Shown in pieces: positions 1-49,710 of a DNA stretch of 49,710 nt (positions are counted from its first letter, which is position 1; each line of letters opens with the position of its first letter). Source of the DNA: Actinomycetota bacterium (GTDB lineage Bacteria > Actinomycetota > Acidimicrobiia > IMCC26256 > VFJJ01); the NCBI GenBank assembly GCA_009886115.1, contig VFJJ01000130.1:1-49710 (forward strand). Direction: 5' to 3'. The position numbers and the translations under genes are program-made. The notes under the pieces are model-generated. The model was given only the letters and a program-made list of their open reading frames with translations, ran no database searches and was not told the origin of the DNA.

Positions 1-105
1 CCGGAAACCCGAGCTCAACTTCTCCAACGACTTGTTGAACTCGATCCCGGTACTGGTCAGGTTCCTGTAGGCGTTGATCGCCCCGATGTTCTGATTGATG
101 CGCAC
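1..105 (-). CDS. hag: Flagellin, N-terminal 35 residues (rest lies outside the window)
   Basis: Flagellin is the filament subunit, exported by the flagellar type III system and assembled outside the cell. The reverse strand from a GTG at 105-103 reads an open frame to the window edge, beginning MRINQNIGAINAYRNL and continuing to SLEKLSSGFR. This is the conserved flagellin D0 start (MRINxNI...A.RNL...KSLEKLSSG.RI). A strong ribosome site, GGAGGT, lies at 116-111, five bases before the GTG. The protein is truncated by the window, not by mutation. Its chaperone gene fliS is about 1 kb away on the other strand, and the FliW-CsrA pair that often controls flagellin synthesis lies near 36.4-37.4 kb. 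A flagellin-like hook protein is the only alternative; the N-terminus favours flagellin. Confidence 0.93.
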   Translation of the reverse strand, partial: MRINQNIGAINAYRNLTSTGIEFNKSLEKLSSGFR

Positions 106-187
106 TGTCAACCTCCGTGTCGATGAGTGCGAACTCTGGGAGTGGGTGAACCCCTAGGGGGTTTCACGAGCATCCATGCTGCTCGAA
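106..187 (-). promoter_or_regulatory. Flagellin mRNA leader with GGA-loop hairpin (candidate CsrA target)
   Basis: Three elements are visible in the untranslated leader, read on the minus strand. At 185-167 a six-base stem (CGAGCA/TGCTCG) has a seven-base loop containing GGA. At 167-146 there is a nearly perfect 22-bp palindrome centred on CCCCTAGGGG. At 116-111 the Shine-Dalgarno GGAGGT contains a second GGA. Known biology: CsrA binds GGA in hairpin loops, and in Bacillus subtilis it blocks hag translation by binding two leader sites, one over the Shine-Dalgarno, with FliW as antagonist. That the same control applies here is inference, supported by fliW-csrA in this window. Confidence 0.5.
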
Positions 188-192
188 GGTCC

Positions 193-200
193 CTATCGAC
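193..200 (-). promoter_or_regulatory. Possible sigma-28 -10 box for flagellin (GTCGATAG)
   Basis: On the minus strand GTCGATAG matches 6 of 8 bases of the sigma-28 -10 consensus GCCGATAA. It would start transcription near 187, just before the GGA-loop hairpin. No good TAAA-like -35 element is seen 15-16 bases upstream, so this is tentative. Confidence 0.3.
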
Positions 201-308
201 GGGGGCCGTGATCGAGATAAGTACGTGGCGTGGCGAATTTTCCGGCGATCCGTGGTTGTGCGGTCGATATTTCTCCAGAAAAGCCGCCAACCGTGACACC
301 ACGCCGAC

Positions 309-950
309 TCAACTCGAATGGTGAAGAACCCCTGGGAGTCCCCGACACCGCTGGGGGAGGTCTTCGTGCCCCTCCCGAGCCGAGGTGAACCGGACCGAGG
401 CGACCCGGCGCCCATCGGGCAGCGTCCGGAGAGCGCCCTGTCCCTGACGCATCCCCGCTGCTGTCATCACCCGGGCCGCCGCGGCGTTCCACGGCACAGC
501 CTCGGCCCAGACCTCACGCACGCCGAGATGCTCATGGGCCAGGCGCAACGCCAGGGTCACCGCCTCGGTGGCGATCCCCCGGCCGCGGCCCCGGCGATGC
601 ACGCTGAAGCCGAGCTGGACGGGCATGTGCTGCGGATCACCCTCGGGCATGGCCACGAGCTGCACGTGCCCGAGGAGCAGACCCGTCCTTGCATCGTCGA
701 TCGCCAGGTCGGCGATGAGGGGGTCGAGCGAGGCGTGCGCGATGTATTCGCGCGAGAACTCGACGACATCGTCGAGCGGGAGATCCCGATAGCCGTGGTT
801 CTCTCGGGACCGGTCGTCGTCGTACGCCGCAACCAGGTCGTCGAGGTCGGCCTCGGTGAGCGGACGGAGATCGACCCCGGAGCCGTGGAGCAGATGATGC
901 CGTCTTCCGGGGCCACCCGGCCGGCATTCGAGCCACGCATCGACCGTCAC
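309..950 (-). CDS. GNAT-family N-acetyltransferase (RimJ/RimL type)
   Basis: This is a predicted acetyl-CoA-dependent N-acetyltransferase of 213 residues. Residues 28-40 carry the typical first strand (VDLRPLTEADLDDL). The central part has the acetyl-CoA pyrophosphate loop RRGRGRGIATEAV, followed by the helix-strand segment ending in WNAAAARVMTAAGM, which is the usual motif A/B arrangement of RimJ/RimL-like GNATs. The start is a GTG at 950-948; the ribosome site is weak and the true start could be slightly further in. It lies between flagellin (same strand) and fliS (divergent). A role in modifying a flagellar protein is possible from position alone, but the substrate cannot be read from the sequence. 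Confidence 0.8.
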   Translation of the reverse strand: MTVDAWLECRPGGPGRRHHLLHGSGVDLRPLTEADLDDLVAAYDDDRSRENHGYRDLPLDDVVEFSREYIAHASLDPLIADLAIDDARTGLLLGHVQLVAMPEGDPQHMPVQLGFSVHRRGRGRGIATEAVTLALRLAHEHLGVREVWAEAVPWNAAAARVMTAAGMRQGQGALRTLPDGRRVASVRFTSAREGHEDLPQRCRGLPGVLHHSS

Positions 951-999
951 AGAAGGTGCATCGGACCCAAACGGGGCTTTCTTGACCCCATCTGAGCCC

Positions 1000-1026
1000 T
1001 AAACAGCCGGCGGCCCCGGCCGATGG
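1000..1026 (+). promoter_or_regulatory. Sigma-28-type promoter upstream of fliS
   Basis: TAAA at 1000-1003 is followed after exactly 15 bases by GCCGATGG at 1019-1026. The FliA/WhiG/SigD consensus is TAAA-N15(16)-GCCGATAA, so the -35 core, the spacing and GCCGAT all match. A transcript starting near 1033 would have a leader of about 68 bases before fliS. The FliA/WhiG-like sigma factor at 22130-23083 is the likely user. Confidence 0.65.
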
Positions 1027-1100
1027 GAGTCCGGGCCGCCCCTTGGGTGGCCGGCCAGGGTCTCGGCCGCCGCACCACGACAGCTCGAGGGCAGCACAGC

Positions 1101-1484
1101 GTGAATGCTCCGAACCGCTACCAGACCGACTCCATCTCCACTGCGGGACCGGCGCAGTTGGTGCTCATGCTCTACGACGGGGCCCTGACCGCGATCATGC
1201 GGTCGCGCGTTGCCCTCCTCGAGGGTGGGCCGATCGCTGTGGAGGTGTCGCACCGCGAGCTGCAGCGATGCCAGGACATCGTGTGGGAGCTGCGCATGTC
1301 GCTCGATCGCGACCGCGGCGGACCGATCGCGGCCAGCCTCGGTTCGCTCTACGACTACTGCATCGAGCAGCTCATCGCCGCGAACATCACCAAGGACGCG
1401 ACCAAGCTCGACATCGTCCAGGAGGTCGTCGGCGAGCTGCGCAGCGCGTGGGCCGAAGCCTGTTGCGGCGTCCCGACCGGCTGA
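1101..1484 (+). CDS. fliS: Flagellin export chaperone FliS
   Basis: FliS binds the flagellin C-terminus in the cytoplasm, keeps it unpolymerised and delivers it to the export gate. The 127-residue protein begins MNAPNRYQTDSISTAGPAQL and continues VLMLYDGAL, the FliS signature (Y....v.taspaqLvlMLYdgal). The rest is helical, as expected for the four-helix bundle, including SLYDYCIEQLIAANI and VVGELRSAW. The GTG at 1101 is chosen because the family starts just before NRYQ; a GAGG lies 10 bases upstream. The frame is open further upstream to 1023 but that part is unlike FliS. A sigma-28-like promoter lies upstream, and a terminator-like hairpin follows at 1678. No fliD is seen beside it. Confidence 0.93.
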   Translation: MNAPNRYQTDSISTAGPAQLVLMLYDGALTAIMRSRVALLEGGPIAVEVSHRELQRCQDIVWELRMSLDRDRGGPIAASLGSLYDYCIEQLIAANITKDATKLDIVQEVVGELRSAWAEACCGVPTG

Positions 1485-1550
1485 AAGGGACGGCAGGGGC
1501 GGGATCGGGGCACAGCGAACGCCAACCGAGCCCGCACCGGCAGACCGGGC

Positions 1551-1578
1551 TCAACCACCACCACTGATCGTCCGATGA
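1551..1578 (+). promoter_or_regulatory. Possible sigma-28-like promoter for the flgB operon
   Basis: TCAA at 1551-1554 is followed after 16 bases by TCCGATGA (1571-1578), 6 of 8 matches to GCCGATAA. The TCAA-N16 form is also seen before flhB. The transcript would have to read through the hairpin at 1678-1703 to reach flgB. Confidence 0.35.
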
Positions 1579-1677
1579 GACGTCCACGGAGCTCACCCCG
1601 CCGGCGTTGGCCGACCGGGGGAGCGCCACACAACGAGAAAACAGCTCCGGTCATGGATCGACCGGTTCGGGCATCCA

Positions 1678-1710
1678 GGGAAGAACGCCTCGGCGTTCTT
1701 CCCTTGTTTG
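1678..1710 (+). terminator. Terminator-like hairpin between fliS and flgB
   Basis: A perfect 12-bp stem (GGGAAGAACGCC / GGCGTTCTTCCC, 1678-1689 and 1692-1703) with a two-base apex is followed by TTGTTTG. This resembles a rho-independent terminator for fliS. It ends only 32 bases before the flgB start, leaving little room for a separate flgB promoter, so it may act as an attenuator or partial terminator instead. Confidence 0.65.
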
Positions 1711-1735
1711 CGTTCACCCCTGAAAGCGAGCACCG

Positions 1736-2107
1736 ATGATCGAGCGGTCCAGCAGCATCGCCGACACGACGATGAAGGCGATCGAGTACGCCATGGGCGG
1801 GCTCTCGCGCCGGGCCGACGTGCGAGCCAACAACATCGCCAACGGCGAGACCCCCGGGTTCAAGGCCAAGAGCCTGAGCTTCGAGCGGCAGCTCGGTCAC
1901 GCGCTGCGCAACGGCGAGATCGACAACGTGGCCGGGTTCTCGCAGGGCCTGCGCGACACCACCCCCGACGCCTTCGACAACACCGTCGAGCTCGAGGAGG
2001 AGGTGGCCGAGATGACCAAGGACAACCTCATGGTCACGGCCATGGTCAACGCCTACAACTACAAGGTCGGTCTCCTGCGTTCGGCCATCTCGGGCGGCGG
2101 TCGCTGA
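1736..2107 (+). CDS. flgB: Flagellar basal-body rod protein FlgB
   Basis: FlgB forms the proximal rod of the basal body after export across the membrane. The 123-residue protein has the rod/hook N-terminal signature (RRADVRANNIANGETPGFKAKSLSF, residues 25-49) and the C-terminal helix ending in LMVTAMVNAYNYKVGLLRSAI. Length is normal (about 110-140). The ATG at 1736 follows GAAAGCGAG. It is the first gene of a long plus-strand series in which flgC follows after two bases. Confidence 0.95.
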   Translation: MIERSSSIADTTMKAIEYAMGGLSRRADVRANNIANGETPGFKAKSLSFERQLGHALRNGEIDNVAGFSQGLRDTTPDAFDNTVELEEEVAEMTKDNLMVTAMVNAYNYKVGLLRSAISGGGR

Positions 2108-2109
2108 TC

Positions 2110-2526
2110 ATGGGCATGGGACCGTTCAGCACGATCGACGTCAGCACGACCGGGATCACGTTCTCGCGTTTCTGGCTCGACACGCTCGCTCACAACATGG
2201 CCAACGTCAACACCGTGCGCTCCTTCGACGAGGAGCCGTTCCGGGCCAAGTTCCTGCGCGCCGAGGAGACCGCCTCCGCCGACCGCGGCGGTCCCGGGCG
2301 AGGCGTGCACCTCGAGGAGATCGTTGCTACGCAAGGAGATCCGACTGTCGTGTTCGACCCCGACCACCCCCTGGCCAACGCACAGGGCCTCGTGAAGCGG
2401 GCGATGGTCGACATGGCCGGACAGATGTCGGACCTCATCGTGGCCCAGCGGTCGTACCAGATGAACATCCGCGTGGTGCAGGCCGCCAAAGAGGCCTACG
2501 AAGCAGCGCTCCGGGTCGGCCGGTAG
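2110..2526 (+). CDS. flgC: Flagellar basal-body rod protein FlgC
   Basis: FlgC is a proximal rod subunit. The 138-residue protein has the signature of the family near the N-terminus (STTGITFSRFWLDTLAHNMANVNT) and the C-terminal helix DLIVAQRSYQMNIRVVQAAKEAYEAAL, closely matching FlgC (d.i.a.RaYeaNv.v......m...l). The N-terminal motif differs from the usual LxaqrxrlnviaeNlANanT in having FSRFWLDTLAHNMANVNT. The start is ATG at 2110 or the second ATG at 2116; neither has a strong ribosome site, consistent with translation coupled to flgB two bases upstream. Confidence 0.95.
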   Translation: MGMGPFSTIDVSTTGITFSRFWLDTLAHNMANVNTVRSFDEEPFRAKFLRAEETASADRGGPGRGVHLEEIVATQGDPTVVFDPDHPLANAQGLVKRAMVDMAGQMSDLIVAQRSYQMNIRVVQAAKEAYEAALRVGR

Positions 2527-2576
2527 GGCCGGGACCAGGACCAGAACCAGATGATCCAGAGGACGGGACACCAATC

Positions 2577-2891
2577 ATGAGCATCGGTGGCATTGCCAGC
2601 ATCGGCGGCGGGATCTCCCCGATCTCGCGCCCCATCCCGGGCATCGGCGCCGCCGAGATCGGGCCGGGGGGCGACAGCTTCAAGGACGCGGTCGCACGGG
2701 GGCTGCAGTCGGTGTCGAACCAGGAGAATCAGGCCGACGGCCTCAGCCAGGCCCTGGCCGCGGGCGAGCAGGTGCAGATCCACGACGTGATGGCCGCCAC
2801 CACCAAGGCCCAGCTGTCGGTCGATCTGCTCGTGCAGGTGCGCAACAAGGCCGTCGACGCGTACCGCGAGATCATGAACATGCAGGTCTGA
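2577..2891 (+). CDS. fliE: Flagellar hook-basal body complex protein FliE
   Basis: FliE links the MS ring (FliF) to the rod and is among the first exported subunits. The 104-residue protein has a variable glycine/proline-rich N-terminus and the conserved C-terminal half: SFKDAVARGLQSVSNQENQAD, then EQVQIHDVMAATTKAQLSVDLLVQVRNKAVDAYREIMNMQV, ending in the family's YqEIMrMqv. The ATG at 2577 follows GAGGACGGGACACC. The next gene, two bases downstream, is fliI. Normally fliF, fliG and fliH follow fliE, and all three are missing here. Confidence 0.95.
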   Translation: MSIGGIASIGGGISPISRPIPGIGAAEIGPGGDSFKDAVARGLQSVSNQENQADGLSQALAAGEQVQIHDVMAATTKAQLSVDLLVQVRNKAVDAYREIMNMQV

Positions 2892-2893
2892 CG

Positions 2894-4219
2894 ATGTCGA
2901 ACCCGACCGCGCTCGCCGTCGACGAGCTGTCCCAGCGCCTGCGCCGCACGGAGGTCTTCCGTGTCGGGGGCAGCGTCGCGGGCGTCATGGGCCACGAGGT
3001 GGAGGTGCGCGGGCTGCGTCTGCGGCTCGGCGACGTCCTCGGCGTCCACACCGAGGCCGGTGATCGCCTCGCTGAAGTCGTCGCTGTCGGCCCGGACTCG
3101 GCGAGCGCGCTCGTCTACGGCGAGACCGGCGGTATCGGCCGAGGTGATCGGGTCAGCCTGCGCCGCGAGGGCTTCGGCGCCGAGGTCGGAGCCGGACTGG
3201 TCGGACGGGTGATCGACGCATTCGGCCAGCCGATGGACGGAGGACCGCCCGTGCGGGGCGAACCCGTCCAGGTGCACATGGACGTTCCCGATCCGATGGA
3301 GCGCCAACGGATCTCGCAGCCCCTCCCCGTCGGGGTACGGGTCATCGACTCCCTGTGCACGATCGGACGAGGTCAGCGCCTCGGGATCTTCGGCGGCTCG
3401 GGTGTCGGCAAGTCGACGCTCCTCGGGATGATGGCCCGGGGCACCACGGCCGAGATCTCGGTCCTGGCGCTCATCGGTGAGCGCGGCCGTGAGGTGCGGG
3501 AGTTCATCGAGGACGACCTCGGCCCCGAAGGGATGCGCCGGTCGATCGTGGTGGTCGCCACCTCGGATCAGCCGCCGCTCGTCCGCCTGCGGGCCGGCTT
3601 CCTCGCCACGCGCATCGCCGAGTGGTTCGCCGATCGCGAGGCCGACGTGCTGTTGATGTTCGACTCACTCACCCGCATGGCCATGGCCCAGCGCGATGTG
3701 GGTCTCGCAGCGGGCGAGCCTCCCACGGCTCGCGGCTACACACCCTCGGTCTTCTCCCTGATGCCCAAGCTGCTCGAACGGGCGGGCCCCCGAGCCCGCG
3801 GCACGGTCACCGGCCTGTACACCGTGCTCGTCGACGGCGACGACATGAACGACCCGATCGCTGACGCCGCTCGCTCGATCCTCGACGGTCACATCGTGCT
3901 CGACCGTCGCATGGGCACCCTGGGGCGCTATCCGGCGATCGACCCGCTGGCCTCGTTGAGCCGGCTGGCGTCGAAGGTCACGACGCCCGAGCAGAGGGGC
4001 CAGGCCCAGGCCATCCGGGCTGCGCTCTCCGCAGCCGAGGAAGTGCGCGATCTGGTCGAGGTCGGCGCCTACGTGCCGGGCACGAATCCCTTGGCCGACA
4101 AGGGCTTGGCGGCGAGTCCCGACATCGTGCACGGCTTCTTGAAGCAGGACGCGCTCGAGGTGACGAGCTTCACCGACACGTGGGCCCGAGCTGCCGAGCT
4201 CGCCCGGAGGGTCGCATGA
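2894..4219 (+). CDS. fliI: Flagellar type III export ATPase FliI
   Basis: FliI is the F1-beta-like ATPase that energises and orders export of flagellar subunits at the cytoplasmic side. The 441-residue protein has normal length. Walker A is GGSGVGKST (residues 167-175) and Walker B is DVLLMFDSLTR (251-261). The catalytic glutamate region GERGREVREFIE is at 195-206, and the family motif PPTARGYTPSVFSLMPKLLERAG is present. The N-terminal domain carries a beta-barrel pattern as in FliI rather than in ATP synthase beta. ATG at 2894 follows the fliE stop closely. Its usual regulator FliH is not encoded next to it. Confidence 0.97.
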   Translation: MSNPTALAVDELSQRLRRTEVFRVGGSVAGVMGHEVEVRGLRLRLGDVLGVHTEAGDRLAEVVAVGPDSASALVYGETGGIGRGDRVSLRREGFGAEVGAGLVGRVIDAFGQPMDGGPPVRGEPVQVHMDVPDPMERQRISQPLPVGVRVIDSLCTIGRGQRLGIFGGSGVGKSTLLGMMARGTTAEISVLALIGERGREVREFIEDDLGPEGMRRSIVVVATSDQPPLVRLRAGFLATRIAEWFADREADVLLMFDSLTRMAMAQRDVGLAAGEPPTARGYTPSVFSLMPKLLERAGPRARGTVTGLYTVLVDGDDMNDPIADAARSILDGHIVLDRRMGTLGRYPAIDPLASLSRLASKVTTPEQRGQAQAIRAALSAAEEVRDLVEVGAYVPGTNPLADKGLAASPDIVHGFLKQDALEVTSFTDTWARAAELARRVA

Positions 4220-4265
4220 GCGGGCCGAGCTCGAGCGAGCAGACGTCGAGCGAGCAGGGGGCACC

Positions 4266-4703
4266 GTGAAGAAGCGTGACCCCATCAAGACGCTGCTGCG
4301 GATCCGCGACATCCGCGAGCGTCAAGCCCGCGGGCGCCTGGCCGTGCAGCACCAGGAGCAGGCCAAGGCCGAGACCGCGCTCGAACGGCGTCAACGGGCC
4401 TACATGGAGCGCGACGTCCCGGCGCGCGAGCTCTCGCCCGCCCAACTCCGGGTGCTGAGCCTGCAGGGGATCCGTTCGCTCGAGCTCCTCAACGACGCCG
4501 CCCGGGCGCTCGACGAGGAACGGCTCCGCACCGAGCGCGTCCGCGACGCCTGGTCGCGAACCGCCAACGCGCTCCGGAGCGCCCAGCGTCTCGACGAGCG
4601 ACGCGAGATCGACGCAGCCGTTTCGGCCCGGAAGGCGTCCGACAAGGCGCTCGACGAGCTGGTGCTCACGCTGCGCGAACCCAAGCGGGGGAAGCGATCA
4701 TGA
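4266..4703 (+). CDS. fliJ: FliJ-like flagellar export chaperone/stalk protein
   Basis: FliJ forms the coiled-coil stalk inside the FliI hexamer and helps recycle chaperones. The 145-residue protein is almost entirely charged helix rich in R, E, A and L with heptad patterns, as FliJ is (usual length 140-150). There is no sharp motif in this family, so the call rests on size, coiled coil and the position directly after fliI. The start is a GTG at 4266 following GAGCAGGGGGCACC. The stop overlaps the ATG of the next gene (ATGA). Just upstream, 4220-4265 holds a small direct repeat (TCGAGCGAGCAG twice). Confidence 0.8.
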   Translation: MKKRDPIKTLLRIRDIRERQARGRLAVQHQEQAKAETALERRQRAYMERDVPARELSPAQLRVLSLQGIRSLELLNDAARALDEERLRTERVRDAWSRTANALRSAQRLDERREIDAAVSARKASDKALDELVLTLREPKRGKRS

Positions 4704-5431
4704 CGACGGACCTGCGCCCTGCCGGCCTCGACCGGGTACTGGCCCGCATGGCCGAGCTGCGCTCGAGCATGGGCGCGGGCAGATCGTCGGGCCCCACGTT
4801 CGACGACATGATGCTTGCTGCGGAGCGCCGCCCGACCGGCCCGGTCTATGCCGTCGCCGAGAGCCTCCCCGAGACATCGACCACCGCTGCAGCCGACGCG
4901 CTGCTCTCGACGGCCTCGGCCTATCCCCGCGTGGGCTCGACCACCGGGCTCGCCGGGACCGCATCGACGATCCCGGCCGTGGCCGACCTGTTCGACCCCA
5001 GCGCTCCGATCGATCCTTCGTGGGCGGCGGCACTGCCCGAGGCGGGGATGCCCTGGAGCGGAGCCATCGGGGATGCGGCTGCCCGCAACGGCGTCGACCC
5101 TCGACTGCTCAGCGCGCTGGTCTGGACCGAGTCGGGCTTCCGGCCTGAGGCCGTCTCCGAAGCCGGGGCCCGGGGTCTCGCTCAGCTCATGCCAGCCACC
5201 GCGGCCGGGCTCGGAGTCGATCCCGACGATCCGCTGCAGAACCTCGACGGCGGCGCCCGCTACCTCCGATCCGCCCTCGACCGCTTCGGTCGCCTCGACC
5301 TGGCCCTGGCCGCGTACAACGCCGGTCCTCGCCGGGTCGACGAGGCCGGCGGTGTTCCCGACATCCCCCAGACCCGCGCCTACGTGAGCAGGGTTCTCGA
5401 TCGCTACCGCCTCCTGGGAGGCCCGACATGA
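4700..5431 (+). CDS. Lytic transglycosylase (SLT domain), flagellar operon
   Basis: This is a predicted peptidoglycan lytic transglycosylase that would open the cell wall for the growing rod, a task carried by the FlgJ muramidase domain in proteobacteria. The first 110 residues are low complexity. The SLT domain spans about 117-240: IGDAAARNGVDPRLLSALVWTESGF with catalytic glutamate E144, ARGLAQLMPATA, LQNLDGGARYLRSAL and LALAAYNAGP. No signal peptide is evident, so it is probably exported by the flagellar apparatus or by an unrecognised signal. It overlaps both fliJ and fliK by four bases, so it is a firm member of the operon. Confidence 0.9.
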   Translation: MTTDLRPAGLDRVLARMAELRSSMGAGRSSGPTFDDMMLAAERRPTGPVYAVAESLPETSTTAAADALLSTASAYPRVGSTTGLAGTASTIPAVADLFDPSAPIDPSWAAALPEAGMPWSGAIGDAAARNGVDPRLLSALVWTESGFRPEAVSEAGARGLAQLMPATAAGLGVDPDDPLQNLDGGARYLRSALDRFGRLDLALAAYNAGPRRVDEAGGVPDIPQTRAYVSRVLDRYRLLGGPT

Positions 5432-7254
5432 ACATCGCGTCCACCATCGTCGCTAGCGGAAGGGCCGAGCTCACCGGCATCCGAGCCGTCGACGCTCTCG
5501 GAGCCCCACGGATCCGCGGGGCGGGCACGTCGTCCGCCTTCAGCACGGTCCTGCAGAGCGAGCTCGACACCCCGACGACTGAAGCACGGCCCCGCACCGA
5601 CCGCCGGCCTGCCGGCGACCGCGCGCTGCGCGACCGTGATCACGACCATCGGCTTCCCGCAGCGCGCGCGGTTCGACCGAGCGCGCCGGCAAGCAACGAG
5701 CCCGCCATGGTCGACCGCACCGACGACCTCGAGGCCACCGAGGAGACAGGGGCCACCGACGAGACAGGGGCCACCGAGGAGACCGAGGCCACCGAGGAGA
5801 CCGAGGCCACCGAGGAGACCGAGGAGACCGAGGAGACAGGGGCCTCGCGCTCCGGACGGCTCGAGCACGATCCGCACCCGAGCGCGTCGGTGAGCCCGAC
5901 CGCCGTGGCGGCGCCGACGACGGCCGCTCCCCAACTTGCGGCACCGCCGACGACCGAGAGACCTGGTGACGTCGTCGTCGCAGCGATCGGTGCGCCCGCG
6001 TCCAGCGCAGTCGACGCCGTCGACGCGAGCCGGACCGCACCGGCCGTCGCCGCCCTGGCCGACACCCCGAACGGGCACACGAGCCCAGCCAACGCGGCGG
6101 CGACGGTGGCGTCGGGAGCGACGGCCGATGCGAGCACCGCGGCGACTGCCCTCGCACCGGCGACGACCGAGCTCAACGTGGCGCCGGGCTCGCCCGCACC
6201 GGTCTCGGCCACACCCGTCCCGAGCCCGACCGCGACAGCGCCTGCCGCGGTGACGCCAGGAGCCGAACCGTCGATAGCGACGCCGATCGCCGTCGATCCG
6301 GTCCCCGTGACGGCGGCCACTGTCCTCGCCGGAGTCGTCGCCAGCCCGGTCTCGAAGGCAACGTCGGGTGCCCGTGCCGCCGAAGACGAGCTGGCGCCGA
6401 CCGACGCTGCCGCTGCGACGACCCCGAGCGCGAGCACGGCGGCCGTTGCGACCACGGACACGGCCGCCAGCGCTGCTCTCGGCGGCGAAACAGCGGACGA
6501 CACCAGCGAAGCCGACGACGATCAGGTCGCCACCTCCGACGTCGCCGCACCGACCGAGCGCCCACAGACCACCGATGCGACGCCGATGGCGATCGCGACG
6601 GCCGACCCGGGTGCCGCGGCCCAGCTCGCCGCGGCCGCGGCCGCGGGGGCGCCCATCTCGACCGAGCTCACGGAGAGTGCACCGGCGACCACGAGCGGGC
6701 CCCGACCGGTAGGTGAGACCCCGATCGTGGGCGCCACCGCGACGACAGGACCAGCGGCTCCGGCAGGCTCGCTCACCGGTCCGAACAGCCTGGTCGAGCC
6801 GAAGATCGTTCCTTCGGAGACCCCGGCACCGACGAGCACCGCAGCCCAGCGGCTGATGGACATCGTCGAGCGTCTCGAGCACGCTCCCCCGCCTCGGCGG
6901 ATGTTCGTCGAGCTCCCCGAGCTCGCCGGCGCCCGGGTGGAAGTGGCGCTGCGCGGAACCGAGGTCCACGTTCGCATCGTCGGGGGATCGGCGATGTCGG
7001 CCGGCGACGGCTCGGACCGTGAGGCCTTCGGCTCCTTGGCCCGCGACCTCGATCGGGCACTCGCAGATCGGGGCTTCAGCCTCGGGGACAGCTCGGCCCG
7101 ACGTCAGGGCCACTCCCGCTCCGGCACCGACGACGAGCGTCCACCGCCCAACGGCGACCGCGCTCGGCCGATGACCGACGACGGATCACCGCGGCGATCT
7201 CGCCGCAGCGCGGGCGACGGGCCCGGAGCGGTACCGAGCGGATTGAGGATCTGA
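5428..7254 (+). CDS. fliK: Flagellar hook-length control protein FliK
   Basis: FliK measures hook length and triggers the export switch through FlhB. The 608-residue protein is mostly low-complexity A/T/P/S-rich sequence. An acidic tandem stretch of ATEET/ETEET units lies at about residues 100-141 (DNA 5725-5850). The conserved hook-control region is near the C-terminus, about 470-530: AAQRLMDIVERL, then FVELPELAGARVEVALRGTEVHVRIVGG, matching the FliK C-terminal domain (l.L.P..lG.v.v.l......v.i). A basic tail follows. The ATG overlaps the SLT stop (ATGA), and flgD follows after one base. Longer than typical FliK (350-500), through the repeats. Confidence 0.85.
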   Translation: MNIASTIVASGRAELTGIRAVDALGAPRIRGAGTSSAFSTVLQSELDTPTTEARPRTDRRPAGDRALRDRDHDHRLPAARAVRPSAPASNEPAMVDRTDDLEATEETGATDETGATEETEATEETEATEETEETEETGASRSGRLEHDPHPSASVSPTAVAAPTTAAPQLAAPPTTERPGDVVVAAIGAPASSAVDAVDASRTAPAVAALADTPNGHTSPANAAATVASGATADASTAATALAPATTELNVAPGSPAPVSATPVPSPTATAPAAVTPGAEPSIATPIAVDPVPVTAATVLAGVVASPVSKATSGARAAEDELAPTDAAAATTPSASTAAVATTDTAASAALGGETADDTSEADDDQVATSDVAAPTERPQTTDATPMAIATADPGAAAQLAAAAAAGAPISTELTESAPATTSGPRPVGETPIVGATATTGPAAPAGSLTGPNSLVEPKIVPSETPAPTSTAAQRLMDIVERLEHAPPPRRMFVELPELAGARVEVALRGTEVHVRIVGGSAMSAGDGSDREAFGSLARDLDRALADRGFSLGDSSARRQGHSRSGTDDERPPPNGDRARPMTDDGSPRRSRRSAGDGPGAVPSGLRI

Positions 7255-7255
7255 G

Positions 7256-7789
7256 ATGCCCGAAGTCACGTACCAGCCGATCACGACGGTGCCCCGAGGA
7301 CCCGCCGTCGCTGCGCCCCGACAGGTGGTGGGAGGGAGCTCCATCCTCGGGGGCCTGGGCTCGGACGCCTTCTTGAAGCTGTTCATCGCGCAGCTCAAGT
7401 ACCAGAACCCCATGGAGCCCATGGACGGCACGCAGATGATGGCGCAGACCAGCCAGTTCACCATGGTCGAGACGCTGCAGGCCCTGTCGGAAGCCCAGAA
7501 GACGACCATGGGCTACACCCAGATGTCGACCGCCACCGGCCTCATCGGTCGCAGCGTGACCGCGCTCGACAACGGTGAGACGGTCACCGGGGTGATCGAC
7601 CGGGTCCAGGTCAGCACCGACGGGCCCGTCCTCGTGATGGGCGCCCGCAAGGTGCCGATCACTGCGGTCATCAGCGTCGGCGTCCCGCCGGCCTCGACGG
7701 GTGCCACCCCGGGCCCGGCCACCAGCACCACCCCGACCACGGGTGCCACCCCGGGCCCGGCCACCAGCACCACCCCGACCACCCCCTGA
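7256..7789 (+). CDS. flgD: Flagellar hook-assembly scaffold FlgD
   Basis: FlgD caps the growing hook. The 177-residue protein holds the family core: LGSDAFLKLFIAQLKYQNPMEPMDGTQMMAQTSQFTMVETLQAL (residues 35-79), followed by GLIGRSVTALDNGETVTGVIDRVQVSTDGPVLVMG. It is shorter than proteobacterial FlgD (about 220) and lacks the Ig-like/tudor C-terminal domains, as in many Gram-positive FlgD. It ends instead in a P/T/G-rich tail made of an exact duplication of 14 codons. ATG at 7256 is one base after the fliK stop. Confidence 0.94.
   Translation: MPEVTYQPITTVPRGPAVAAPRQVVGGSSILGGLGSDAFLKLFIAQLKYQNPMEPMDGTQMMAQTSQFTMVETLQALSEAQKTTMGYTQMSTATGLIGRSVTALDNGETVTGVIDRVQVSTDGPVLVMGARKVPITAVISVGVPPASTGATPGPATSTTPTTGATPGPATSTTPTTP
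7699..7782 (+). repeat. Exact 42-bp tandem duplication at the end of flgD
   Basis: Two identical 42-bp units (7699-7740 and 7741-7782) encode GATPGPATSTTPTT twice, in frame, just before the stop codon. No base differs between the copies, which suggests a recent slippage or unequal-crossover duplication. Confidence 0.95.
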
Positions 7790-7851
7790 GCTACCGCTCA
7801 GCCCGCCCGAGCACCACGCGTTCCCCACGGAGCAAGGAGCCCCAACCCACC

Positions 7852-9102
7852 ATGATGCGATCGATGTTCTCCGGTGTTTCCGGTCTGCGAGCCCACCAGA
7901 CGATGATGGACGTCGTCGGCAACAACATCGCCAACGTCAACACCGCCGGATTCAAGGCATCCCAGGTCACCTTTCAAGAGGCGCTGTCCCAGACCGTTCG
8001 TGGAGCCTCCGGCAGCAGCGCGGCGGGGCGAGGTGGCACGAACCCCATCCAGCTCGGCCTCGGTGTGATCGTGGCCTCTGTCGACGGTGTCTTCACCCAG
8101 GGTGCCACCCAGGTGACGGGCCGCTCGACCGACCTCGCCGTGCAGGGTGACGGCTTTTTCATCGTCACGCAGAATCCCGCCGACCAGACCTACACCCGGG
8201 CCGGGGCGTTCAACTTCGACGAGGATGGCTACCTCGTCAACCCCGATGGCCTCAAGGTCCAGGGGTGGGTCCCGAACGCGGTGGGCGTGATCGACACCAA
8301 CACGACCGTCGCCGACATCACCCTGCCGATCGGCCAGGTGATCGACCCCACCCCCACGACGACGGCCTCGATCGGCGGGAACCTCTCGGCCGACGCCCCG
8401 GTCGCCACGCAGTCGGTCACCACCATCGGGGTGTACGACTCCGAAGGGCGAGCCCACCAGCTCCAGGTCACCTTCACCAAGACCGCGACGAACGCGTGGG
8501 ACGCCGCCGGACTCCTCGACGGTGTGACAACGATCGACATGAACGGGGCGGGTGCCGGCACGGTCGCCGCGGTCACGTTCAGCCCGACGGGCCAGCTCAC
8601 GTCGGGCAACATCACGCCTACCGCGATCGCGATCGCCGGCGCGAACACCATGACCGTCGTGCTCGACCTCACCGGCAGCAGCCCGCTGGTGCAGTTCGGT
8701 GGTGCATCGACGGCCGCGGCGTTCACGCAGAACGGCGAGGCCATCGGGTCCCTGCGGAACTTCGCCATCGGAGGCGACGGCTCGGTCACCGGCCAGTTCT
8801 CCAACGGCGCCACCAAGGTGCTGGCTCGCGTCGCCATCGCGACGTTCAACAACCCCACGGGTCTCACCCGGCAGGGGAACTCGAACTTCAGCCAGACGGT
8901 CAACTCCGGTCAGCCGATCATCGGGACGGCCGGCACGGGGAACCGCGGCACGCTCATCGCCGGCGCGGTCGAGATGTCGAACGTCGATCTGGCCCGGGAG
9001 TTCACCTCGATGATCATCGCCCAGCGTGGATTCCAGGCCAACTCCCGCATCATCACGACCTCGGACGAGATGCTGAACGAGCTCGTGAACCTCAAGCGCT
9101 GA
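7852..9102 (+). CDS. flgE: Flagellar hook protein FlgE
   Basis: FlgE forms the hook, the flexible joint between rod and filament. The 416-residue protein starts with the rod/hook motif MMRSMFSGVSGLRAHQTMMDVVGNNIANVNTAGFKAS. It contains VQGDGFFIVT, the FlgE/F/G domain (QTYTRAGAFNFDEDGYLVNPDGLKVQGW), and ends in VEMSNVDLAREFTSMIIAQRGFQANSRIITTSDEMLNELVNLKR, the typical C-terminus. ATG at 7852 (or the adjacent one at 7855) follows AAGGAG. It lies after flgD as in most flagellar clusters. FlgG/FlgF paralogues are less likely because of the flgD-flgE-flbD context and the length. Confidence 0.95.
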   Translation: MMRSMFSGVSGLRAHQTMMDVVGNNIANVNTAGFKASQVTFQEALSQTVRGASGSSAAGRGGTNPIQLGLGVIVASVDGVFTQGATQVTGRSTDLAVQGDGFFIVTQNPADQTYTRAGAFNFDEDGYLVNPDGLKVQGWVPNAVGVIDTNTTVADITLPIGQVIDPTPTTTASIGGNLSADAPVATQSVTTIGVYDSEGRAHQLQVTFTKTATNAWDAAGLLDGVTTIDMNGAGAGTVAAVTFSPTGQLTSGNITPTAIAIAGANTMTVVLDLTGSSPLVQFGGASTAAAFTQNGEAIGSLRNFAIGGDGSVTGQFSNGATKVLARVAIATFNNPTGLTRQGNSNFSQTVNSGQPIIGTAGTGNRGTLIAGAVEMSNVDLAREFTSMIIAQRGFQANSRIITTSDEMLNELVNLKR

Positions 9103-9195
9103 TCCCGGGGCCGCGCCTGTCGCACGCACCGGTCGTTAACTCCTCGGCACTTCGTCCGACGAGTGGGTCACAGGGGAACAACCCGGAGGTACCAC

Positions 9196-9462
9196 GTGAT
9201 CCTCGTTCATCGCCTGAAGGGCGAGCCGCTCTTCCTCAACGCCGACCTCATCGAGTGCATCGAGTCGACCCCCGACACGATGGTCACGCTCGCCGACGGC
9301 CGGAAGTACGCCGTGGCCGAGCGACCCGAGCAGGTCGTCGAGGCAGCGCGGACGTTCCGGGCATCGGTGCTCGTGGCGGCTCAGGACATGCGGTCGGGTC
9401 CTCCTGCTCCTGTGCTCCAACTGGCGCCGGTTCGTCTCACCGGTGAGGACGACGACGACTGA
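9196..9462 (+). CDS. flbD: FlbD-family flagellar protein
   Basis: FlbD is a small protein of unknown biochemical role that sits between hook and motor genes in Gram-positive and spirochaete clusters. The product, from a GTG at 9196 with GGAGG six bases upstream, begins MILVHRLKGEPLFLNADLIECIESTPDTMVTLADGRKYAVAE. This matches the family pattern (mI.lt.lnG..f.lN.dlIe.Ie..PDT.itl.nGkk.vV.E). It is 88 residues, longer than the usual 60-75 by an acidic tail ending DDDD. In many clusters motA and motB follow flbD; here fliL follows directly. Confidence 0.93.
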   Translation: MILVHRLKGEPLFLNADLIECIESTPDTMVTLADGRKYAVAERPEQVVEAARTFRASVLVAAQDMRSGPPAPVLQLAPVRLTGEDDDD

Positions 9463-9509
9463 TTCATCGCTGACCGGAGACGGCCTGCGATGCGACGGAG
9501 GAACCGAAG

Positions 9510-10154
9510 ATGGCCAAGAAGGCCAAGGGCAAGCCCCTCGCTGAAGGCGAGGAGCCCCCGAAGAAGGACAACAAGAAGAAGATCATCATCGTGGTCGCGC
9601 TGGCCGCGGCCTGGAAGATGGGCTTCCTGCCCATCGGGGGGTCGAAGGACGCCTCGGCGGTGACGACCACGACCGCCATGTGGCCGGGCGATGCCGTCGA
9701 CGTCGGCGAGCCCCTGGTCGTGAACCTGGCCGACGAGACCACGACGGCCTATGCCCGTGTAGGGATCGCCCTGGTGCTCCCCGGGCACGGCGTGCAACCG
9801 GGAACCGAGGACGAGGCTCACGCGCTCCCCGGCGCATCGCAGACGGTCCTCGCCGACGGCCTCCCGGTCGTCCCCGGCGGCTTCGGTGGTGGACGCGTCG
9901 GCGCCCCGCAGGTCGTGACCCCGGCTCCAGATCAGGGAGCGGGCGCGGTCGACCCGGTCGTGGCCCTGGAGAAGAAGTTCCCCCGGATGCGAGCTGCCGC
10001 CACCGACATCGTCCGAGCCCACACGTCCGAGGAGCTCGAGTCGGAGGACGGGACCGTGATGCTCGAAGACGAGCTCACCGAAGCGGCGTTCGAGATCTTC
10101 GGTGACCGCGACATCTACGGGGTCATCGTCACCGAGCTCGTCATCCAGAAGTAG
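9510..10154 (+). CDS. fliL: Flagellar basal-body-associated protein FliL
   Basis: FliL is a single-pass membrane protein that surrounds the stator and stabilises torque generation. The 214-residue protein has a lysine-rich cytoplasmic N-terminus (to about residue 24), one membrane segment IIIVVALAAAWKMGFLPIGG (25-44), and a periplasmic/extracellular domain with VVNLADETTTAYARVGIALVL and ending DIYGVIVTELVIQK (family: g.I..Vyft.fv.q). A glycine/proline insert (about 110-150) makes it longer than typical FliL (150-180). The membrane segment carries a lysine, which is a little unusual. Confidence 0.88.
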   Translation: MAKKAKGKPLAEGEEPPKKDNKKKIIIVVALAAAWKMGFLPIGGSKDASAVTTTTAMWPGDAVDVGEPLVVNLADETTTAYARVGIALVLPGHGVQPGTEDEAHALPGASQTVLADGLPVVPGGFGGGRVGAPQVVTPAPDQGAGAVDPVVALEKKFPRMRAAATDIVRAHTSEELESEDGTVMLEDELTEAAFEIFGDRDIYGVIVTELVIQK

Positions 10155-10198
10155 GCCACGGCGGCCCGGCTCGGAGTCGGAGTCGGACGAGGTCTTCC

Positions 10199-10225
10199 TA
10201 CAGACGGCGGATCGGTGGCCGATAG
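10199..10225 (+). promoter_or_regulatory. Sigma-28-type promoter upstream of fliM
   Basis: TACA (10199-10202), 15 bases, then GCCGATAG (10218-10225), which is 7 of 8 to GCCGATAA. It lies in the 107-bp gap between fliL and fliM, one of the few gaps large enough for a promoter. Transcription would start near 10232, about 30 bases before fliM. Confidence 0.55.
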
Positions 10226-10261
10226 ATGACGAACGGTACATAGCGGAACGAGACGGACGAG

Positions 10262-11239
10262 ATGGCGGACGGCAAACTCAGCCAGACGGAGATCGATGCG
10301 CTGCTCGCCGCCATGCGCCCGCAGTCGGTCGCGTCCACGCCGACGAAGAACTACGTCGAATTCGACTTCCGCCGCCCGAGCAAGTTCACCCGTGAGCTCA
10401 TCCGCTCGGTCGAGGCGTCACACGAGCTCTTCTCCCGGCGCTTCGCCGGGCTCGTGACCCAGCAGCTCCGGGCGGTCGTGCACGTCGAACCGCTGGCGAC
10501 CGACCAGATCACCTATCAGGACTACATCCGGTCGATGGCCAACCCGACCGTGCTCACGATTCTGAACCTCGCTCCATGGCCCGGCCAGGCCGTGATCGAG
10601 CTTTCGACCCAGATGGCGTTGACCCTGGTCGACCGCATGCTCGGCGGGCCCGGGCGGCCCATCCCCCTGCGGCGTCCCACCGATCTCGAGATCACCCTCA
10701 TACGCGTCCTGATGGACGCCGCCTGCTCGGCATTGAAGGAGACCTTCGCCGACGTGCTCGAGGTGACGCCCACGGTCAGCTCGGTGGAGCTCAACCCGAA
10801 CTTCGTCCAGGCCGTGGCTCCGTCGGAGATGGCGCTGCTGTTGTCGTATCAAATGTCGGTCACGTCGACCCGCCGCACCGACGGTCTCTTGACGCTCTGC
10901 TATCCGTTCTCGACCCTGCAGCCGGCGATGGAACGGCTCGAGCGTCAGGTGTGGACCGAAGACCGTCCCAGCCTGATGAGCGCCAACTCGAGCGGGATTC
11001 CACCGCTCAACGCACATCTCCGCGAGGTGGACGTCCCGATCACGGTCCGTCTGCGGGTCAGCAAGATCCCGGCGATCGACGTGGCGACGCTGCGACCAGG
11101 CGACGTGCTGCGACTCGATCATCGGGTGGGAGAGCCAGTGATCGGCACGGTCGAGGGCCGCGAGGTCCTCGAAGGCAACGTCGGACGCGTGGGGCGGAGA
11201 TTGGCCCTCCAGCTGACCGACTGGTTGGTCGACCAATGA
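10262..11239 (+). CDS. fliM: Flagellar motor switch protein FliM
   Basis: FliM forms the middle of the C ring, binds phospho-CheY and changes rotation direction. The 325-residue protein starts MADGKLSQTEIDALLAAM, the conserved CheY-binding peptide (SQxEIDALL). The middle CheC-like domain has FDFRRPSKFTRELIRSVEASHELFSRRFA near its start, YIRSMANPTVLTIL and MLGGPGRPIPLRRPTDLE. The C-terminal SpoA domain includes VRLRVSKIPAIDVATLRPGDVLRLDHRVGEPV. Length is normal. A sigma-28-like promoter precedes it and the FliN/FliY gene follows. FliG, the partner linking FliM to the MS ring, is not in the window. Confidence 0.96.
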   Translation: MADGKLSQTEIDALLAAMRPQSVASTPTKNYVEFDFRRPSKFTRELIRSVEASHELFSRRFAGLVTQQLRAVVHVEPLATDQITYQDYIRSMANPTVLTILNLAPWPGQAVIELSTQMALTLVDRMLGGPGRPIPLRRPTDLEITLIRVLMDAACSALKETFADVLEVTPTVSSVELNPNFVQAVAPSEMALLLSYQMSVTSTRRTDGLLTLCYPFSTLQPAMERLERQVWTEDRPSLMSANSSGIPPLNAHLREVDVPITVRLRVSKIPAIDVATLRPGDVLRLDHRVGEPVIGTVEGREVLEGNVGRVGRRLALQLTDWLVDQ

Positions 11240-11306
11240 CACAGGACCACTCGACCCGTCTCCACCGAGACGGCGCGCGCCCGAGCGGACACATCCGGGG
11301 ACGACG

Positions 11307-12368
11307 ATGAGCACCACCTCCACTTCCACCGAGTTCTTCAACGACGCGGTGGGTGAGATCGGCAACATGATGATGGGCGCCGGGGCCACCAACCTGGCCG
11401 GCCTCCTGGGGGTACCCGTCAGCATCACGACGCCACAGGTCGACGAGGGTGTCCCCGACGATGCCTATCCCGAAGGTCGTTCGGTGGTCGTGCGGGTCGA
11501 GCTCACCGGCGCGGTCTCCGGGCACTCGGTCTTCCTCTTGCCGACCGAGCAGACCATCGAGATCGTCAAGCTCATGACCGAGGGCATGGACCTCCCGGAG
11601 GAGGAGATCCTCGGCGAGTTCGGCATGTCTGCCATCGGCGAGGCGATGAACCAGCTCATCGCCGGCGCGGCCCGGGCGCTCGGCGAGATCGTCGGCGGGC
11701 TCGTCGACATCACGCCCCCGTTCATCGAGATCCTCGAGCGCGAAGACATCGACATCGGCTTCGACACCACGCGCACCTGCACGATCAGCTTCAACGTGCA
11801 GATCGGCGCCAACATGACGGGCCGGTTGTCGTGGCTCATGGACCGGGAGCTCGCCGCCGGGCTCATCCAGCGCGTCGAAGCCCACATGGCGGGCGGCTCG
11901 ACCCCGTCGCCGTCCGAACCTGTCGCTGCGTCGCCGCCACCGCCGGTTGCGGCCGCGCCCGCAGCTGCTCCCCCCCCTGTCTACGCCCCGGCGTCCGAGC
12001 CGTCGTATGCGGCCGCGGCCGCGCCCCCGCCTGGATACGCAGCGGCGCCGGCGCCTCAAGTTCAGCCGGCGTCCTTCCCCGAGCTCCGGGCTCCGGTGGG
12101 CCCACCGGCATCACAGGCCGACATCGCCAAGTTGTCGGACGTGACCCTCAACGTGACCGTCGAGCTCGGACGGACCACCTTGAAGGTCAAGGAACTGCTG
12201 GGCCTCGGGCCCGGCAGCGTCGTTGAGCTCGACCGGATCGCGGGTGCTCCCGTCGACATCCTGGTCAACGGAACGCTCGTCGCCCGAGGTGATGTCGTGG
12301 TGGTCGACGACGAGCTCGGCGTCCGAGTCAGTGAAGTCATCGATCCATCGGACAGGAAGGCCAACTGA
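11307..12368 (+). CDS. fliY: Flagellar motor switch protein FliN/FliY type (CheC-like + SpoA)
   Basis: This is the C-ring base component. The 353-residue protein has three parts. Residues 1-190 are a CheC/FliY-like domain (AVGEIGNMMMGAGATNLAGLLGVPV, GEFGMSAIGEAMNQLIAGAARALGEIVG). Residues 195-270 are a P/A-rich linker. Residues 273-345 are a FliN SpoA domain (LNVTVELGRTTLKVKELLGLGPGSVVELDRIAGAPVDILVNGTLVARGDVVVVDDELGVRVSEVI). This architecture is that of Bacillus FliY, in which the CheC domain can act as a CheY-P phosphatase. The N-terminal CheY-binding peptide of FliM/FliY is not seen. cheY starts one base after its stop. Confidence 0.93.
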   Translation: MSTTSTSTEFFNDAVGEIGNMMMGAGATNLAGLLGVPVSITTPQVDEGVPDDAYPEGRSVVVRVELTGAVSGHSVFLLPTEQTIEIVKLMTEGMDLPEEEILGEFGMSAIGEAMNQLIAGAARALGEIVGGLVDITPPFIEILEREDIDIGFDTTRTCTISFNVQIGANMTGRLSWLMDRELAAGLIQRVEAHMAGGSTPSPSEPVAASPPPPVAAAPAAAPPPVYAPASEPSYAAAAAPPPGYAAAPAPQVQPASFPELRAPVGPPASQADIAKLSDVTLNVTVELGRTTLKVKELLGLGPGSVVELDRIAGAPVDILVNGTLVARGDVVVVDDELGVRVSEVIDPSDRKAN

Positions 12369-12369
12369 A

Positions 12370-12729
12370 ATGGCACGAATCATGGTTGTCGACGATGCAG
12401 CGTTCATGCGGACGGTGCTCAAGAAGATCCTCAGCGAGGCGGGACACGAGGTCGTCGGTGAGGCGACCGACGGCGTCGACGCCTGCGCGAAGTACGCCGA
12501 GCTCAAGCCCGATCTCGTGACGATGGACATCACCATGCCCAACATGGATGGGGTCCAGGCGCTCAAGCAGATCCGATCGATCGACGGCAACGCCCGGATC
12601 ATCATGTGCTCGGCCATGGGCCAGGAGTCACTTGTCGTCGAGGCGATCAGCAGTGGCGCCCGCGACTTCGTGGCCAAGCCCTTCGAGGCCGGCCGCGTCG
12701 TCGGTGCCATCGCCAAGGCCCTGCTCTGA
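12370..12729 (+). CDS. cheY: Chemotaxis response regulator CheY (stand-alone receiver)
   Basis: CheY carries the phosphoryl signal from CheA to the switch proteins FliM/FliY. The 119-residue single receiver domain has D8 and D9, the phospho-acceptor D53 in LVTMDITMPNMDG, S81 and K103 in FVAKPF. ATG at 12370 is one base after the fliY stop. It is of the Bacillus-type CheY placed between fliY and fliO. No cheA, cheW or receptor genes are present in the window, so the kinase must be elsewhere. Confidence 0.93.
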   Translation: MARIMVVDDAAFMRTVLKKILSEAGHEVVGEATDGVDACAKYAELKPDLVTMDITMPNMDGVQALKQIRSIDGNARIIMCSAMGQESLVVEAISSGARDFVAKPFEAGRVVGAIAKALL

Positions 12730-12805
12730 CGCTCATCGCACCTGCGATCGCGAATCCGATGCGCTCTCACACCTTCCTTCGTTCGACCAGCCGCGAGGCG
12801 AGTCG

Positions 12806-13303
12806 ATGACGACGGCCGACATCGTTCGGCTCGTGGTCTCGCTCGTCCTCGTGGTGGGCGGGCTCTTCGTGCTGCGCTGGTGGACCCAGCGCGGCCGCGG
12901 CCGCAGCCTCCGTCGGCAGGCGATGGTGGGGCGCGTCCCGATTCGCGTGATCGGCCGAGCCGGTCTGGCGCGAGGCGCGAGCGTCGCCGTCATCGAGGTG
13001 GGAACCCAGCGGTTCCTCGTCGGTGCCAGCGAGCACTCGGTGTCGCTCCTCTCGGAGCTCCCGGTCACCGGGCACGTCGAGAGCCGCTTGGAAGCGAGCG
13101 CCCCCGGATCGCAGGCGACCGGTGGCGCCGATGCTGGCGCGGCACCCGTCGCCGATGAAGTCCCCGAGCAGTTCGACTCCTCGGTCAGCACCCTTGATTC
13201 CTCCACGGATGCACATACTGGGCCACGGATGGGCCTCGTTGCGCGCTTGCAGCTGATGACGCTGCGAGCGCCCGACCGACGGCCATCCCGTGCAGTCTCG
13301 TAA
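12806..13303 (+). CDS. fliO: Flagellar biosynthesis protein FliO
   Basis: FliO is a membrane protein that helps assemble the FliP-FliQ-FliR export gate. The 165-residue protein has one N-terminal membrane segment (IVRLVVSLVLVVGGLFVLRWW, residues 5-25) and a small basic soluble domain with VPIRVIGRAGLARGASVAVIEVGTQRFLVGASEHSVSLLSEL, the typical FliO strand pattern (l....L....sl.lv.vg.r.lLlG.t...i..l). Its end overlaps fliP by 14 bases. Sequence conservation in this family is low; position before fliP is decisive. Confidence 0.87.
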   Translation: MTTADIVRLVVSLVLVVGGLFVLRWWTQRGRGRSLRRQAMVGRVPIRVIGRAGLARGASVAVIEVGTQRFLVGASEHSVSLLSELPVTGHVESRLEASAPGSQATGGADAGAAPVADEVPEQFDSSVSTLDSSTDAHTGPRMGLVARLQLMTLRAPDRRPSRAVS

Positions 13304-14255
13304 CGTCAGCGTCCGTCGCAGTCTCTCCAACCATCGTCAGGCTCTTCCCCCCGAGGTTCTTGCGCGGCGGGCCGCGATCCTGGCCAAGGTGCGCTCGTGG
13401 TCGTGGCTGTGCGCCGGCGCGATGTTCATCGTCTTGTCGTTCGGTGTCGCCAACGCGCCCGACGTGCGCGCCCAGGAAGCTCCCAGCGTGCCGCCCGACC
13501 CCGTGTTGACCGTCGACCCGCCCGTGATCGGTGAGCCCGATCCCCTGGTCGAGGTGCAATCGCCCGACGCCCCCAACGACCCCAACGACATCAACATCAA
13601 GGTCGACTCGGGCGAAGGCACGCTCTCGCGCACGGTGGTCATCATCCTCCTGATGACGGTGGCCTCGATCGCCCCTTCGGTCTTGTTGCTCACGACCTGC
13701 TTCACGCGCTTCATCATCACGTTGTCGTTGACCCGCAACGCCCTCGGCGCCCAGACCCTGCCACCGACGCAGGTCCTGGTCGGGTTGGCTCTGTTCCTCA
13801 CGGTCTTCGTGATGCGCCCGATCTTCGTGCAGATCAACGACGACGCCGTCCAGCCCATGCTGAACAACGAGATCGAGGCGGGCGAGGCGTTCGAGAAGGG
13901 CTTCGACCCGTTGCGCAAGTTCATGCTCCGCCAGGTCGACGACAAGGACCTGGCCCTGTTCGTGAACCTGGCCGATCAGCCCAAGCCCGAGAGCAACGAG
14001 GACATCTCGCCGACGACACTCATCCCGGCCTACGTGATCTCCGAGCTGCGCCACGCCTTCGTGATCGGCTTCGTGATCTTCGTGCCGTTCCTCATCATCG
14101 ACCTGGTGGCGTCGTCGGTGCTGATGTCGATGGGCATGGTCATGCTCCCGCCGGTGTTCATCTCCCTGCCGCTCAAGCTCCTCCTGTTCGTGCTGGTCGA
14201 CGGGTGGAACCTCATCATCGGCTCGGTGGTCCGATCCGTCCAAGGAGTCACGTAG
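13290..14255 (+). CDS. fliP: Flagellar export gate protein FliP
   Basis: FliP forms, with FliQ and FliR, the export pore. The 321-residue protein begins with a basic stretch and a probable signal peptide (WLCAGAMFIVLSFGVANA, about 39-56; FliP is known to have a cleaved signal). An acidic/proline segment follows, then the conserved core TVVIILLMTVASIAPSVLLLTTCFTRFIITLSLTRNALG, QVLVGLALFLTVFVMRPIF and YVISELRHAFVIGFVIFVPFLIIDLVASSVLMSMGMVMLPPVFISLPLKLLLFVLVDGWNLI. The GTG at 13290 overlaps fliO. It is longer than average FliP (about 245) because of the N-terminal part. Confidence 0.96.
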   Translation: MQSRNVSVRRSLSNHRQALPPEVLARRAAILAKVRSWSWLCAGAMFIVLSFGVANAPDVRAQEAPSVPPDPVLTVDPPVIGEPDPLVEVQSPDAPNDPNDINIKVDSGEGTLSRTVVIILLMTVASIAPSVLLLTTCFTRFIITLSLTRNALGAQTLPPTQVLVGLALFLTVFVMRPIFVQINDDAVQPMLNNEIEAGEAFEKGFDPLRKFMLRQVDDKDLALFVNLADQPKPESNEDISPTTLIPAYVISELRHAFVIGFVIFVPFLIIDLVASSVLMSMGMVMLPPVFISLPLKLLLFVLVDGWNLIIGSVVRSVQGVT

Positions 14256-14259
14256 CGCC

Positions 14260-14529
14260 ATGACCGACGCGCAAGTTCTCGATCTCGTTCGCAGCGGCCT
14301 GGTGCTCGGCGCCAAGGTGTCGGCGCCGCTGTTGATCGCCAGCCTCGTCGTGGGCGTGGCGATCTCGCTGCTGCAGACGGTCACGCAGATTCAGGAGATG
14401 ACGCTCACCTTCGTGCCCAAGCTCGTCGTCTCGGCGGTGATCATCCTCCTCGCCGGGAACTGGATGATGCACGAGATGGTCACCTGGGTCACCAACCTCT
14501 GGGGTGGGATCCCCGAGATGGTGAGCTGA
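14260..14529 (+). CDS. fliQ: Flagellar export gate protein FliQ
   Basis: The 89-residue protein with two membrane helices matches FliQ: VLDLVRSGLVLGAKVSAPLLIASLVVGVAISLLQTVTQIQEMTLTFVPKLVVSAVIILLAGNWM. The length is standard. It starts four bases after fliP and its TGA overlaps the fliR ATG (TGATG). Confidence 0.96.
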   Translation: MTDAQVLDLVRSGLVLGAKVSAPLLIASLVVGVAISLLQTVTQIQEMTLTFVPKLVVSAVIILLAGNWMMHEMVTWVTNLWGGIPEMVS

Positions 14530-15293
14530 TGGACATCACGATCAACGCCCACTGGGTTGCGGGCTTCTTGTTCTCGGTCACGAGGATGGGAGCGTTCGTC
14601 GCGGCGTCGCCGGCATTCAACCGATCCCTCCCCCGGCTGGGTCGCCTGGCACTGGTGATGTCGGTGGGGCTGTTCCTCGCCGACCCGGTGTCCACCGAGC
14701 TCACCGTGGTGCGCATCGTGTACGGCGCGGCGATCAACCTCACCGTGGGCCTGATGATCGGGCTCTTGACGGGGTTCTTGTTCCATCTCTTCGCCATCGC
14801 CGGCGATCTCATCGACGTGCAGTCGGGGCTCGCCAACTCGGCCCTGTTCGATCCGGTCTCGGGCCACAACTCGGCGCTGTTCACCCGCATGTTCTCGATG
14901 ACCTCGCTCACCGTGTTCTTCCTGATCGGGGGCGATCGCCTGATGATCGCCGGGATGGCAACCAGCGTCGACGCCATCCCGCTCGACGGCACGATCTCCG
15001 TGAGCGACGGACTGGGCAACCTGATCCTGCCCCTGATCTCGCGCATCTTCGTCGCCGGCATCGAGTTGGCTGCGCCGGTGATGGCGGCGCTGTTCGTCAC
15101 CGATGCCGTCCTCGGCATCGCCAACCGGTTCGCGCCGCAGATGAACGTGTTCATGCTGGGCATGCCGATCAAGCTGCTGCTGACGCTCTCGACCGTGGGG
15201 ATCGTGCTGATGCTGTTCTCCCCCTTCGAGCAGGGGCTCCTCAACGACATCCCCCGCATCACCACCGACGTGCTCCGCGGCCTGCGGCCATAA
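14529..15293 (+). CDS. fliR: Flagellar export gate protein FliR
   Basis: FliR completes the FliPQR pore. The 254-residue protein has about six hydrophobic segments and family motifs near the N-terminus (VTRMGAFVAASPAF), in the middle (GLMIGLLTGFLFHLFAIAGDLIDVQSGLANSALFDPVSGHNSALF) and near the C-terminus (GIANRFAPQMNVFMLGMPIKLLLTL). Length is normal. It is translationally coupled to fliQ. A 147-bp gap with a sigma-28-like box follows before flhB. Confidence 0.95.
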   Translation: MDITINAHWVAGFLFSVTRMGAFVAASPAFNRSLPRLGRLALVMSVGLFLADPVSTELTVVRIVYGAAINLTVGLMIGLLTGFLFHLFAIAGDLIDVQSGLANSALFDPVSGHNSALFTRMFSMTSLTVFFLIGGDRLMIAGMATSVDAIPLDGTISVSDGLGNLILPLISRIFVAGIELAAPVMAALFVTDAVLGIANRFAPQMNVFMLGMPIKLLLTLSTVGIVLMLFSPFEQGLLNDIPRITTDVLRGLRP

Positions 15294-15325
15294 GGGCATT
15301 CGTCCGCTTCGCCCCGATCCGTCGT

Positions 15326-15353
15326 TCAAGGGGCGCCACCGACGTGCCGATAG
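15326..15353 (+). promoter_or_regulatory. Sigma-28-type promoter upstream of flhB
   Basis: TCAA (15326-15329), 16 bases, then GCCGATAG (15346-15353), 7 of 8 to the -10 consensus. The same octamer occurs before fliM. It would give a leader of about 80 bases for flhB-flhA. Confidence 0.5.
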
Positions 15354-15440
15354 CTGCTCCTGACCCAGGATGGGTCGCGACCCGTCGGGTCGGCATCACC
15401 CGGAGCCACGGATCGGCGCTCCCCGCGAAAGCGCGAGGCT

Positions 15441-16484
15441 GTGGCCCAGGCCGAAGGACGTACCGAGAAAGCGACACCCAAACGCAAGCGCGACGCGCGC
15501 CGTGAGGGCCAGGTCGTGAAGTCGGTCGAGGTCTCCACTGCCCTGTCGCTCCTGGCCGGCCTCATCGCGATCAAGGCCTTCGTGCCCCTCGTGACCGGCA
15601 GCATCGTGGATGGCGCCCGTGGGATCTGGGCCAACGCCGGCGCTGGGATCTCCCGCGATGCCCTGGCCGGGGATGCATCGAGGATGTTCCTGGTCGGCGC
15701 GGCGCCGTTTCTCGGTACCGCGCTCGTGCTCGGGGTGGTCGGAGGCTTCGCCCAGACCGGCTTCGCCTTCGCCATAGCAGCCGCCAAGCCCAAGCTCTCG
15801 AACCTGAGCCTGAAGCGGGGGCTCGGACAGCTCAAGCCCGGTCGGGCCGGCTGGACCCTCCTGAAGGAGTCCCTCAAGGTCGGGATCTTCTTCCTCGCCG
15901 TCAAGGGCCCGATCACCAACTGGATGGCGGGCTTCTCGACGGCCAAGTCGCTGTCGGCCTGGGTGACGAGCACCAGCACGATGGTGTGGTTGGCCCTCGT
16001 GCGGGGTGTCGTGCTCGGTTTCGTGATCGGGGCGGCCGACTACCTCGTGGCCAAGCGGCGCATCAACAAGCAGATCCGGATGTCGAAGCAGGAGGTGAAG
16101 GAAGAGCACAAGAGCAACGAAGGCGACCCGAGAATCAAGGGCCAGCGGCGCCGTCGAGCCCAGGAGCTCTCCCGGAACCGGATGATGAGCGAGGTGGGCA
16201 ACGCCGACGTCGTGATCACGAACCCGACGCACTACGCCGTGGCGCTCAAGTACGTCGACGGTGAGCCCGCGCCGCGAGTCGTGGCCATGGGCGCCGACCA
16301 CCTGGCGCTCAAGATCCGGAAGCTGGCTTACCGCCACGGCGTGCTCGTCCAACAAGACCCCCCGCTCGCTCGAGCCATCTACCGCCGCTGCAAGGTGGGT
16401 CAGTACATCCCGTCGATGCTCTACGAGGCCGTTGCCGTCGTGATCGCCACGGCGTACCGCCGTCGACTCAGAGGGATCGCATGA
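15441..16484 (+). CDS. flhB: Flagellar export switch protein FlhB
   Basis: FlhB sets substrate specificity of the export apparatus and cleaves itself when the hook is finished. The 347-residue protein starts AQAEGRTEKATPKRKRDARREGQVVKS (family: sGE.TE.PT.krl..AReeGqv..S), has four hydrophobic segments to about residue 205, and a cytoplasmic domain with the autocleavage site NPTH (261-264) in DVVITNPTHYAVALKY. The C-terminus PPLARAIYRRCKVGQYIPSMLYEAVAVVIA is typical. GTG at 15441 follows GCGCGAGG. flhA overlaps its last four bases. Confidence 0.96.
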   Translation: MAQAEGRTEKATPKRKRDARREGQVVKSVEVSTALSLLAGLIAIKAFVPLVTGSIVDGARGIWANAGAGISRDALAGDASRMFLVGAAPFLGTALVLGVVGGFAQTGFAFAIAAAKPKLSNLSLKRGLGQLKPGRAGWTLLKESLKVGIFFLAVKGPITNWMAGFSTAKSLSAWVTSTSTMVWLALVRGVVLGFVIGAADYLVAKRRINKQIRMSKQEVKEEHKSNEGDPRIKGQRRRRAQELSRNRMMSEVGNADVVITNPTHYAVALKYVDGEPAPRVVAMGADHLALKIRKLAYRHGVLVQQDPPLARAIYRRCKVGQYIPSMLYEAVAVVIATAYRRRLRGIA

Positions 16485-18529
16485 AGAACCGCATGGCCAA
16501 CGGTGCGCTGCCGATGTTCGTCATCGGCGCCCTCTTGATGATGGTGCTGCCCGTCCCGCCGTTCGTCCTCGACATCATGCTGACGCTGAACATCGGCGTG
16601 GCCATCCTCATCCTCATCACCACCATCCTCTTGAAGGACAGCGTCGACTTCTCGATCATGCCGTCGCTGCTCCTGGTGACGACGTTGGTTCGGCTGTCGC
16701 TGTCGGTGGCGGCCACCCGCCTGGTGCTGATCCACGGCCATGCCGGCAAGGTGATCGAGACCTTCGGCCACATCGTGATCGGCGGGTCGGTCGTCGTCGG
16801 CCTCGTCATCTTCTTGATCCTGATCGTCATCCAGGCCGCGGTGATCACCCACGGCGCCGGACGCGTCGCCGAGGTCGCGGCCCGCTTCACGCTCGACGCC
16901 ATGCCCGGCAAGCAGATGGCGATCGACGCCGACCTGACCTCCGGGCTCGTCGACGAAGAGGGCGCCCGCGAGCGGCGGCGGCTCGTCGCCAAGGAAGCCG
17001 ACTTCTACGGGGCGATGGACGGCGCGTCGAAGTTCGTCAAGGGCGACGTGATGGCCGGGATCGTGATCGTGATGGTCAACCTGCTCGGTGGCTTCGCCAT
17101 CGGGGTCGGCCAGAAGGGGATGAGCTTCGGCGAAGCCATCACCACTTACTCCCTGCTGACGATCGGCGAGGGCCTCGTCGCTCAGATCCCGGCGCTGCTG
17201 ATCTCGATCTCGACCGGTCTGCTCGTCACCCGGGTGGGCACCGGTGACGACCTCGGAAGCTCCGTCGGCACCCAGCTGCTCGGCGGGGGCCGCAACATGC
17301 GCATAGCCGGCATCGTCATCGGCATCTTCGCTCTGCTCCCGGGCCTGCCGAAGCTGCCGTTCATCCTCGTGGCCGGGACCATGTTCCTCCTCGGGAGCCG
17401 GCCGATGCCAGATGCGCTCGGGGGCGGTCCCGTCGACGACGTTCCGGCCGTCAAGGTCAATCCCGATACGCCCGAGGCGATCATCGGCGAGATGCGGGTC
17501 GAGCCCCTCGAGCTGCACCTGGCCTATGACATCCTCGATCTGATCGACACGGCTCGAGGTGGGGACCTCCTCGAGCGGGTCCGGGCGTTGCGCCGCCAGA
17601 TCGCCATGGAGCTCGGCGTCGTGATGCCGTTCGTGCGGACTCGCGACGACGTGACCCTGGACCCCACGTCGTATCGCGTGCTCGTGCAGGGCACCGAGAC
17701 CGCGAAGGGGACGGCCCCACGCGACCAGGTGCTCGCGCTGCCGATGGGCGATGGGCGTGACCTGCGCAACCTCGGCGGTACCGACACGATCGAGCCGGTC
17801 TTCGGGCTCACAGCGTTCTGGGTACCGGTCCACAACCGGGCCGCAGCCGCAGCGACCGGCGCCACGGTCGTCGACCGATCGTCGGTGATCGTGACCCACC
17901 TCGCCGAGGTCGTGCGCCGCAACGCCGCCCGGCTGCTGTCGCGCCAGGACGTGCAGATGCTCGTGGAAGGCCTGCGCTACGAGGAGCCCCTCCTGGCCAA
18001 CGAGATCGGCTCGGAGCATCTCCCGCTGAGCACGCTCCACGCCGTGCTGCGCGGGCTCCTCGACGACGCCGTGTGCATTCGCGACCTCGGTCGCATCACC
18101 GAGGCCATCTCGGGCAAGGCCCGCGAGACCCGGTCGGTCGAGACGCTCGTGGCCGCGGCCCGGGTGGCGCTGGCCCCGGCGATCATCGCGGCGCTGGCCC
18201 CCCAGGGGAAGTTGGCCATCATCGTCTTCGATCCGCAGCAGGAGACCCAGCTCCACGAGTCGCTGCGCGAGATCGACGGCGAGGTCCGTCTCGTCCTCGA
18301 GCCCCAGCGGACCAACCACATCCAGCAGGAGATCCAGACCATCGTGGCCACGGGCAACGACGGCGCCAACCCGGTCGCCGTCGTGTGCAGCCAAGCCCTG
18401 CGCAATCCGTTGCACCGGCTGCTCCAGGCCCTGGGCCTCGAGACGAACGTCATCGCCTACCCCGAGCTCCCGAACTCGTTGGAGCTCGTCACGATCGGAG
18501 TGATCGGCCATGCCCGAGTCGAAGTCTGA
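16481..18529 (+). CDS. flhA: Flagellar export protein FlhA
   Basis: FlhA is the nonameric export-gate component that couples proton flow to export and docks chaperone-substrate complexes. The 682-residue protein has eight hydrophobic segments in the first half, with the conserved cytoplasmic loop GRVAEVAARFTLDAMPGKQMAIDADL followed by EADFYGAMDGASKFVKGDVMAGI. The soluble C-terminal half holds motifs such as VIVTHLAEVVRRNAARLLSRQDVQMLVE and LLDDAVCIRDLGRITEAI. The length is normal (about 690). Four-base overlap with flhB; the FlhF-like gene starts 20 bases inside its 3' end. Confidence 0.97.
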   Translation: MKNRMANGALPMFVIGALLMMVLPVPPFVLDIMLTLNIGVAILILITTILLKDSVDFSIMPSLLLVTTLVRLSLSVAATRLVLIHGHAGKVIETFGHIVIGGSVVVGLVIFLILIVIQAAVITHGAGRVAEVAARFTLDAMPGKQMAIDADLTSGLVDEEGARERRRLVAKEADFYGAMDGASKFVKGDVMAGIVIVMVNLLGGFAIGVGQKGMSFGEAITTYSLLTIGEGLVAQIPALLISISTGLLVTRVGTGDDLGSSVGTQLLGGGRNMRIAGIVIGIFALLPGLPKLPFILVAGTMFLLGSRPMPDALGGGPVDDVPAVKVNPDTPEAIIGEMRVEPLELHLAYDILDLIDTARGGDLLERVRALRRQIAMELGVVMPFVRTRDDVTLDPTSYRVLVQGTETAKGTAPRDQVLALPMGDGRDLRNLGGTDTIEPVFGLTAFWVPVHNRAAAAATGATVVDRSSVIVTHLAEVVRRNAARLLSRQDVQMLVEGLRYEEPLLANEIGSEHLPLSTLHAVLRGLLDDAVCIRDLGRITEAISGKARETRSVETLVAAARVALAPAIIAALAPQGKLAIIVFDPQQETQLHESLREIDGEVRLVLEPQRTNHIQQEIQTIVATGNDGANPVAVVCSQALRNPLHRLLQALGLETNVIAYPELPNSLELVTIGVIGHARVEV

Positions 18530-20117
18530 GCTGTACGAACCCACGACGTTCCGGTCCTCGTCGGGCCCATCGGCCGCCTCGGGCGGACGTGCGCCGGTGA
18601 CGCTCGACATCGACGAGGGGATCATCGTGGTCGAAGCGCCGACCGCCGAGCAGGCGCTGGCGCAGGTGGCGGCCCAGCTCGGCGACGACGCCCGCATCGT
18701 CTCGGCCGAGCGAATCCAACGCGGCGGACTGGCCGGGTTCTTCGCCAAGGAGATGGTCCAGATCACGGCCCAGAGCGCATCCAGCGCCGGAGCTGCACCG
18801 TCACCGACGCGCACTCCGCTGGAGTCGCGACGCTCGAACGACCGGGACGATCCCAGCGGGGCACCGGTTGGCGTCGATCGGGTGCTCGATCTGTTGTCGG
18901 ACCGGGTCGACGATCGCGAGCAGGACTTCGGCGCTGCCTTGCGCGAGCACCTCCGGGAGCGACGCGACCGACCAGGCGAGGGTCTCACCGGAGGATCGGG
19001 CGCGATGGCCGGCGCGATGGGCGAGTCCGCGTCGGCACCGTCGCACGCGGCACCGTCGGAGAGCTCGACCTGGCGTCGACCGGTTCCCGTTCCGACGCCG
19101 CGGCAGTCTCTGGACCAGGCGGTCCAAGACCGGGCGGTCCAGGACCACACGGCACCTGGGCGGGGTCGGGCCGATCGACCGATCACGGTCCCAACCCCGC
19201 CCCGGCCGTCGACGTCACCTCGCCGGGCCGCGCCGGCTGCGGTCGAGCACATCCTCCGACAGGCCATCGCCGACCTCCCCGAGATCACGAGCCCCCCTCC
19301 CGAACCCGCAACCCCGCGCCGAAACGGTGCCACCAACGCTGATCGCAGCGGTGATCCCGTGCCTGGTCAGACCCATGTTCGCGCAGAATCGGCGGCAGAA
19401 TCGGCGGCAGAATCGGCCATCGAATCGGCCGCCGAATCGACCGCCGAATCGACACGTCCGACGACCACCGCAACGGCCACCGCAACCACGGCCGCCCCCA
19501 CCACTGCCCCCACGATCACGGCATCGCCACGACGAGGCCGACTCGCCGCCACGTACGACACATTCGTCACGCCGGGTCAGGGAGCGATCGGATGGAGCAC
19601 CGACGCGCTCGTCCACCGGGGCGTTCCCCTCACGATCTGCCGGTCGACCTTCGATCTCGATCCCGACGACGACGCCGGCTGGATCTACGCGATCGCCGGC
19701 GCCGTCAGCCCCTATTGCCGACCGCTCCCTGCCGGGTCCTCGGTCATTGCCGGCCCCCGCCTCGACCGGGTGGCCGAGGCCCTCGACGTGCCGTTGGTGA
19801 GCTACCCCGATGACCCGCCCTACGGGGGCTCGGTGGCGCTGCGGATGCGCACCGAGGACGCTGCGTCACGGTCATGGTTCGATCGTGTCCGGGGTGATCG
19901 CTGGTTGCATGTCGTGGCCGGCGGGCCCTGGAAGGACCTCGTGGCCCAGGAGCCGGCAGTGGTCTCGTGGGTCGGTGACGACGGGCTCATCCGAGCCCTG
20001 CAGCTGTGCGCGACCTACGACGTGGGGCTGGCGTACGGAACCTTGGGCAACCAACTGGTCCGCACCCAGCCGGTCGACGTCGCCATCGCTCTGCGTGGCT
20101 TGATCGACCGTCACTGA
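18510..20117 (+). CDS. FlhF-like protein lacking recognisable GTPase motifs
   Basis: True FlhF is an SRP-type GTPase that places the flagellum at the pole. This 535-residue protein has an FlhF-like N-terminal segment (residues 32-90): a strand VVEAPTAEQALAQVAAQLGDDARIVSAERIQRGGLAGFFAKEMVQITAQ, matching the B domain (..eAl..vr..lG.dAvIls.r....gg..GfFak..veitA). A long disordered S/T/P/A-rich linker with repeats follows (about 90-340). The C-terminal 190 residues end in DVGLAYGTLGNQLVRTQPVDVAIALRGLI, like the end of an FlhF NG domain. However, no P-loop (GxxGxGKT) is present, and TKxD is replaced by WVGDD. So either it is a degenerate FlhF or an unrelated domain with a similar end. It overlaps flhA by 20 bases; no flhG follows. 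Confidence 0.6.
   Translation: MPESKSELYEPTTFRSSSGPSAASGGRAPVTLDIDEGIIVVEAPTAEQALAQVAAQLGDDARIVSAERIQRGGLAGFFAKEMVQITAQSASSAGAAPSPTRTPLESRRSNDRDDPSGAPVGVDRVLDLLSDRVDDREQDFGAALREHLRERRDRPGEGLTGGSGAMAGAMGESASAPSHAAPSESSTWRRPVPVPTPRQSLDQAVQDRAVQDHTAPGRGRADRPITVPTPPRPSTSPRRAAPAAVEHILRQAIADLPEITSPPPEPATPRRNGATNADRSGDPVPGQTHVRAESAAESAAESAIESAAESTAESTRPTTTATATATTAAPTTAPTITASPRRGRLAATYDTFVTPGQGAIGWSTDALVHRGVPLTICRSTFDLDPDDDAGWIYAIAGAVSPYCRPLPAGSSVIAGPRLDRVAEALDVPLVSYPDDPPYGGSVALRMRTEDAASRSWFDRVRGDRWLHVVAGGPWKDLVAQEPAVVSWVGDDGLIRALQLCATYDVGLAYGTLGNQLVRTQPVDVAIALRGLIDRH
19382..19453 (+). repeat. 12-bp tandem codon repeat inside the FlhF-like linker
   Basis: About six imperfect copies of a 12-bp unit (GCAGAATCGGCG and variants) encode AESA, AESA, IESA, AEST and similar units. 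The early copies are identical, the later ones diverged. It lies in the disordered linker and keeps frame. Confidence 0.85.
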
Positions 20118-20130
20118 CGAGGAGCCGGCC

Positions 20131-20481
20131 ATGGACCCCGACGAGGCGCAACCGGGACCGATCGACGTCACCGACACGGGGCTCGATCCTCTCGACGCGC
20201 CGACAGGCACGATCGCCGAAGCTGCGAGCCCCGTCCGGTCGGCCACGCTCCCGGGCAGGACGAGCCCGTTGCGCCGGCTGATCGGCGTGCTCGGGCTGCT
20301 GGCCCTCGTACCGACCGCCTGGATGCTGTTCAAGGATCAGATCACCGTGTCGGACGCCGGACAGCGAGCCGCCATCACCTACGTCGCGGTCCGGATCGCC
20401 TTGCGCTTGACCGGTTGGGGGATCGCCAGCGTGGCCCAGTTCCTCGACACGAACGACACCGGTATCCCCAAGCCGCTCTGA
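20131..20481 (+). CDS. Small hypothetical membrane protein at the end of the flagellar operon
   Basis: I do not recognise this 116-residue protein. It starts at an ATG following GAGGAGCCGGCC, 13 bases after the FlhF-like gene. Residues 1-45 are acidic and polar with repeated ID/LD and T residues. RTSPLRRLIGVLGLLALVPTAWMLF (about 43-67) is a basic-flanked membrane helix. A second amphipathic or weakly hydrophobic segment (AAITYVAVRIALRLTGWGIASVAQFL) follows, and the tail is polar. The charge pattern suggests both ends may be cytoplasmic if the second segment inserts. Close spacing and strand make it part of the flhB-flhA unit, so a role in flagellar placement or export is possible but unproven. 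Confidence 0.65.
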   Translation: MDPDEAQPGPIDVTDTGLDPLDAPTGTIAEAASPVRSATLPGRTSPLRRLIGVLGLLALVPTAWMLFKDQITVSDAGQRAAITYVAVRIALRLTGWGIASVAQFLDTNDTGIPKPL

Positions 20482-20561
20482 CGGGTCTCGGCGACGAACA
20501 GCGCGGCCAGCCGGGGGTTCGCGCGTTCATCCCGGAGCGCAAAGTGTCCGGGACCGATCAC

Positions 20562-20589
20562 GGCCCGAGGGGACCGGCCCGAGGGGACC
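20562..20589. repeat. 14-bp perfect tandem duplication between convergent genes
   Basis: GGCCCGAGGGGACC occurs twice back to back in the 118-bp gap (20482-20599) between the small membrane protein and the HD-GYP gene, which converge here. No canonical terminator with a T-run is visible in this gap. Confidence 0.8.
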
Positions 20590-20599
20590 GGCTCCTGCA

Positions 20600-22120
20600 T
20601 CAGCCCGAGCCGAAGAGCTCCAGGGCAGCGCGAACGACCATGGGGTCGAAGCGCACCCCGGCGCCTTCTTGGAGCCTGGCGACGACCTCGCTCATGGTGA
20701 ACGCCTTCCGGGCCGCCGATCCGGTGATCGGGTTGCTCCAGCTGTCGTAGGCGTCAGCCACGGCGATGATGCGAGCCCCGAGGGGGATCTCCTCGCCCGC
20801 GAGCCCATCGGGGAACCCGGTGCCGTCCCAATGCTCGTGATGGGCCCGGATCGCCTTCGACACGTCGGGCCCGGCCGACACCCGCGCGTACCGGTCGCTC
20901 CGAATCGCGTGCTGCTGCCACCGGTCGATCATCTCCGGGTCGCCGTCGGTCGGCGGTTCCATCATCGCGTCATCGGGCAATCCGACCTTCCCGATGTCGT
21001 GCAACAGAGCGGCCAGACGGATCCGCACGAACTCCTGCCCGTCGTAGCCGAGTTGCTTGGCGAGCTCACCGGCATAGTCGGCCACGCGCGAGCTGTGCGA
21101 TCCCGGATACCCGTCGATCTCGTCGACGTGCGCCGCCAGCTTCAGGGCCGCTTCCAGCTCGGTGCTCGAGGCGAGCGATTTCGAGAGCTCGTCCGCCGAG
21201 ACCGTTCCGCCCCCCTCGATACTGCGTGCGGCCTCCAGGGCCCGTTCCGCCAACTCCCTGGCGATGCGAACGTCGGACGCGACCTCGGGGCCGGCGTGGC
21301 CCATGGCCATCCTGAGCGCCTCGCTGTTGACGGGCGAGAAGGTCGCGGTGACCTCGGCCATCTCCCGACCGAGCTCGAGGGCGCCCGCGATCGACAGGTC
21401 GCTGGCGAGGAGCGCGAATCGGGCCTCGTCGATCGTGAACAACTCGGAATTCACCTGCCGCGCCAGGTCGGCGAGCAGCAGCGACATCCGTCGGCGGAGG
21501 AGCCGCAGGGCCTCGCGGTCCATACCCCTGATCGCGGCTTCCATGTTGATGATCTCGAGGAATCCCACACGCGGGAGCACCCGATCCTGGGAGAGCTCGG
21601 CCAGGCGCAGCTCGAAGGCTGACGACCCGGGCAGGTTGGTGATCTCGTCGCGCCCGCGCGCCGAGGCGTCGCCGGCTCGATACCGGTCGACCCGCTTCTC
21701 GTACGAGCTGCTCAGCGAGTCCTCGCTGTCGGGGTACCCGAGGAACGACCTGATGCCCTGCTCGTTGCCCTCACCCACGATGGCTGCGGCGCCGGCCTGC
21801 ATGATCTCGATGGCCACCGCCTCGCCGCCCGCGTGGCAGACCACGACGATCGGGGCGTTCGTGATGGTACGGAGCTCCTCGACGAGGCCGAGCGAACGCC
21901 CTCGTGGCACACGCGTCGAGACGGCGATCAGATCCGCCTGCGCGGCCCGGTGCCCATCGTCTGTGATCTCCACCGGGCAGGCGTCGGTGATGCGCTGCCG
22001 CGAGGCATCCGAGAGCCAGTAGGTCACGATCAGTCCACTGGTGACCTTGGCCGGCGGCGTCGGGGGCTGAGCCGTCGCGACGGCACCACCAGCTTCGGGG
22101 GACTCCGACATGTTGGTCAC
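20600..22120 (-). CDS. HD-GYP domain protein with degenerate receiver and GGDEF-like parts
   Basis: This is a predicted cyclic-di-GMP phosphodiesterase or a derived signalling protein (506 residues). Residues 28-130 look like a receiver fold but no acceptor aspartate context is evident. Residues 157-300 resemble a GGDEF domain (DEITNLPGSSAFELRL) in which the GGDEF loop is replaced (FTIDEARFALLA), so cyclase activity is unlikely. The HD-GYP domain at 330-500 keeps HSSRVADYA, HD at 374-375 in LLHDIGKVGLP, and HHEHWDGTGFPDGL (427-440), where the GYP tyrosine is F. The start is GTG at 22120 or ATG at 22111. It follows the FliA/WhiG sigma gene by 9 bases in the same direction, linking second-messenger signalling to flagellar expression. 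Confidence 0.85.
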   Translation of the reverse strand: MTNMSESPEAGGAVATAQPPTPPAKVTSGLIVTYWLSDASRQRITDACPVEITDDGHRAAQADLIAVSTRVPRGRSLGLVEELRTITNAPIVVVCHAGGEAVAIEIMQAGAAAIVGEGNEQGIRSFLGYPDSEDSLSSSYEKRVDRYRAGDASARGRDEITNLPGSSAFELRLAELSQDRVLPRVGFLEIINMEAAIRGMDREALRLLRRRMSLLLADLARQVNSELFTIDEARFALLASDLSIAGALELGREMAEVTATFSPVNSEALRMAMGHAGPEVASDVRIARELAERALEAARSIEGGGTVSADELSKSLASSTELEAALKLAAHVDEIDGYPGSHSSRVADYAGELAKQLGYDGQEFVRIRLAALLHDIGKVGLPDDAMMEPPTDGDPEMIDRWQQHAIRSDRYARVSAGPDVSKAIRAHHEHWDGTGFPDGLAGEEIPLGARIIAVADAYDSWSNPITGSAARKAFTMSEVVARLQEGAGVRFDPMVVRAALELFGSG

Positions 22121-22129
22121 CGATCCTTG

Positions 22130-23083
22130 TCAGGCCCGAGCGTCGGCACTGCCGCCCGCCCACGGTGCCTGCCCGGTGAGGGCCGCAACGTAGGCCGCGC
22201 GACTGCGCTTACCGGGGGCATCGGTGGCCACGTCGGGAACGCCGTCGTAGATCACCGCGAAGTAGGCTCGCATCGAGTTGACGGCTTCCGAGCGGATCTG
22301 TGAGACCCGGGCCTCGGTGAGATCCATCGACTCGGCGATGCTCTGGAGCAGCTCGCTCTTGAGGTAGTACCGCTCGATCACCTCGCGCTGGATCGGCGGC
22401 AGGTGCACGACGGCCTTCTCGAGTGCTCCCACCATCTCCCGATGGTCGAACGCCTGATCCGGAAGACGGTCGATCGACTGCTCGGGGATACGCTCACCGA
22501 GGGGGATGTCATCGACATCGGGCTGATCGAGATGCAACAGGCTGGCGTTGACCGCGGCAGCTCGGCGCAGACGCAGATCGTCGGGCGTGATGCCCAGCAG
22601 CTTTGCCAGCTCGGCGTCGGCCGGTCGCCGACCATGCTCGCTCTCGAAACGCTCCTCGACGAGCTGGAGCTCTCGGAATCCACGTCGCACACTCCGAGCC
22701 GCCCAGTCGCGTGAGCGGGTGGAGTCGATGATCGCGCCCCGGATACGGATCGAGGCGTACCGCGGGAAGGGGATGCCGGTCTCGGGCCTGTACGCGCGCG
22801 CTGCATCCACCAGCCCGAACGCGCCCGCGCTCCAGAGCTCCTGGCGGTCGACGTGGCGGGGGTACCGCATCGCAACCTGGTTGACCACGTGGGCGACGAG
22901 GTCGAGGTGCGCGGTGGCCAAGGCGTTGGCCGAAAGCCGCTCCTCTTCAGTCAGTGGTCGCTGGACCACATGTCCTCCCCGCTGGCGCCTGCCGATCGGC
23001 AGACCGTCACGACCAACCTCATCGGCCACCGCCCAGGCCGTCTTGAGCACCGGGGCCCGACCGGAAGGCGCGTCTTGGGACAT
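22130..23083 (-). CDS. fliA: FliA/WhiG-type alternative sigma factor (sigma-28)
   Basis: It directs RNA polymerase to late flagellar promoters. The 317-residue protein has region 2 (HLDLVAHVVNQVAMRYPRHVDRQELWSAGAFGLVDAARAYRPETGIPFPRYASIRIRGAIIDSTRSRDWAARSVRR), region 3 (FESEHGRRPADAELAKLLGI) and region 4 (LPPIQREVIERYYLKSELLQSIAESMDLTEARVSQIRSEAVNSMRAYF), as in FliA, SigD and WhiG. It is longer than FliA (about 240-280) through N- and C-terminal tails. The ATG at 23083 is chosen because the frame upstream is unlike any sigma factor. GCCGAT boxes in the window fit its expected target. No FlgM anti-sigma gene was found. Confidence 0.93.
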   Translation of the reverse strand: MSQDAPSGRAPVLKTAWAVADEVGRDGLPIGRRQRGGHVVQRPLTEEERLSANALATAHLDLVAHVVNQVAMRYPRHVDRQELWSAGAFGLVDAARAYRPETGIPFPRYASIRIRGAIIDSTRSRDWAARSVRRGFRELQLVEERFESEHGRRPADAELAKLLGITPDDLRLRRAAAVNASLLHLDQPDVDDIPLGERIPEQSIDRLPDQAFDHREMVGALEKAVVHLPPIQREVIERYYLKSELLQSIAESMDLTEARVSQIRSEAVNSMRAYFAVIYDGVPDVATDAPGKRSRAAYVAALTGQAPWAGGSADARA

Positions 23084-23090
23084 TGGCCGC

Positions 23091-23117
23091 TCAAGTTCTC
23101 CGGGCTTCTGCCGACAG
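23091..23117 (+). promoter_or_regulatory. Possible sigma-28-like promoter giving a leaderless FlgN-like mRNA
   Basis: TCAAGTTC (23091-23098), then GCCGACAG at 23110-23117; spacing TCAA-N15 is exact. The -10 box ends seven bases before the ATG at 23125, so the transcript would begin about at the start codon. An AGGAG also lies before the ATG, which argues instead for a leadered transcript from further upstream. A similar arrangement precedes the paralogue at 40217. Confidence 0.35.
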
Positions 23118-23124
23118 GAGCCCC

Positions 23125-23652
23125 ATGAAGCATGAGCAGGTGCTGGTGCAGTTGGTGAACGTGCTCGACCAGGAACAGGCTGCGCTGCGCCGCCTCCTCT
23201 ACCGGATGAAGCTGTGCACACTGCACCTGGCCGGTGGAGACGCCCGATTCCTCGCCCGGGCGTCCGACGACCTCAACGAGGCCCAGCAGACGTTGGCCGG
23301 GCTCGAGCTGTCGCGTGCGGTGATCGTGGCCGAAGCCGCGGCCATGCTCGACATCCCCGAGGCCGAATGCACGCTCGCGGTCATGTCGGCCCACGCACCA
23401 TCGCATCTGCAACTCGCGTTCGAGGGGTTCCGCAACAAGTCGATCGGTCTCGTGCGCGAGATCGAGGAGCTGCGCTCGATGAGCGAGCACGTGGCCACCC
23501 GGGCCGTGGCCCTGGTCGTCGATCGCATCGATCGACTCACCATGGCGTCGCTCTCGCTCACCTACGGCGAGACGTACAGCGAGAGATACGGCAGCGAGGC
23601 CTCACCAGGCTCGACCGCCGTATCGAGCGGCCGCTTCGACACCGCGCTCTAG
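23125..23652 (+). CDS. FlgN-like chaperone (paralogue of the gene at 39690-40217)
   Basis: FlgN-type chaperones hold the hook-filament junction proteins FlgK and FlgL for export. This 175-residue protein is all helical: MKHEQVLVQLVNVLDQEQAALRRLLYRMKLCTLHLAG, then DDLNEAQQTLAGLELSRAVIVAEAAAMLDIPEAECTLAVMSAHAP. Aligned by eye, it is clearly related to the protein encoded just upstream of flgK (shared LLYR..., ...L...ELxRxxxxA..A...IP...TL.....HAP). The family assignment rests on that context and the FlgN-like helical layout. The ATG at 23125 has AGGAG upstream; the gene is divergent from fliA with only 41 bp between starts. Confidence 0.65.
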   Translation: MKHEQVLVQLVNVLDQEQAALRRLLYRMKLCTLHLAGGDARFLARASDDLNEAQQTLAGLELSRAVIVAEAAAMLDIPEAECTLAVMSAHAPSHLQLAFEGFRNKSIGLVREIEELRSMSEHVATRAVALVVDRIDRLTMASLSLTYGETYSERYGSEASPGSTAVSSGRFDTAL

Positions 23653-23686
23653 CGCGGTCGCCGATCGTCCGGTCGGGCGCGCACCG

Positions 23687-25072
23687 TCACCCAGCCGCGG
23701 CGGCGGCTTCGTCGGCGATGGCGAGCACGTCATCGAGGATGGCCACACCGTGGCGGGCCTCGTCGGGCGTGATGACCAGTGGCGGGGCGACGATCACGAC
23801 GTTCCAGTGGATGAACAGCGACAGCCCCTTGGCGAGCGCAGCCTTGGTGAGCGCCCCGACGAGCGCGGCATCGGGACCCGAGGCGTTGAACGGGACGAGC
23901 ATCTCGCGGCTGGCCTTCGACTTCACGAGCTCCACGCCCCAGAAGCATCCGCGGCCGCGCACCTCGCCGACCGACGGATGACGGGCGACGAGGGCGCCGA
24001 GCTCCGGAGCGAAGACCTCGTCGCCGATGCGCCGGGAGTTCTCGACGATGCCCTCCTCACGGAAGGCGTTGATCGACGCGACAGCAGAGGCGCAGGCCAG
24101 GGGATGGCCCGAGTACGTGAGCCCGCCGGGGAACGGACGGTCGCTGAACACCTCGGCGATACGTCGGGAGATGATGAGCGCGCCGAGCGGCACGTACCCC
24201 GAGTTGATGCCCTTGGCACAGGAGATCAGGTCGGGGGTGACGTCCCAGAGCTGATGGGCGAACCAGGCCCCGGCCCGTCCGAAGCCGGCCATGACCTCGT
24301 CGCAGATGAGCAGGATGCCGTGACGGTCGCAGATCGACCGGAGTCCCTGGAGATACCCGTCGGGCGGGACGAGGATCCCGTTGGTTCCCACGATGGGTTC
24401 CACGATGATCGCGGCGACCGTGTGGGCACCTTCGAACATCAGCACTTCCTCGACGTGCGCCAGGGCCCGCTCACACTCCTGCGCGTCGTCGCCGGCGTGG
24501 AACGACGACCGGTACGCGTACGGGCCGTTGAACCTCACGACCCCCGGGATACCCGGCTCCGACGGCCAGCGTCGCGGATCGCCGGTGAGCGTGATCGCCC
24601 CCGCGGTCGCGCCGTGATAGGAGCGGTACGACGCCATGACCTTGTGGCGCCCCGTGTACAGCCGGGCGATACGGATGGCGTTCTCGTTGGCCTCGGCGCC
24701 ACCGTTGGTGAAGAACGCCATGTCGAGATCGCCGCCCGCGATCTCCGACAGCATCCGGGCCAACTCGCCTCGCTTGTCGTTGGCCATCGAGGGCCCGATG
24801 GTGCACAGACGGTCGGCCTGCTCCTTGATCGCCGCCACCATCTTGGGGTGCTGATGGCCGATCGAGACGTTCATGAGCTGCGACGAGAAATCGAGGTAGC
24901 GATTCCCTTCGTAGTCCCAGAACCAGCACCCCAGGGCGCCGGCCACCGGGAGCGGGTTGATCTGGCCCTGCGCCGACCACGAATGGAACACGTGGGCGCG
25001 GTCGTCGGCCCGGATCCGCTCGCCCGCCCGTGGGTCGGCCGCCGTCACGCTCGAACCCATCTCGATCACCAT
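23687..25072 (-). CDS. Class III aminotransferase, probably beta-alanine:pyruvate type
   Basis: A PLP-dependent omega-aminotransferase, predicted to convert beta-alanine (or 3-aminoisobutyrate) to malonate (or methylmalonate) semialdehyde in pyrimidine breakdown. The 461-residue protein has the class III pattern: FTNGGAEANENAIRIAR, SYRSYHGATAGAITLTG, the cofactor aspartate in LLICDEVMAGFGR and the PLP lysine in ISCAKGINSGYVPLGAL. The chosen ATG at 25072 has GAGGTGA five bases upstream; a GTG at 25081 is the alternative. It is the last gene of the minus-strand operon, after the binding-protein gene. Substrate is inferred from neighbours; other omega-amino acids are possible. Confidence 0.85.
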   Translation of the reverse strand: MVIEMGSSVTAADPRAGERIRADDRAHVFHSWSAQGQINPLPVAGALGCWFWDYEGNRYLDFSSQLMNVSIGHQHPKMVAAIKEQADRLCTIGPSMANDKRGELARMLSEIAGGDLDMAFFTNGGAEANENAIRIARLYTGRHKVMASYRSYHGATAGAITLTGDPRRWPSEPGIPGVVRFNGPYAYRSSFHAGDDAQECERALAHVEEVLMFEGAHTVAAIIVEPIVGTNGILVPPDGYLQGLRSICDRHGILLICDEVMAGFGRAGAWFAHQLWDVTPDLISCAKGINSGYVPLGALIISRRIAEVFSDRPFPGGLTYSGHPLACASAVASINAFREEGIVENSRRIGDEVFAPELGALVARHPSVGEVRGRGCFWGVELVKSKASREMLVPFNASGPDAALVGALTKAALAKGLSLFIHWNVVIVAPPLVITPDEARHGVAILDDVLAIADEAAAAAG

Positions 25073-25096
25073 TCGTGTCACCTCGCATCGGAGGAC

Positions 25097-25126
25097 GCGC
25101 GGGAGGGGAGCGATCCCCTCCCGCGC
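25097..25126 (-). terminator. Strong intercistronic hairpin after the binding-protein gene
   Basis: A perfect 13-bp stem (GCGCGGGAGGGGA / TCCCCTCCCGCGC) with a GCGA loop fills the 56-65 bp gap between the binding-protein and aminotransferase genes. No T-run follows on the minus strand. Such hairpins commonly stabilise or partly terminate mRNA after binding-protein genes, which are needed in excess. Confidence 0.65.
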
Positions 25127-25137
25127 ACCCGTGGTAC

Positions 25138-26349
25138 CTACTCGCCGCCGGGATTGAGGGTCACGGTCAACGGCGTGAACGCTTCGCCGGTGACGTCGAG
25201 GCCCTCAGCCTTCAACTCCGCGAGCGCCTGCTCGACGTAGATGTTCGTGAACGCCTCGGCGTCGGGGGCCTTGGTGATGACGGTCGTTCCCTCGAGGTTC
25301 TTGGCCTCGAGCGCCACGTTGACCGTCTGGTCCCACAGGGCCTGGTCGATCACCCCGGCTCCGGCCGGTGACGGCCAGATGAGGTTGTTGATCTCGTTCA
25401 TCTGCCACAGCTGATGGCTCAGGCCCAGCGTGGAGCCACGAGCCACGACGATGTCGCGGCAGCTCTCGGGGTTCTCCCGGCAGAACACCCAGCCCTCGAT
25501 CGAGGCCTTGATGAACCGCACGGTGATGTCCTGGTACGCCGGGTCGCTGGCGAGCTTCTCGCTGTTGGCCCAGATGGCGTCCTGGAGCATGGCCGTACCG
25601 ACCGTGTTCCAGTTGATCACCGTGAGGTCCTCAGCCGTGTAGAGCTCGCCCGTTGCCGGGTTCTCGGCCTCGAGCACCTGCGCGTACTCGTTGTAGATCA
25701 TGGCCTGGGCGGCGTCGATGTCGCCCGCGAGCAACGCCTGCATGTCGAACTGCTGACCCACCAGGTTGACGTCGGTCGCGGGATCGAGGCCAGCCAGGGT
25801 GATCCCGGCGAAGAGCTCGAACTCGTTGCCGAAGCCCCAGTTGCCCACGTTCTTGCCCTCGAGATCGGCCGGCTCACTGATGCCGGCGTCGAGGAGCGAC
25901 ACCTGGAGGGTGCCCGAACGCTGGAAGATCTGGGCCACGTCGGTGATAAGCGCGCCTGCTTCGCGAGACGCCAGGGCCTTGGGCACCCACGCGATCGCGA
26001 AGTCGGCGGCCCCGGTCGCCAGCTGGGTCTGGGGCACGATCTCGATCCCACCTTCGAGGATCTCGACGCTGAGGCAGTTGCGCTCGTAGAAGCCCTGGTC
26101 GTCGGCCGCGAAGTACCCGGCGAACTGGGCCTGGGTGACCCACTGCAGCTGCAGCTTCACACTGTCGACCGTGGCACAACCCGCTCCATCAGCTGCCGGC
26201 GTTGCGGTCGTTCCGTCGGCTGCCGGTGCTGTGGTCACACCATCAGCTGCCGGCGTTGCGTCATCGTCGTCGTCGCCACATGCTGTGGCGAGCAACGTCA
26301 AGGCTGCGCCCAACACGACGACGCTCCTCAACCATCTGTGATTGCTCAT
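25138..26349 (-). CDS. ABC transporter substrate-binding lipoprotein (NMT1/ThiY-like)
   Basis: It captures the substrate outside the membrane for the adjacent permeases. The 403-residue precursor has a lipoprotein signal (LRSVVVLGAALTLLATAC) with the lipobox cysteine followed by GDDDDD. A linker of PAADG repeats follows, then a periplasmic-binding fold with NMT1/THI5-like motifs: VKLQLQWVTQAQFAGYFAADDQGFYERNCLSVEI, GIEIVPQTQLATGAADFAI, and WGFGNEFELFAGI. Such proteins bind pyrimidines, riboflavin-like rings or taurine-type solutes. Given the operon, a pyrimidine or hydantoin-like compound is most likely. ATG at 26349 follows AGGGGG. The 85-bp gap upstream has a TGTCTG-N8-CAGACA inverted repeat (26368-26387) near the ribosome site. 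Confidence 0.87.
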   Translation of the reverse strand: MSNHRWLRSVVVLGAALTLLATACGDDDDDATPAADGVTTAPAADGTTATPAADGAGCATVDSVKLQLQWVTQAQFAGYFAADDQGFYERNCLSVEILEGGIEIVPQTQLATGAADFAIAWVPKALASREAGALITDVAQIFQRSGTLQVSLLDAGISEPADLEGKNVGNWGFGNEFELFAGITLAGLDPATDVNLVGQQFDMQALLAGDIDAAQAMIYNEYAQVLEAENPATGELYTAEDLTVINWNTVGTAMLQDAIWANSEKLASDPAYQDITVRFIKASIEGWVFCRENPESCRDIVVARGSTLGLSHQLWQMNEINNLIWPSPAGAGVIDQALWDQTVNVALEAKNLEGTTVITKAPDAEAFTNIYVEQALAELKAEGLDVTGEAFTPLTVTLNPGGE

Positions 26350-26434
26350 TGGAACCCCCTCTGGTTCTGTCTGCTTCGGTACAGACACCTTGTTGTTGTA
26401 ACGATCTTGTCGCAACGGCCTCGTCGCAAAGGTC

Positions 26435-27223
26435 TCACGTCGCACCCCGGCGCTTGGCCTGCCAGGGCATGGCCAGGCGTTCGAGCACGAGTGAGATGAG
26501 ATAGAACGTCAACCCCAGCGCGCAGGCAGCAACCACATAGGCCCACGCCCGGCCGTTGGCCGAGTTCGACACGGCCGACGTGATCCGGGAGCCGAGCCCG
26601 TTCTGCGCTCCCCCGAAATACTCGGCGACGACCGCGGCGATCACAGCCAACGACGCGGCGATCTTGAGTGACGTGAACAGGAACGGTAGTGCGTTGGGGA
26701 GCCGGAGCTTGCGCAGCACGTGGGAATCGCTCGACGCGTACGAGCGCATGAGCTCGACGTGGGTGGCGTCGACCTGGGTCAAACCCTTGAGGATGTTGAG
26801 AAACACCGGGAAGAACACGACGATCGTGACCACCAGCCGCCGCGGGACGGGGCTGGTCGACGAGAACATGTTGTTGAACATCGGGGCCAGAGCGATGATC
26901 GGCATGGTGTTGAGCGCCGCGGCCACGGGTAACGCCATGTCGCGAAACAGCCGGAACCGGCTGGCGACGAGCGCCCCGAGCACCCCTGCCGCCGTCCCGA
27001 ACACCAGGCCCACCAAGGCGTTCGTTCCCGAGACCTTCGTGGCCTCCCAGATCTTGTCGTCGAACGCCCAGAACTGATCCCAGATCAGCGAGGGGGCAGG
27101 GAGCAGGAAGGGCTGGATGTCTCGGGCCTTGACGAACGCCTCCCACAGCCCGATCAGCACTGCGGCAACGACGATCGGCGGCCCGATCTGGGCCATGCGG
27201 CTGCGCAGGCGCGCCTTGGCCAT
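26435..27223 (-). CDS. ABC transporter permease (SsuC/ThiX family), copy 1
   Basis: A membrane subunit of the uptake system: 262 residues, about six hydrophobic segments, and the permease EAA-type loop ELMRSYASSDSHVLRKLRLPNALPFLFTSLKIAASLAVIAAVVAEYFGG. The family resembles nitrate/sulfonate/pyrimidine importers. The ATG at 27223 overlaps the ATPase stop (TGATG), with a GTG one codon earlier as an alternative. It probably pairs with the second permease in the same operon to form a heterodimer. Confidence 0.9.
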   Translation of the reverse strand: MAKARLRSRMAQIGPPIVVAAVLIGLWEAFVKARDIQPFLLPAPSLIWDQFWAFDDKIWEATKVSGTNALVGLVFGTAAGVLGALVASRFRLFRDMALPVAAALNTMPIIALAPMFNNMFSSTSPVPRRLVVTIVVFFPVFLNILKGLTQVDATHVELMRSYASSDSHVLRKLRLPNALPFLFTSLKIAASLAVIAAVVAEYFGGAQNGLGSRITSAVSNSANGRAWAYVVAACALGLTFYLISLVLERLAMPWQAKRRGAT

Positions 27224-28065
27224 CACCTGAGGTCGCCTCCGGCGTGGCGGAGCCGCTCGACCTCGGCGGGTCCGAGGTCGCCCCCGCCCTCCGTGCCCCG
27301 CAAGGCCTCACGCACCTCGGTGATCTTCTTGAAGAACTCGGCCGACTCACGGGTGTCGTCGTCGCGCCGGCCCAGCGGCACGTCGACCACACGCACGATG
27401 CGCCCCGGCCGCGGCGACATCACCACGACCCGGTTCGAGAGATACACGGCCTCGGGTATCGAGTGGGTGACGAACACGACCGTGGTGCCGGTCTCCGAGC
27501 AGATCCGCAGCAGCTCGGCTTGCATGTGCTCGCGCGTCATCTCGTCGAGCGCACCGAACGGCTCGTCCATGAGCAGCATCCGGGGACGGAACGAGAGGGC
27601 CCGGGCGATGGCGACCCGCTGTTGCATGCCGCCCGAGAGCTCCCAGGGATGGTGGTTCGCGAACTCGCCCAGCTTCACCAGCTCGAGCATCTCCGACGCC
27701 CGGGCCCGGCGCTCGGCCTTGCTCCACTTGCGGAGCTCCAACGGAAGCTCGATGTTCCTGGCGACGGTCCGCCACTCGAACAGCCCGGCCTGCTGGAAGG
27801 CCATCCCGTAGTCCTGGTCGAGCCGGGCCTGCCGGGCCGACTTCCCGTTGACGGCCAATTCGCCGCTCGTGGGCTCGATCAGGTTGGCGATCAGTCGCAA
27901 CAGGGTGCTCTTGCCGCACCCCGATGGCCCGATCAGCGAGACGAGCTCGCCCGGCTCGACCGTGAGGTCGACGTCGATCAGAGCATCGACCTGGTTCGCC
28001 TTGTCGGGGTTGAAGATCTTGCTGACCGCCACCGCTCGGACGGTCGCCGGCTCAGGCGTGTTCAT
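27223..28065 (-). CDS. ABC transporter ATP-binding protein
   Basis: The energising subunit of the importer. The 280-residue protein has Walker A GPSGCGKST, the Q-loop region FQQAGLFEWRTVARNI, signature LSGGMQQR, Walker B RMLLMDEPFGALD and the switch histidine in VVFVTHSIPEAVYLS. It matches the SsuB/TauB/ThiZ subgroup. The ATG at 28065 is fixed by the four-base ATGA overlap with the upstream permease and by the homology start; the frame is open further upstream but out of family. Confidence 0.95.
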   Translation of the reverse strand: MNTPEPATVRAVAVSKIFNPDKANQVDALIDVDLTVEPGELVSLIGPSGCGKSTLLRLIANLIEPTSGELAVNGKSARQARLDQDYGMAFQQAGLFEWRTVARNIELPLELRKWSKAERRARASEMLELVKLGEFANHHPWELSGGMQQRVAIARALSFRPRMLLMDEPFGALDEMTREHMQAELLRICSETGTTVVFVTHSIPEAVYLSNRVVVMSPRPGRIVRVVDVPLGRRDDDTRESAEFFKKITEVREALRGTEGGGDLGPAEVERLRHAGGDLR

Positions 28066-28973
28066 CGCACGTCTCCCAGCGGACGGTTGCGCAGCACCCA
28101 GAGCTCTACCAGGTTGACCACCCCGGCCACGACCAGGCCCAACAAGGCGGCACCCAGCATCGCCGTGTACACCTTGGGCGGATCGCTCGAAGCCTGCTGC
28201 GAGTACTCGAGGATGAGCCGTCCGAGCCCGCCCCGGCGCCCCACCGAGATCTCGGCCACGATCGAGCCCACGATGGCCGAGGCAAAGGCCAGCCGCAGCG
28301 CCGGGATGAGGTAGGGGACCGCCGACGGGAACCGGACCTTGAACAGGGTCGCCCGTGCCGGGGCGGCATAGGAGCTCATCAGCTCGATCGTCGCCGGGCT
28401 CGGCGACTGGAGGCCCTTCAGGGCCCCCACGGCGATCGGGAAGAACGCCAGGTAGGACGCGATGAACGAGACCGACATCCACTGCTCCCACTCGTAACCG
28501 AGCACGTCGAAGCGCCCGCTCCAACCTGCGACCAACGGCGCCAAGGCGGCGAAGGGGACGGTCTGCGAGAGGATCACGTAGGGCAGCAGGCCCCGCTCGG
28601 CCACCCGGAACCGTTGCATGAGCACGGCCAGGCCCAACCCGACCGCGATGCCCACGGCCAAGCCCAACCCGGCGAGCTGGAGCGTGTACCACGCGCCCTT
28701 GAGCACCGAGACCCCGACCGACTCGGTGGTTCCCCGATTCGTGGGCTCGGAGAAGCGGGCGACGACATCGGTGAGGTGGGGCATCGACAGGTCGTCGTAG
28801 CGCGCCGGCAGGTCCCAGCCCAGGACGGTCCCGTCGGTCGCTTCGCCCAGGACCTTGTACCCCTCCCACATGCCGCACAGCGCCGCGACGGCCGCGACGG
28901 CCAGCACCCACCGCCGGAGACGCTGGCCGAGGCGCCCAGCGGAACCTCCGGCATCATCATCGGCTCGGCCCAC
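28062..28973 (-). CDS. ABC transporter permease (SsuC/ThiX family), copy 2
   Basis: This 303-residue second permease has about six hydrophobic segments and the loop ELMSSYAAPARATLFKVRFPSAVPYLIPALRLAFASAIVGSIVAEISVG, homologous to copy 1. It carries a longer N-terminal part with an extra extracytoplasmic segment after the first helix. The GTG start at 28973 overlaps the TAG of the LLM gene (TAGTG). Two different permeases with one ATPase suggest a heterodimeric channel. Confidence 0.9.
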   Translation of the reverse strand: MGRADDDAGGSAGRLGQRLRRWVLAVAAVAALCGMWEGYKVLGEATDGTVLGWDLPARYDDLSMPHLTDVVARFSEPTNRGTTESVGVSVLKGAWYTLQLAGLGLAVGIAVGLGLAVLMQRFRVAERGLLPYVILSQTVPFAALAPLVAGWSGRFDVLGYEWEQWMSVSFIASYLAFFPIAVGALKGLQSPSPATIELMSSYAAPARATLFKVRFPSAVPYLIPALRLAFASAIVGSIVAEISVGRRGGLGRLILEYSQQASSDPPKVYTAMLGAALLGLVVAGVVNLVELWVLRNRPLGDVR

Positions 28974-29995
28974 TACGACCGGGCCCTGACCCTGTCGACG
29001 ATGACGGGCATGATCTTCTCGCCATAGGCGTCGAGCGTGGTTTCCTTGCCATCGTGCTGGAGGTAGATGGCGAACTGGTCGACGCCCAGCACCCGAAGCT
29101 CCTCGAGCCGCTCGACGTGGCGCTCGACCGGACCCAGGAGGCAGAACCGATCGACGATCTCGTCGGGCACGAAGCTGGTGTGGATGTTACCCACCTGCCC
29201 ATGCTCGTTGTAGTCGTATCCCTGGCGGCCCTTGATGTATTCGGTGAGCGCAGCTGGTATCTGTTCGTTTCCCGCGTCGCCGTAGCGCTCCACGATGTCG
29301 GCCACGTGGTTCCCGACCATCCCGCCGAACCATCGGCACTGGTCGCGCATGTACGGCAGGTCGTCGCCCACGTACGCCGGTGCAGCCACGCAGATCTTCA
29401 CCGTGTCGGGGTCGCGGCCGGCCGCCGCTGCCGCGTCTCTCACCGCCTTGATGGTCCAGGCGACGATCGACGGATCGGCGAGCTGGAGGATGAACCCGTC
29501 GGCCACCTCGCCCGTCAGCTGCAGGGCCTTCGGTCCGTAGGCCGCGATCCACACGTCGAGGCGGCTCCGCGAGCCCCACGGGAAACGCAGACCCGTGCCC
29601 TTGTAGTCGACCTCGCGGCCGTTGGCGAGCTCGCGAATGACGTGCACCGACTCCCGCAGCGTGGCCAGCGTGGTGGGGCTGCCATTGGTGACCCGCACGG
29701 CGGAGTCGCCCCGGCCGATCCCGCAGATCGTCCGGTTCCCGTACATGTCGTTGAGCGTGGCGAACAACGATGCCGTCACGGTCCAGTCGCGGGTTGCCGG
29801 GTTGGTGACCATGGGGCCCACGATGACCTTGCGGGTCTCGGCCAGGATCTGGCTGTAGATGACGAAGGGCTCCTGCCACAGGATGTGCGAGTCGAACGTC
29901 CAGACATGGCTGAACCCGTGGTTCTCGGCCTGGCGCGCCAGATCGACGACCCGCGAGGCCGGAGGATTCGTCTGCAGCACCACACCGAAGTCCAT
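28973..29995 (-). CDS. LLM-class (luciferase-like) flavin/F420-dependent oxidoreductase
   Basis: A TIM-barrel enzyme of the luciferase-like/methylene-H4MPT reductase superfamily, 340 residues. It begins MDFGVVLQTNPPASRVVDLARQAENHGFSHVWTFDSHILWQEPFV and contains KVIVGPMVTNPATRDWTVTASLFATLNDMYGNRTICGIGRGDSAVR and DVWIAAYGPKALQLTGEVADGFILQ, typical of F420-type LLM proteins. It lies inside the pyrimidine operon between the dehydrogenase and permease genes. The reductive pathway here lacks a classical dihydropyrimidine dehydrogenase, so this may do the first step; a RutA-like ring-opening monooxygenase is an alternative, though no RutB partner is seen. Function is inference; family is clear. Confidence 0.85.
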   Translation of the reverse strand: MDFGVVLQTNPPASRVVDLARQAENHGFSHVWTFDSHILWQEPFVIYSQILAETRKVIVGPMVTNPATRDWTVTASLFATLNDMYGNRTICGIGRGDSAVRVTNGSPTTLATLRESVHVIRELANGREVDYKGTGLRFPWGSRSRLDVWIAAYGPKALQLTGEVADGFILQLADPSIVAWTIKAVRDAAAAAGRDPDTVKICVAAPAYVGDDLPYMRDQCRWFGGMVGNHVADIVERYGDAGNEQIPAALTEYIKGRQGYDYNEHGQVGNIHTSFVPDEIVDRFCLLGPVERHVERLEELRVLGVDQFAIYLQHDGKETTLDAYGEKIMPVIVDRVRARS

Positions 29996-30008
29996 GAGCG
30001 GTCGCTCC

Positions 30009-31505
30009 TCAACGATTCTGTGGGAAGCCCAGGTCGACCTGGCTGGTGGCCGGGTCGGGCCAGCGGCTCGTGACGACCTTGGTGCGCGTGTAGAACTGGA
30101 GCCCGTCAGGGCCGTACATGTGGAGATCACCGAACAGCGAGCCTTTCCAGCCGCCGAACGAGTAATAGGCCACGGGGACCGGGACCGGGACGTTGATACC
30201 GACCATGCCGCAGTTGGCGTCGAACTGGAACTGCCGGGCTGCGCCACCGTCGCGAGTGAAGATCGCCGTGCCGTTGCCGTAGGGGTTGTCGTTGACCAGC
30301 CGTAGCGCCTGCTCGTAGGTGTCGACGCGCACGACCGAGAGCACCGGTCCGAAGATCTCGTCGTCGTAGACCTTCATGCCTGGTCGGACATGGTCGAGGA
30401 GCGAGACGCCCACGAAGAACCCGTCGGCGTTGGCGTCGGGAACCCGCACTCCCCGACCGTCAGCCACGATCGTGGCCCCCTCCGCCCGGGCGCCGTCGAG
30501 GTACCCGACGACCTTGTCGCGATGCTCACGCGTGATCAGCGGTCCCATCTCGGCGTCGGGATCGGAGCCCGGCCCCACCCGCACCTTGTCGAGTCGCACG
30601 TTGATCGCGTCGACGAGCGGATCGGCCGCATCGCCCACCGCGACCACCACCGAGACGGCCATGCACCGCTCGCCAGCCGAGCCGTAGGCCGCCGACACCG
30701 CAGCATCCGCGGCCATGTCGATGTCGGCGTCGGGCAGGACGAGCATGTGGTTCTTGGCGCCGCCGAGCGCCTGTACCCGCTTGCCGTTGCGGGTGCCGGT
30801 CTCGTAGATGTACCGGGCGATGGGGGTCGAGCCCACGAAGCTGATGGCGGCGATGTCGGGGTGCTCGAGCAGACGGTCGACGGCCACCTTGTCACCGTGC
30901 ACGACGTTGAACACGCCATCGGGAACGCCGGCCCGCTTCAGCAGCTCACCGAGGAAGACGGCGGCCGACGGGTCCTTCTCGGACGGCTTCAGGACGAACG
31001 TGTTCCCGGTGACGATCGCCGTTGCGAACATCCACATGGGGACCATGGCCGGGAAGTTGAACGGGGTGATACCGGCCACGACCCCGAGCGGCTGGCGGAT
31101 CGAGTACACGTCGACCCCGCCCGAGGCCTGCTCGGTGTAGCCCCCCTTGTGCTGATGGGCGAACCCGCACGCGAACTCGAGGTTCTCGAGACCCCGGGCG
31201 ATCTCGCCCATGGCGTCGGTCGGGACCTTTCCGTGCTCGGCCGTGAGGATCGCGGCCAGCTCGGCCCGGTGCTCCGACACCAGGTTGCGGATGTTGAACA
31301 TGATCTCGGTGCGGCGCGACACCGACACGGCTCGCCAACCGGCGAAGGCCGCCTTGGCCGTCGCCACCGCCGCGTCGACGTCGACTCCCGACGCCAGATC
31401 CACCTCGGCCTGGCGAACGCCTGTCGCCGGGTCGAACACCGGGCCCGTCCGCCCCGATGTGGACGCGGCGTTCGCGCCACCGATCCAATGCTGTATCCGT
31501 TTCAT
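30009..31505 (-). CDS. mmsA: Methylmalonate-semialdehyde dehydrogenase (CoA-acylating)
   Basis: It oxidises malonate or methylmalonate semialdehyde to acetyl-CoA or propionyl-CoA, with NAD and CoA, releasing CO2. The 498-residue protein has the MmsA/IolA features: IQHWIGG near the start, PFNFPAMVPMWMFATAIVTGNTFVLKPSEKDPSA, the GGAKNHMLVLPDADID block in which the usual aldehyde dehydrogenase glutamate base is absent, and catalytic C281 in GSAGERCMAVS. The ATG at 31505 has GGGAGG four bases upstream. A GTG at 31580 overlapping the previous stop would add 25 A/G-rich residues and is less likely. It completes the pathway from beta-alanine in this operon. Confidence 0.92.
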   Translation of the reverse strand: MKRIQHWIGGANAASTSGRTGPVFDPATGVRQAEVDLASGVDVDAAVATAKAAFAGWRAVSVSRRTEIMFNIRNLVSEHRAELAAILTAEHGKVPTDAMGEIARGLENLEFACGFAHQHKGGYTEQASGGVDVYSIRQPLGVVAGITPFNFPAMVPMWMFATAIVTGNTFVLKPSEKDPSAAVFLGELLKRAGVPDGVFNVVHGDKVAVDRLLEHPDIAAISFVGSTPIARYIYETGTRNGKRVQALGGAKNHMLVLPDADIDMAADAAVSAAYGSAGERCMAVSVVVAVGDAADPLVDAINVRLDKVRVGPGSDPDAEMGPLITREHRDKVVGYLDGARAEGATIVADGRGVRVPDANADGFFVGVSLLDHVRPGMKVYDDEIFGPVLSVVRVDTYEQALRLVNDNPYGNGTAIFTRDGGAARQFQFDANCGMVGINVPVPVPVAYYSFGGWKGSLFGDLHMYGPDGLQFYTRTKVVTSRWPDPATSQVDLGFPQNR

Positions 31506-31576
31506 GGCGCCTCCCGATCCTCGTGCCGCGTCCGCCGCTCCGGCCGCTCCGGCCGTCGCGCTGCCCAGCTCGTCGC

Positions 31577-32980
31577 TCACAGCAGGTATTGACAGCGCTC
31601 GCGGCGCAGATAGCTGCCGTGGCCCTTGGCACCCACATAGGCGCCGTCGTCGATGACGACCCGACCCCGCGACATGACCATGTCCGAGCGTCCCTGGATC
31701 TCCCAGCCCTCATAACACGAGTAATCGGTGTTCATGTGGTGCGTGTCTGCTGACAGGGTCTGGCGGGCCGTCGGGTCGTAGATCACGATGTCGGCGTCGG
31801 ATCCGGGAGCGATGGTTCCCTTCTTGCCATAGAGCCCGAACATCCGCGCCGGGGTGGCCGCAGCGATCTCGATCCACCGGCGCAAGCCGATCTTGCCGTC
31901 GACGACGCCCTGGTGCAGAAGGTCCATACGGTGCTCGACACCGGGCAGCCCGTTGGGGATCTTCGAGAAGTCGCCCTGCCCCAGCTCCTTCTGCCCCTTG
32001 AAGCAGAACGGGCAGTGATCGGTGGCCACCACTTGCAGGTCGTTGGTGCGCAGACCCCGCCACATGTGAGGGAGGTGCTCCTCGGGCCGGAGGGGCGGCG
32101 AGCACACGAACTTGGCGCCCTCGAATCCCGGTCGGGCCATGCCTTCGTCGGTGAGGTACAGGTACTGCGGACAGGTCTCGGCGAAGGCGTTCTGTCCGGT
32201 GTCGCGTGCCGCGGTCACCGCCGCCAGGGCCTCGGCCGCCGACAGGTGCACGATGTAGATGGGCGTTCCCGCAGCCTTGGCGAGCTGGATGGCCCGATGC
32301 GTCGCCTCGCCCTCGAGCGTCGACGGTCGGGTGAGACCGTGGTACTTCGGATCGGTGTTACCTCGCGCCAGCGCCTGGACCACCAGCTGGTCGATGACGC
32401 TGCCGTTCTCGGCGTGCATCATCACGAGACCGCCGTTGTTCCCCGTCTGTTGCAGGGCCCGGAAGATCTCGCCGTCGGTGCTGTAGAACACGCCGGGATA
32501 GGCCATGAAGAGCTTGAACGAGGTGATGCCCTCGTCGACGAGCTGGTCCATCTCCTTCAGGGTGCCGTCGTTGACGTCGCCCACGATCATGTGGAAGCCG
32601 TAGTCGATCGCGCACTCACCCTCGGCCCTGGCGAACCAGGTGTCGAGACCGTGGCGCAGCGTCTGGCCCTTGGTCTGCACGGCGAAGTCGATGATCGTGG
32701 TCGTACCGCCCCAGGCCGCGGCCCGAGTTCCGGTCTCGAAGGTGTCGGACGCGTTCGTTCCTCCGAAGGGCAGCTCCATGTGCGTGTGCACGTCGATGCC
32801 GCCAGGGATCACGTACCTCCCCGATGCGTCGATGACCCGGTCGGCACCCGAGAGCCAGGTCTCGCGCATCCCCGACGCCGGCGAGCCCAGCGCCACCACG
32901 GTTTCGCCGTCGATCAGGACGTCGGCCTCCACCACGTCGGCCGCCGTCACCACCGTCCCGTTGATGATGACCGTCGTCAC
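31577..32980 (-). CDS. Dihydropyrimidinase (D-hydantoinase)
   Basis: It hydrolyses 5,6-dihydrouracil or dihydrothymine to the N-carbamoyl-beta-amino acid. The 467-residue amidohydrolase carries both metal-site elements: HTH at 65-67 in GGIDVHTHMELPF, the carboxylated lysine K156 in SFKLFMAYPGVF, H189 in MMHAEN, H245 in IVHLSAAEA and D321 in ATDHCPF. Length is normal (about 460-480). The GTG at 32980 has AAGGA six bases upstream; the frame is open upstream but has no family similarity. It shares the family with hydantoinases and allantoinase; the beta-ureidopropionase next door supports the pyrimidine role. Confidence 0.93.
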   Translation of the reverse strand: MTTVIINGTVVTAADVVEADVLIDGETVVALGSPASGMRETWLSGADRVIDASGRYVIPGGIDVHTHMELPFGGTNASDTFETGTRAAAWGGTTTIIDFAVQTKGQTLRHGLDTWFARAEGECAIDYGFHMIVGDVNDGTLKEMDQLVDEGITSFKLFMAYPGVFYSTDGEIFRALQQTGNNGGLVMMHAENGSVIDQLVVQALARGNTDPKYHGLTRPSTLEGEATHRAIQLAKAAGTPIYIVHLSAAEALAAVTAARDTGQNAFAETCPQYLYLTDEGMARPGFEGAKFVCSPPLRPEEHLPHMWRGLRTNDLQVVATDHCPFCFKGQKELGQGDFSKIPNGLPGVEHRMDLLHQGVVDGKIGLRRWIEIAAATPARMFGLYGKKGTIAPGSDADIVIYDPTARQTLSADTHHMNTDYSCYEGWEIQGRSDMVMSRGRVVIDDGAYVGAKGHGSYLRRERCQYLL

Positions 32981-33047
32981 GATGATCCTTCTTCCATTTC
33001 GGCGTACCGGAGCTCGAAGATGCTGAGCCGGGCTCGGTCGGGGTTCA

Positions 33048-33075
33048 GCCGGGGTCGCTAGGCCGGGGTCGCTAG
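33048..33075. repeat. 14-bp tandem duplication covering a stop codon
   Basis: GCCGGGGTCGCTAG occurs twice in tandem. The second copy contains the TAG (read CTA on the plus strand) that ends the beta-ureidopropionase gene on the minus strand, so the first copy supplies a second in-order stop sequence downstream. Confidence 0.85.
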
Positions 33076-33914
33076 GCCTGGGCCAGCGGGCCGTACATGT
33101 CGGGGCGTCGGTCGCGGTAGAAGGCCCACTGCGATCGCACCTCGTCGATGCGGTCGAAGTCGAGATCGCGCACGACGAGCTCCTCATCGTGGTCGGAAGC
33201 CACATCGCCGACGAACTGACCCCTGGGGTCGACGAAGTACGACGTTCCGTAGAAGTCGTTGTCGCCGAGGTCCTCGACGCCCACCCGGTTGATCGCTCCC
33301 ACGTAGTACATGTTGGCGACCGCGGACGCCGGCTGCTCGAGCTTCCACAGATACGACGACAGGCCCCGCGAGGTTGCCGACGGATTGAACACGAGTTGGG
33401 CTCCCGCCAGGCCGAGTGCCCTCCAGCCCTCGGGGAAGTGGCGGTCGTAACAGATGTACACGCCAACCCGACCGACCGCAGTGTCGAAGATCGGATATCC
33501 CAGGTTTCCCGGCCGGAAGTAGAACTTCTCCCAGAATCCCTTCACCTGGGGGATGTGGGTCTTGCGGTACTTGCCGAGATAGGTGCCGTCGGCGTCGATC
33601 ACAGCCGCCGTGTTGTAGAGCACGCCGCTCTGCTCCTGCTCGTACATCGGCAGGACCAGCACCATGCCGAGGTCGCGGGCCACGTCGCACATCAGCTGCG
33701 TGGTCGGACCATCGGGAATGGGCTCCGCATAATCATAGTAGACACTATCTTGCACCTGACAGAAGTACGGGCCATAGAACAGCTCCTGGAAGCACATGAC
33801 CTGGGCTCCCTGAGACGCCGCTTGGCGCGCGTACTCGAGGTTGCGCTCGATCATCGACGTCTTGTCGCCCGTCCACCTGGTCTGAACGATGGCCGCTCGA
33901 ACGATGTTCGCCAT
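33072..33914 (-). CDS. Beta-ureidopropionase / N-carbamoyl amidohydrolase (nitrilase family)
   Basis: It cleaves N-carbamoyl-beta-alanine to beta-alanine, CO2 and ammonia. The 280-residue protein shows the nitrilase triad: E44 in CFQELFYGPYF, K118 in GKYRKTHIP and C155 in GVYICYDRHFPEGWRALGLAGAQLVFNPSA. EYARQAASQGAQVMCFQELF and the GFWEKFYFRPGN segment are characteristic of the N-carbamoyl-beta-alanine branch. ATG at 33914 follows AGGGGG. It is the first gene of the minus-strand operon, divergent from the MocR regulator. Confidence 0.92.
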   Translation of the reverse strand: MANIVRAAIVQTRWTGDKTSMIERNLEYARQAASQGAQVMCFQELFYGPYFCQVQDSVYYDYAEPIPDGPTTQLMCDVARDLGMVLVLPMYEQEQSGVLYNTAAVIDADGTYLGKYRKTHIPQVKGFWEKFYFRPGNLGYPIFDTAVGRVGVYICYDRHFPEGWRALGLAGAQLVFNPSATSRGLSSYLWKLEQPASAVANMYYVGAINRVGVEDLGDNDFYGTSYFVDPRGQFVGDVASDHDEELVVRDLDFDRIDEVRSQWAFYRDRRPDMYGPLAQA

Positions 33915-34003
33915 GTGAACCCCCTGAAGGCTCGCTACCAACCGAGCAGCATCCTGGCCCAGTCGCGGGCTCTGGCCACGGAACGTACTGTACGGGCATG
34001 CTC

Positions 34004-34027
34004 GCGAACAAGGATATGAATGTTCGC
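34004..34027. promoter_or_regulatory. Inverted-repeat operator candidate between pyrimidine operon and mocR
   Basis: GCGAACA (34004-34010) and TGTTCGC (34021-34027) form a perfect 7-bp inverted repeat with a 10-bp spacer holding GGATATGAA, a possible -10 region. The 11-mer ATGTTCGCCAT at 34020-34030 recurs exactly at 33904-33914 over the start of the beta-ureidopropionase gene. A further palindrome, CGTAC-T-GTACG, lies at 33984-33994. This is a plausible MocR binding region for autoregulation and operon control. Confidence 0.5.
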
Positions 34028-34057
34028 CATACAAACACCGGTAGGGACCCGCAACCG

Positions 34058-35440
34058 ATGACGCAGCCCACCTCCGCCCTCGAGGTCATCACCGGATCGG
34101 TGCGACAGCGCACGGCCCGGGGGATGGCCGACGCCGTCAGCGCGCTCGTGGCCGACGGGCTGCTCGAAGCGGGGTCGGCGCTGCCCACGGTGCGAGCGCT
34201 GGCCCTGGCCGTGGGCGTCAACCCGGCGACGGTGGCCCAGGCGTGGCAACTGCTCCTGCGCGCCCGAGTGATCGAGACCCAGGGCCGGCGGGGCTCCTTC
34301 GTCGCCGACGTGTCCGAGCACCAGGTGATCTCGCGTTTCTGGCAACTGGCGGGACGGGCAGGCTCTCACGCGCTCGACCTCAGCACCGGGATGCCCGACT
34401 CGACCCTGCTCCCCAAGCTCGGGCCGGCGTTGCGTCGCGTCGGTGCCCAGCACCAGGTCTCGAGCTACCTCGACCGGCCGGTCCTCCCCGAGCTCGAAGA
34501 CCACCTCCGCTCGTCGTGGGCGGCCCTGTTCGAGCCCGAGGCGATCACGATCGTCAACGGAGCGCTCGACGCCGTCGACCGGGTCACGAACGTGCTCATC
34601 CGGCCAGGCGATCACGTGCTCGTCGAGAACCCGACGTTCCCGCCACTGCTCGATCTCTTCCAGCTCGCCGGGGCCCGAGTGGTGGGCCTCCCGCTCGATG
34701 CCGACGGCCTGAAGCCCGAGGCACTCGAACGGGCGCTACGCGTGCGTCCGGCGGCGATCTTCCTCCAGCCCCGGGCTCAGAATCCCACGGGGATCATCAC
34801 GACCCCGACCCGCATCGCAGCGCTGGCCGCCGTGCTCGAAGGCTCGCCCCGGACGATGGTCGTCGAGGACGACCACCAGGGCGACATCGCTTCGTCACCG
34901 GCGGTGAGCCTGGGCACGTACCTGCCCGAGAGAACCGTCCGCATCCAGAGCTTCTCGAAGTCCCACGGTCCCGACCTCCGGCTGGCGGCCGTCGGCGGAC
35001 CGGCGACGGTCATCGATCCGCTCACCGAGCGCATGCGGCTGGGCCCGTCGTGGTCGAGTCGCCTGCTCCAGCACGTGCTCGTGGACATGCTCACCCACGA
35101 CAGCACCCGCAGGGCGGTTCGTCGGGCCCGAACCGAGTACGCCGACCGGCGGACCGCACTGGTCAGGGCGCTGAGCGCTCGATCGGTGGCCACCACCGGA
35201 ACCGACGGGATCAACCTCTGGGTCACCGTCGCCCGCGAAGCCGACGCTCTCCTGCTCCTCGCGTCACACGGGATCGGGGTCGCGGCGGGCTCGCCGTTCT
35301 TCGTGGCCAAGGACGACACCCGCCACATCCGGGTCACCTGCGGCCTGGTGGCATGCGATCACGAGGCCCTCGCCGACCGCATCGCCGAAGCGGCCTCGAC
35401 CCCCGGGCGCCCCGGCCGCAGCCCACGCGCCGTCCGCTGA
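34058..35440 (+). CDS. MocR-type regulator (GntR DNA-binding + aminotransferase-like domain)
   Basis: MocR regulators sense a PLP-linked ligand and control nearby catabolic genes. The 460-residue form has a GntR winged helix (residues 8-85: AVSALVADGLLEAGSALPTVRALALAVGVNPATVAQAWQLLLRARVIETQGRRGSFV) and a fold-type I aminotransferase domain (about 105-450) with NPTG (242-245), D271-D272 and the PLP lysine K301 in IQSFSKSHGPDLRLA. Start choice: ATGs at 33998 and 34016 would place the inverted repeat inside the gene, and the GntR homology begins only after 34058, so ATG 34058 is preferred. It is divergent from the pyrimidine operon, which it probably regulates. Confidence 0.88.
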   Translation: MTQPTSALEVITGSVRQRTARGMADAVSALVADGLLEAGSALPTVRALALAVGVNPATVAQAWQLLLRARVIETQGRRGSFVADVSEHQVISRFWQLAGRAGSHALDLSTGMPDSTLLPKLGPALRRVGAQHQVSSYLDRPVLPELEDHLRSSWAALFEPEAITIVNGALDAVDRVTNVLIRPGDHVLVENPTFPPLLDLFQLAGARVVGLPLDADGLKPEALERALRVRPAAIFLQPRAQNPTGIITTPTRIAALAAVLEGSPRTMVVEDDHQGDIASSPAVSLGTYLPERTVRIQSFSKSHGPDLRLAAVGGPATVIDPLTERMRLGPSWSSRLLQHVLVDMLTHDSTRRAVRRARTEYADRRTALVRALSARSVATTGTDGINLWVTVAREADALLLLASHGIGVAAGSPFFVAKDDTRHIRVTCGLVACDHEALADRIAEAASTPGRPGRSPRAVR

Positions 35441-35461
35441 ACGGTGCGATTGCCGCCCTGC

Positions 35462-35508
35462 TTCTTTGTGTCCAGAACCGCTCACGGAGTGGTTCTGGAC
35501 ACAAAGAA
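35462..35508. terminator. Perfect 18-bp inverted repeat between convergent genes
   Basis: TTCTTTGTGTCCAGAACC (35462-35479) is exactly complementary to 35491-35508, with an 11-base loop whose ends can pair further. It lies between the ends of mocR (plus) and the SDR gene (minus), so a bidirectional terminator is the simplest reading. There is no T-run outside the stem, and it is less GC-rich than its surroundings. Confidence 0.6.
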
Positions 35509-35530
35509 CGGTGGGGAGACGGTGGGGTGG

Positions 35531-36319
35531 CTAGGTCAGCCCCATCATCGCGGCGACCCCGTAGCCGTGCCCTGCCGTGTAGCCCCCGTCGACCGGGAGG
35601 GCCACACCGGTCACGAACGAGGCGTCGTCGGAGGCGAGGAACAGCGCCGCGCCGGCGATCTCATCGGCCCGGCCGAAACGTCCGAGCTTGTGCTGACGGC
35701 GGGTCGCTTCCCGCACCTCGGCCGTGGCGTCGGAGCCGTACACCGAACGGAACATGGGCGTGTCGATGAATCCCGGGCAGATGGTGTTGGCGCGGATCCC
35801 GAGCAGGCCGTAGTCGCAGGCGATGTTCTTGGTGAGCAGCACCACGCCCCCCTTCGAGGCGTTGTAGGTACTGCCACCCTCGCAGCCTTCGAGTCCCTCG
35901 ACCGAGGCGATCGTGACGATGCTCCCTGAGCGCTGCGCGATCATCGCGGGCAGGACCGCCTTGGCCGACAGGAACGTCCCGGTCAAGTTGATGTCCTGCA
36001 CCCGTTGCCACTCGGCGAGCGACAGCGAGTGGATGGGTCCCCCGCCGGCGACGCCCGCCGCGGTCACGAGCACGTCGATGCGGCCGTGCGTGGCCCGAAC
36101 CGCTTCCCCCGCCTCCAGCTGAGCGTCCTCGTCACGCACGTCGAACGTGGAGAAACCCGAGGCCGGGGCGAGATCGGCGATCTCCTTCCACGCCTCAGGC
36201 TCGATGAGATCGGCCCCGATCACGACCGCTCCCTCGGCCGCGAAGCGCGTACAGCACGCCAAGCCGATCCCCGACGCCGCCCCCGTCACGTAGGCGACCT
36301 TCCCCGTCATGCGTCCCAT
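35531..36319 (-). CDS. Short-chain dehydrogenase/reductase
   Basis: An NAD(P)-dependent oxidoreductase of the classical SDR family, 262 residues. Visible are the cofactor motif TGAASGIG near residue 11, the structural motif VTAAGVAGG, the catalytic serine in SIVTIAS and YNASK, and the closing segment GRADEIAGAALFLASDDASFVTGVALPVDGGYTA. The ATG at 36319 follows GGAGAG; an ATG three codons later is possible. Substrate is unknown. It lies downstream of csrA on the same strand, separated by 88 bp, with no functional link evident. Confidence 0.9.
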   Translation of the reverse strand: MGRMTGKVAYVTGAASGIGLACCTRFAAEGAVVIGADLIEPEAWKEIADLAPASGFSTFDVRDEDAQLEAGEAVRATHGRIDVLVTAAGVAGGGPIHSLSLAEWQRVQDINLTGTFLSAKAVLPAMIAQRSGSIVTIASVEGLEGCEGGSTYNASKGGVVLLTKNIACDYGLLGIRANTICPGFIDTPMFRSVYGSDATAEVREATRRQHKLGRFGRADEIAGAALFLASDDASFVTGVALPVDGGYTAGHGYGVAAMMGLT

Positions 36320-36407
36320 TGCTCTCTCCACGGCTCGGCCTGGGCCCTCGTCGGGCAGTGGCGTCAGCTTCCCGCACAGGCCACGCGCACGCACGCCGCC
36401 GGGGCGA

Positions 36408-36716
36408 TCAGAGATCGGGCGAGGGTGGACGAACGGGCGGCGCCGGACGCTCCGCCACGGGTGTCCCGGCCGAGCCCGGGGCACCACCAGCCGGCTTCTT
36501 GCGCCGCAGGAGGTCCTGAGCGGCCGTGGCCGTGGAAGCCACCGCGGCGACGTTCTCGCTCATCACCTGGCGATAGATCTCTTCGCGGTGCACCGTGACC
36601 GAGCGGGGGGCGTCGATCCCCAAGCGGATCTGCTCGCCCCGAACCTCGAGCACCGTGACGACGATGTTGTTACCGATCACGACGGACTCACCGGGTCGGC
36701 GGGTCAACACGAGCAT
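36408..36716 (-). CDS. csrA: Carbon storage regulator CsrA with C-terminal extension
   Basis: CsrA is an RNA-binding translational regulator. The 102-residue protein starts [51 protein letters not shown], with the RNA-contact residues L4 and R44 in place. Usual CsrA proteins have 60-80 residues; this one has an extra 40-residue tail rich in K, P, A and G. The ATG at 36716 is preceded by GAGGAGGAGGG, which is both ribosome site and GGA-containing, so CsrA may bind its own leader. It is the last gene of the flgN-flgK-flgL-fliW-csrA unit, after a 106-bp gap. Confidence 0.95.
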
Positions 36717-36822
36717 GCGTCGGCCCTCCTCCTCGATTCCCACGTGGTGGGCTTCCGTCCCTGGATGTTCCCGTCCACGACAGCCTCCCAGCCCGTCGGT
36801 CCGAATCTGTCGCGAACGACGG

Positions 36823-37416
36823 CTACGCCGCTGACAGTTTCACCATGGCTCGAACGGGATAGTCCGAGTCGGCCAGCACCACCTGCCGGCCCTCCAGCGT
36901 ACGGAGGTTCACCACGAAGGGTCCGAGCAGGTTCACGAACACCATGTCGGGTTCAGCGGAAAGGGTCACGGGACAGAACACGATCGCGTCCTCGGGCGAC
37001 TCGAGGCCGATCTGCTTGCGCTCGAGATCACTGATCTCGGGGGAGTAATCGGGGAAGAACAACCACGGCACGCTCACGATCAGCGCCACCGCCGGATCGT
37101 CGAGGCTCTGGAGGAGCTGGAACACGGCGTCGTCGCTGTCGTTGATCAGCACGAAACGGGTGCTCCCGGGAAAGCCCAGGATGCCATCGGGGAACTCGAT
37201 GACCTTCTCGTCGTGTTCGTCGGCGCTGTGCTCGGCAGGTGCGACCACGGTCCTCCCCTTCGTGGCCGAATCGTACCGGTGCGCGGTAGGAGTGCCGGAG
37301 GATGGTGAGCTGCCAGCATCGGAGGGCCTCCCGGCGTCCGGAGATGCCTTCTCGGGCCGTTCGACGACGGCCGCGCTGTCGGTACCCATCTCCAGCATCC
37401 TCATTTCCCGACTCAC
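36823..37416 (-). CDS. fliW: Flagellar assembly factor FliW with long N-terminal extension
   Basis: FliW binds flagellin and, when free, sequesters CsrA, linking flagellin level to its translation. The FliW core is residues 70-197: [50 protein letters not shown] and [43 protein letters not shown]. Ahead of it lies a polar, disordered stretch of about 65 residues that ordinary FliW (about 130-150) lacks. The GTG at 37416 overlaps the flgL stop (GTGA); ATGs at 37404 or about 37392 would shorten the extension only slightly. Its operon partner is csrA. Confidence 0.92.
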
Positions 37417-38306
37417 CGCAAGAAGTCGACGAGCGACGGTTGAATGGCCTTGGCGACCGCCCCGAGGGTGGCCTTGTAGGCGATCTCCTCGGTCTGGAGC
37501 TCCAGCACGGCCTTGGCGAAGTCGGTGTCCTCGGTCTCCGACAGGTAGGCCTTGATCGACAGGCTCTCCTCCCGGTTGCGCTCGATGGCCGTCTCGATGG
37601 TGGCCTGCCGGGCGCCGTAGATCCCGAGCGAGGTCTGGACCGTCCCGAAGGTGGCGTCGAGCTGGGCGAGGCCGCTGGCCATTCCCGCATCGTTGCCGGA
37701 TCCGACCGCGGTGACGACCTGGTCGAACACGCTGAACACGTCGTTGCCGGCACCCAGCGAGAAGCCGAAGACCTGATCGGCCGTCTGGTTGACCGTCACG
37801 ACCTCGGAGTCGCTGATGCGCCGCTGCACCTGGCCACCATCGCCGGTGTAGGTCCAGGTTGCTCCGACCCTGGTGATGGCGTCACCACCCGAGAAGCCCG
37901 CGAACAGGCCTCTCCCGAGATGACGGCTGTTGGCCGTCGAGACCAGCTCACCCTGGATGGCACGGAGCTCGTCGGCGATCGCCTGGCGATCCTGGGGTCC
38001 GCTGGCGCCCGAGCGGGCCTGGATGACGAGGTCGCGCGCCCGGCGCATGCGCTCGAGTGAGTTCTGGAGCTTGGAATCGCCGAGCTGGGTCCACGTCTGG
38101 CCGTCCTCGCCGTTGCGGGCCTCCTGGTCGCGCAGCCGCTGATCGGCGCGCAACATGAGCGCCCGGTTCATCCCGCCCGCATCGTCGGACGGCTTCTGCA
38201 GGATCTTTCCCGACGCCAACTGCCCCTGGACCGTGTTGAACCGCTCCAGTCGGCTGGTGAGCCGACGGAGGGAGCTGTCCATGAGGGTCTCGCTCGAGAT
38301 GCGCAT
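37413..38306 (-). CDS. flgL: Hook-filament junction protein FlgL
   Basis: FlgL (HAP3) joins hook to filament. The 297-residue protein begins MRISSETLMDSSLRRLTSRLERFNTVQGQLASGKILQKPSDD, the flagellin-like start characteristic of FlgL (s.....LasGKri.kPSDDp), and ends LSETEDTDFAKAVLELQTEEIAYKATLGAVAKAIQPSLVDFL, the matching C-terminal helix. Length is typical (290-310). It follows flgK by 22 bp. Confidence 0.95.
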   Translation of the reverse strand: MRISSETLMDSSLRRLTSRLERFNTVQGQLASGKILQKPSDDAGGMNRALMLRADQRLRDQEARNGEDGQTWTQLGDSKLQNSLERMRRARDLVIQARSGASGPQDRQAIADELRAIQGELVSTANSRHLGRGLFAGFSGGDAITRVGATWTYTGDGGQVQRRISDSEVVTVNQTADQVFGFSLGAGNDVFSVFDQVVTAVGSGNDAGMASGLAQLDATFGTVQTSLGIYGARQATIETAIERNREESLSIKAYLSETEDTDFAKAVLELQTEEIAYKATLGAVAKAIQPSLVDFLR

Positions 38307-38328
38307 CGCCGACTCTCCTGTCCCGGGC

Positions 38329-39690
38329 CTATCGCCCGACCATGCCGGTGCCCTTGATGAGGGTCTCCAGCATCTGGTCGACGGTCGTCATCATGCGGGC
38401 CGATGCGCTGTAGGAATGCTGGAACTGGAGCATCTGGACCATCTCCTCATCGAGGGAGACGCCCTGGGTGCCCTTGCGGGTGAGCTCGGCCGCGGCGACG
38501 AGCTCGTCCTGTGACCGCGTCGCTTGCGTCTCGTTCTGGGTCAGCGCTCCGAGTTCGGTGATGAACTGTCTGATCGACGCGTCGAACGTCAAGGTGTTGG
38601 TGTTGGCGCTCAACGAGTTCCGCAGGTTGGCCATCGCCTGGGCGTTCGTCCCGCTGTTGGGCGCGTACGGCGCCCCCGACATCGCGAGCAGGGCCGGGTT
38701 CGTGATCACCACCGCGATCGAGCCGGACGGGTTGGCCGCGTTGTAGCTGAGCAGCGCTCCACCCGGTGTCGCTGCTGCGGTCTCACCGAGGGCGTGCTGG
38801 GTGTTGAAGGCGTTGACGAGGTCGATCGAGAACGTGTCGAGGCGCGTCCGGTAGGTGGTCAGGTCGGTGGTGAGGAACTTCTGGATGCCGGCGACCTCAC
38901 CTCCCACGGTGACCGTGGAACCCGCTGCGGTGATGGCGTAGCCAGGTGGCGCTCCCACGCTCATCGATTGGATGCTCGATCCGTCAACCAGGCCGACGCC
39001 GCCGAGCACCATCCGCACGGTCCCGTTCGACTGCACCTGCGACGTGGCGCCGACGGTCTGGGCCAGCTTGTCGATGAGCAGGTCGCGCTGGTCGAGCAGG
39101 TCGTTGGGCGCTCCGGCGAAGGCGGTGGTCTCCTGGATCTCGGTGTTCAGCTCGGCCAACTGCCGCAACGCCAGGTTGGCGTCGTCGATGCGCAGGCGCA
39201 GCCTGTCGGCGGCGTCACCCTGGAGCCGGTCCCAGCCCGCCCTCACACCGTTGATACGCCCCGTCAGGTTCTGCAGCTCGCTCAAGGCGTTGGAACGGGC
39301 AGCGCTGTCGCTGGGGCTCAATGCCACATCCTCGAACGCCGACCAGACCTCACCCAGCGCCCGGCTCACACCCAGGTCGGGTTCGTTCATCTGGCCCTCG
39401 AGCCGACCGAGCAGATCGGCCCGCTCCTTGAGCGAGCCCTGGGTGTCGTAGGCCGAGCGCACCCGGTCGTCGAGGAATGCGTCGCGGACCCGACTGATCC
39501 GAGCGACCTCGACCCCCGAGCCCAGCGGCCCGTACTGCGACAGGAAGGGGAAGCGAGTCTGCAGGTCGACGATCTGGCGGGTGTAGCCCTTGGTGTGGGC
39601 GTTGGCGACATTGTGGGAGGCCGTGTCGATTCCGACCTGGGCCGCCCGCAGACCCGAGTACGCCGTGTTCAGCGCCGAGAAGTCGGGCAT
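38329..39690 (-). CDS. flgK: Hook-associated protein FlgK
   Basis: FlgK (HAP1) forms the first hook-filament junction ring. The 453-residue protein starts MPDFSALNTAYSGLRAAQVGIDTASHNVANAHTKGYTRQIVDLQT and ends EEMVQMLQFQHSYSASARMMTTVDQMLETLIKGTGMVGR, both diagnostic. In the middle is DLLDQRDLLIDKLAQTVG. The ATG at 39690 overlaps the stop of the FlgN-like gene (TGATG), so chaperone and substrate genes are translationally coupled. Confidence 0.96.
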   Translation of the reverse strand: MPDFSALNTAYSGLRAAQVGIDTASHNVANAHTKGYTRQIVDLQTRFPFLSQYGPLGSGVEVARISRVRDAFLDDRVRSAYDTQGSLKERADLLGRLEGQMNEPDLGVSRALGEVWSAFEDVALSPSDSAARSNALSELQNLTGRINGVRAGWDRLQGDAADRLRLRIDDANLALRQLAELNTEIQETTAFAGAPNDLLDQRDLLIDKLAQTVGATSQVQSNGTVRMVLGGVGLVDGSSIQSMSVGAPPGYAITAAGSTVTVGGEVAGIQKFLTTDLTTYRTRLDTFSIDLVNAFNTQHALGETAAATPGGALLSYNAANPSGSIAVVITNPALLAMSGAPYAPNSGTNAQAMANLRNSLSANTNTLTFDASIRQFITELGALTQNETQATRSQDELVAAAELTRKGTQGVSLDEEMVQMLQFQHSYSASARMMTTVDQMLETLIKGTGMVGR

Positions 39691-40217
39691 CAGAGCACCC
39701 TGTCGACTCGGTAGGCGACGCCCGCGGGGAGCTCGCGGCCACCCACTGCCGTGTAGGCCTGGGTGTCGACACCCGACAGGGCCTCGTCGCCGACGACGAC
39801 CGTCATCAGCTCCCTGACCTCTGCCAGACCGGCCGACGCCAGCTTCTTGTTCTCGCGTGACACCGCCTCGACCTCGGCCGTGGTGGCCAGGAAGAAGTCG
39901 CGGTGATCCTCGAACACGGTGCGAGCAGGCTCGGGGGCGTGGTCGGCGAGGTACACGAGCGTGATCCGGTCCTTCGGGATGCCCCAGGCGTTGGCCAGAC
40001 GGGCCGTCACCAGCGATCGCTGGAGCTCGCAGACCCTGATCTTCTCCAAGACCCGTTCGACCTCGCCGAACGACAAGGCGACGAAGCGCTTCTCGTCAGC
40101 CGCCAGGACGAGCTTCGCCGAGACGAGCCGGTACAACAAGAGATCGAGCAGCCGCCGACCCGTCCAGAGGACCTCGGTCAGTTGCTGCAGCTCACGGGTG
40201 TGGTGGTGTCGCTCCAT
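39690..40217 (-). CDS. flgN: FlgN-like export chaperone
   Basis: The predicted chaperone for FlgK and FlgL has 175 residues, all helical, with TRELQQLTEVLWTGRRLLDLLLYRLVSAKLVLAADEKRFVALSFGEVERVLEKIRVCELQRSLVTARLANAWGIP. Size, helical layout and coupling to flgK fit FlgN. A paralogue of identical length lies at 23125-23652 beside fliA. Upstream, on the minus strand, TTAA-N15-GCCGACGA ends eight bases before the ATG, close to what precedes the paralogue, though GAGG in this stretch may simply be the ribosome site. Confidence 0.75.
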   Translation of the reverse strand: MERHHHTRELQQLTEVLWTGRRLLDLLLYRLVSAKLVLAADEKRFVALSFGEVERVLEKIRVCELQRSLVTARLANAWGIPKDRITLVYLADHAPEPARTVFEDHRDFFLATTAEVEAVSRENKKLASAGLAEVRELMTVVVGDEALSGVDTQAYTAVGGRELPAGVAYRVDRVL

Positions 40218-40294
40218 CGCACGCCTCGTCGGCGTCGGCCAGCCCGACTTAAGCGGATCGGAGCCCCTTCGCTCGAGCAGTTAGCCTCTTCCAG

Positions 40295-40942
40295 GTGGCA
40301 GCCGACCCCTCCGTGGAGGAGACCCCAGACGAGGAGCCCGAGTCGGCGGCTCAGGCTGGCGGCCCTGCGAGCGCTCCCGTCGACCGCACCCGGGAGCTTC
40401 ACGAGCGCATCGCCTTCCTCGAGGCACACCTGGCCCGACGCTCCGCCGAGGTCCGCCAGCTCCGCCTCCAGGTCGATGTCTTCTCCACGACCGACGGGGC
40501 GACGGGGCTCGCCAACCGGAACGGCATGGTCGACCTGATCGAGCTGGCCTTGGCTCGCCTGGAACGTCGGGGAGAGCCCTTCGCCGTCGCCGCTGTGGGG
40601 TTTCCGACGCTCGAGCCAGACGACGTCGCCGTCGAGGACGTGCAGCACGTGAGCGCCCTGCTCACCGCCGGCCTGCGCCGCATGGACCGAACGGCGCGCA
40701 TCGACCACGCCGTGCTCGGCGCCGTCCTGCCCGATCTCACCGCCGCGCACGTCTCGGTCGTCGAGCGCCGGCTGCGGAGCCTCCTGAGCGCTTCGACCGA
40801 TCTCGATCTCGACGCCCGGATCGGCGTTGTGCTCGTCGACGCCGAATCGACGCTCCTCGATCCCGTCGCCCTCGTCGAGCGCGCCGACCGTCTCCAGGCC
40901 GAGCTCGCCCCCGGCCGCACGTCCGTCGTCACGGCGTCCTAG
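40295..40942 (+). CDS. Degenerate GGDEF-like protein
   Basis: 215 residues from a GTG start. Residues 30-63 are a coiled coil (RTRELHERIAFLEAHLARRSAEVRQLRLQVDVF). The rest follows the layout of a GGDEF domain: TTDGATGLANRNGMVDLIELALARLERRGEPFAVAAVGF corresponds to the D.LTGL.NR start. At the active site the GGDEF signature is missing (RTARIDHAVLGAVLPDL in place of R.GGDEFavlLP), so diguanylate cyclase activity is not expected. It is divergent from the flgN-flgK operon, with 77 bp between. A regulatory or c-di-GMP-binding role is possible, not shown. Confidence 0.7.
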   Translation: MAADPSVEETPDEEPESAAQAGGPASAPVDRTRELHERIAFLEAHLARRSAEVRQLRLQVDVFSTTDGATGLANRNGMVDLIELALARLERRGEPFAVAAVGFPTLEPDDVAVEDVQHVSALLTAGLRRMDRTARIDHAVLGAVLPDLTAAHVSVVERRLRSLLSASTDLDLDARIGVVLVDAESTLLDPVALVERADRLQAELAPGRTSVVTAS

Positions 40943-41006
40943 CCCGCCGCCACAGGGGCGACGACGGGCATTGCAGGATTCGGACAGCTCGAGTACGTCA
41001 CGCCGA

Positions 41007-41118
41007 TCATGAGAGCTCCGCATGCCTGGCGAGTCGTTGGTCGAAGGTTGCCACTGCTGTGTGCTGACGGGCTGCGGTGGCCAGAAAGCAGCCGTCGAGC
41101 CCGGTGAACAGGCACCCG
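41007..41118 (-). pseudogene. PIN-domain (VapC-like) C-terminal remnant
   Basis: A short minus-strand frame ending at TGA 41009-41007 reads GLDGCFLATAARQHTAVATFDQRLARHAEL. This is the typical PIN C-terminus (D.llaAtA..h...lvTfD..f). No start codon, N-terminal acidic residues or antitoxin are found nearby. It seems the end of a lost toxin-type gene. Confidence 0.5.
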
Positions 41119-41286
41119 ATGGCCGGGCTGACACATCACGGGACCGGGGTGGCAGCGGAGTCGTCGGCGGCGAAGCGGGAACGGACCCGTCCGAGCTGCC
41201 ACCGGGCCCAGCTGCGGAGCGATCGCGAGCGGCCCTCGGGGGCGTCCGGCCCGGCACCCGATGCGCCGTTCGCCGCGGCGCCGGCC

Positions 41287-41694
41287 TCCGGCCAGCAACG
41301 CCAGCGCGGCGTGGTCGAAGTCGGGTTCGGTGTCGCGCAGACCGAGATGGAACCCGAGGAACAAGAACACCAGGCCCAGCGCCGCTCCGAGCTTGGTGAA
41401 CAGCACGACCAGCCCGCTCGCCAACGCCGGCACGCCGAGCGTCAGCTTGTCGATGGGCCGCATCCGCACCTCGCTGTTGGGAAACAGCGACTCGAGATCG
41501 CCCTGCGGGATGTTGCGGAACAGCTTCAGCATCATCGACCCGGGCCGGAAGCGCAGCTCCCCGAGATCGCGCCCGCGGGCGAGGAAGTGCTCGGCCGGCT
41601 TGAACTTCACGTACACGAGCACCCGCTCGTAGTTCAGGAACTCGATCGGCACCTTGCGCAGGCCCAGCCAGCGCCGAAGGGTCTCGGCGTGCAC
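41287..41694 (-). pseudogene. DUF3754/TMEM143-like fragment
   Basis: From GTG 41694 a frame of about 136 residues reads ETLRRWLGLRKVPIEFLNYERVLVYVKF, GSMMLKLFRNIPQGDLESLFPNSEVRMRPIDKLTLGVPALASGLVVLFTKLG and a hydrophobic end. This is the central part of DUF3754 proteins (RvlvyvkF...i.lKlFrniP..dlE.llP...vrm...D). The N-terminal half of the family is absent: the P450 gene ends only 17 bp upstream. After about 41287 the frame runs into arginine-rich sequence unlike the family. The region 40943-41711 therefore looks like gene debris. A genuinely short protein is possible but less likely. Confidence 0.5.
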
Positions 41695-41711
41695 GGTCTC
41701 GCCCCGGCGGC

Positions 41712-42959
41712 TCAGGGTTGCACCACCAGGTCGAGACGCTCGCGCCCGCGCAGCGGCGTCCAGGCCGTCCACTGCGAACGTTCGTCACCGGCGAAGTCGA
41801 TCGACGCGAAGGTGTCGAGGAGCACGTTGATCGCGACCCTGGCTTCAAGACGAGCCAGGTTGGCGCCCAGGCAGAAGTGGATGCCGTAGCCCAACGACAG
41901 GTGGCGCAGGTCGCTGCGATCGTGGAACCGCGCCACGTCGAACTCGTACGGACCCGGACCCGGGCCCACGCCGGCCCAGTGCTCGGGGTCGAAGTTCGCC
42001 GCCGTCAAGAAGAACACCGCGAGCTGGCCGGCCGCCACCGGGAGCCCGCTGATCTCCACGTCCTCCTTGGCCACACGCGACGTGAACGTGATGGGCGGGT
42101 CGAATCGCATGCTCTCCTCGACGGCCGACGGCACGAGCGAGCGGTCGGCCCGCAAACGGGCCAGCTGCTCGGGGTTCTCGAGCAGCCGGTACACCAGGTT
42201 CCCCAGGAGGTTCCTGGTCGTCTCGTGCCCCGCGAACATGAGCTGGATCACCATGGTGACGAGCTCCTCGTGCGAGAGCCGGTCGCCCGCCTCCTCGGCG
42301 AGGATGAGCTCGCTGAGCAGATCGGGACGCGGGTCGCGCCGACGCAGCTCGATCTGCTCGCCCACGTAGGCCATGAACTCGCCCATGGCCCGGTTGCCGG
42401 CGGCCTGGCCCTCGGGCGTGCTCATGCCGGATGCCGCGCTCAGGGCCTCGGTCCATTCGCCCATGCGCTCGTGATCGAGGCGAGGCACGCCGAGCATCTC
42501 GCAGATGGCGTGCAGCGGAACCAGACGGGCCCAGCCGTGCACGAGCTCGATCGAACCGGCGACGGCCGCTTCACCCGAGAGCTGACGGGCGATCCGCTCG
42601 GTCACCTCCGCCATGTGCTCGATGGCCCGGGGGGTGAAGGCCCGGTTCACGAGCTTGCGCAGCCGGGTGTGGTCGGGCGGGTCGACCATCACGATGTTCT
42701 TTCGGGTCCAGTCGATCCAGGGCCCTTCGCTCCATCCCTGCATCTCGAAGAAGCGCGACCCGATCTGGCCCAGCCGGGAGTCGAGCAGCGCTTCGGCGCA
42801 CTCACGGTGCCGGAGGAACATCACCGTGTCGAACCCCGGCGTGTACGCGGCGCGAACGTCGCTCTCGAGCAAGGGGCGCACGGTCAGCGCGGGCTCGCGC
42901 CAGAACGGCTCGGCGGTCATGTCGACGGTCGGGAGATGGCTGTACGCGCTGATCGTCAT
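41712..42959 (-). CDS. Cytochrome P450
   Basis: A soluble bacterial P450 monooxygenase, 415 residues. The I-helix motif is FAGHETTRN, the K-helix ExxR is EESMR, and the heme-ligand loop is LSLGYGIHFCLGANLARLEA, with the conserved phenylalanine at its start replaced by leucine (LGYGIHFCLG against FGxGxHxCxG). WTRKNIVMVDPPDHTRLRKLVNRAFTPRAIEHM is the typical C-helix part. Electron partners are not encoded nearby and the substrate is unknown. The gene is divergent from the mycothiol-type isomerase gene, with starts 34 bp apart. Confidence 0.95.
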   Translation of the reverse strand: MTISAYSHLPTVDMTAEPFWREPALTVRPLLESDVRAAYTPGFDTVMFLRHRECAEALLDSRLGQIGSRFFEMQGWSEGPWIDWTRKNIVMVDPPDHTRLRKLVNRAFTPRAIEHMAEVTERIARQLSGEAAVAGSIELVHGWARLVPLHAICEMLGVPRLDHERMGEWTEALSAASGMSTPEGQAAGNRAMGEFMAYVGEQIELRRRDPRPDLLSELILAEEAGDRLSHEELVTMVIQLMFAGHETTRNLLGNLVYRLLENPEQLARLRADRSLVPSAVEESMRFDPPITFTSRVAKEDVEISGLPVAAGQLAVFFLTAANFDPEHWAGVGPGPGPYEFDVARFHDRSDLRHLSLGYGIHFCLGANLARLEARVAINVLLDTFASIDFAGDERSQWTAWTPLRGRERLDLVVQP

Positions 42960-42993
42960 GCATGCAACCTAAGACCTCGGCCACACTCTCGTC

Positions 42994-43731
42994 ATGGAGA
43001 CCACCAGCTTGCTCGATGCGCTCCGCCGTGAGGCCGCCGATGTCGCCGTCGCAGCCCGGATCGATCTGAACGCCGCCGTTCCCAACTGCCCGGGCTGGAC
43101 GGTGGCCGAGCTGGTGCGCCACACCGGACGGGCACACCGTTGGGGCCTCACCAACGTCAGGGCCGCATCCCCCGACAGCCAGACCAAGGGAGACGACATC
43201 GTGTTCCCTCCCGACGCCGAGCTGCCGACGTGGATCGAAGCCGGCGCGGCCGAGCTGGCGACCACGATCGCCGCCGATCCCGATCGTCCGTGCTGGTCGT
43301 TCGCGCCCCATCAGCGCACGGCAGCCTTCTGGGCCCGGCGGGCGGCTCAGGAGACGCTCGTGCACCGCTGGGACGCCGAGATCGCCGTGGGCCTGGTGCC
43401 GGGTCAGCTCGACGGCGAGACGGCACTCGACGGCATCGAGGAGTTCTTCGGCGTGTTCATCCCGCTGGTGATGCGCCGCAGCGGCAAGGTCGTCCCCGAG
43501 GGCACGCTGCACCTGCACCGCACCGACGGCGACGGGGAGTGGATGCTGCAGCAGGGCTCCGACGGAGGTTTGTCGGTCACGCGAGAGCACGGCAAGGGTG
43601 ATGCCGCCGTGCGGGCCTCGGCGTCCGATCTGCTCCTGCTCCTGTGGGGCCGGCTCGAGCCCGATGCTCCGGCGCTGCAGGTCTTCGGAGACCGGTCGAT
43701 CGTGGACGCGTGGCGGGTCATGGCGCCGTGA
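42994..43731 (+). CDS. Maleylpyruvate isomerase family, mycothiol-dependent-type enzyme
   Basis: 245 residues of the MDMPI/DinB-like family. The N-terminal helical bundle has NCPGWTVAELVRHTGRAHRWGLTNV, with the first metal histidine, and AQETLVHRWDAEIAVG, with the metal-binding histidine and acidic residue. A small C-terminal domain follows (about 155-240: LHLHRTDGDGEWML ... GDAAVRASASDLLLLLWGRL). Many relatives are mycothiol-dependent isomerases or S-transferases; the true substrate is not known. The family is typical of actinobacteria, supporting the assigned phylum. Confidence 0.9.
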   Translation: METTSLLDALRREAADVAVAARIDLNAAVPNCPGWTVAELVRHTGRAHRWGLTNVRAASPDSQTKGDDIVFPPDAELPTWIEAGAAELATTIAADPDRPCWSFAPHQRTAAFWARRAAQETLVHRWDAEIAVGLVPGQLDGETALDGIEEFFGVFIPLVMRRSGKVVPEGTLHLHRTDGDGEWMLQQGSDGGLSVTREHGKGDAAVRASASDLLLLLWGRLEPDAPALQVFGDRSIVDAWRVMAP

Positions 43732-43803
43732 CGATCACCGGGGCCGACACCTCCAGCGCCCGGGCCGACATCCTGGCCGCGTCCCGGAGTCGGCCGGCTG
43801 GAG

Positions 43804-43831
43804 TTCTGGCGGTACCCAACCGATACACTAT
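43804..43831 (+). promoter_or_regulatory. Possible promoter of rpmB-rpmG
   Basis: In the 153-bp gap 43732-43884, TTCTGG (43804-43809) and CACTAT (43826-43831, spacing 16) or TACACT (43824-43829, spacing 14) form a weak -35/-10 pair within a small GATA-CAC-TATC inverted repeat. No Zur-box-like palindrome is visible. Confidence 0.3.
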
Positions 43832-43884
43832 CCCGTCGCTCTCGGTGCCCCTTTCGCGGTGCGCCCCCCACAGGAGTTCGTCAC

Positions 43885-44121
43885 GTGTCACGAGTCTGTC
43901 AGGTCACCGGCCGCCGCCCCCGCAGTGGGAACAGCATCTCCCACTCGCACCGCGTCACCAAGCGGCGCTTCCTCCCGAACGTGCACGACCACCGCTTCTT
44001 CGTCGCGAGCGAGAAGCGTTGGGTCACGCTCCGGGTGAGCACGAAGGGTCTGCGCACGATCGACAAGCTGGGCATCGAGTCCGTCCTCGCCGACCTCCGT
44101 CGGCGTGGCGAGAAGGTCTAG
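43885..44121 (+). CDS. rpmB: 50S ribosomal protein L28, zinc-free form
   Basis: A 78-residue large-subunit protein: [77 protein letters not shown]. It lacks the second, third and fourth zinc cysteines of the C+ form and resembles E. coli L28 ([11 protein letters not shown]...[27 protein letters not shown]). The GTG at 43885 has AGGAG eight bases upstream. rpmG follows after 24 bp. The stop lies in a 9-bp tandem duplication (GAAGGTCTA at 44112-44120 and 44121-44129). Confidence 0.97.
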
Positions 44122-44145
44122 AAGGTCTAGGACAGGAGCACCGAC

Positions 44146-44298
44146 ATGCGCGAGAAGATCAAGCTCGTCTCCACGGCAGGCACCGGCCACTTCTACGTGA
44201 CCAAGAAGAACAAGAAGAACCAGCGCGAGAAGCTCGAGATGAAGAAGTTCGACCCGGTGCTGCGTCAACACGTGCTGTACAAGGAATCCAAGGTCTGA
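44146..44298 (+). CDS. rpmG: 50S ribosomal protein L33, zinc-free form
   Basis: A 50-residue protein, [20 protein letters not shown]...[17 protein letters not shown], matching L33 without the CxxC pairs of the zinc form, again close to the proteobacterial type. ATG at 44146 follows GACAGGAGCACCGAC. It is the second gene of an rpmB-rpmG unit, as in many bacteria. Confidence 0.97.
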
Positions 44299-44434
44299 CC
44301 AGCTCGGCAGCACCGATCAGCTCGCACGACCCTCGAGCGCCCTCCGGGGCGCTCGATCGCGTCTGCCTGGCTTCCACCCGCTCCCGAGGTCGGCCCTGTA
44401 ACACATCGAAGCACGACGGAGTCGGAGCTGCCGT

Positions 44435-46180
44435 ATGACGACGCTGATCGCCCGGATCGAGCGGGCTGCCCTGGGCTCGGGTCGCCTCACGCTCGTTGGC
44501 AGCGCTGGCGGTGGTCCCGACGCCGTCGTCGAGGTTCCCTGGGCCGAGCTCCACGGAGAGGCTCGGGCCCTGGCCGCCGACCTGCAGGCCCGCGGTGTCG
44601 AAGCGGGCGATCACGTGGCGCTCCTCGGCCCGACGACCAGGCGCCTCGTGACCGCCATCCAGGCCGTGTACCTCTGCGGCGCGGCGAACGTCGTGCTTCC
44701 CCTGCCGATGCGGATGGGCTCGATCGAGGAGTTCGTCGCCCAGAGCCGGGCGCGCATCCGCAACGCCGATGCGGTGATCGTGCTCGTCGACGACGATCTG
44801 GCGCCGTTCCTCGACGGCGTACTCACCGACGACGATCCCCCGTTGGTGCTGCTGGGCGACCTGGCACCCTTCGCCGACCCGGCCACGGAAGGCGCGTACG
44901 CCGACACGAGCCCGCCGGAAGCGCTCGGGTATCGACGCCCGCTCGACGATCCCGATGCGCTGGCGATCGTGCAGTTCACCAGCGGCTCGACCGCCGATCC
45001 GAAGGGGGTGATGCTCCCGCATCGGTGCGTGCTCGCCAACATCGACGCCATGACGACGGCCGCGGCGCTGTCGCCGCGCGACGTGTTCGTCTCGTGGCTA
45101 CCGCTGTACCACGACATGGGGCTCATCGGGTTCCTGACCCTGCCCATGGCCACGGGCACCAACCTCGTGCTCGCCGCGCCGCAAGACTTCATGGGCGCAC
45201 CCGTGCGCTGGCTCGAGTGGATCGCTCGATTTCGGGGGACGGTCACTGCCGGCCCCAACTTCTCGTACGCGCTCGCCGCTCGGGCGATGGGGCGCGCCGA
45301 AGGTCTCGACCTGTCCTGCTGGCGGATCGCGCTCAACGGCGCCGAGCCCGTCGATCCCGATGCCGTCGACACCTTCGTGAGCGCAGGCGCACGTCACGGC
45401 ATGTCACCGGGTGTGGTGTTCGGCGCCTACGGGATGGCCGAAGCCACGTTGGCCATCACGTTCCCCCCGCCGGGCACCGGCATGACGTTCGACACCGTCG
45501 ACCGGCACGCGCTCGAGACCGAGCGCCGGGCCATCTCGTTGCCAGTCGACACTGTGAACACCACCGAGCGGCCGGTGCGGCGCCTCGCTCGACTGGGAAC
45601 GCCCATCCCGGGCTTCGAGCTCCGCGTGTGCAACCCCACCGACGGCTCGGAACTCGGTGAGCGTGAGGTGGGCGAGATCGAGCTGCGAGGAACCTCGATC
45701 ACACCTGGCTACTACCGACGCCTCGAGGCGACCGCGGCGGCGTTCCGCGGCGATCCGCACGACGGGGGCTGGCTGCGGACCGGCGATCTCGGCTACTGGG
45801 GTGACGGCGAGGTCGTGGTGTGCGGGCGCATGAAGGACGTGGTCATCGTCGGTGGTCGCAACGTCTTCCCCGAGGATGTCGAACGGGCCGTGGCCGAGAT
45901 CGACGGTGTACGCGCCGGCAACGTGATCGCCTTCGGAGCCGAGGTTCGGCGGGGCCGCGAGAGCCTCATCGTGGTGGCCGAGGTCAAGGGCGACGACCTC
46001 CCCTTCATCCGGTCGCAGGTGCACAAGCGGGTCACCGACGCCGTGGGTATCCCTCCCGAGGAGGTCGTGCTCGTCGACGCCGGGACACTGCCCAAGACCT
46101 CGTCGGGCAAGCTCCAACGCAGCCTGTGCAAGCGCCGGTGGGACGAAGGCGTGCTCGTCGACCTCTCACGGACCCGCTGA
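44435..46180 (+). CDS. Fatty-acyl-AMP ligase / AMP-binding synthetase
   Basis: An adenylate-forming enzyme that activates a carboxylic acid, probably a fatty acid, 581 residues. Motifs: P-loop-like FTSGSTADPKGVMLPH, SWLPLYHDMGLIGFLTLPM and LNGAEPVDPDAVDTF (both typical of FAAL-type ligases), YGMAEATLA, LRTGDLGYW, GRMKDVVIVGGRNVFPEDVE and the C-terminal catalytic lysine in LPKTSSGKLQR. The LYHDMGLIG and GAEPV features favour FAAL over acyl-CoA synthetase. No polyketide synthase or carrier protein gene is adjacent, so the downstream acceptor is not known. Confidence 0.9.
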   Translation: MTTLIARIERAALGSGRLTLVGSAGGGPDAVVEVPWAELHGEARALAADLQARGVEAGDHVALLGPTTRRLVTAIQAVYLCGAANVVLPLPMRMGSIEEFVAQSRARIRNADAVIVLVDDDLAPFLDGVLTDDDPPLVLLGDLAPFADPATEGAYADTSPPEALGYRRPLDDPDALAIVQFTSGSTADPKGVMLPHRCVLANIDAMTTAAALSPRDVFVSWLPLYHDMGLIGFLTLPMATGTNLVLAAPQDFMGAPVRWLEWIARFRGTVTAGPNFSYALAARAMGRAEGLDLSCWRIALNGAEPVDPDAVDTFVSAGARHGMSPGVVFGAYGMAEATLAITFPPPGTGMTFDTVDRHALETERRAISLPVDTVNTTERPVRRLARLGTPIPGFELRVCNPTDGSELGEREVGEIELRGTSITPGYYRRLEATAAAFRGDPHDGGWLRTGDLGYWGDGEVVVCGRMKDVVIVGGRNVFPEDVERAVAEIDGVRAGNVIAFGAEVRRGRESLIVVAEVKGDDLPFIRSQVHKRVTDAVGIPPEEVVLVDAGTLPKTSSGKLQRSLCKRRWDEGVLVDLSRTR

Positions 46181-46270
46181 ACCTGCAGGACCCGCCGACC
46201 GTACCCCCGGGTGGACCCGCTGAACCTCCGTGACCTGCCGGACCCGCCAGCCGGGCTCCGAGCGACCCGA

Positions 46271-46302
46271 TGGACCCCGATCAACCCCGATCAACCCCGA
46301 TG
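46271..46302 (+). repeat. Three tandem 10-bp units before the ECF sigma gene
   Basis: ATCAACCCCG-type units (with a first variant GGACCCCGAT) repeat three times in the 151-bp gap 46181-46331. The same gap also has a longer imperfect direct repeat of GGACCCGCTGAACCT. No clear promoter is visible. Confidence 0.7.
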
Positions 46303-46331
46303 CATGGCACCGCCACGAGAGGAGCGAAGCG

Positions 46332-46907
46332 ATGGGATCCACACGAACGCTGCGGAGCGCTCCAGCGGCCGGACCCTCCCCCACGTTCAACGAACTCTGC
46401 GACGACCAGGGGATTCGCGAGGCCTACAACGCCCACGGCGGGGAGCTCTACCGATTCGCGTTGCAGTCGCTGCACGACTCCGGCAGCGCCGAGGAAGCCG
46501 TGCAAGAGACGCTGGTGCGGGCGTGGCGTCATTGCGAGCGCTTCGACGCCGGGCTGGCGTCGTTGCGAACGTGGCTCTTCGCCATCATCCGCAACGTGAT
46601 CATCGACATCGCCCGGGCCCGGGCCGTGCGGCCCCAGCTCTCCCGGGTCGATCCCTCGAGCCCCGGGGCGCACACCCCCGTCGAGGACGCCATCGAGCCG
46701 CTCCTGTTGTCGTGGCAGCTCGAGGAGGCGCTCCGGCGCATCAGCGACGAGCACCGCGAGGCGATCGTCGAGACCCACTATCGCGGTCGTCCCCACGCTG
46801 AGGTGGCCGCCGAGCTGGGCGTGCCGATCGGCACGGTCAGGAGCCGGGTCTTTTACGGGCTCAAGGCGCTCCGGCTGGCCCTGGAAGAGATGGGGTGGAA
46901 CGAGTGA
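46332..46907 (+). CDS. ECF-type RNA polymerase sigma factor
   Basis: 191 residues with the two ECF domains. Region 2: YRFALQSLHDSGSAEEAVQETLVRAWRHCERFDAGLASLRTWLFAIIRNVIID. Region 4: ALRRISDEHREAIVETHYRGRPHAEVAAELGVPIGTVRSRVFYGLKALRLAL. The ATG at 46332 has GAGGAG upstream. The next gene overlaps its stop and encodes a membrane anti-sigma-like protein, the usual ECF pairing (SigK/SigL-RskA-like). The signal is unknown. Confidence 0.94.
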   Translation: MGSTRTLRSAPAAGPSPTFNELCDDQGIREAYNAHGGELYRFALQSLHDSGSAEEAVQETLVRAWRHCERFDAGLASLRTWLFAIIRNVIIDIARARAVRPQLSRVDPSSPGAHTPVEDAIEPLLLSWQLEEALRRISDEHREAIVETHYRGRPHAEVAAELGVPIGTVRSRVFYGLKALRLALEEMGWNE

Positions 46908-47656
46908 GCCCCGTCGACCCGCCCGAGTCGGGCCAGCACGAGCCCGCCGACGACGCCCATCGCCCGTTCCGGGAGATGTTGGGTGCCTACCTGCTCGGCC
47001 ATCTCACCGACGAGGAGCGCGTCGCCGTCGAGGCCCGTCTCGACGGCTCCCCGTCGCTGCGAGCCGAGCTGGCCGAGCTGCGACCCGTCGTCGCCCTGCT
47101 ACCACACGTGAGAGGAGAGGACCTCGGCACCCGCCCCGCGCCGCCCGCCGATCTCGGCGACCGCATCATACAGCGGATCGGCCGGGAGCGGGCCGCGACC
47201 CGGCTCGGCGTCAGACGTCAGCTCTGGCGGAGCACCACGATCGGGGGGGCGGTGCTGGCCGCGGCCGCCGTGATCGCGTTGGCCTTCGCCATCCGGTCCG
47301 ACGGCGATACGCCTGGACCGCAGCGCCCGACCCGCGAGATCGAGCTGGCGTCCTCGGTCGAGGGTCAGACGGCCCGGGCCACCCTCACCGGCTTCGGCTG
47401 GGGAACCCGCATCGAGATCGCGGCCCAAGGACTCGTCGATCCCGGCACCGTCTACACGGTCTACCTCGAAGACGCCGCCGGCAACCGCATCGCGGCGGGC
47501 ACGTTCCGGGGCCTGGCCGACCAGCCCATCGAGTGCGTGATGTCGTCCGCGCTGCAGCTCGGCGAGGCAAGCGACCTCACCATCGAGATCGAGACCCCCG
47601 ACGGCGAGCCGGGGGGCAACGACGGTGGATCGGCGGTGTTCACCGGCGCCCTGTGA
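46904..47656 (+). CDS. Membrane anti-sigma factor-like protein (RskA type)
   Basis: Predicted to hold the ECF sigma factor at the membrane. About 250 residues from the GTG at 46904, which overlaps the sigma stop (GTGA); a GTG at 46895 is also possible. The N-terminal helical region has EMLGAYLLGHLTDEERVAVEARLDGSPSLRAELAELRPVVALL, a ZAS-like anti-sigma domain without the HxxxCxxC zinc residues. One membrane helix (TTIGGAVLAAAAVIALAFAI) and an extracellular beta-rich domain follow, ending with VYTVYLEDAAGNRIAAGTF, like RskA C-terminal domains. Confidence 0.85.
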   Translation: MSPVDPPESGQHEPADDAHRPFREMLGAYLLGHLTDEERVAVEARLDGSPSLRAELAELRPVVALLPHVRGEDLGTRPAPPADLGDRIIQRIGRERAATRLGVRRQLWRSTTIGGAVLAAAAVIALAFAIRSDGDTPGPQRPTREIELASSVEGQTARATLTGFGWGTRIEIAAQGLVDPGTVYTVYLEDAAGNRIAAGTFRGLADQPIECVMSSALQLGEASDLTIEIETPDGEPGGNDGGSAVFTGAL

Positions 47657-47734
47657 GCTCTCGCGCGGACGAGCACAGGCCCGCTGGGCTCCCGCCGGGC
47701 ACAGGCTCGCGCCGCGCCCGCACGGGAGCTGGGT

Positions 47735-48682
47735 TCAGACGGCTTCGAGGAGTGACCTGCTGTCGAGGGTCTCGGCCTTGACCCGGAGCTTGGCGAGCGT
47801 CTGCTTCTCGATCTGCCGCACGCGCTCCTCGCTCAAGCCGAGCTTCTTCGAGATCTGCACGAGGGTGTGATCGGGCCCGTCGAGGCCGTAGCGCCAGCGG
47901 ATCACGGTACGTGAGGTCTCGTCGAGACCGGCGAGGAGCCGTTCGATCTCGAGGGGCAGCATCGAACGGGCGACCTCGTCGAACGGTGACATCGCGCTGT
48001 CGGCCACGAAATCGCCGCGGGAGTCGTCGCCGTCCTCACCGATGCCCTCGTCGAGGGAGATGGGGTCGGATGCCGCCGTGAGCAGCTCGACGACCCGGGC
48101 CAGCGTGAGCCCGGTCTCGGCGACGAGCTCCGACAGAGTGGCCTGTCGACCCTGTCGGGCCTCGAACTCGATCTGGGCCCGCAACACCCGGGTGAGGGCG
48201 TCGCCGGAGTGCAGCGGCATCCGGATGACCCGGGCCGAGTTGGCCACGCCGCGCTGGATCGACTGACGGATCCACCACGTGGCGTAGGTCGAGAACTTGA
48301 AGCCCTTGCGCCAGTCGAACTTGTCGACGGCGTGCATCAGGCCGAAGTTGCCCTCCTGGACGAGATCGAGGAGCGGCAGGCCCGAGGACTGGTACTTCTT
48401 GGCCACCGACACGACGAGGCGGAGGTTGGCGTTGATGAACTGCTGACGGGCCTCGGCCCCGGCCAGGACCGCAGCGCGGAGCTTGCGACGCTCGCCGATG
48501 GGGACCGTGCGTCCCGCTTCAGCTGCGGCGCGCAGGGCTGCCTCGGCCTCACGGCCGTCTTCGATCTGCTTGGAGAGCTGGGATTCGTCGTCCTTGGTCA
48601 GGAGACGATGCTGACTGATGTCGTCGAGGTAGAGACGTACGAGATCTTCGTCCCGCTCAAGCGGGCGCCGCTTGGTGTGCAT
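47735..48682 (-). CDS. Group 2 sigma-70 factor (SigB/HrdB-related)
   Basis: 315 residues with all four sigma-70 regions: region 1.2 (DLVRLYLDDISQHRLLTKDDESQLSKQIEDG), region 2 (FINANLRLVVSVAKKYQSSGLPLLDLVQEGNFGLMHAVDKFDWRKGFKFSTYATWWIRQSIQRGVANSARVIRMP), region 3 and region 4 (LDETSRTVIRWRYGLDGPDHTLVQISKKLGLSEERVRQIEKQTLAKLR). No long 1.1 region, so a non-essential group 2 factor is more likely than the primary sigma. The ATG at 48682 has AAGGA six bases upstream. Its leader has the inverted repeat listed separately. Confidence 0.92.
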   Translation of the reverse strand: MHTKRRPLERDEDLVRLYLDDISQHRLLTKDDESQLSKQIEDGREAEAALRAAAEAGRTVPIGERRKLRAAVLAGAEARQQFINANLRLVVSVAKKYQSSGLPLLDLVQEGNFGLMHAVDKFDWRKGFKFSTYATWWIRQSIQRGVANSARVIRMPLHSGDALTRVLRAQIEFEARQGRQATLSELVAETGLTLARVVELLTAASDPISLDEGIGEDGDDSRGDFVADSAMSPFDEVARSMLPLEIERLLAGLDETSRTVIRWRYGLDGPDHTLVQISKKLGLSEERVRQIEKQTLAKLRVKAETLDSRSLLEAV

Positions 48683-48698
48683 ACGCGGTCCTTCTGTC

Positions 48699-48730
48699 AC
48701 AGAACCCAACCTGGATGCACCGGGTTCTGT
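48699..48730 (-). promoter_or_regulatory. Inverted repeat in the leader of the sigma-70 gene
   Basis: ACAGAACCC (48699-48707) and GGGTTCTGT (48722-48730) are perfectly complementary with a 14-bp spacer. It sits 17-48 bases before the start codon, so it may be an operator or an RNA hairpin controlling expression. Confidence 0.5.
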
Positions 48731-48759
48731 TCCCGGATGTGACCAGATAGCGTTCCGAC

Positions 48760-49046
48760 ATGGTTCGAGCCGAATAGAACGGGGCGGTCATCGCTGAGAG
48801 CGACAAGACGGTGGTGGTCGAAGGCAACCACTACTTTCCCAGGACGGCCGTGAGAGACGAATACCTCGCCCCGAGCACCACCCAAACCATCTGCCCCTGG
48901 AAGGGAACCGCAGGGTACCACTCAATCGTCGTGAACGGTGAAACCAATACCGATGCCGCCTGGTACTACCCCAACCCTCAGCCGCAGCGGCCGAGATCGC
49001 CGACCATGTGGCGTTCTGGCGTGGCGTCCGGGTGATCACGAGCTGA
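48760..49046 (+). pseudogene. DUF427-family gene, broken by a stop codon and a frameshift
   Basis: Reading from ATG 48760 gives MVRAE, then TAG at 48775-48777 where DUF427 proteins have tryptophan (W N G), then NGAVIAESDKTVVVEGNHYFPRTAVRDEYL, TICPWKGTAGYHSIVVNG and DAAWYYPNPQP. After about 48983 the frame must shift by one missing base to continue AAAEIADHVAFWRGVRVITS and stop at TGA 49044-49046. Both halves match DUF427 (vvEGn.YFP...CpWKG.A.Yysv...DaAWyYp.P...a..i.dhvAFwrgV.V). Two independent lesions mark a pseudogene. DUF427 proteins are small beta-rich proteins of unclear function. Confidence 0.85.
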
Positions 49047-49110
49047 ACTTGGGGCGGTTCGCGAACCTCACGCGGTCGCGTTCGGGGCCGATAGGGGTAC
49101 CGTGCTCCGG

Positions 49111-49710
49111 ATGATCCGCCGACTGCTGATGATCGCGGCTCTGCTGGCTGGGACACTCGGGGCCACCGTGGCGACCGTGGCTTCGGCCCGACCCGCGGCG
49201 GCTCACGCCGACTTCGTCGGCAGCACCCCGGCCGACGGATCGACGCTGATCGAGGCGCCGACGACGGTCGTCCTCGAGTTCAGCGAGCCGGCATCGTCGA
49301 CGGCGGCCGAGTTCCAGCTCTTCGACCCGTCGGGCACGCTCGTTCCCGGCGTCACGCTGGTCACCACGACCTCACCCAGCGCGAGCTTCGAGCTCACCCT
49401 GCCCAACGGCCTCGCCTCGGGAACCTGGGTCGTGGTCTGGCAGGGCCTCGTGAGCCTGGAAGGTCATGGGATCTCCGGGCAGATCCGGTTCAGCATCGGA
49501 GCGCCCACCGCCGGGGGAGCGGTCGCGATTGCCACCGCCGACGATGCCGGAGGCTGGGTCGACACCAGCACCGACGCGGTCAAGGCCCTCTGGTTCGTAG
49601 CCTTCGCCGTGGTGGTCGGGGCGCTCGTGCTCATGGTCTGGGGCCTCGCCCGCTCGGCGGCCCCGGCACCGGCTGCCACCGACGCCGTCGAGGCCCGCAC
49701 CATCGAGACC
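49111..49710 (+). CDS. CopC-domain protein, 5' part (runs off the window)
   Basis: 200 residues to the window edge. A signal peptide (MIRRLLMIAALLAGTLGATVATVASARPAAA) precedes the mature start HADFVGSTPADGSTLIEAPTTVVLEFSEP, which is the CopC copper-binding pattern (HA.l..s.PadGs.l..aP..v.L.Fse.v), including the N-terminal histidine ligand. ASGTWVVVWQGLVSLEGHGISGQIRFSI is the closing strand set with SxEGHxxSG (usually S.DGHp.sG). A membrane segment begins at about 165 (ALWFVAFAVVVGALVLMVWGLA), so a CopC-CopD fusion or a YcnJ-like protein is likely. The start may alternatively be GTG at 49102. Confidence 0.85.
   Translation, partial: MIRRLLMIAALLAGTLGATVATVASARPAAAHADFVGSTPADGSTLIEAPTTVVLEFSEPASSTAAEFQLFDPSGTLVPGVTLVTTTSPSASFELTLPNGLASGTWVVVWQGLVSLEGHGISGQIRFSIGAPTAGGAVAIATADDAGGWVDTSTDAVKALWFVAFAVVVGALVLMVWGLARSAAPAPAATDAVEARTIET

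Follow-up and report, generated by a model that had tools for sequence, protein, structure and literature searches.

Gene Organization at the Locus

The window, i.e., the whole stretch of 49,710 nucleotides analyzed (contig VFJJ01000130.1 from a bacterium of the class Acidimicrobiia), carries flhA at positions 16481..18529 of the forward (+) strand (TIGR01398, E 6.2e-215). The gene placed directly downstream (18510..20117, +) is flhF-like. It starts with ATG, overlaps the flhA stop by 20 nucleotides and encodes 535 residues plus a stop codon. The product is designated here as a putative pseudo-GTPase FlhF, based on the open reading frame, the N-terminal match to FlhF and the relatives found in other genomes. 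The next gene (20131..20481, +) codes for a small membrane protein of 116 residues, which its neighborhood and the alignment in relatives place in a two-TM family. An HD-GYP-type protein is encoded on the adjoining opposite strand (20600-22120, -).

The FID/B-domain of the FlhF-like protein covers residues 40-109 (18627..18836, +). It matches positions 5-75 of the TIGR03499 FlhF profile with 36.6 bits (E 4.8e-9), well below the curated cut-off of 174.15 bits, and the match is restricted to the N-terminus. The whole protein has no match in Pfam, and no NG match was obtained in Pfam or NCBIfam. The initial annotation had taken the N-terminal domain and the position after flhA as signs of FlhF; the profile match and the upstream flhA bear this out, and the FlhF identity of the protein is well supported.

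The FID is followed by a low-complexity repetitive linker (about residues 97-345; 18798..19544, +), delimited by the alignment, by tandem repeats and by the low pLDDT of the linker of a relative. It includes 12-bp repeats (5.8 copies at 19382-19451) and, around residues 120-150, a short helix-like segment that is conserved, and corresponds to the repetitive segment of about 250 residues already noticed between the two ends of the protein. The putative pseudo-NG domain occupies residues 346-535 (19545..20114, +), an assignment that depends on AF2, Foldseek and a chain of profile comparisons. According to alignments and motif counts, the former P-loop position is placed at residues 411-420 (SVIAGPRLDR; 19740..19769, +), without GK[ST].

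The flhF-like gene is unique in its genome, as judged by a profile search; two stronger SRP-type matches, both on contig 39, look like FtsY/Ffh. The genome encodes FliG. Among its eight ParA-family matches, from which the presence of FlhG (a MinD-type ATPase with an N-terminal DQAxxLR) was judged, none is FlhG-like and none contains DQAxxL; they look Mrp-, CpaE-, Soj- or ArsA-like. The genome is 95.6% complete. In the other genomes FlhG was judged from the neighborhood only.

Relatives and Loss of the GTPase Motifs

The same architecture is present at seven loci from named metagenome-assembled genomes, mostly Acidimicrobiia, and in many further genomes from the order and class of the window. 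Each of the 16 proteins in the first alignment is matched by the TIGR03499 FlhF profile. The relatives split into two clades. Clade A, which includes the window protein, has a short C-terminal domain, the signature VSWVG and an end like RAxPVDVALAIR. Clade B has a longer C-terminal domain with WGVVDATRKPED, TVSPAA and GRLDGRPATPxRWA.

FlhF is described as requiring GTP binding and dimerization to place or start flagella, and the need for hydrolysis differs between species. The canonical FlhF (TIGR03499), an SRP-type GTPase that positions flagella, and the window protein share the N-terminal FID/B-domain, a linker, an NG-like C-terminal fold (predicted in the latter) and the place after flhA. 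In contrast to canonical FlhF, the window protein has no G1, insertion box or G4, and its repetitive linker is longer. The absence of a visible P-loop and TKxD, first remarked for this protein alone, extends to its 61 relatives. The pattern GxxxxGK[ST] is found at the G1 position in none of the 62 motif-less proteins, and [TNS]KxD is likewise missing from the last 200 residues of all of them. The state described initially for one protein thus turns out to be lineage-wide.

The loss is graded between groups. All four motifs are present in the 15 canonical FlhF. In the 15 intermediates the P-loop is always retained, G4 is kept in 10, G3 in 7 and the insertion box in only one; neither the P-loop nor G4 is found in any of the 62 motif-less proteins. 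The SRP insertion box with DTYR is not present in the window protein. A few DTYR-like regular expression matches occur in L013, L021 and L142, and G3-like ones in six motif-less proteins; the latter were not counted, because short regular expressions match by chance. A hidden P-loop variant, which would have refuted the initial annotation, is conserved in none of the 62 proteins: the two candidates, one inside the L048 linker and the other close to the L068 C-terminus, were rejected as chance matches. The β1 loop differs between the clades, being VVGP in clade A and VVGxGA in clade B.

With the GTP-binding motifs gone, the usual GTP switch therefore cannot place or start the flagella of these lineages.

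Predicted Fold and Descent of the C-Terminal Domain

The AF2 input contained residues 340-535 of the window protein and the sequences of six clade A relatives, seven sequences in total and all without P-loop. The best of the five models has a pLDDT of 82 and a pTM of 0.78; the mean pLDDT values of the five models are 82.0, 81.5, 71.6, 59.8 and 43.3. In a Foldseek comparison of the window model with the PDB, the first 26 matches are all SRP GTPase NG domains, the best of them with E 4.7e-5 and probability 1.00, and the TM-scores are moderate (0.46-0.55 in the ten best). The closest solved folds are the NG domains of FtsY and Ffh, which, unlike the window protein, are active GTPases with full motifs and no FID. 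In the full-length model of the relative L014 all 50 of the PDB matches listed are SRP NG domains. The overall confidence of this model is low because of the linker. Its N-terminal domain is predicted as β-α-β-β, which resembles the FID of Shewanella, described as three strands and one helix (PMC11236974).

Profile comparisons supply the line of descent. The P-loop-retaining FlhF of the phylum compare with canonical FlhF with a score of 215. Clade B, when compared with canonical and P-loop-retaining FlhF together, reaches 63.8 (E 1.6e-8), against 21.7 for the best of 30 column shuffles, and the alignment is colinear over 222 columns; the segment TKLDE of canonical FlhF becomes ENLADT-like in clade B. 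Clade A compares with clade B with a score of 31.7, the best shuffle reaching 18.5. No direct signal was obtained between clade A and the canonical FlhF NG, and comparison of the clade B profile with PDB sequences yielded nothing beyond chance matches. The NG descent of clade A therefore relies on the fold and on the clade B intermediates.

The C-terminal domain of the window protein is thus supported as an NG descendant with a predicted NG-like fold, within the limits of the moderate TM-scores and of three weaker AF2 models among the five. The predicted fold and the missing motifs uphold the initial view of an FlhF-like protein apparently without its former GTPase, whereas the functional side of that view, a new kind of placement or export factor, is inference only. 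The reading of the last 30 residues as the end of an NG domain fared less evenly: it found no support by direct sequence comparison and stands only through the predicted fold and the intermediate sequences.

The motif-less C-terminal domain is under purifying selection in the relatives. Nei-Gojobori dN/dS ratios of this domain range from 0.05 to 0.29 in nine pairs, dS being saturated in the tenth. The ratio of the linker is above that of the C-terminal domain in eight of the nine pairs and equal in the ninth. The ratios are rough, because several dS values are high.

Distribution in the Class and Phylum

FlhA was found in 46 of 296 genomes of the class. None of the 296 contains a canonical FlhF over the curated cut-off; in the phylum sample 15 of 396 do. 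An FlhF-like gene was detected by profile in 42 of the 46 flhA genomes, a few being contig-end fragments, and also in two class genomes without detected flhA. The remaining four were at one point taken to lack the gene. This was rejected, as reading downstream of flhA located an FlhF-like gene without P-loop directly after it in all four. The Fisher p-value for the co-occurrence of flhA and the FlhF-like gene is 7e-44 when only the profile counts are used and falls to 5e-52 once these four genomes are included; both values are descriptive, because the genomes are related. The resulting 46/46 includes G226, whose C-terminal part is only presumed to be NG-like. In this genome the 818-residue FlhF-like frame (L142, 2750-5203, -) has, where the linker normally lies, a long charged segment resembling a coiled coil. 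Throughout the relatives the flhF-like gene overlaps or abuts flhA. Annotation misses the motif-less FlhF because every member falls well short of the FlhF cut-off score.

Outside the class, four states are observed. Canonical FlhF followed by a MinD-type gene is present in families f58, f60 and f72. The P-loop is kept, with the other motifs eroded and no MinD-type neighbor, in f69, f70, f76, f89, f92, f100 and f103. FlhF without P-loop occurs in f64, f79, f82, f86, f88 and f93, and the FlhF gene is missing from the region downstream of flhA in f59, f85 and f106. The phylum shows a gradient from canonical FlhF with FlhG, through P-loop-retaining but otherwise eroded FlhF without adjacent FlhG, to motif-less FlhF and to the absence of flhF. 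The eroded P-loop-retaining FlhF (L093, L094, L169-L172 and others) share with the window protein the gene position, the FID, the lack of an adjacent FlhG and often the same two-TM neighbor, but differ from it in retaining the P-loop and, in many cases, TKxD or SKxD, whereas the window protein keeps neither.

The FlhA tree (83 rows; quick search, SH-aLRT) places every one of the 56 motif-less rows, together with two rows that lack FlhF, in a single clade of support 100. The simplest reading of this tree would be that the P-loop was lost once and that the gene itself later disappeared twice. The window FlhA groups with f24, f26, f64, f88 and f93, and not with f2, f13 and f18 of its own order, a pattern suggesting that the flagellar cluster has moved between lineages.

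The Two-TM Neighbor

The product of 20131-20481 has no match in Pfam or NCBIfam, and neither database holds a family for its relatives. Its hydropathy displays one clear transmembrane segment, the second being supported by the family alignment. The members (L010, L023, L154, L169, L173, L162 and others) have about 60-160 residues, a few being longer, and a predicted transmembrane hairpin with G, A and R conserved around the loop. Where the downstream sequence is long enough, the gene is nearly always found after the flhF-like gene, often overlapping the preceding gene by 4 nucleotides, and in some families it comes after a PilZ-like gene. L066, L141 and L184 showed no such gene. In L162-L164 and L173, where flhF is missing, it follows flhA; the two-TM protein must have some role of its own, because it is present without flhF.

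Other genes adjoin in some relatives, as identified by eye. A PilZ-like gene lies between the flhF-like and two-TM genes in L146, L167, L159-L161, L165, L181, L036 and L037, and an HD-GYP look-alike comes directly after the flhF-like gene in L066.

The two-TM protein is a candidate partner of the FlhF-like protein, on the grounds of neighborhood alone and without binding data. FipA, the membrane partner of FlhF in γ-proteobacteria, is also a small membrane protein encoded near flhF. FipA crosses the membrane once, carries a DUF2802 domain and is found together with FlhG, whereas the actinobacterial protein is predicted as a hairpin of two transmembrane segments and lacks any known domain; no Pfam match to DUF2802 was obtained in the 20131-20481 product.

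Discussion

It is probable, though not established, that the gene is an flhF orthologue whose NG domain has turned into a pseudo-GTPase and acts as a nucleotide-independent tether. The mechanism is inferred. The FID would hold FliG and, via FliG, the MS-ring protein FliF, for which there are no binding data. The long flexible linker would span the distance between the FID and the dead NG domain, and the NG-like surface would now serve protein binding only. The dead domain may dock on a membrane partner, most likely the adjoining two-TM protein if neighborhood alone is followed. Such docking would replace the GTP-dependent homodimer cycle stimulated by FlhG, of which no candidate is seen in the window genome, unlike in the FlhF-FlhG system. 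The motifs that an NG homodimer of this kind requires are missing from the window protein. In Shewanella, FlhG stimulates FlhF. In the same genus FliG is the binding partner of the FID, HubP is bound by the NG domain whether or not nucleotide is present, and FliG in complex with FlhF can still accept FliF, though not FliM/FliN (PMC11236974). A motif-less FlhF could keep such a tether without the GTP cycle, and its likely anchor in the membrane, the two-TM protein, would act as FipA assists FlhF in γ-proteobacteria (PMC11620751). On the other hand, FlhF and FliG of P. aeruginosa form a stable complex only in the presence of a GTP analogue (PMC12713375). Tethering of FliG by a nucleotide-free FID is thus not automatic, and this counts against a simple carry-over.

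A minority possibility is that binding of a nucleotide or some other small ligand survives in the C-terminal domain via rebuilt non-canonical motifs, the switch persisting in a new form. The β1 loop keeps a glycine in both clades, surrounded by conserved residues; the intermediate group indicates that motifs can erode one by one; and the PilZ-like and HD-GYP neighbors suggest c-di-GMP input nearby. However, the P-loop Lys-Ser/Thr and TKxD, the specificity motif, are missing from all 62 proteins, and a shared new ligand site would not be expected to give β1 loops that differ between clades A and B.

Marginally less likely still is a role at the export gate, in which the FlhF-like protein would act as, e.g., an FlhA assembly factor or regulator and no longer place flagella. 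The overlapping or abutting flhA (translational coupling) and the small membrane protein that then follows are compatible with such a role. Nevertheless, the position beside flhA says nothing new, because canonical flhF is also directly after flhA in the phylum, and the best recognizable part of the protein is the FID, whose known partner is FliG.

It is very improbable that the C-terminal domain has no relation to NG and that its likeness is convergent, another α/β domain having been fused to the FID. The moderate TM-scores and the missing direct match of clade A leave some room for it, but SRP NG domains are the top matches of two separate models, clade B connects with canonical FlhF and clade A with clade B above all shuffles, and the gene position is the same within one FlhA clade.

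The last alternative, a decaying remnant with flhF nearing loss and a C-terminal domain without remaining function, can call on the relatives that lack flhF altogether (L173, L184) and on the actinobacterial flagellum described as degenerating (PMC10746217), but is already largely refuted and hardly credible: the low dN/dS of the C-terminal domain led to the rejection of a decaying gene, the predicted fold is kept, the frames are open without stop in nearly all members and the gene is retained in every flhA-positive genome of the class.

The nucleotide-independent tether may be part of a wider scenario, which is advanced only tentatively. In one large flagellated branch of the Actinomycetota the FlhF-FlhG switch would have been replaced by a nucleotide-free pseudo-GTPase FlhF that tethers FliG/FliF together with a new two-TM partner. 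The phylum would preserve the steps, from FlhF with FlhG, P-loop-only FlhF and dead FlhF to the loss of FlhF with the membrane protein remaining.

No literature on FlhF as a pseudo-GTPase or pseudoenzyme, or on an SRP pseudo-GTPase, was found, subscription papers not being covered. In a 2023 survey of actinobacterial flagella, the later, non-FlgFG classes were reported without FlhF (PMC10746217). If the motif-less clade corresponds to these classes, an equation that is inferred, the motif-less FlhF revises this published absence. The two-TM proteins represent an undescribed small membrane family, a candidate FlhF partner, across the Actinomycetota. By retaining the tethering domain and a selected NG fold without the GTP motifs, such a lineage separates the scaffold from the switch, and this separation makes the question of the GTP need of FlhF testable.
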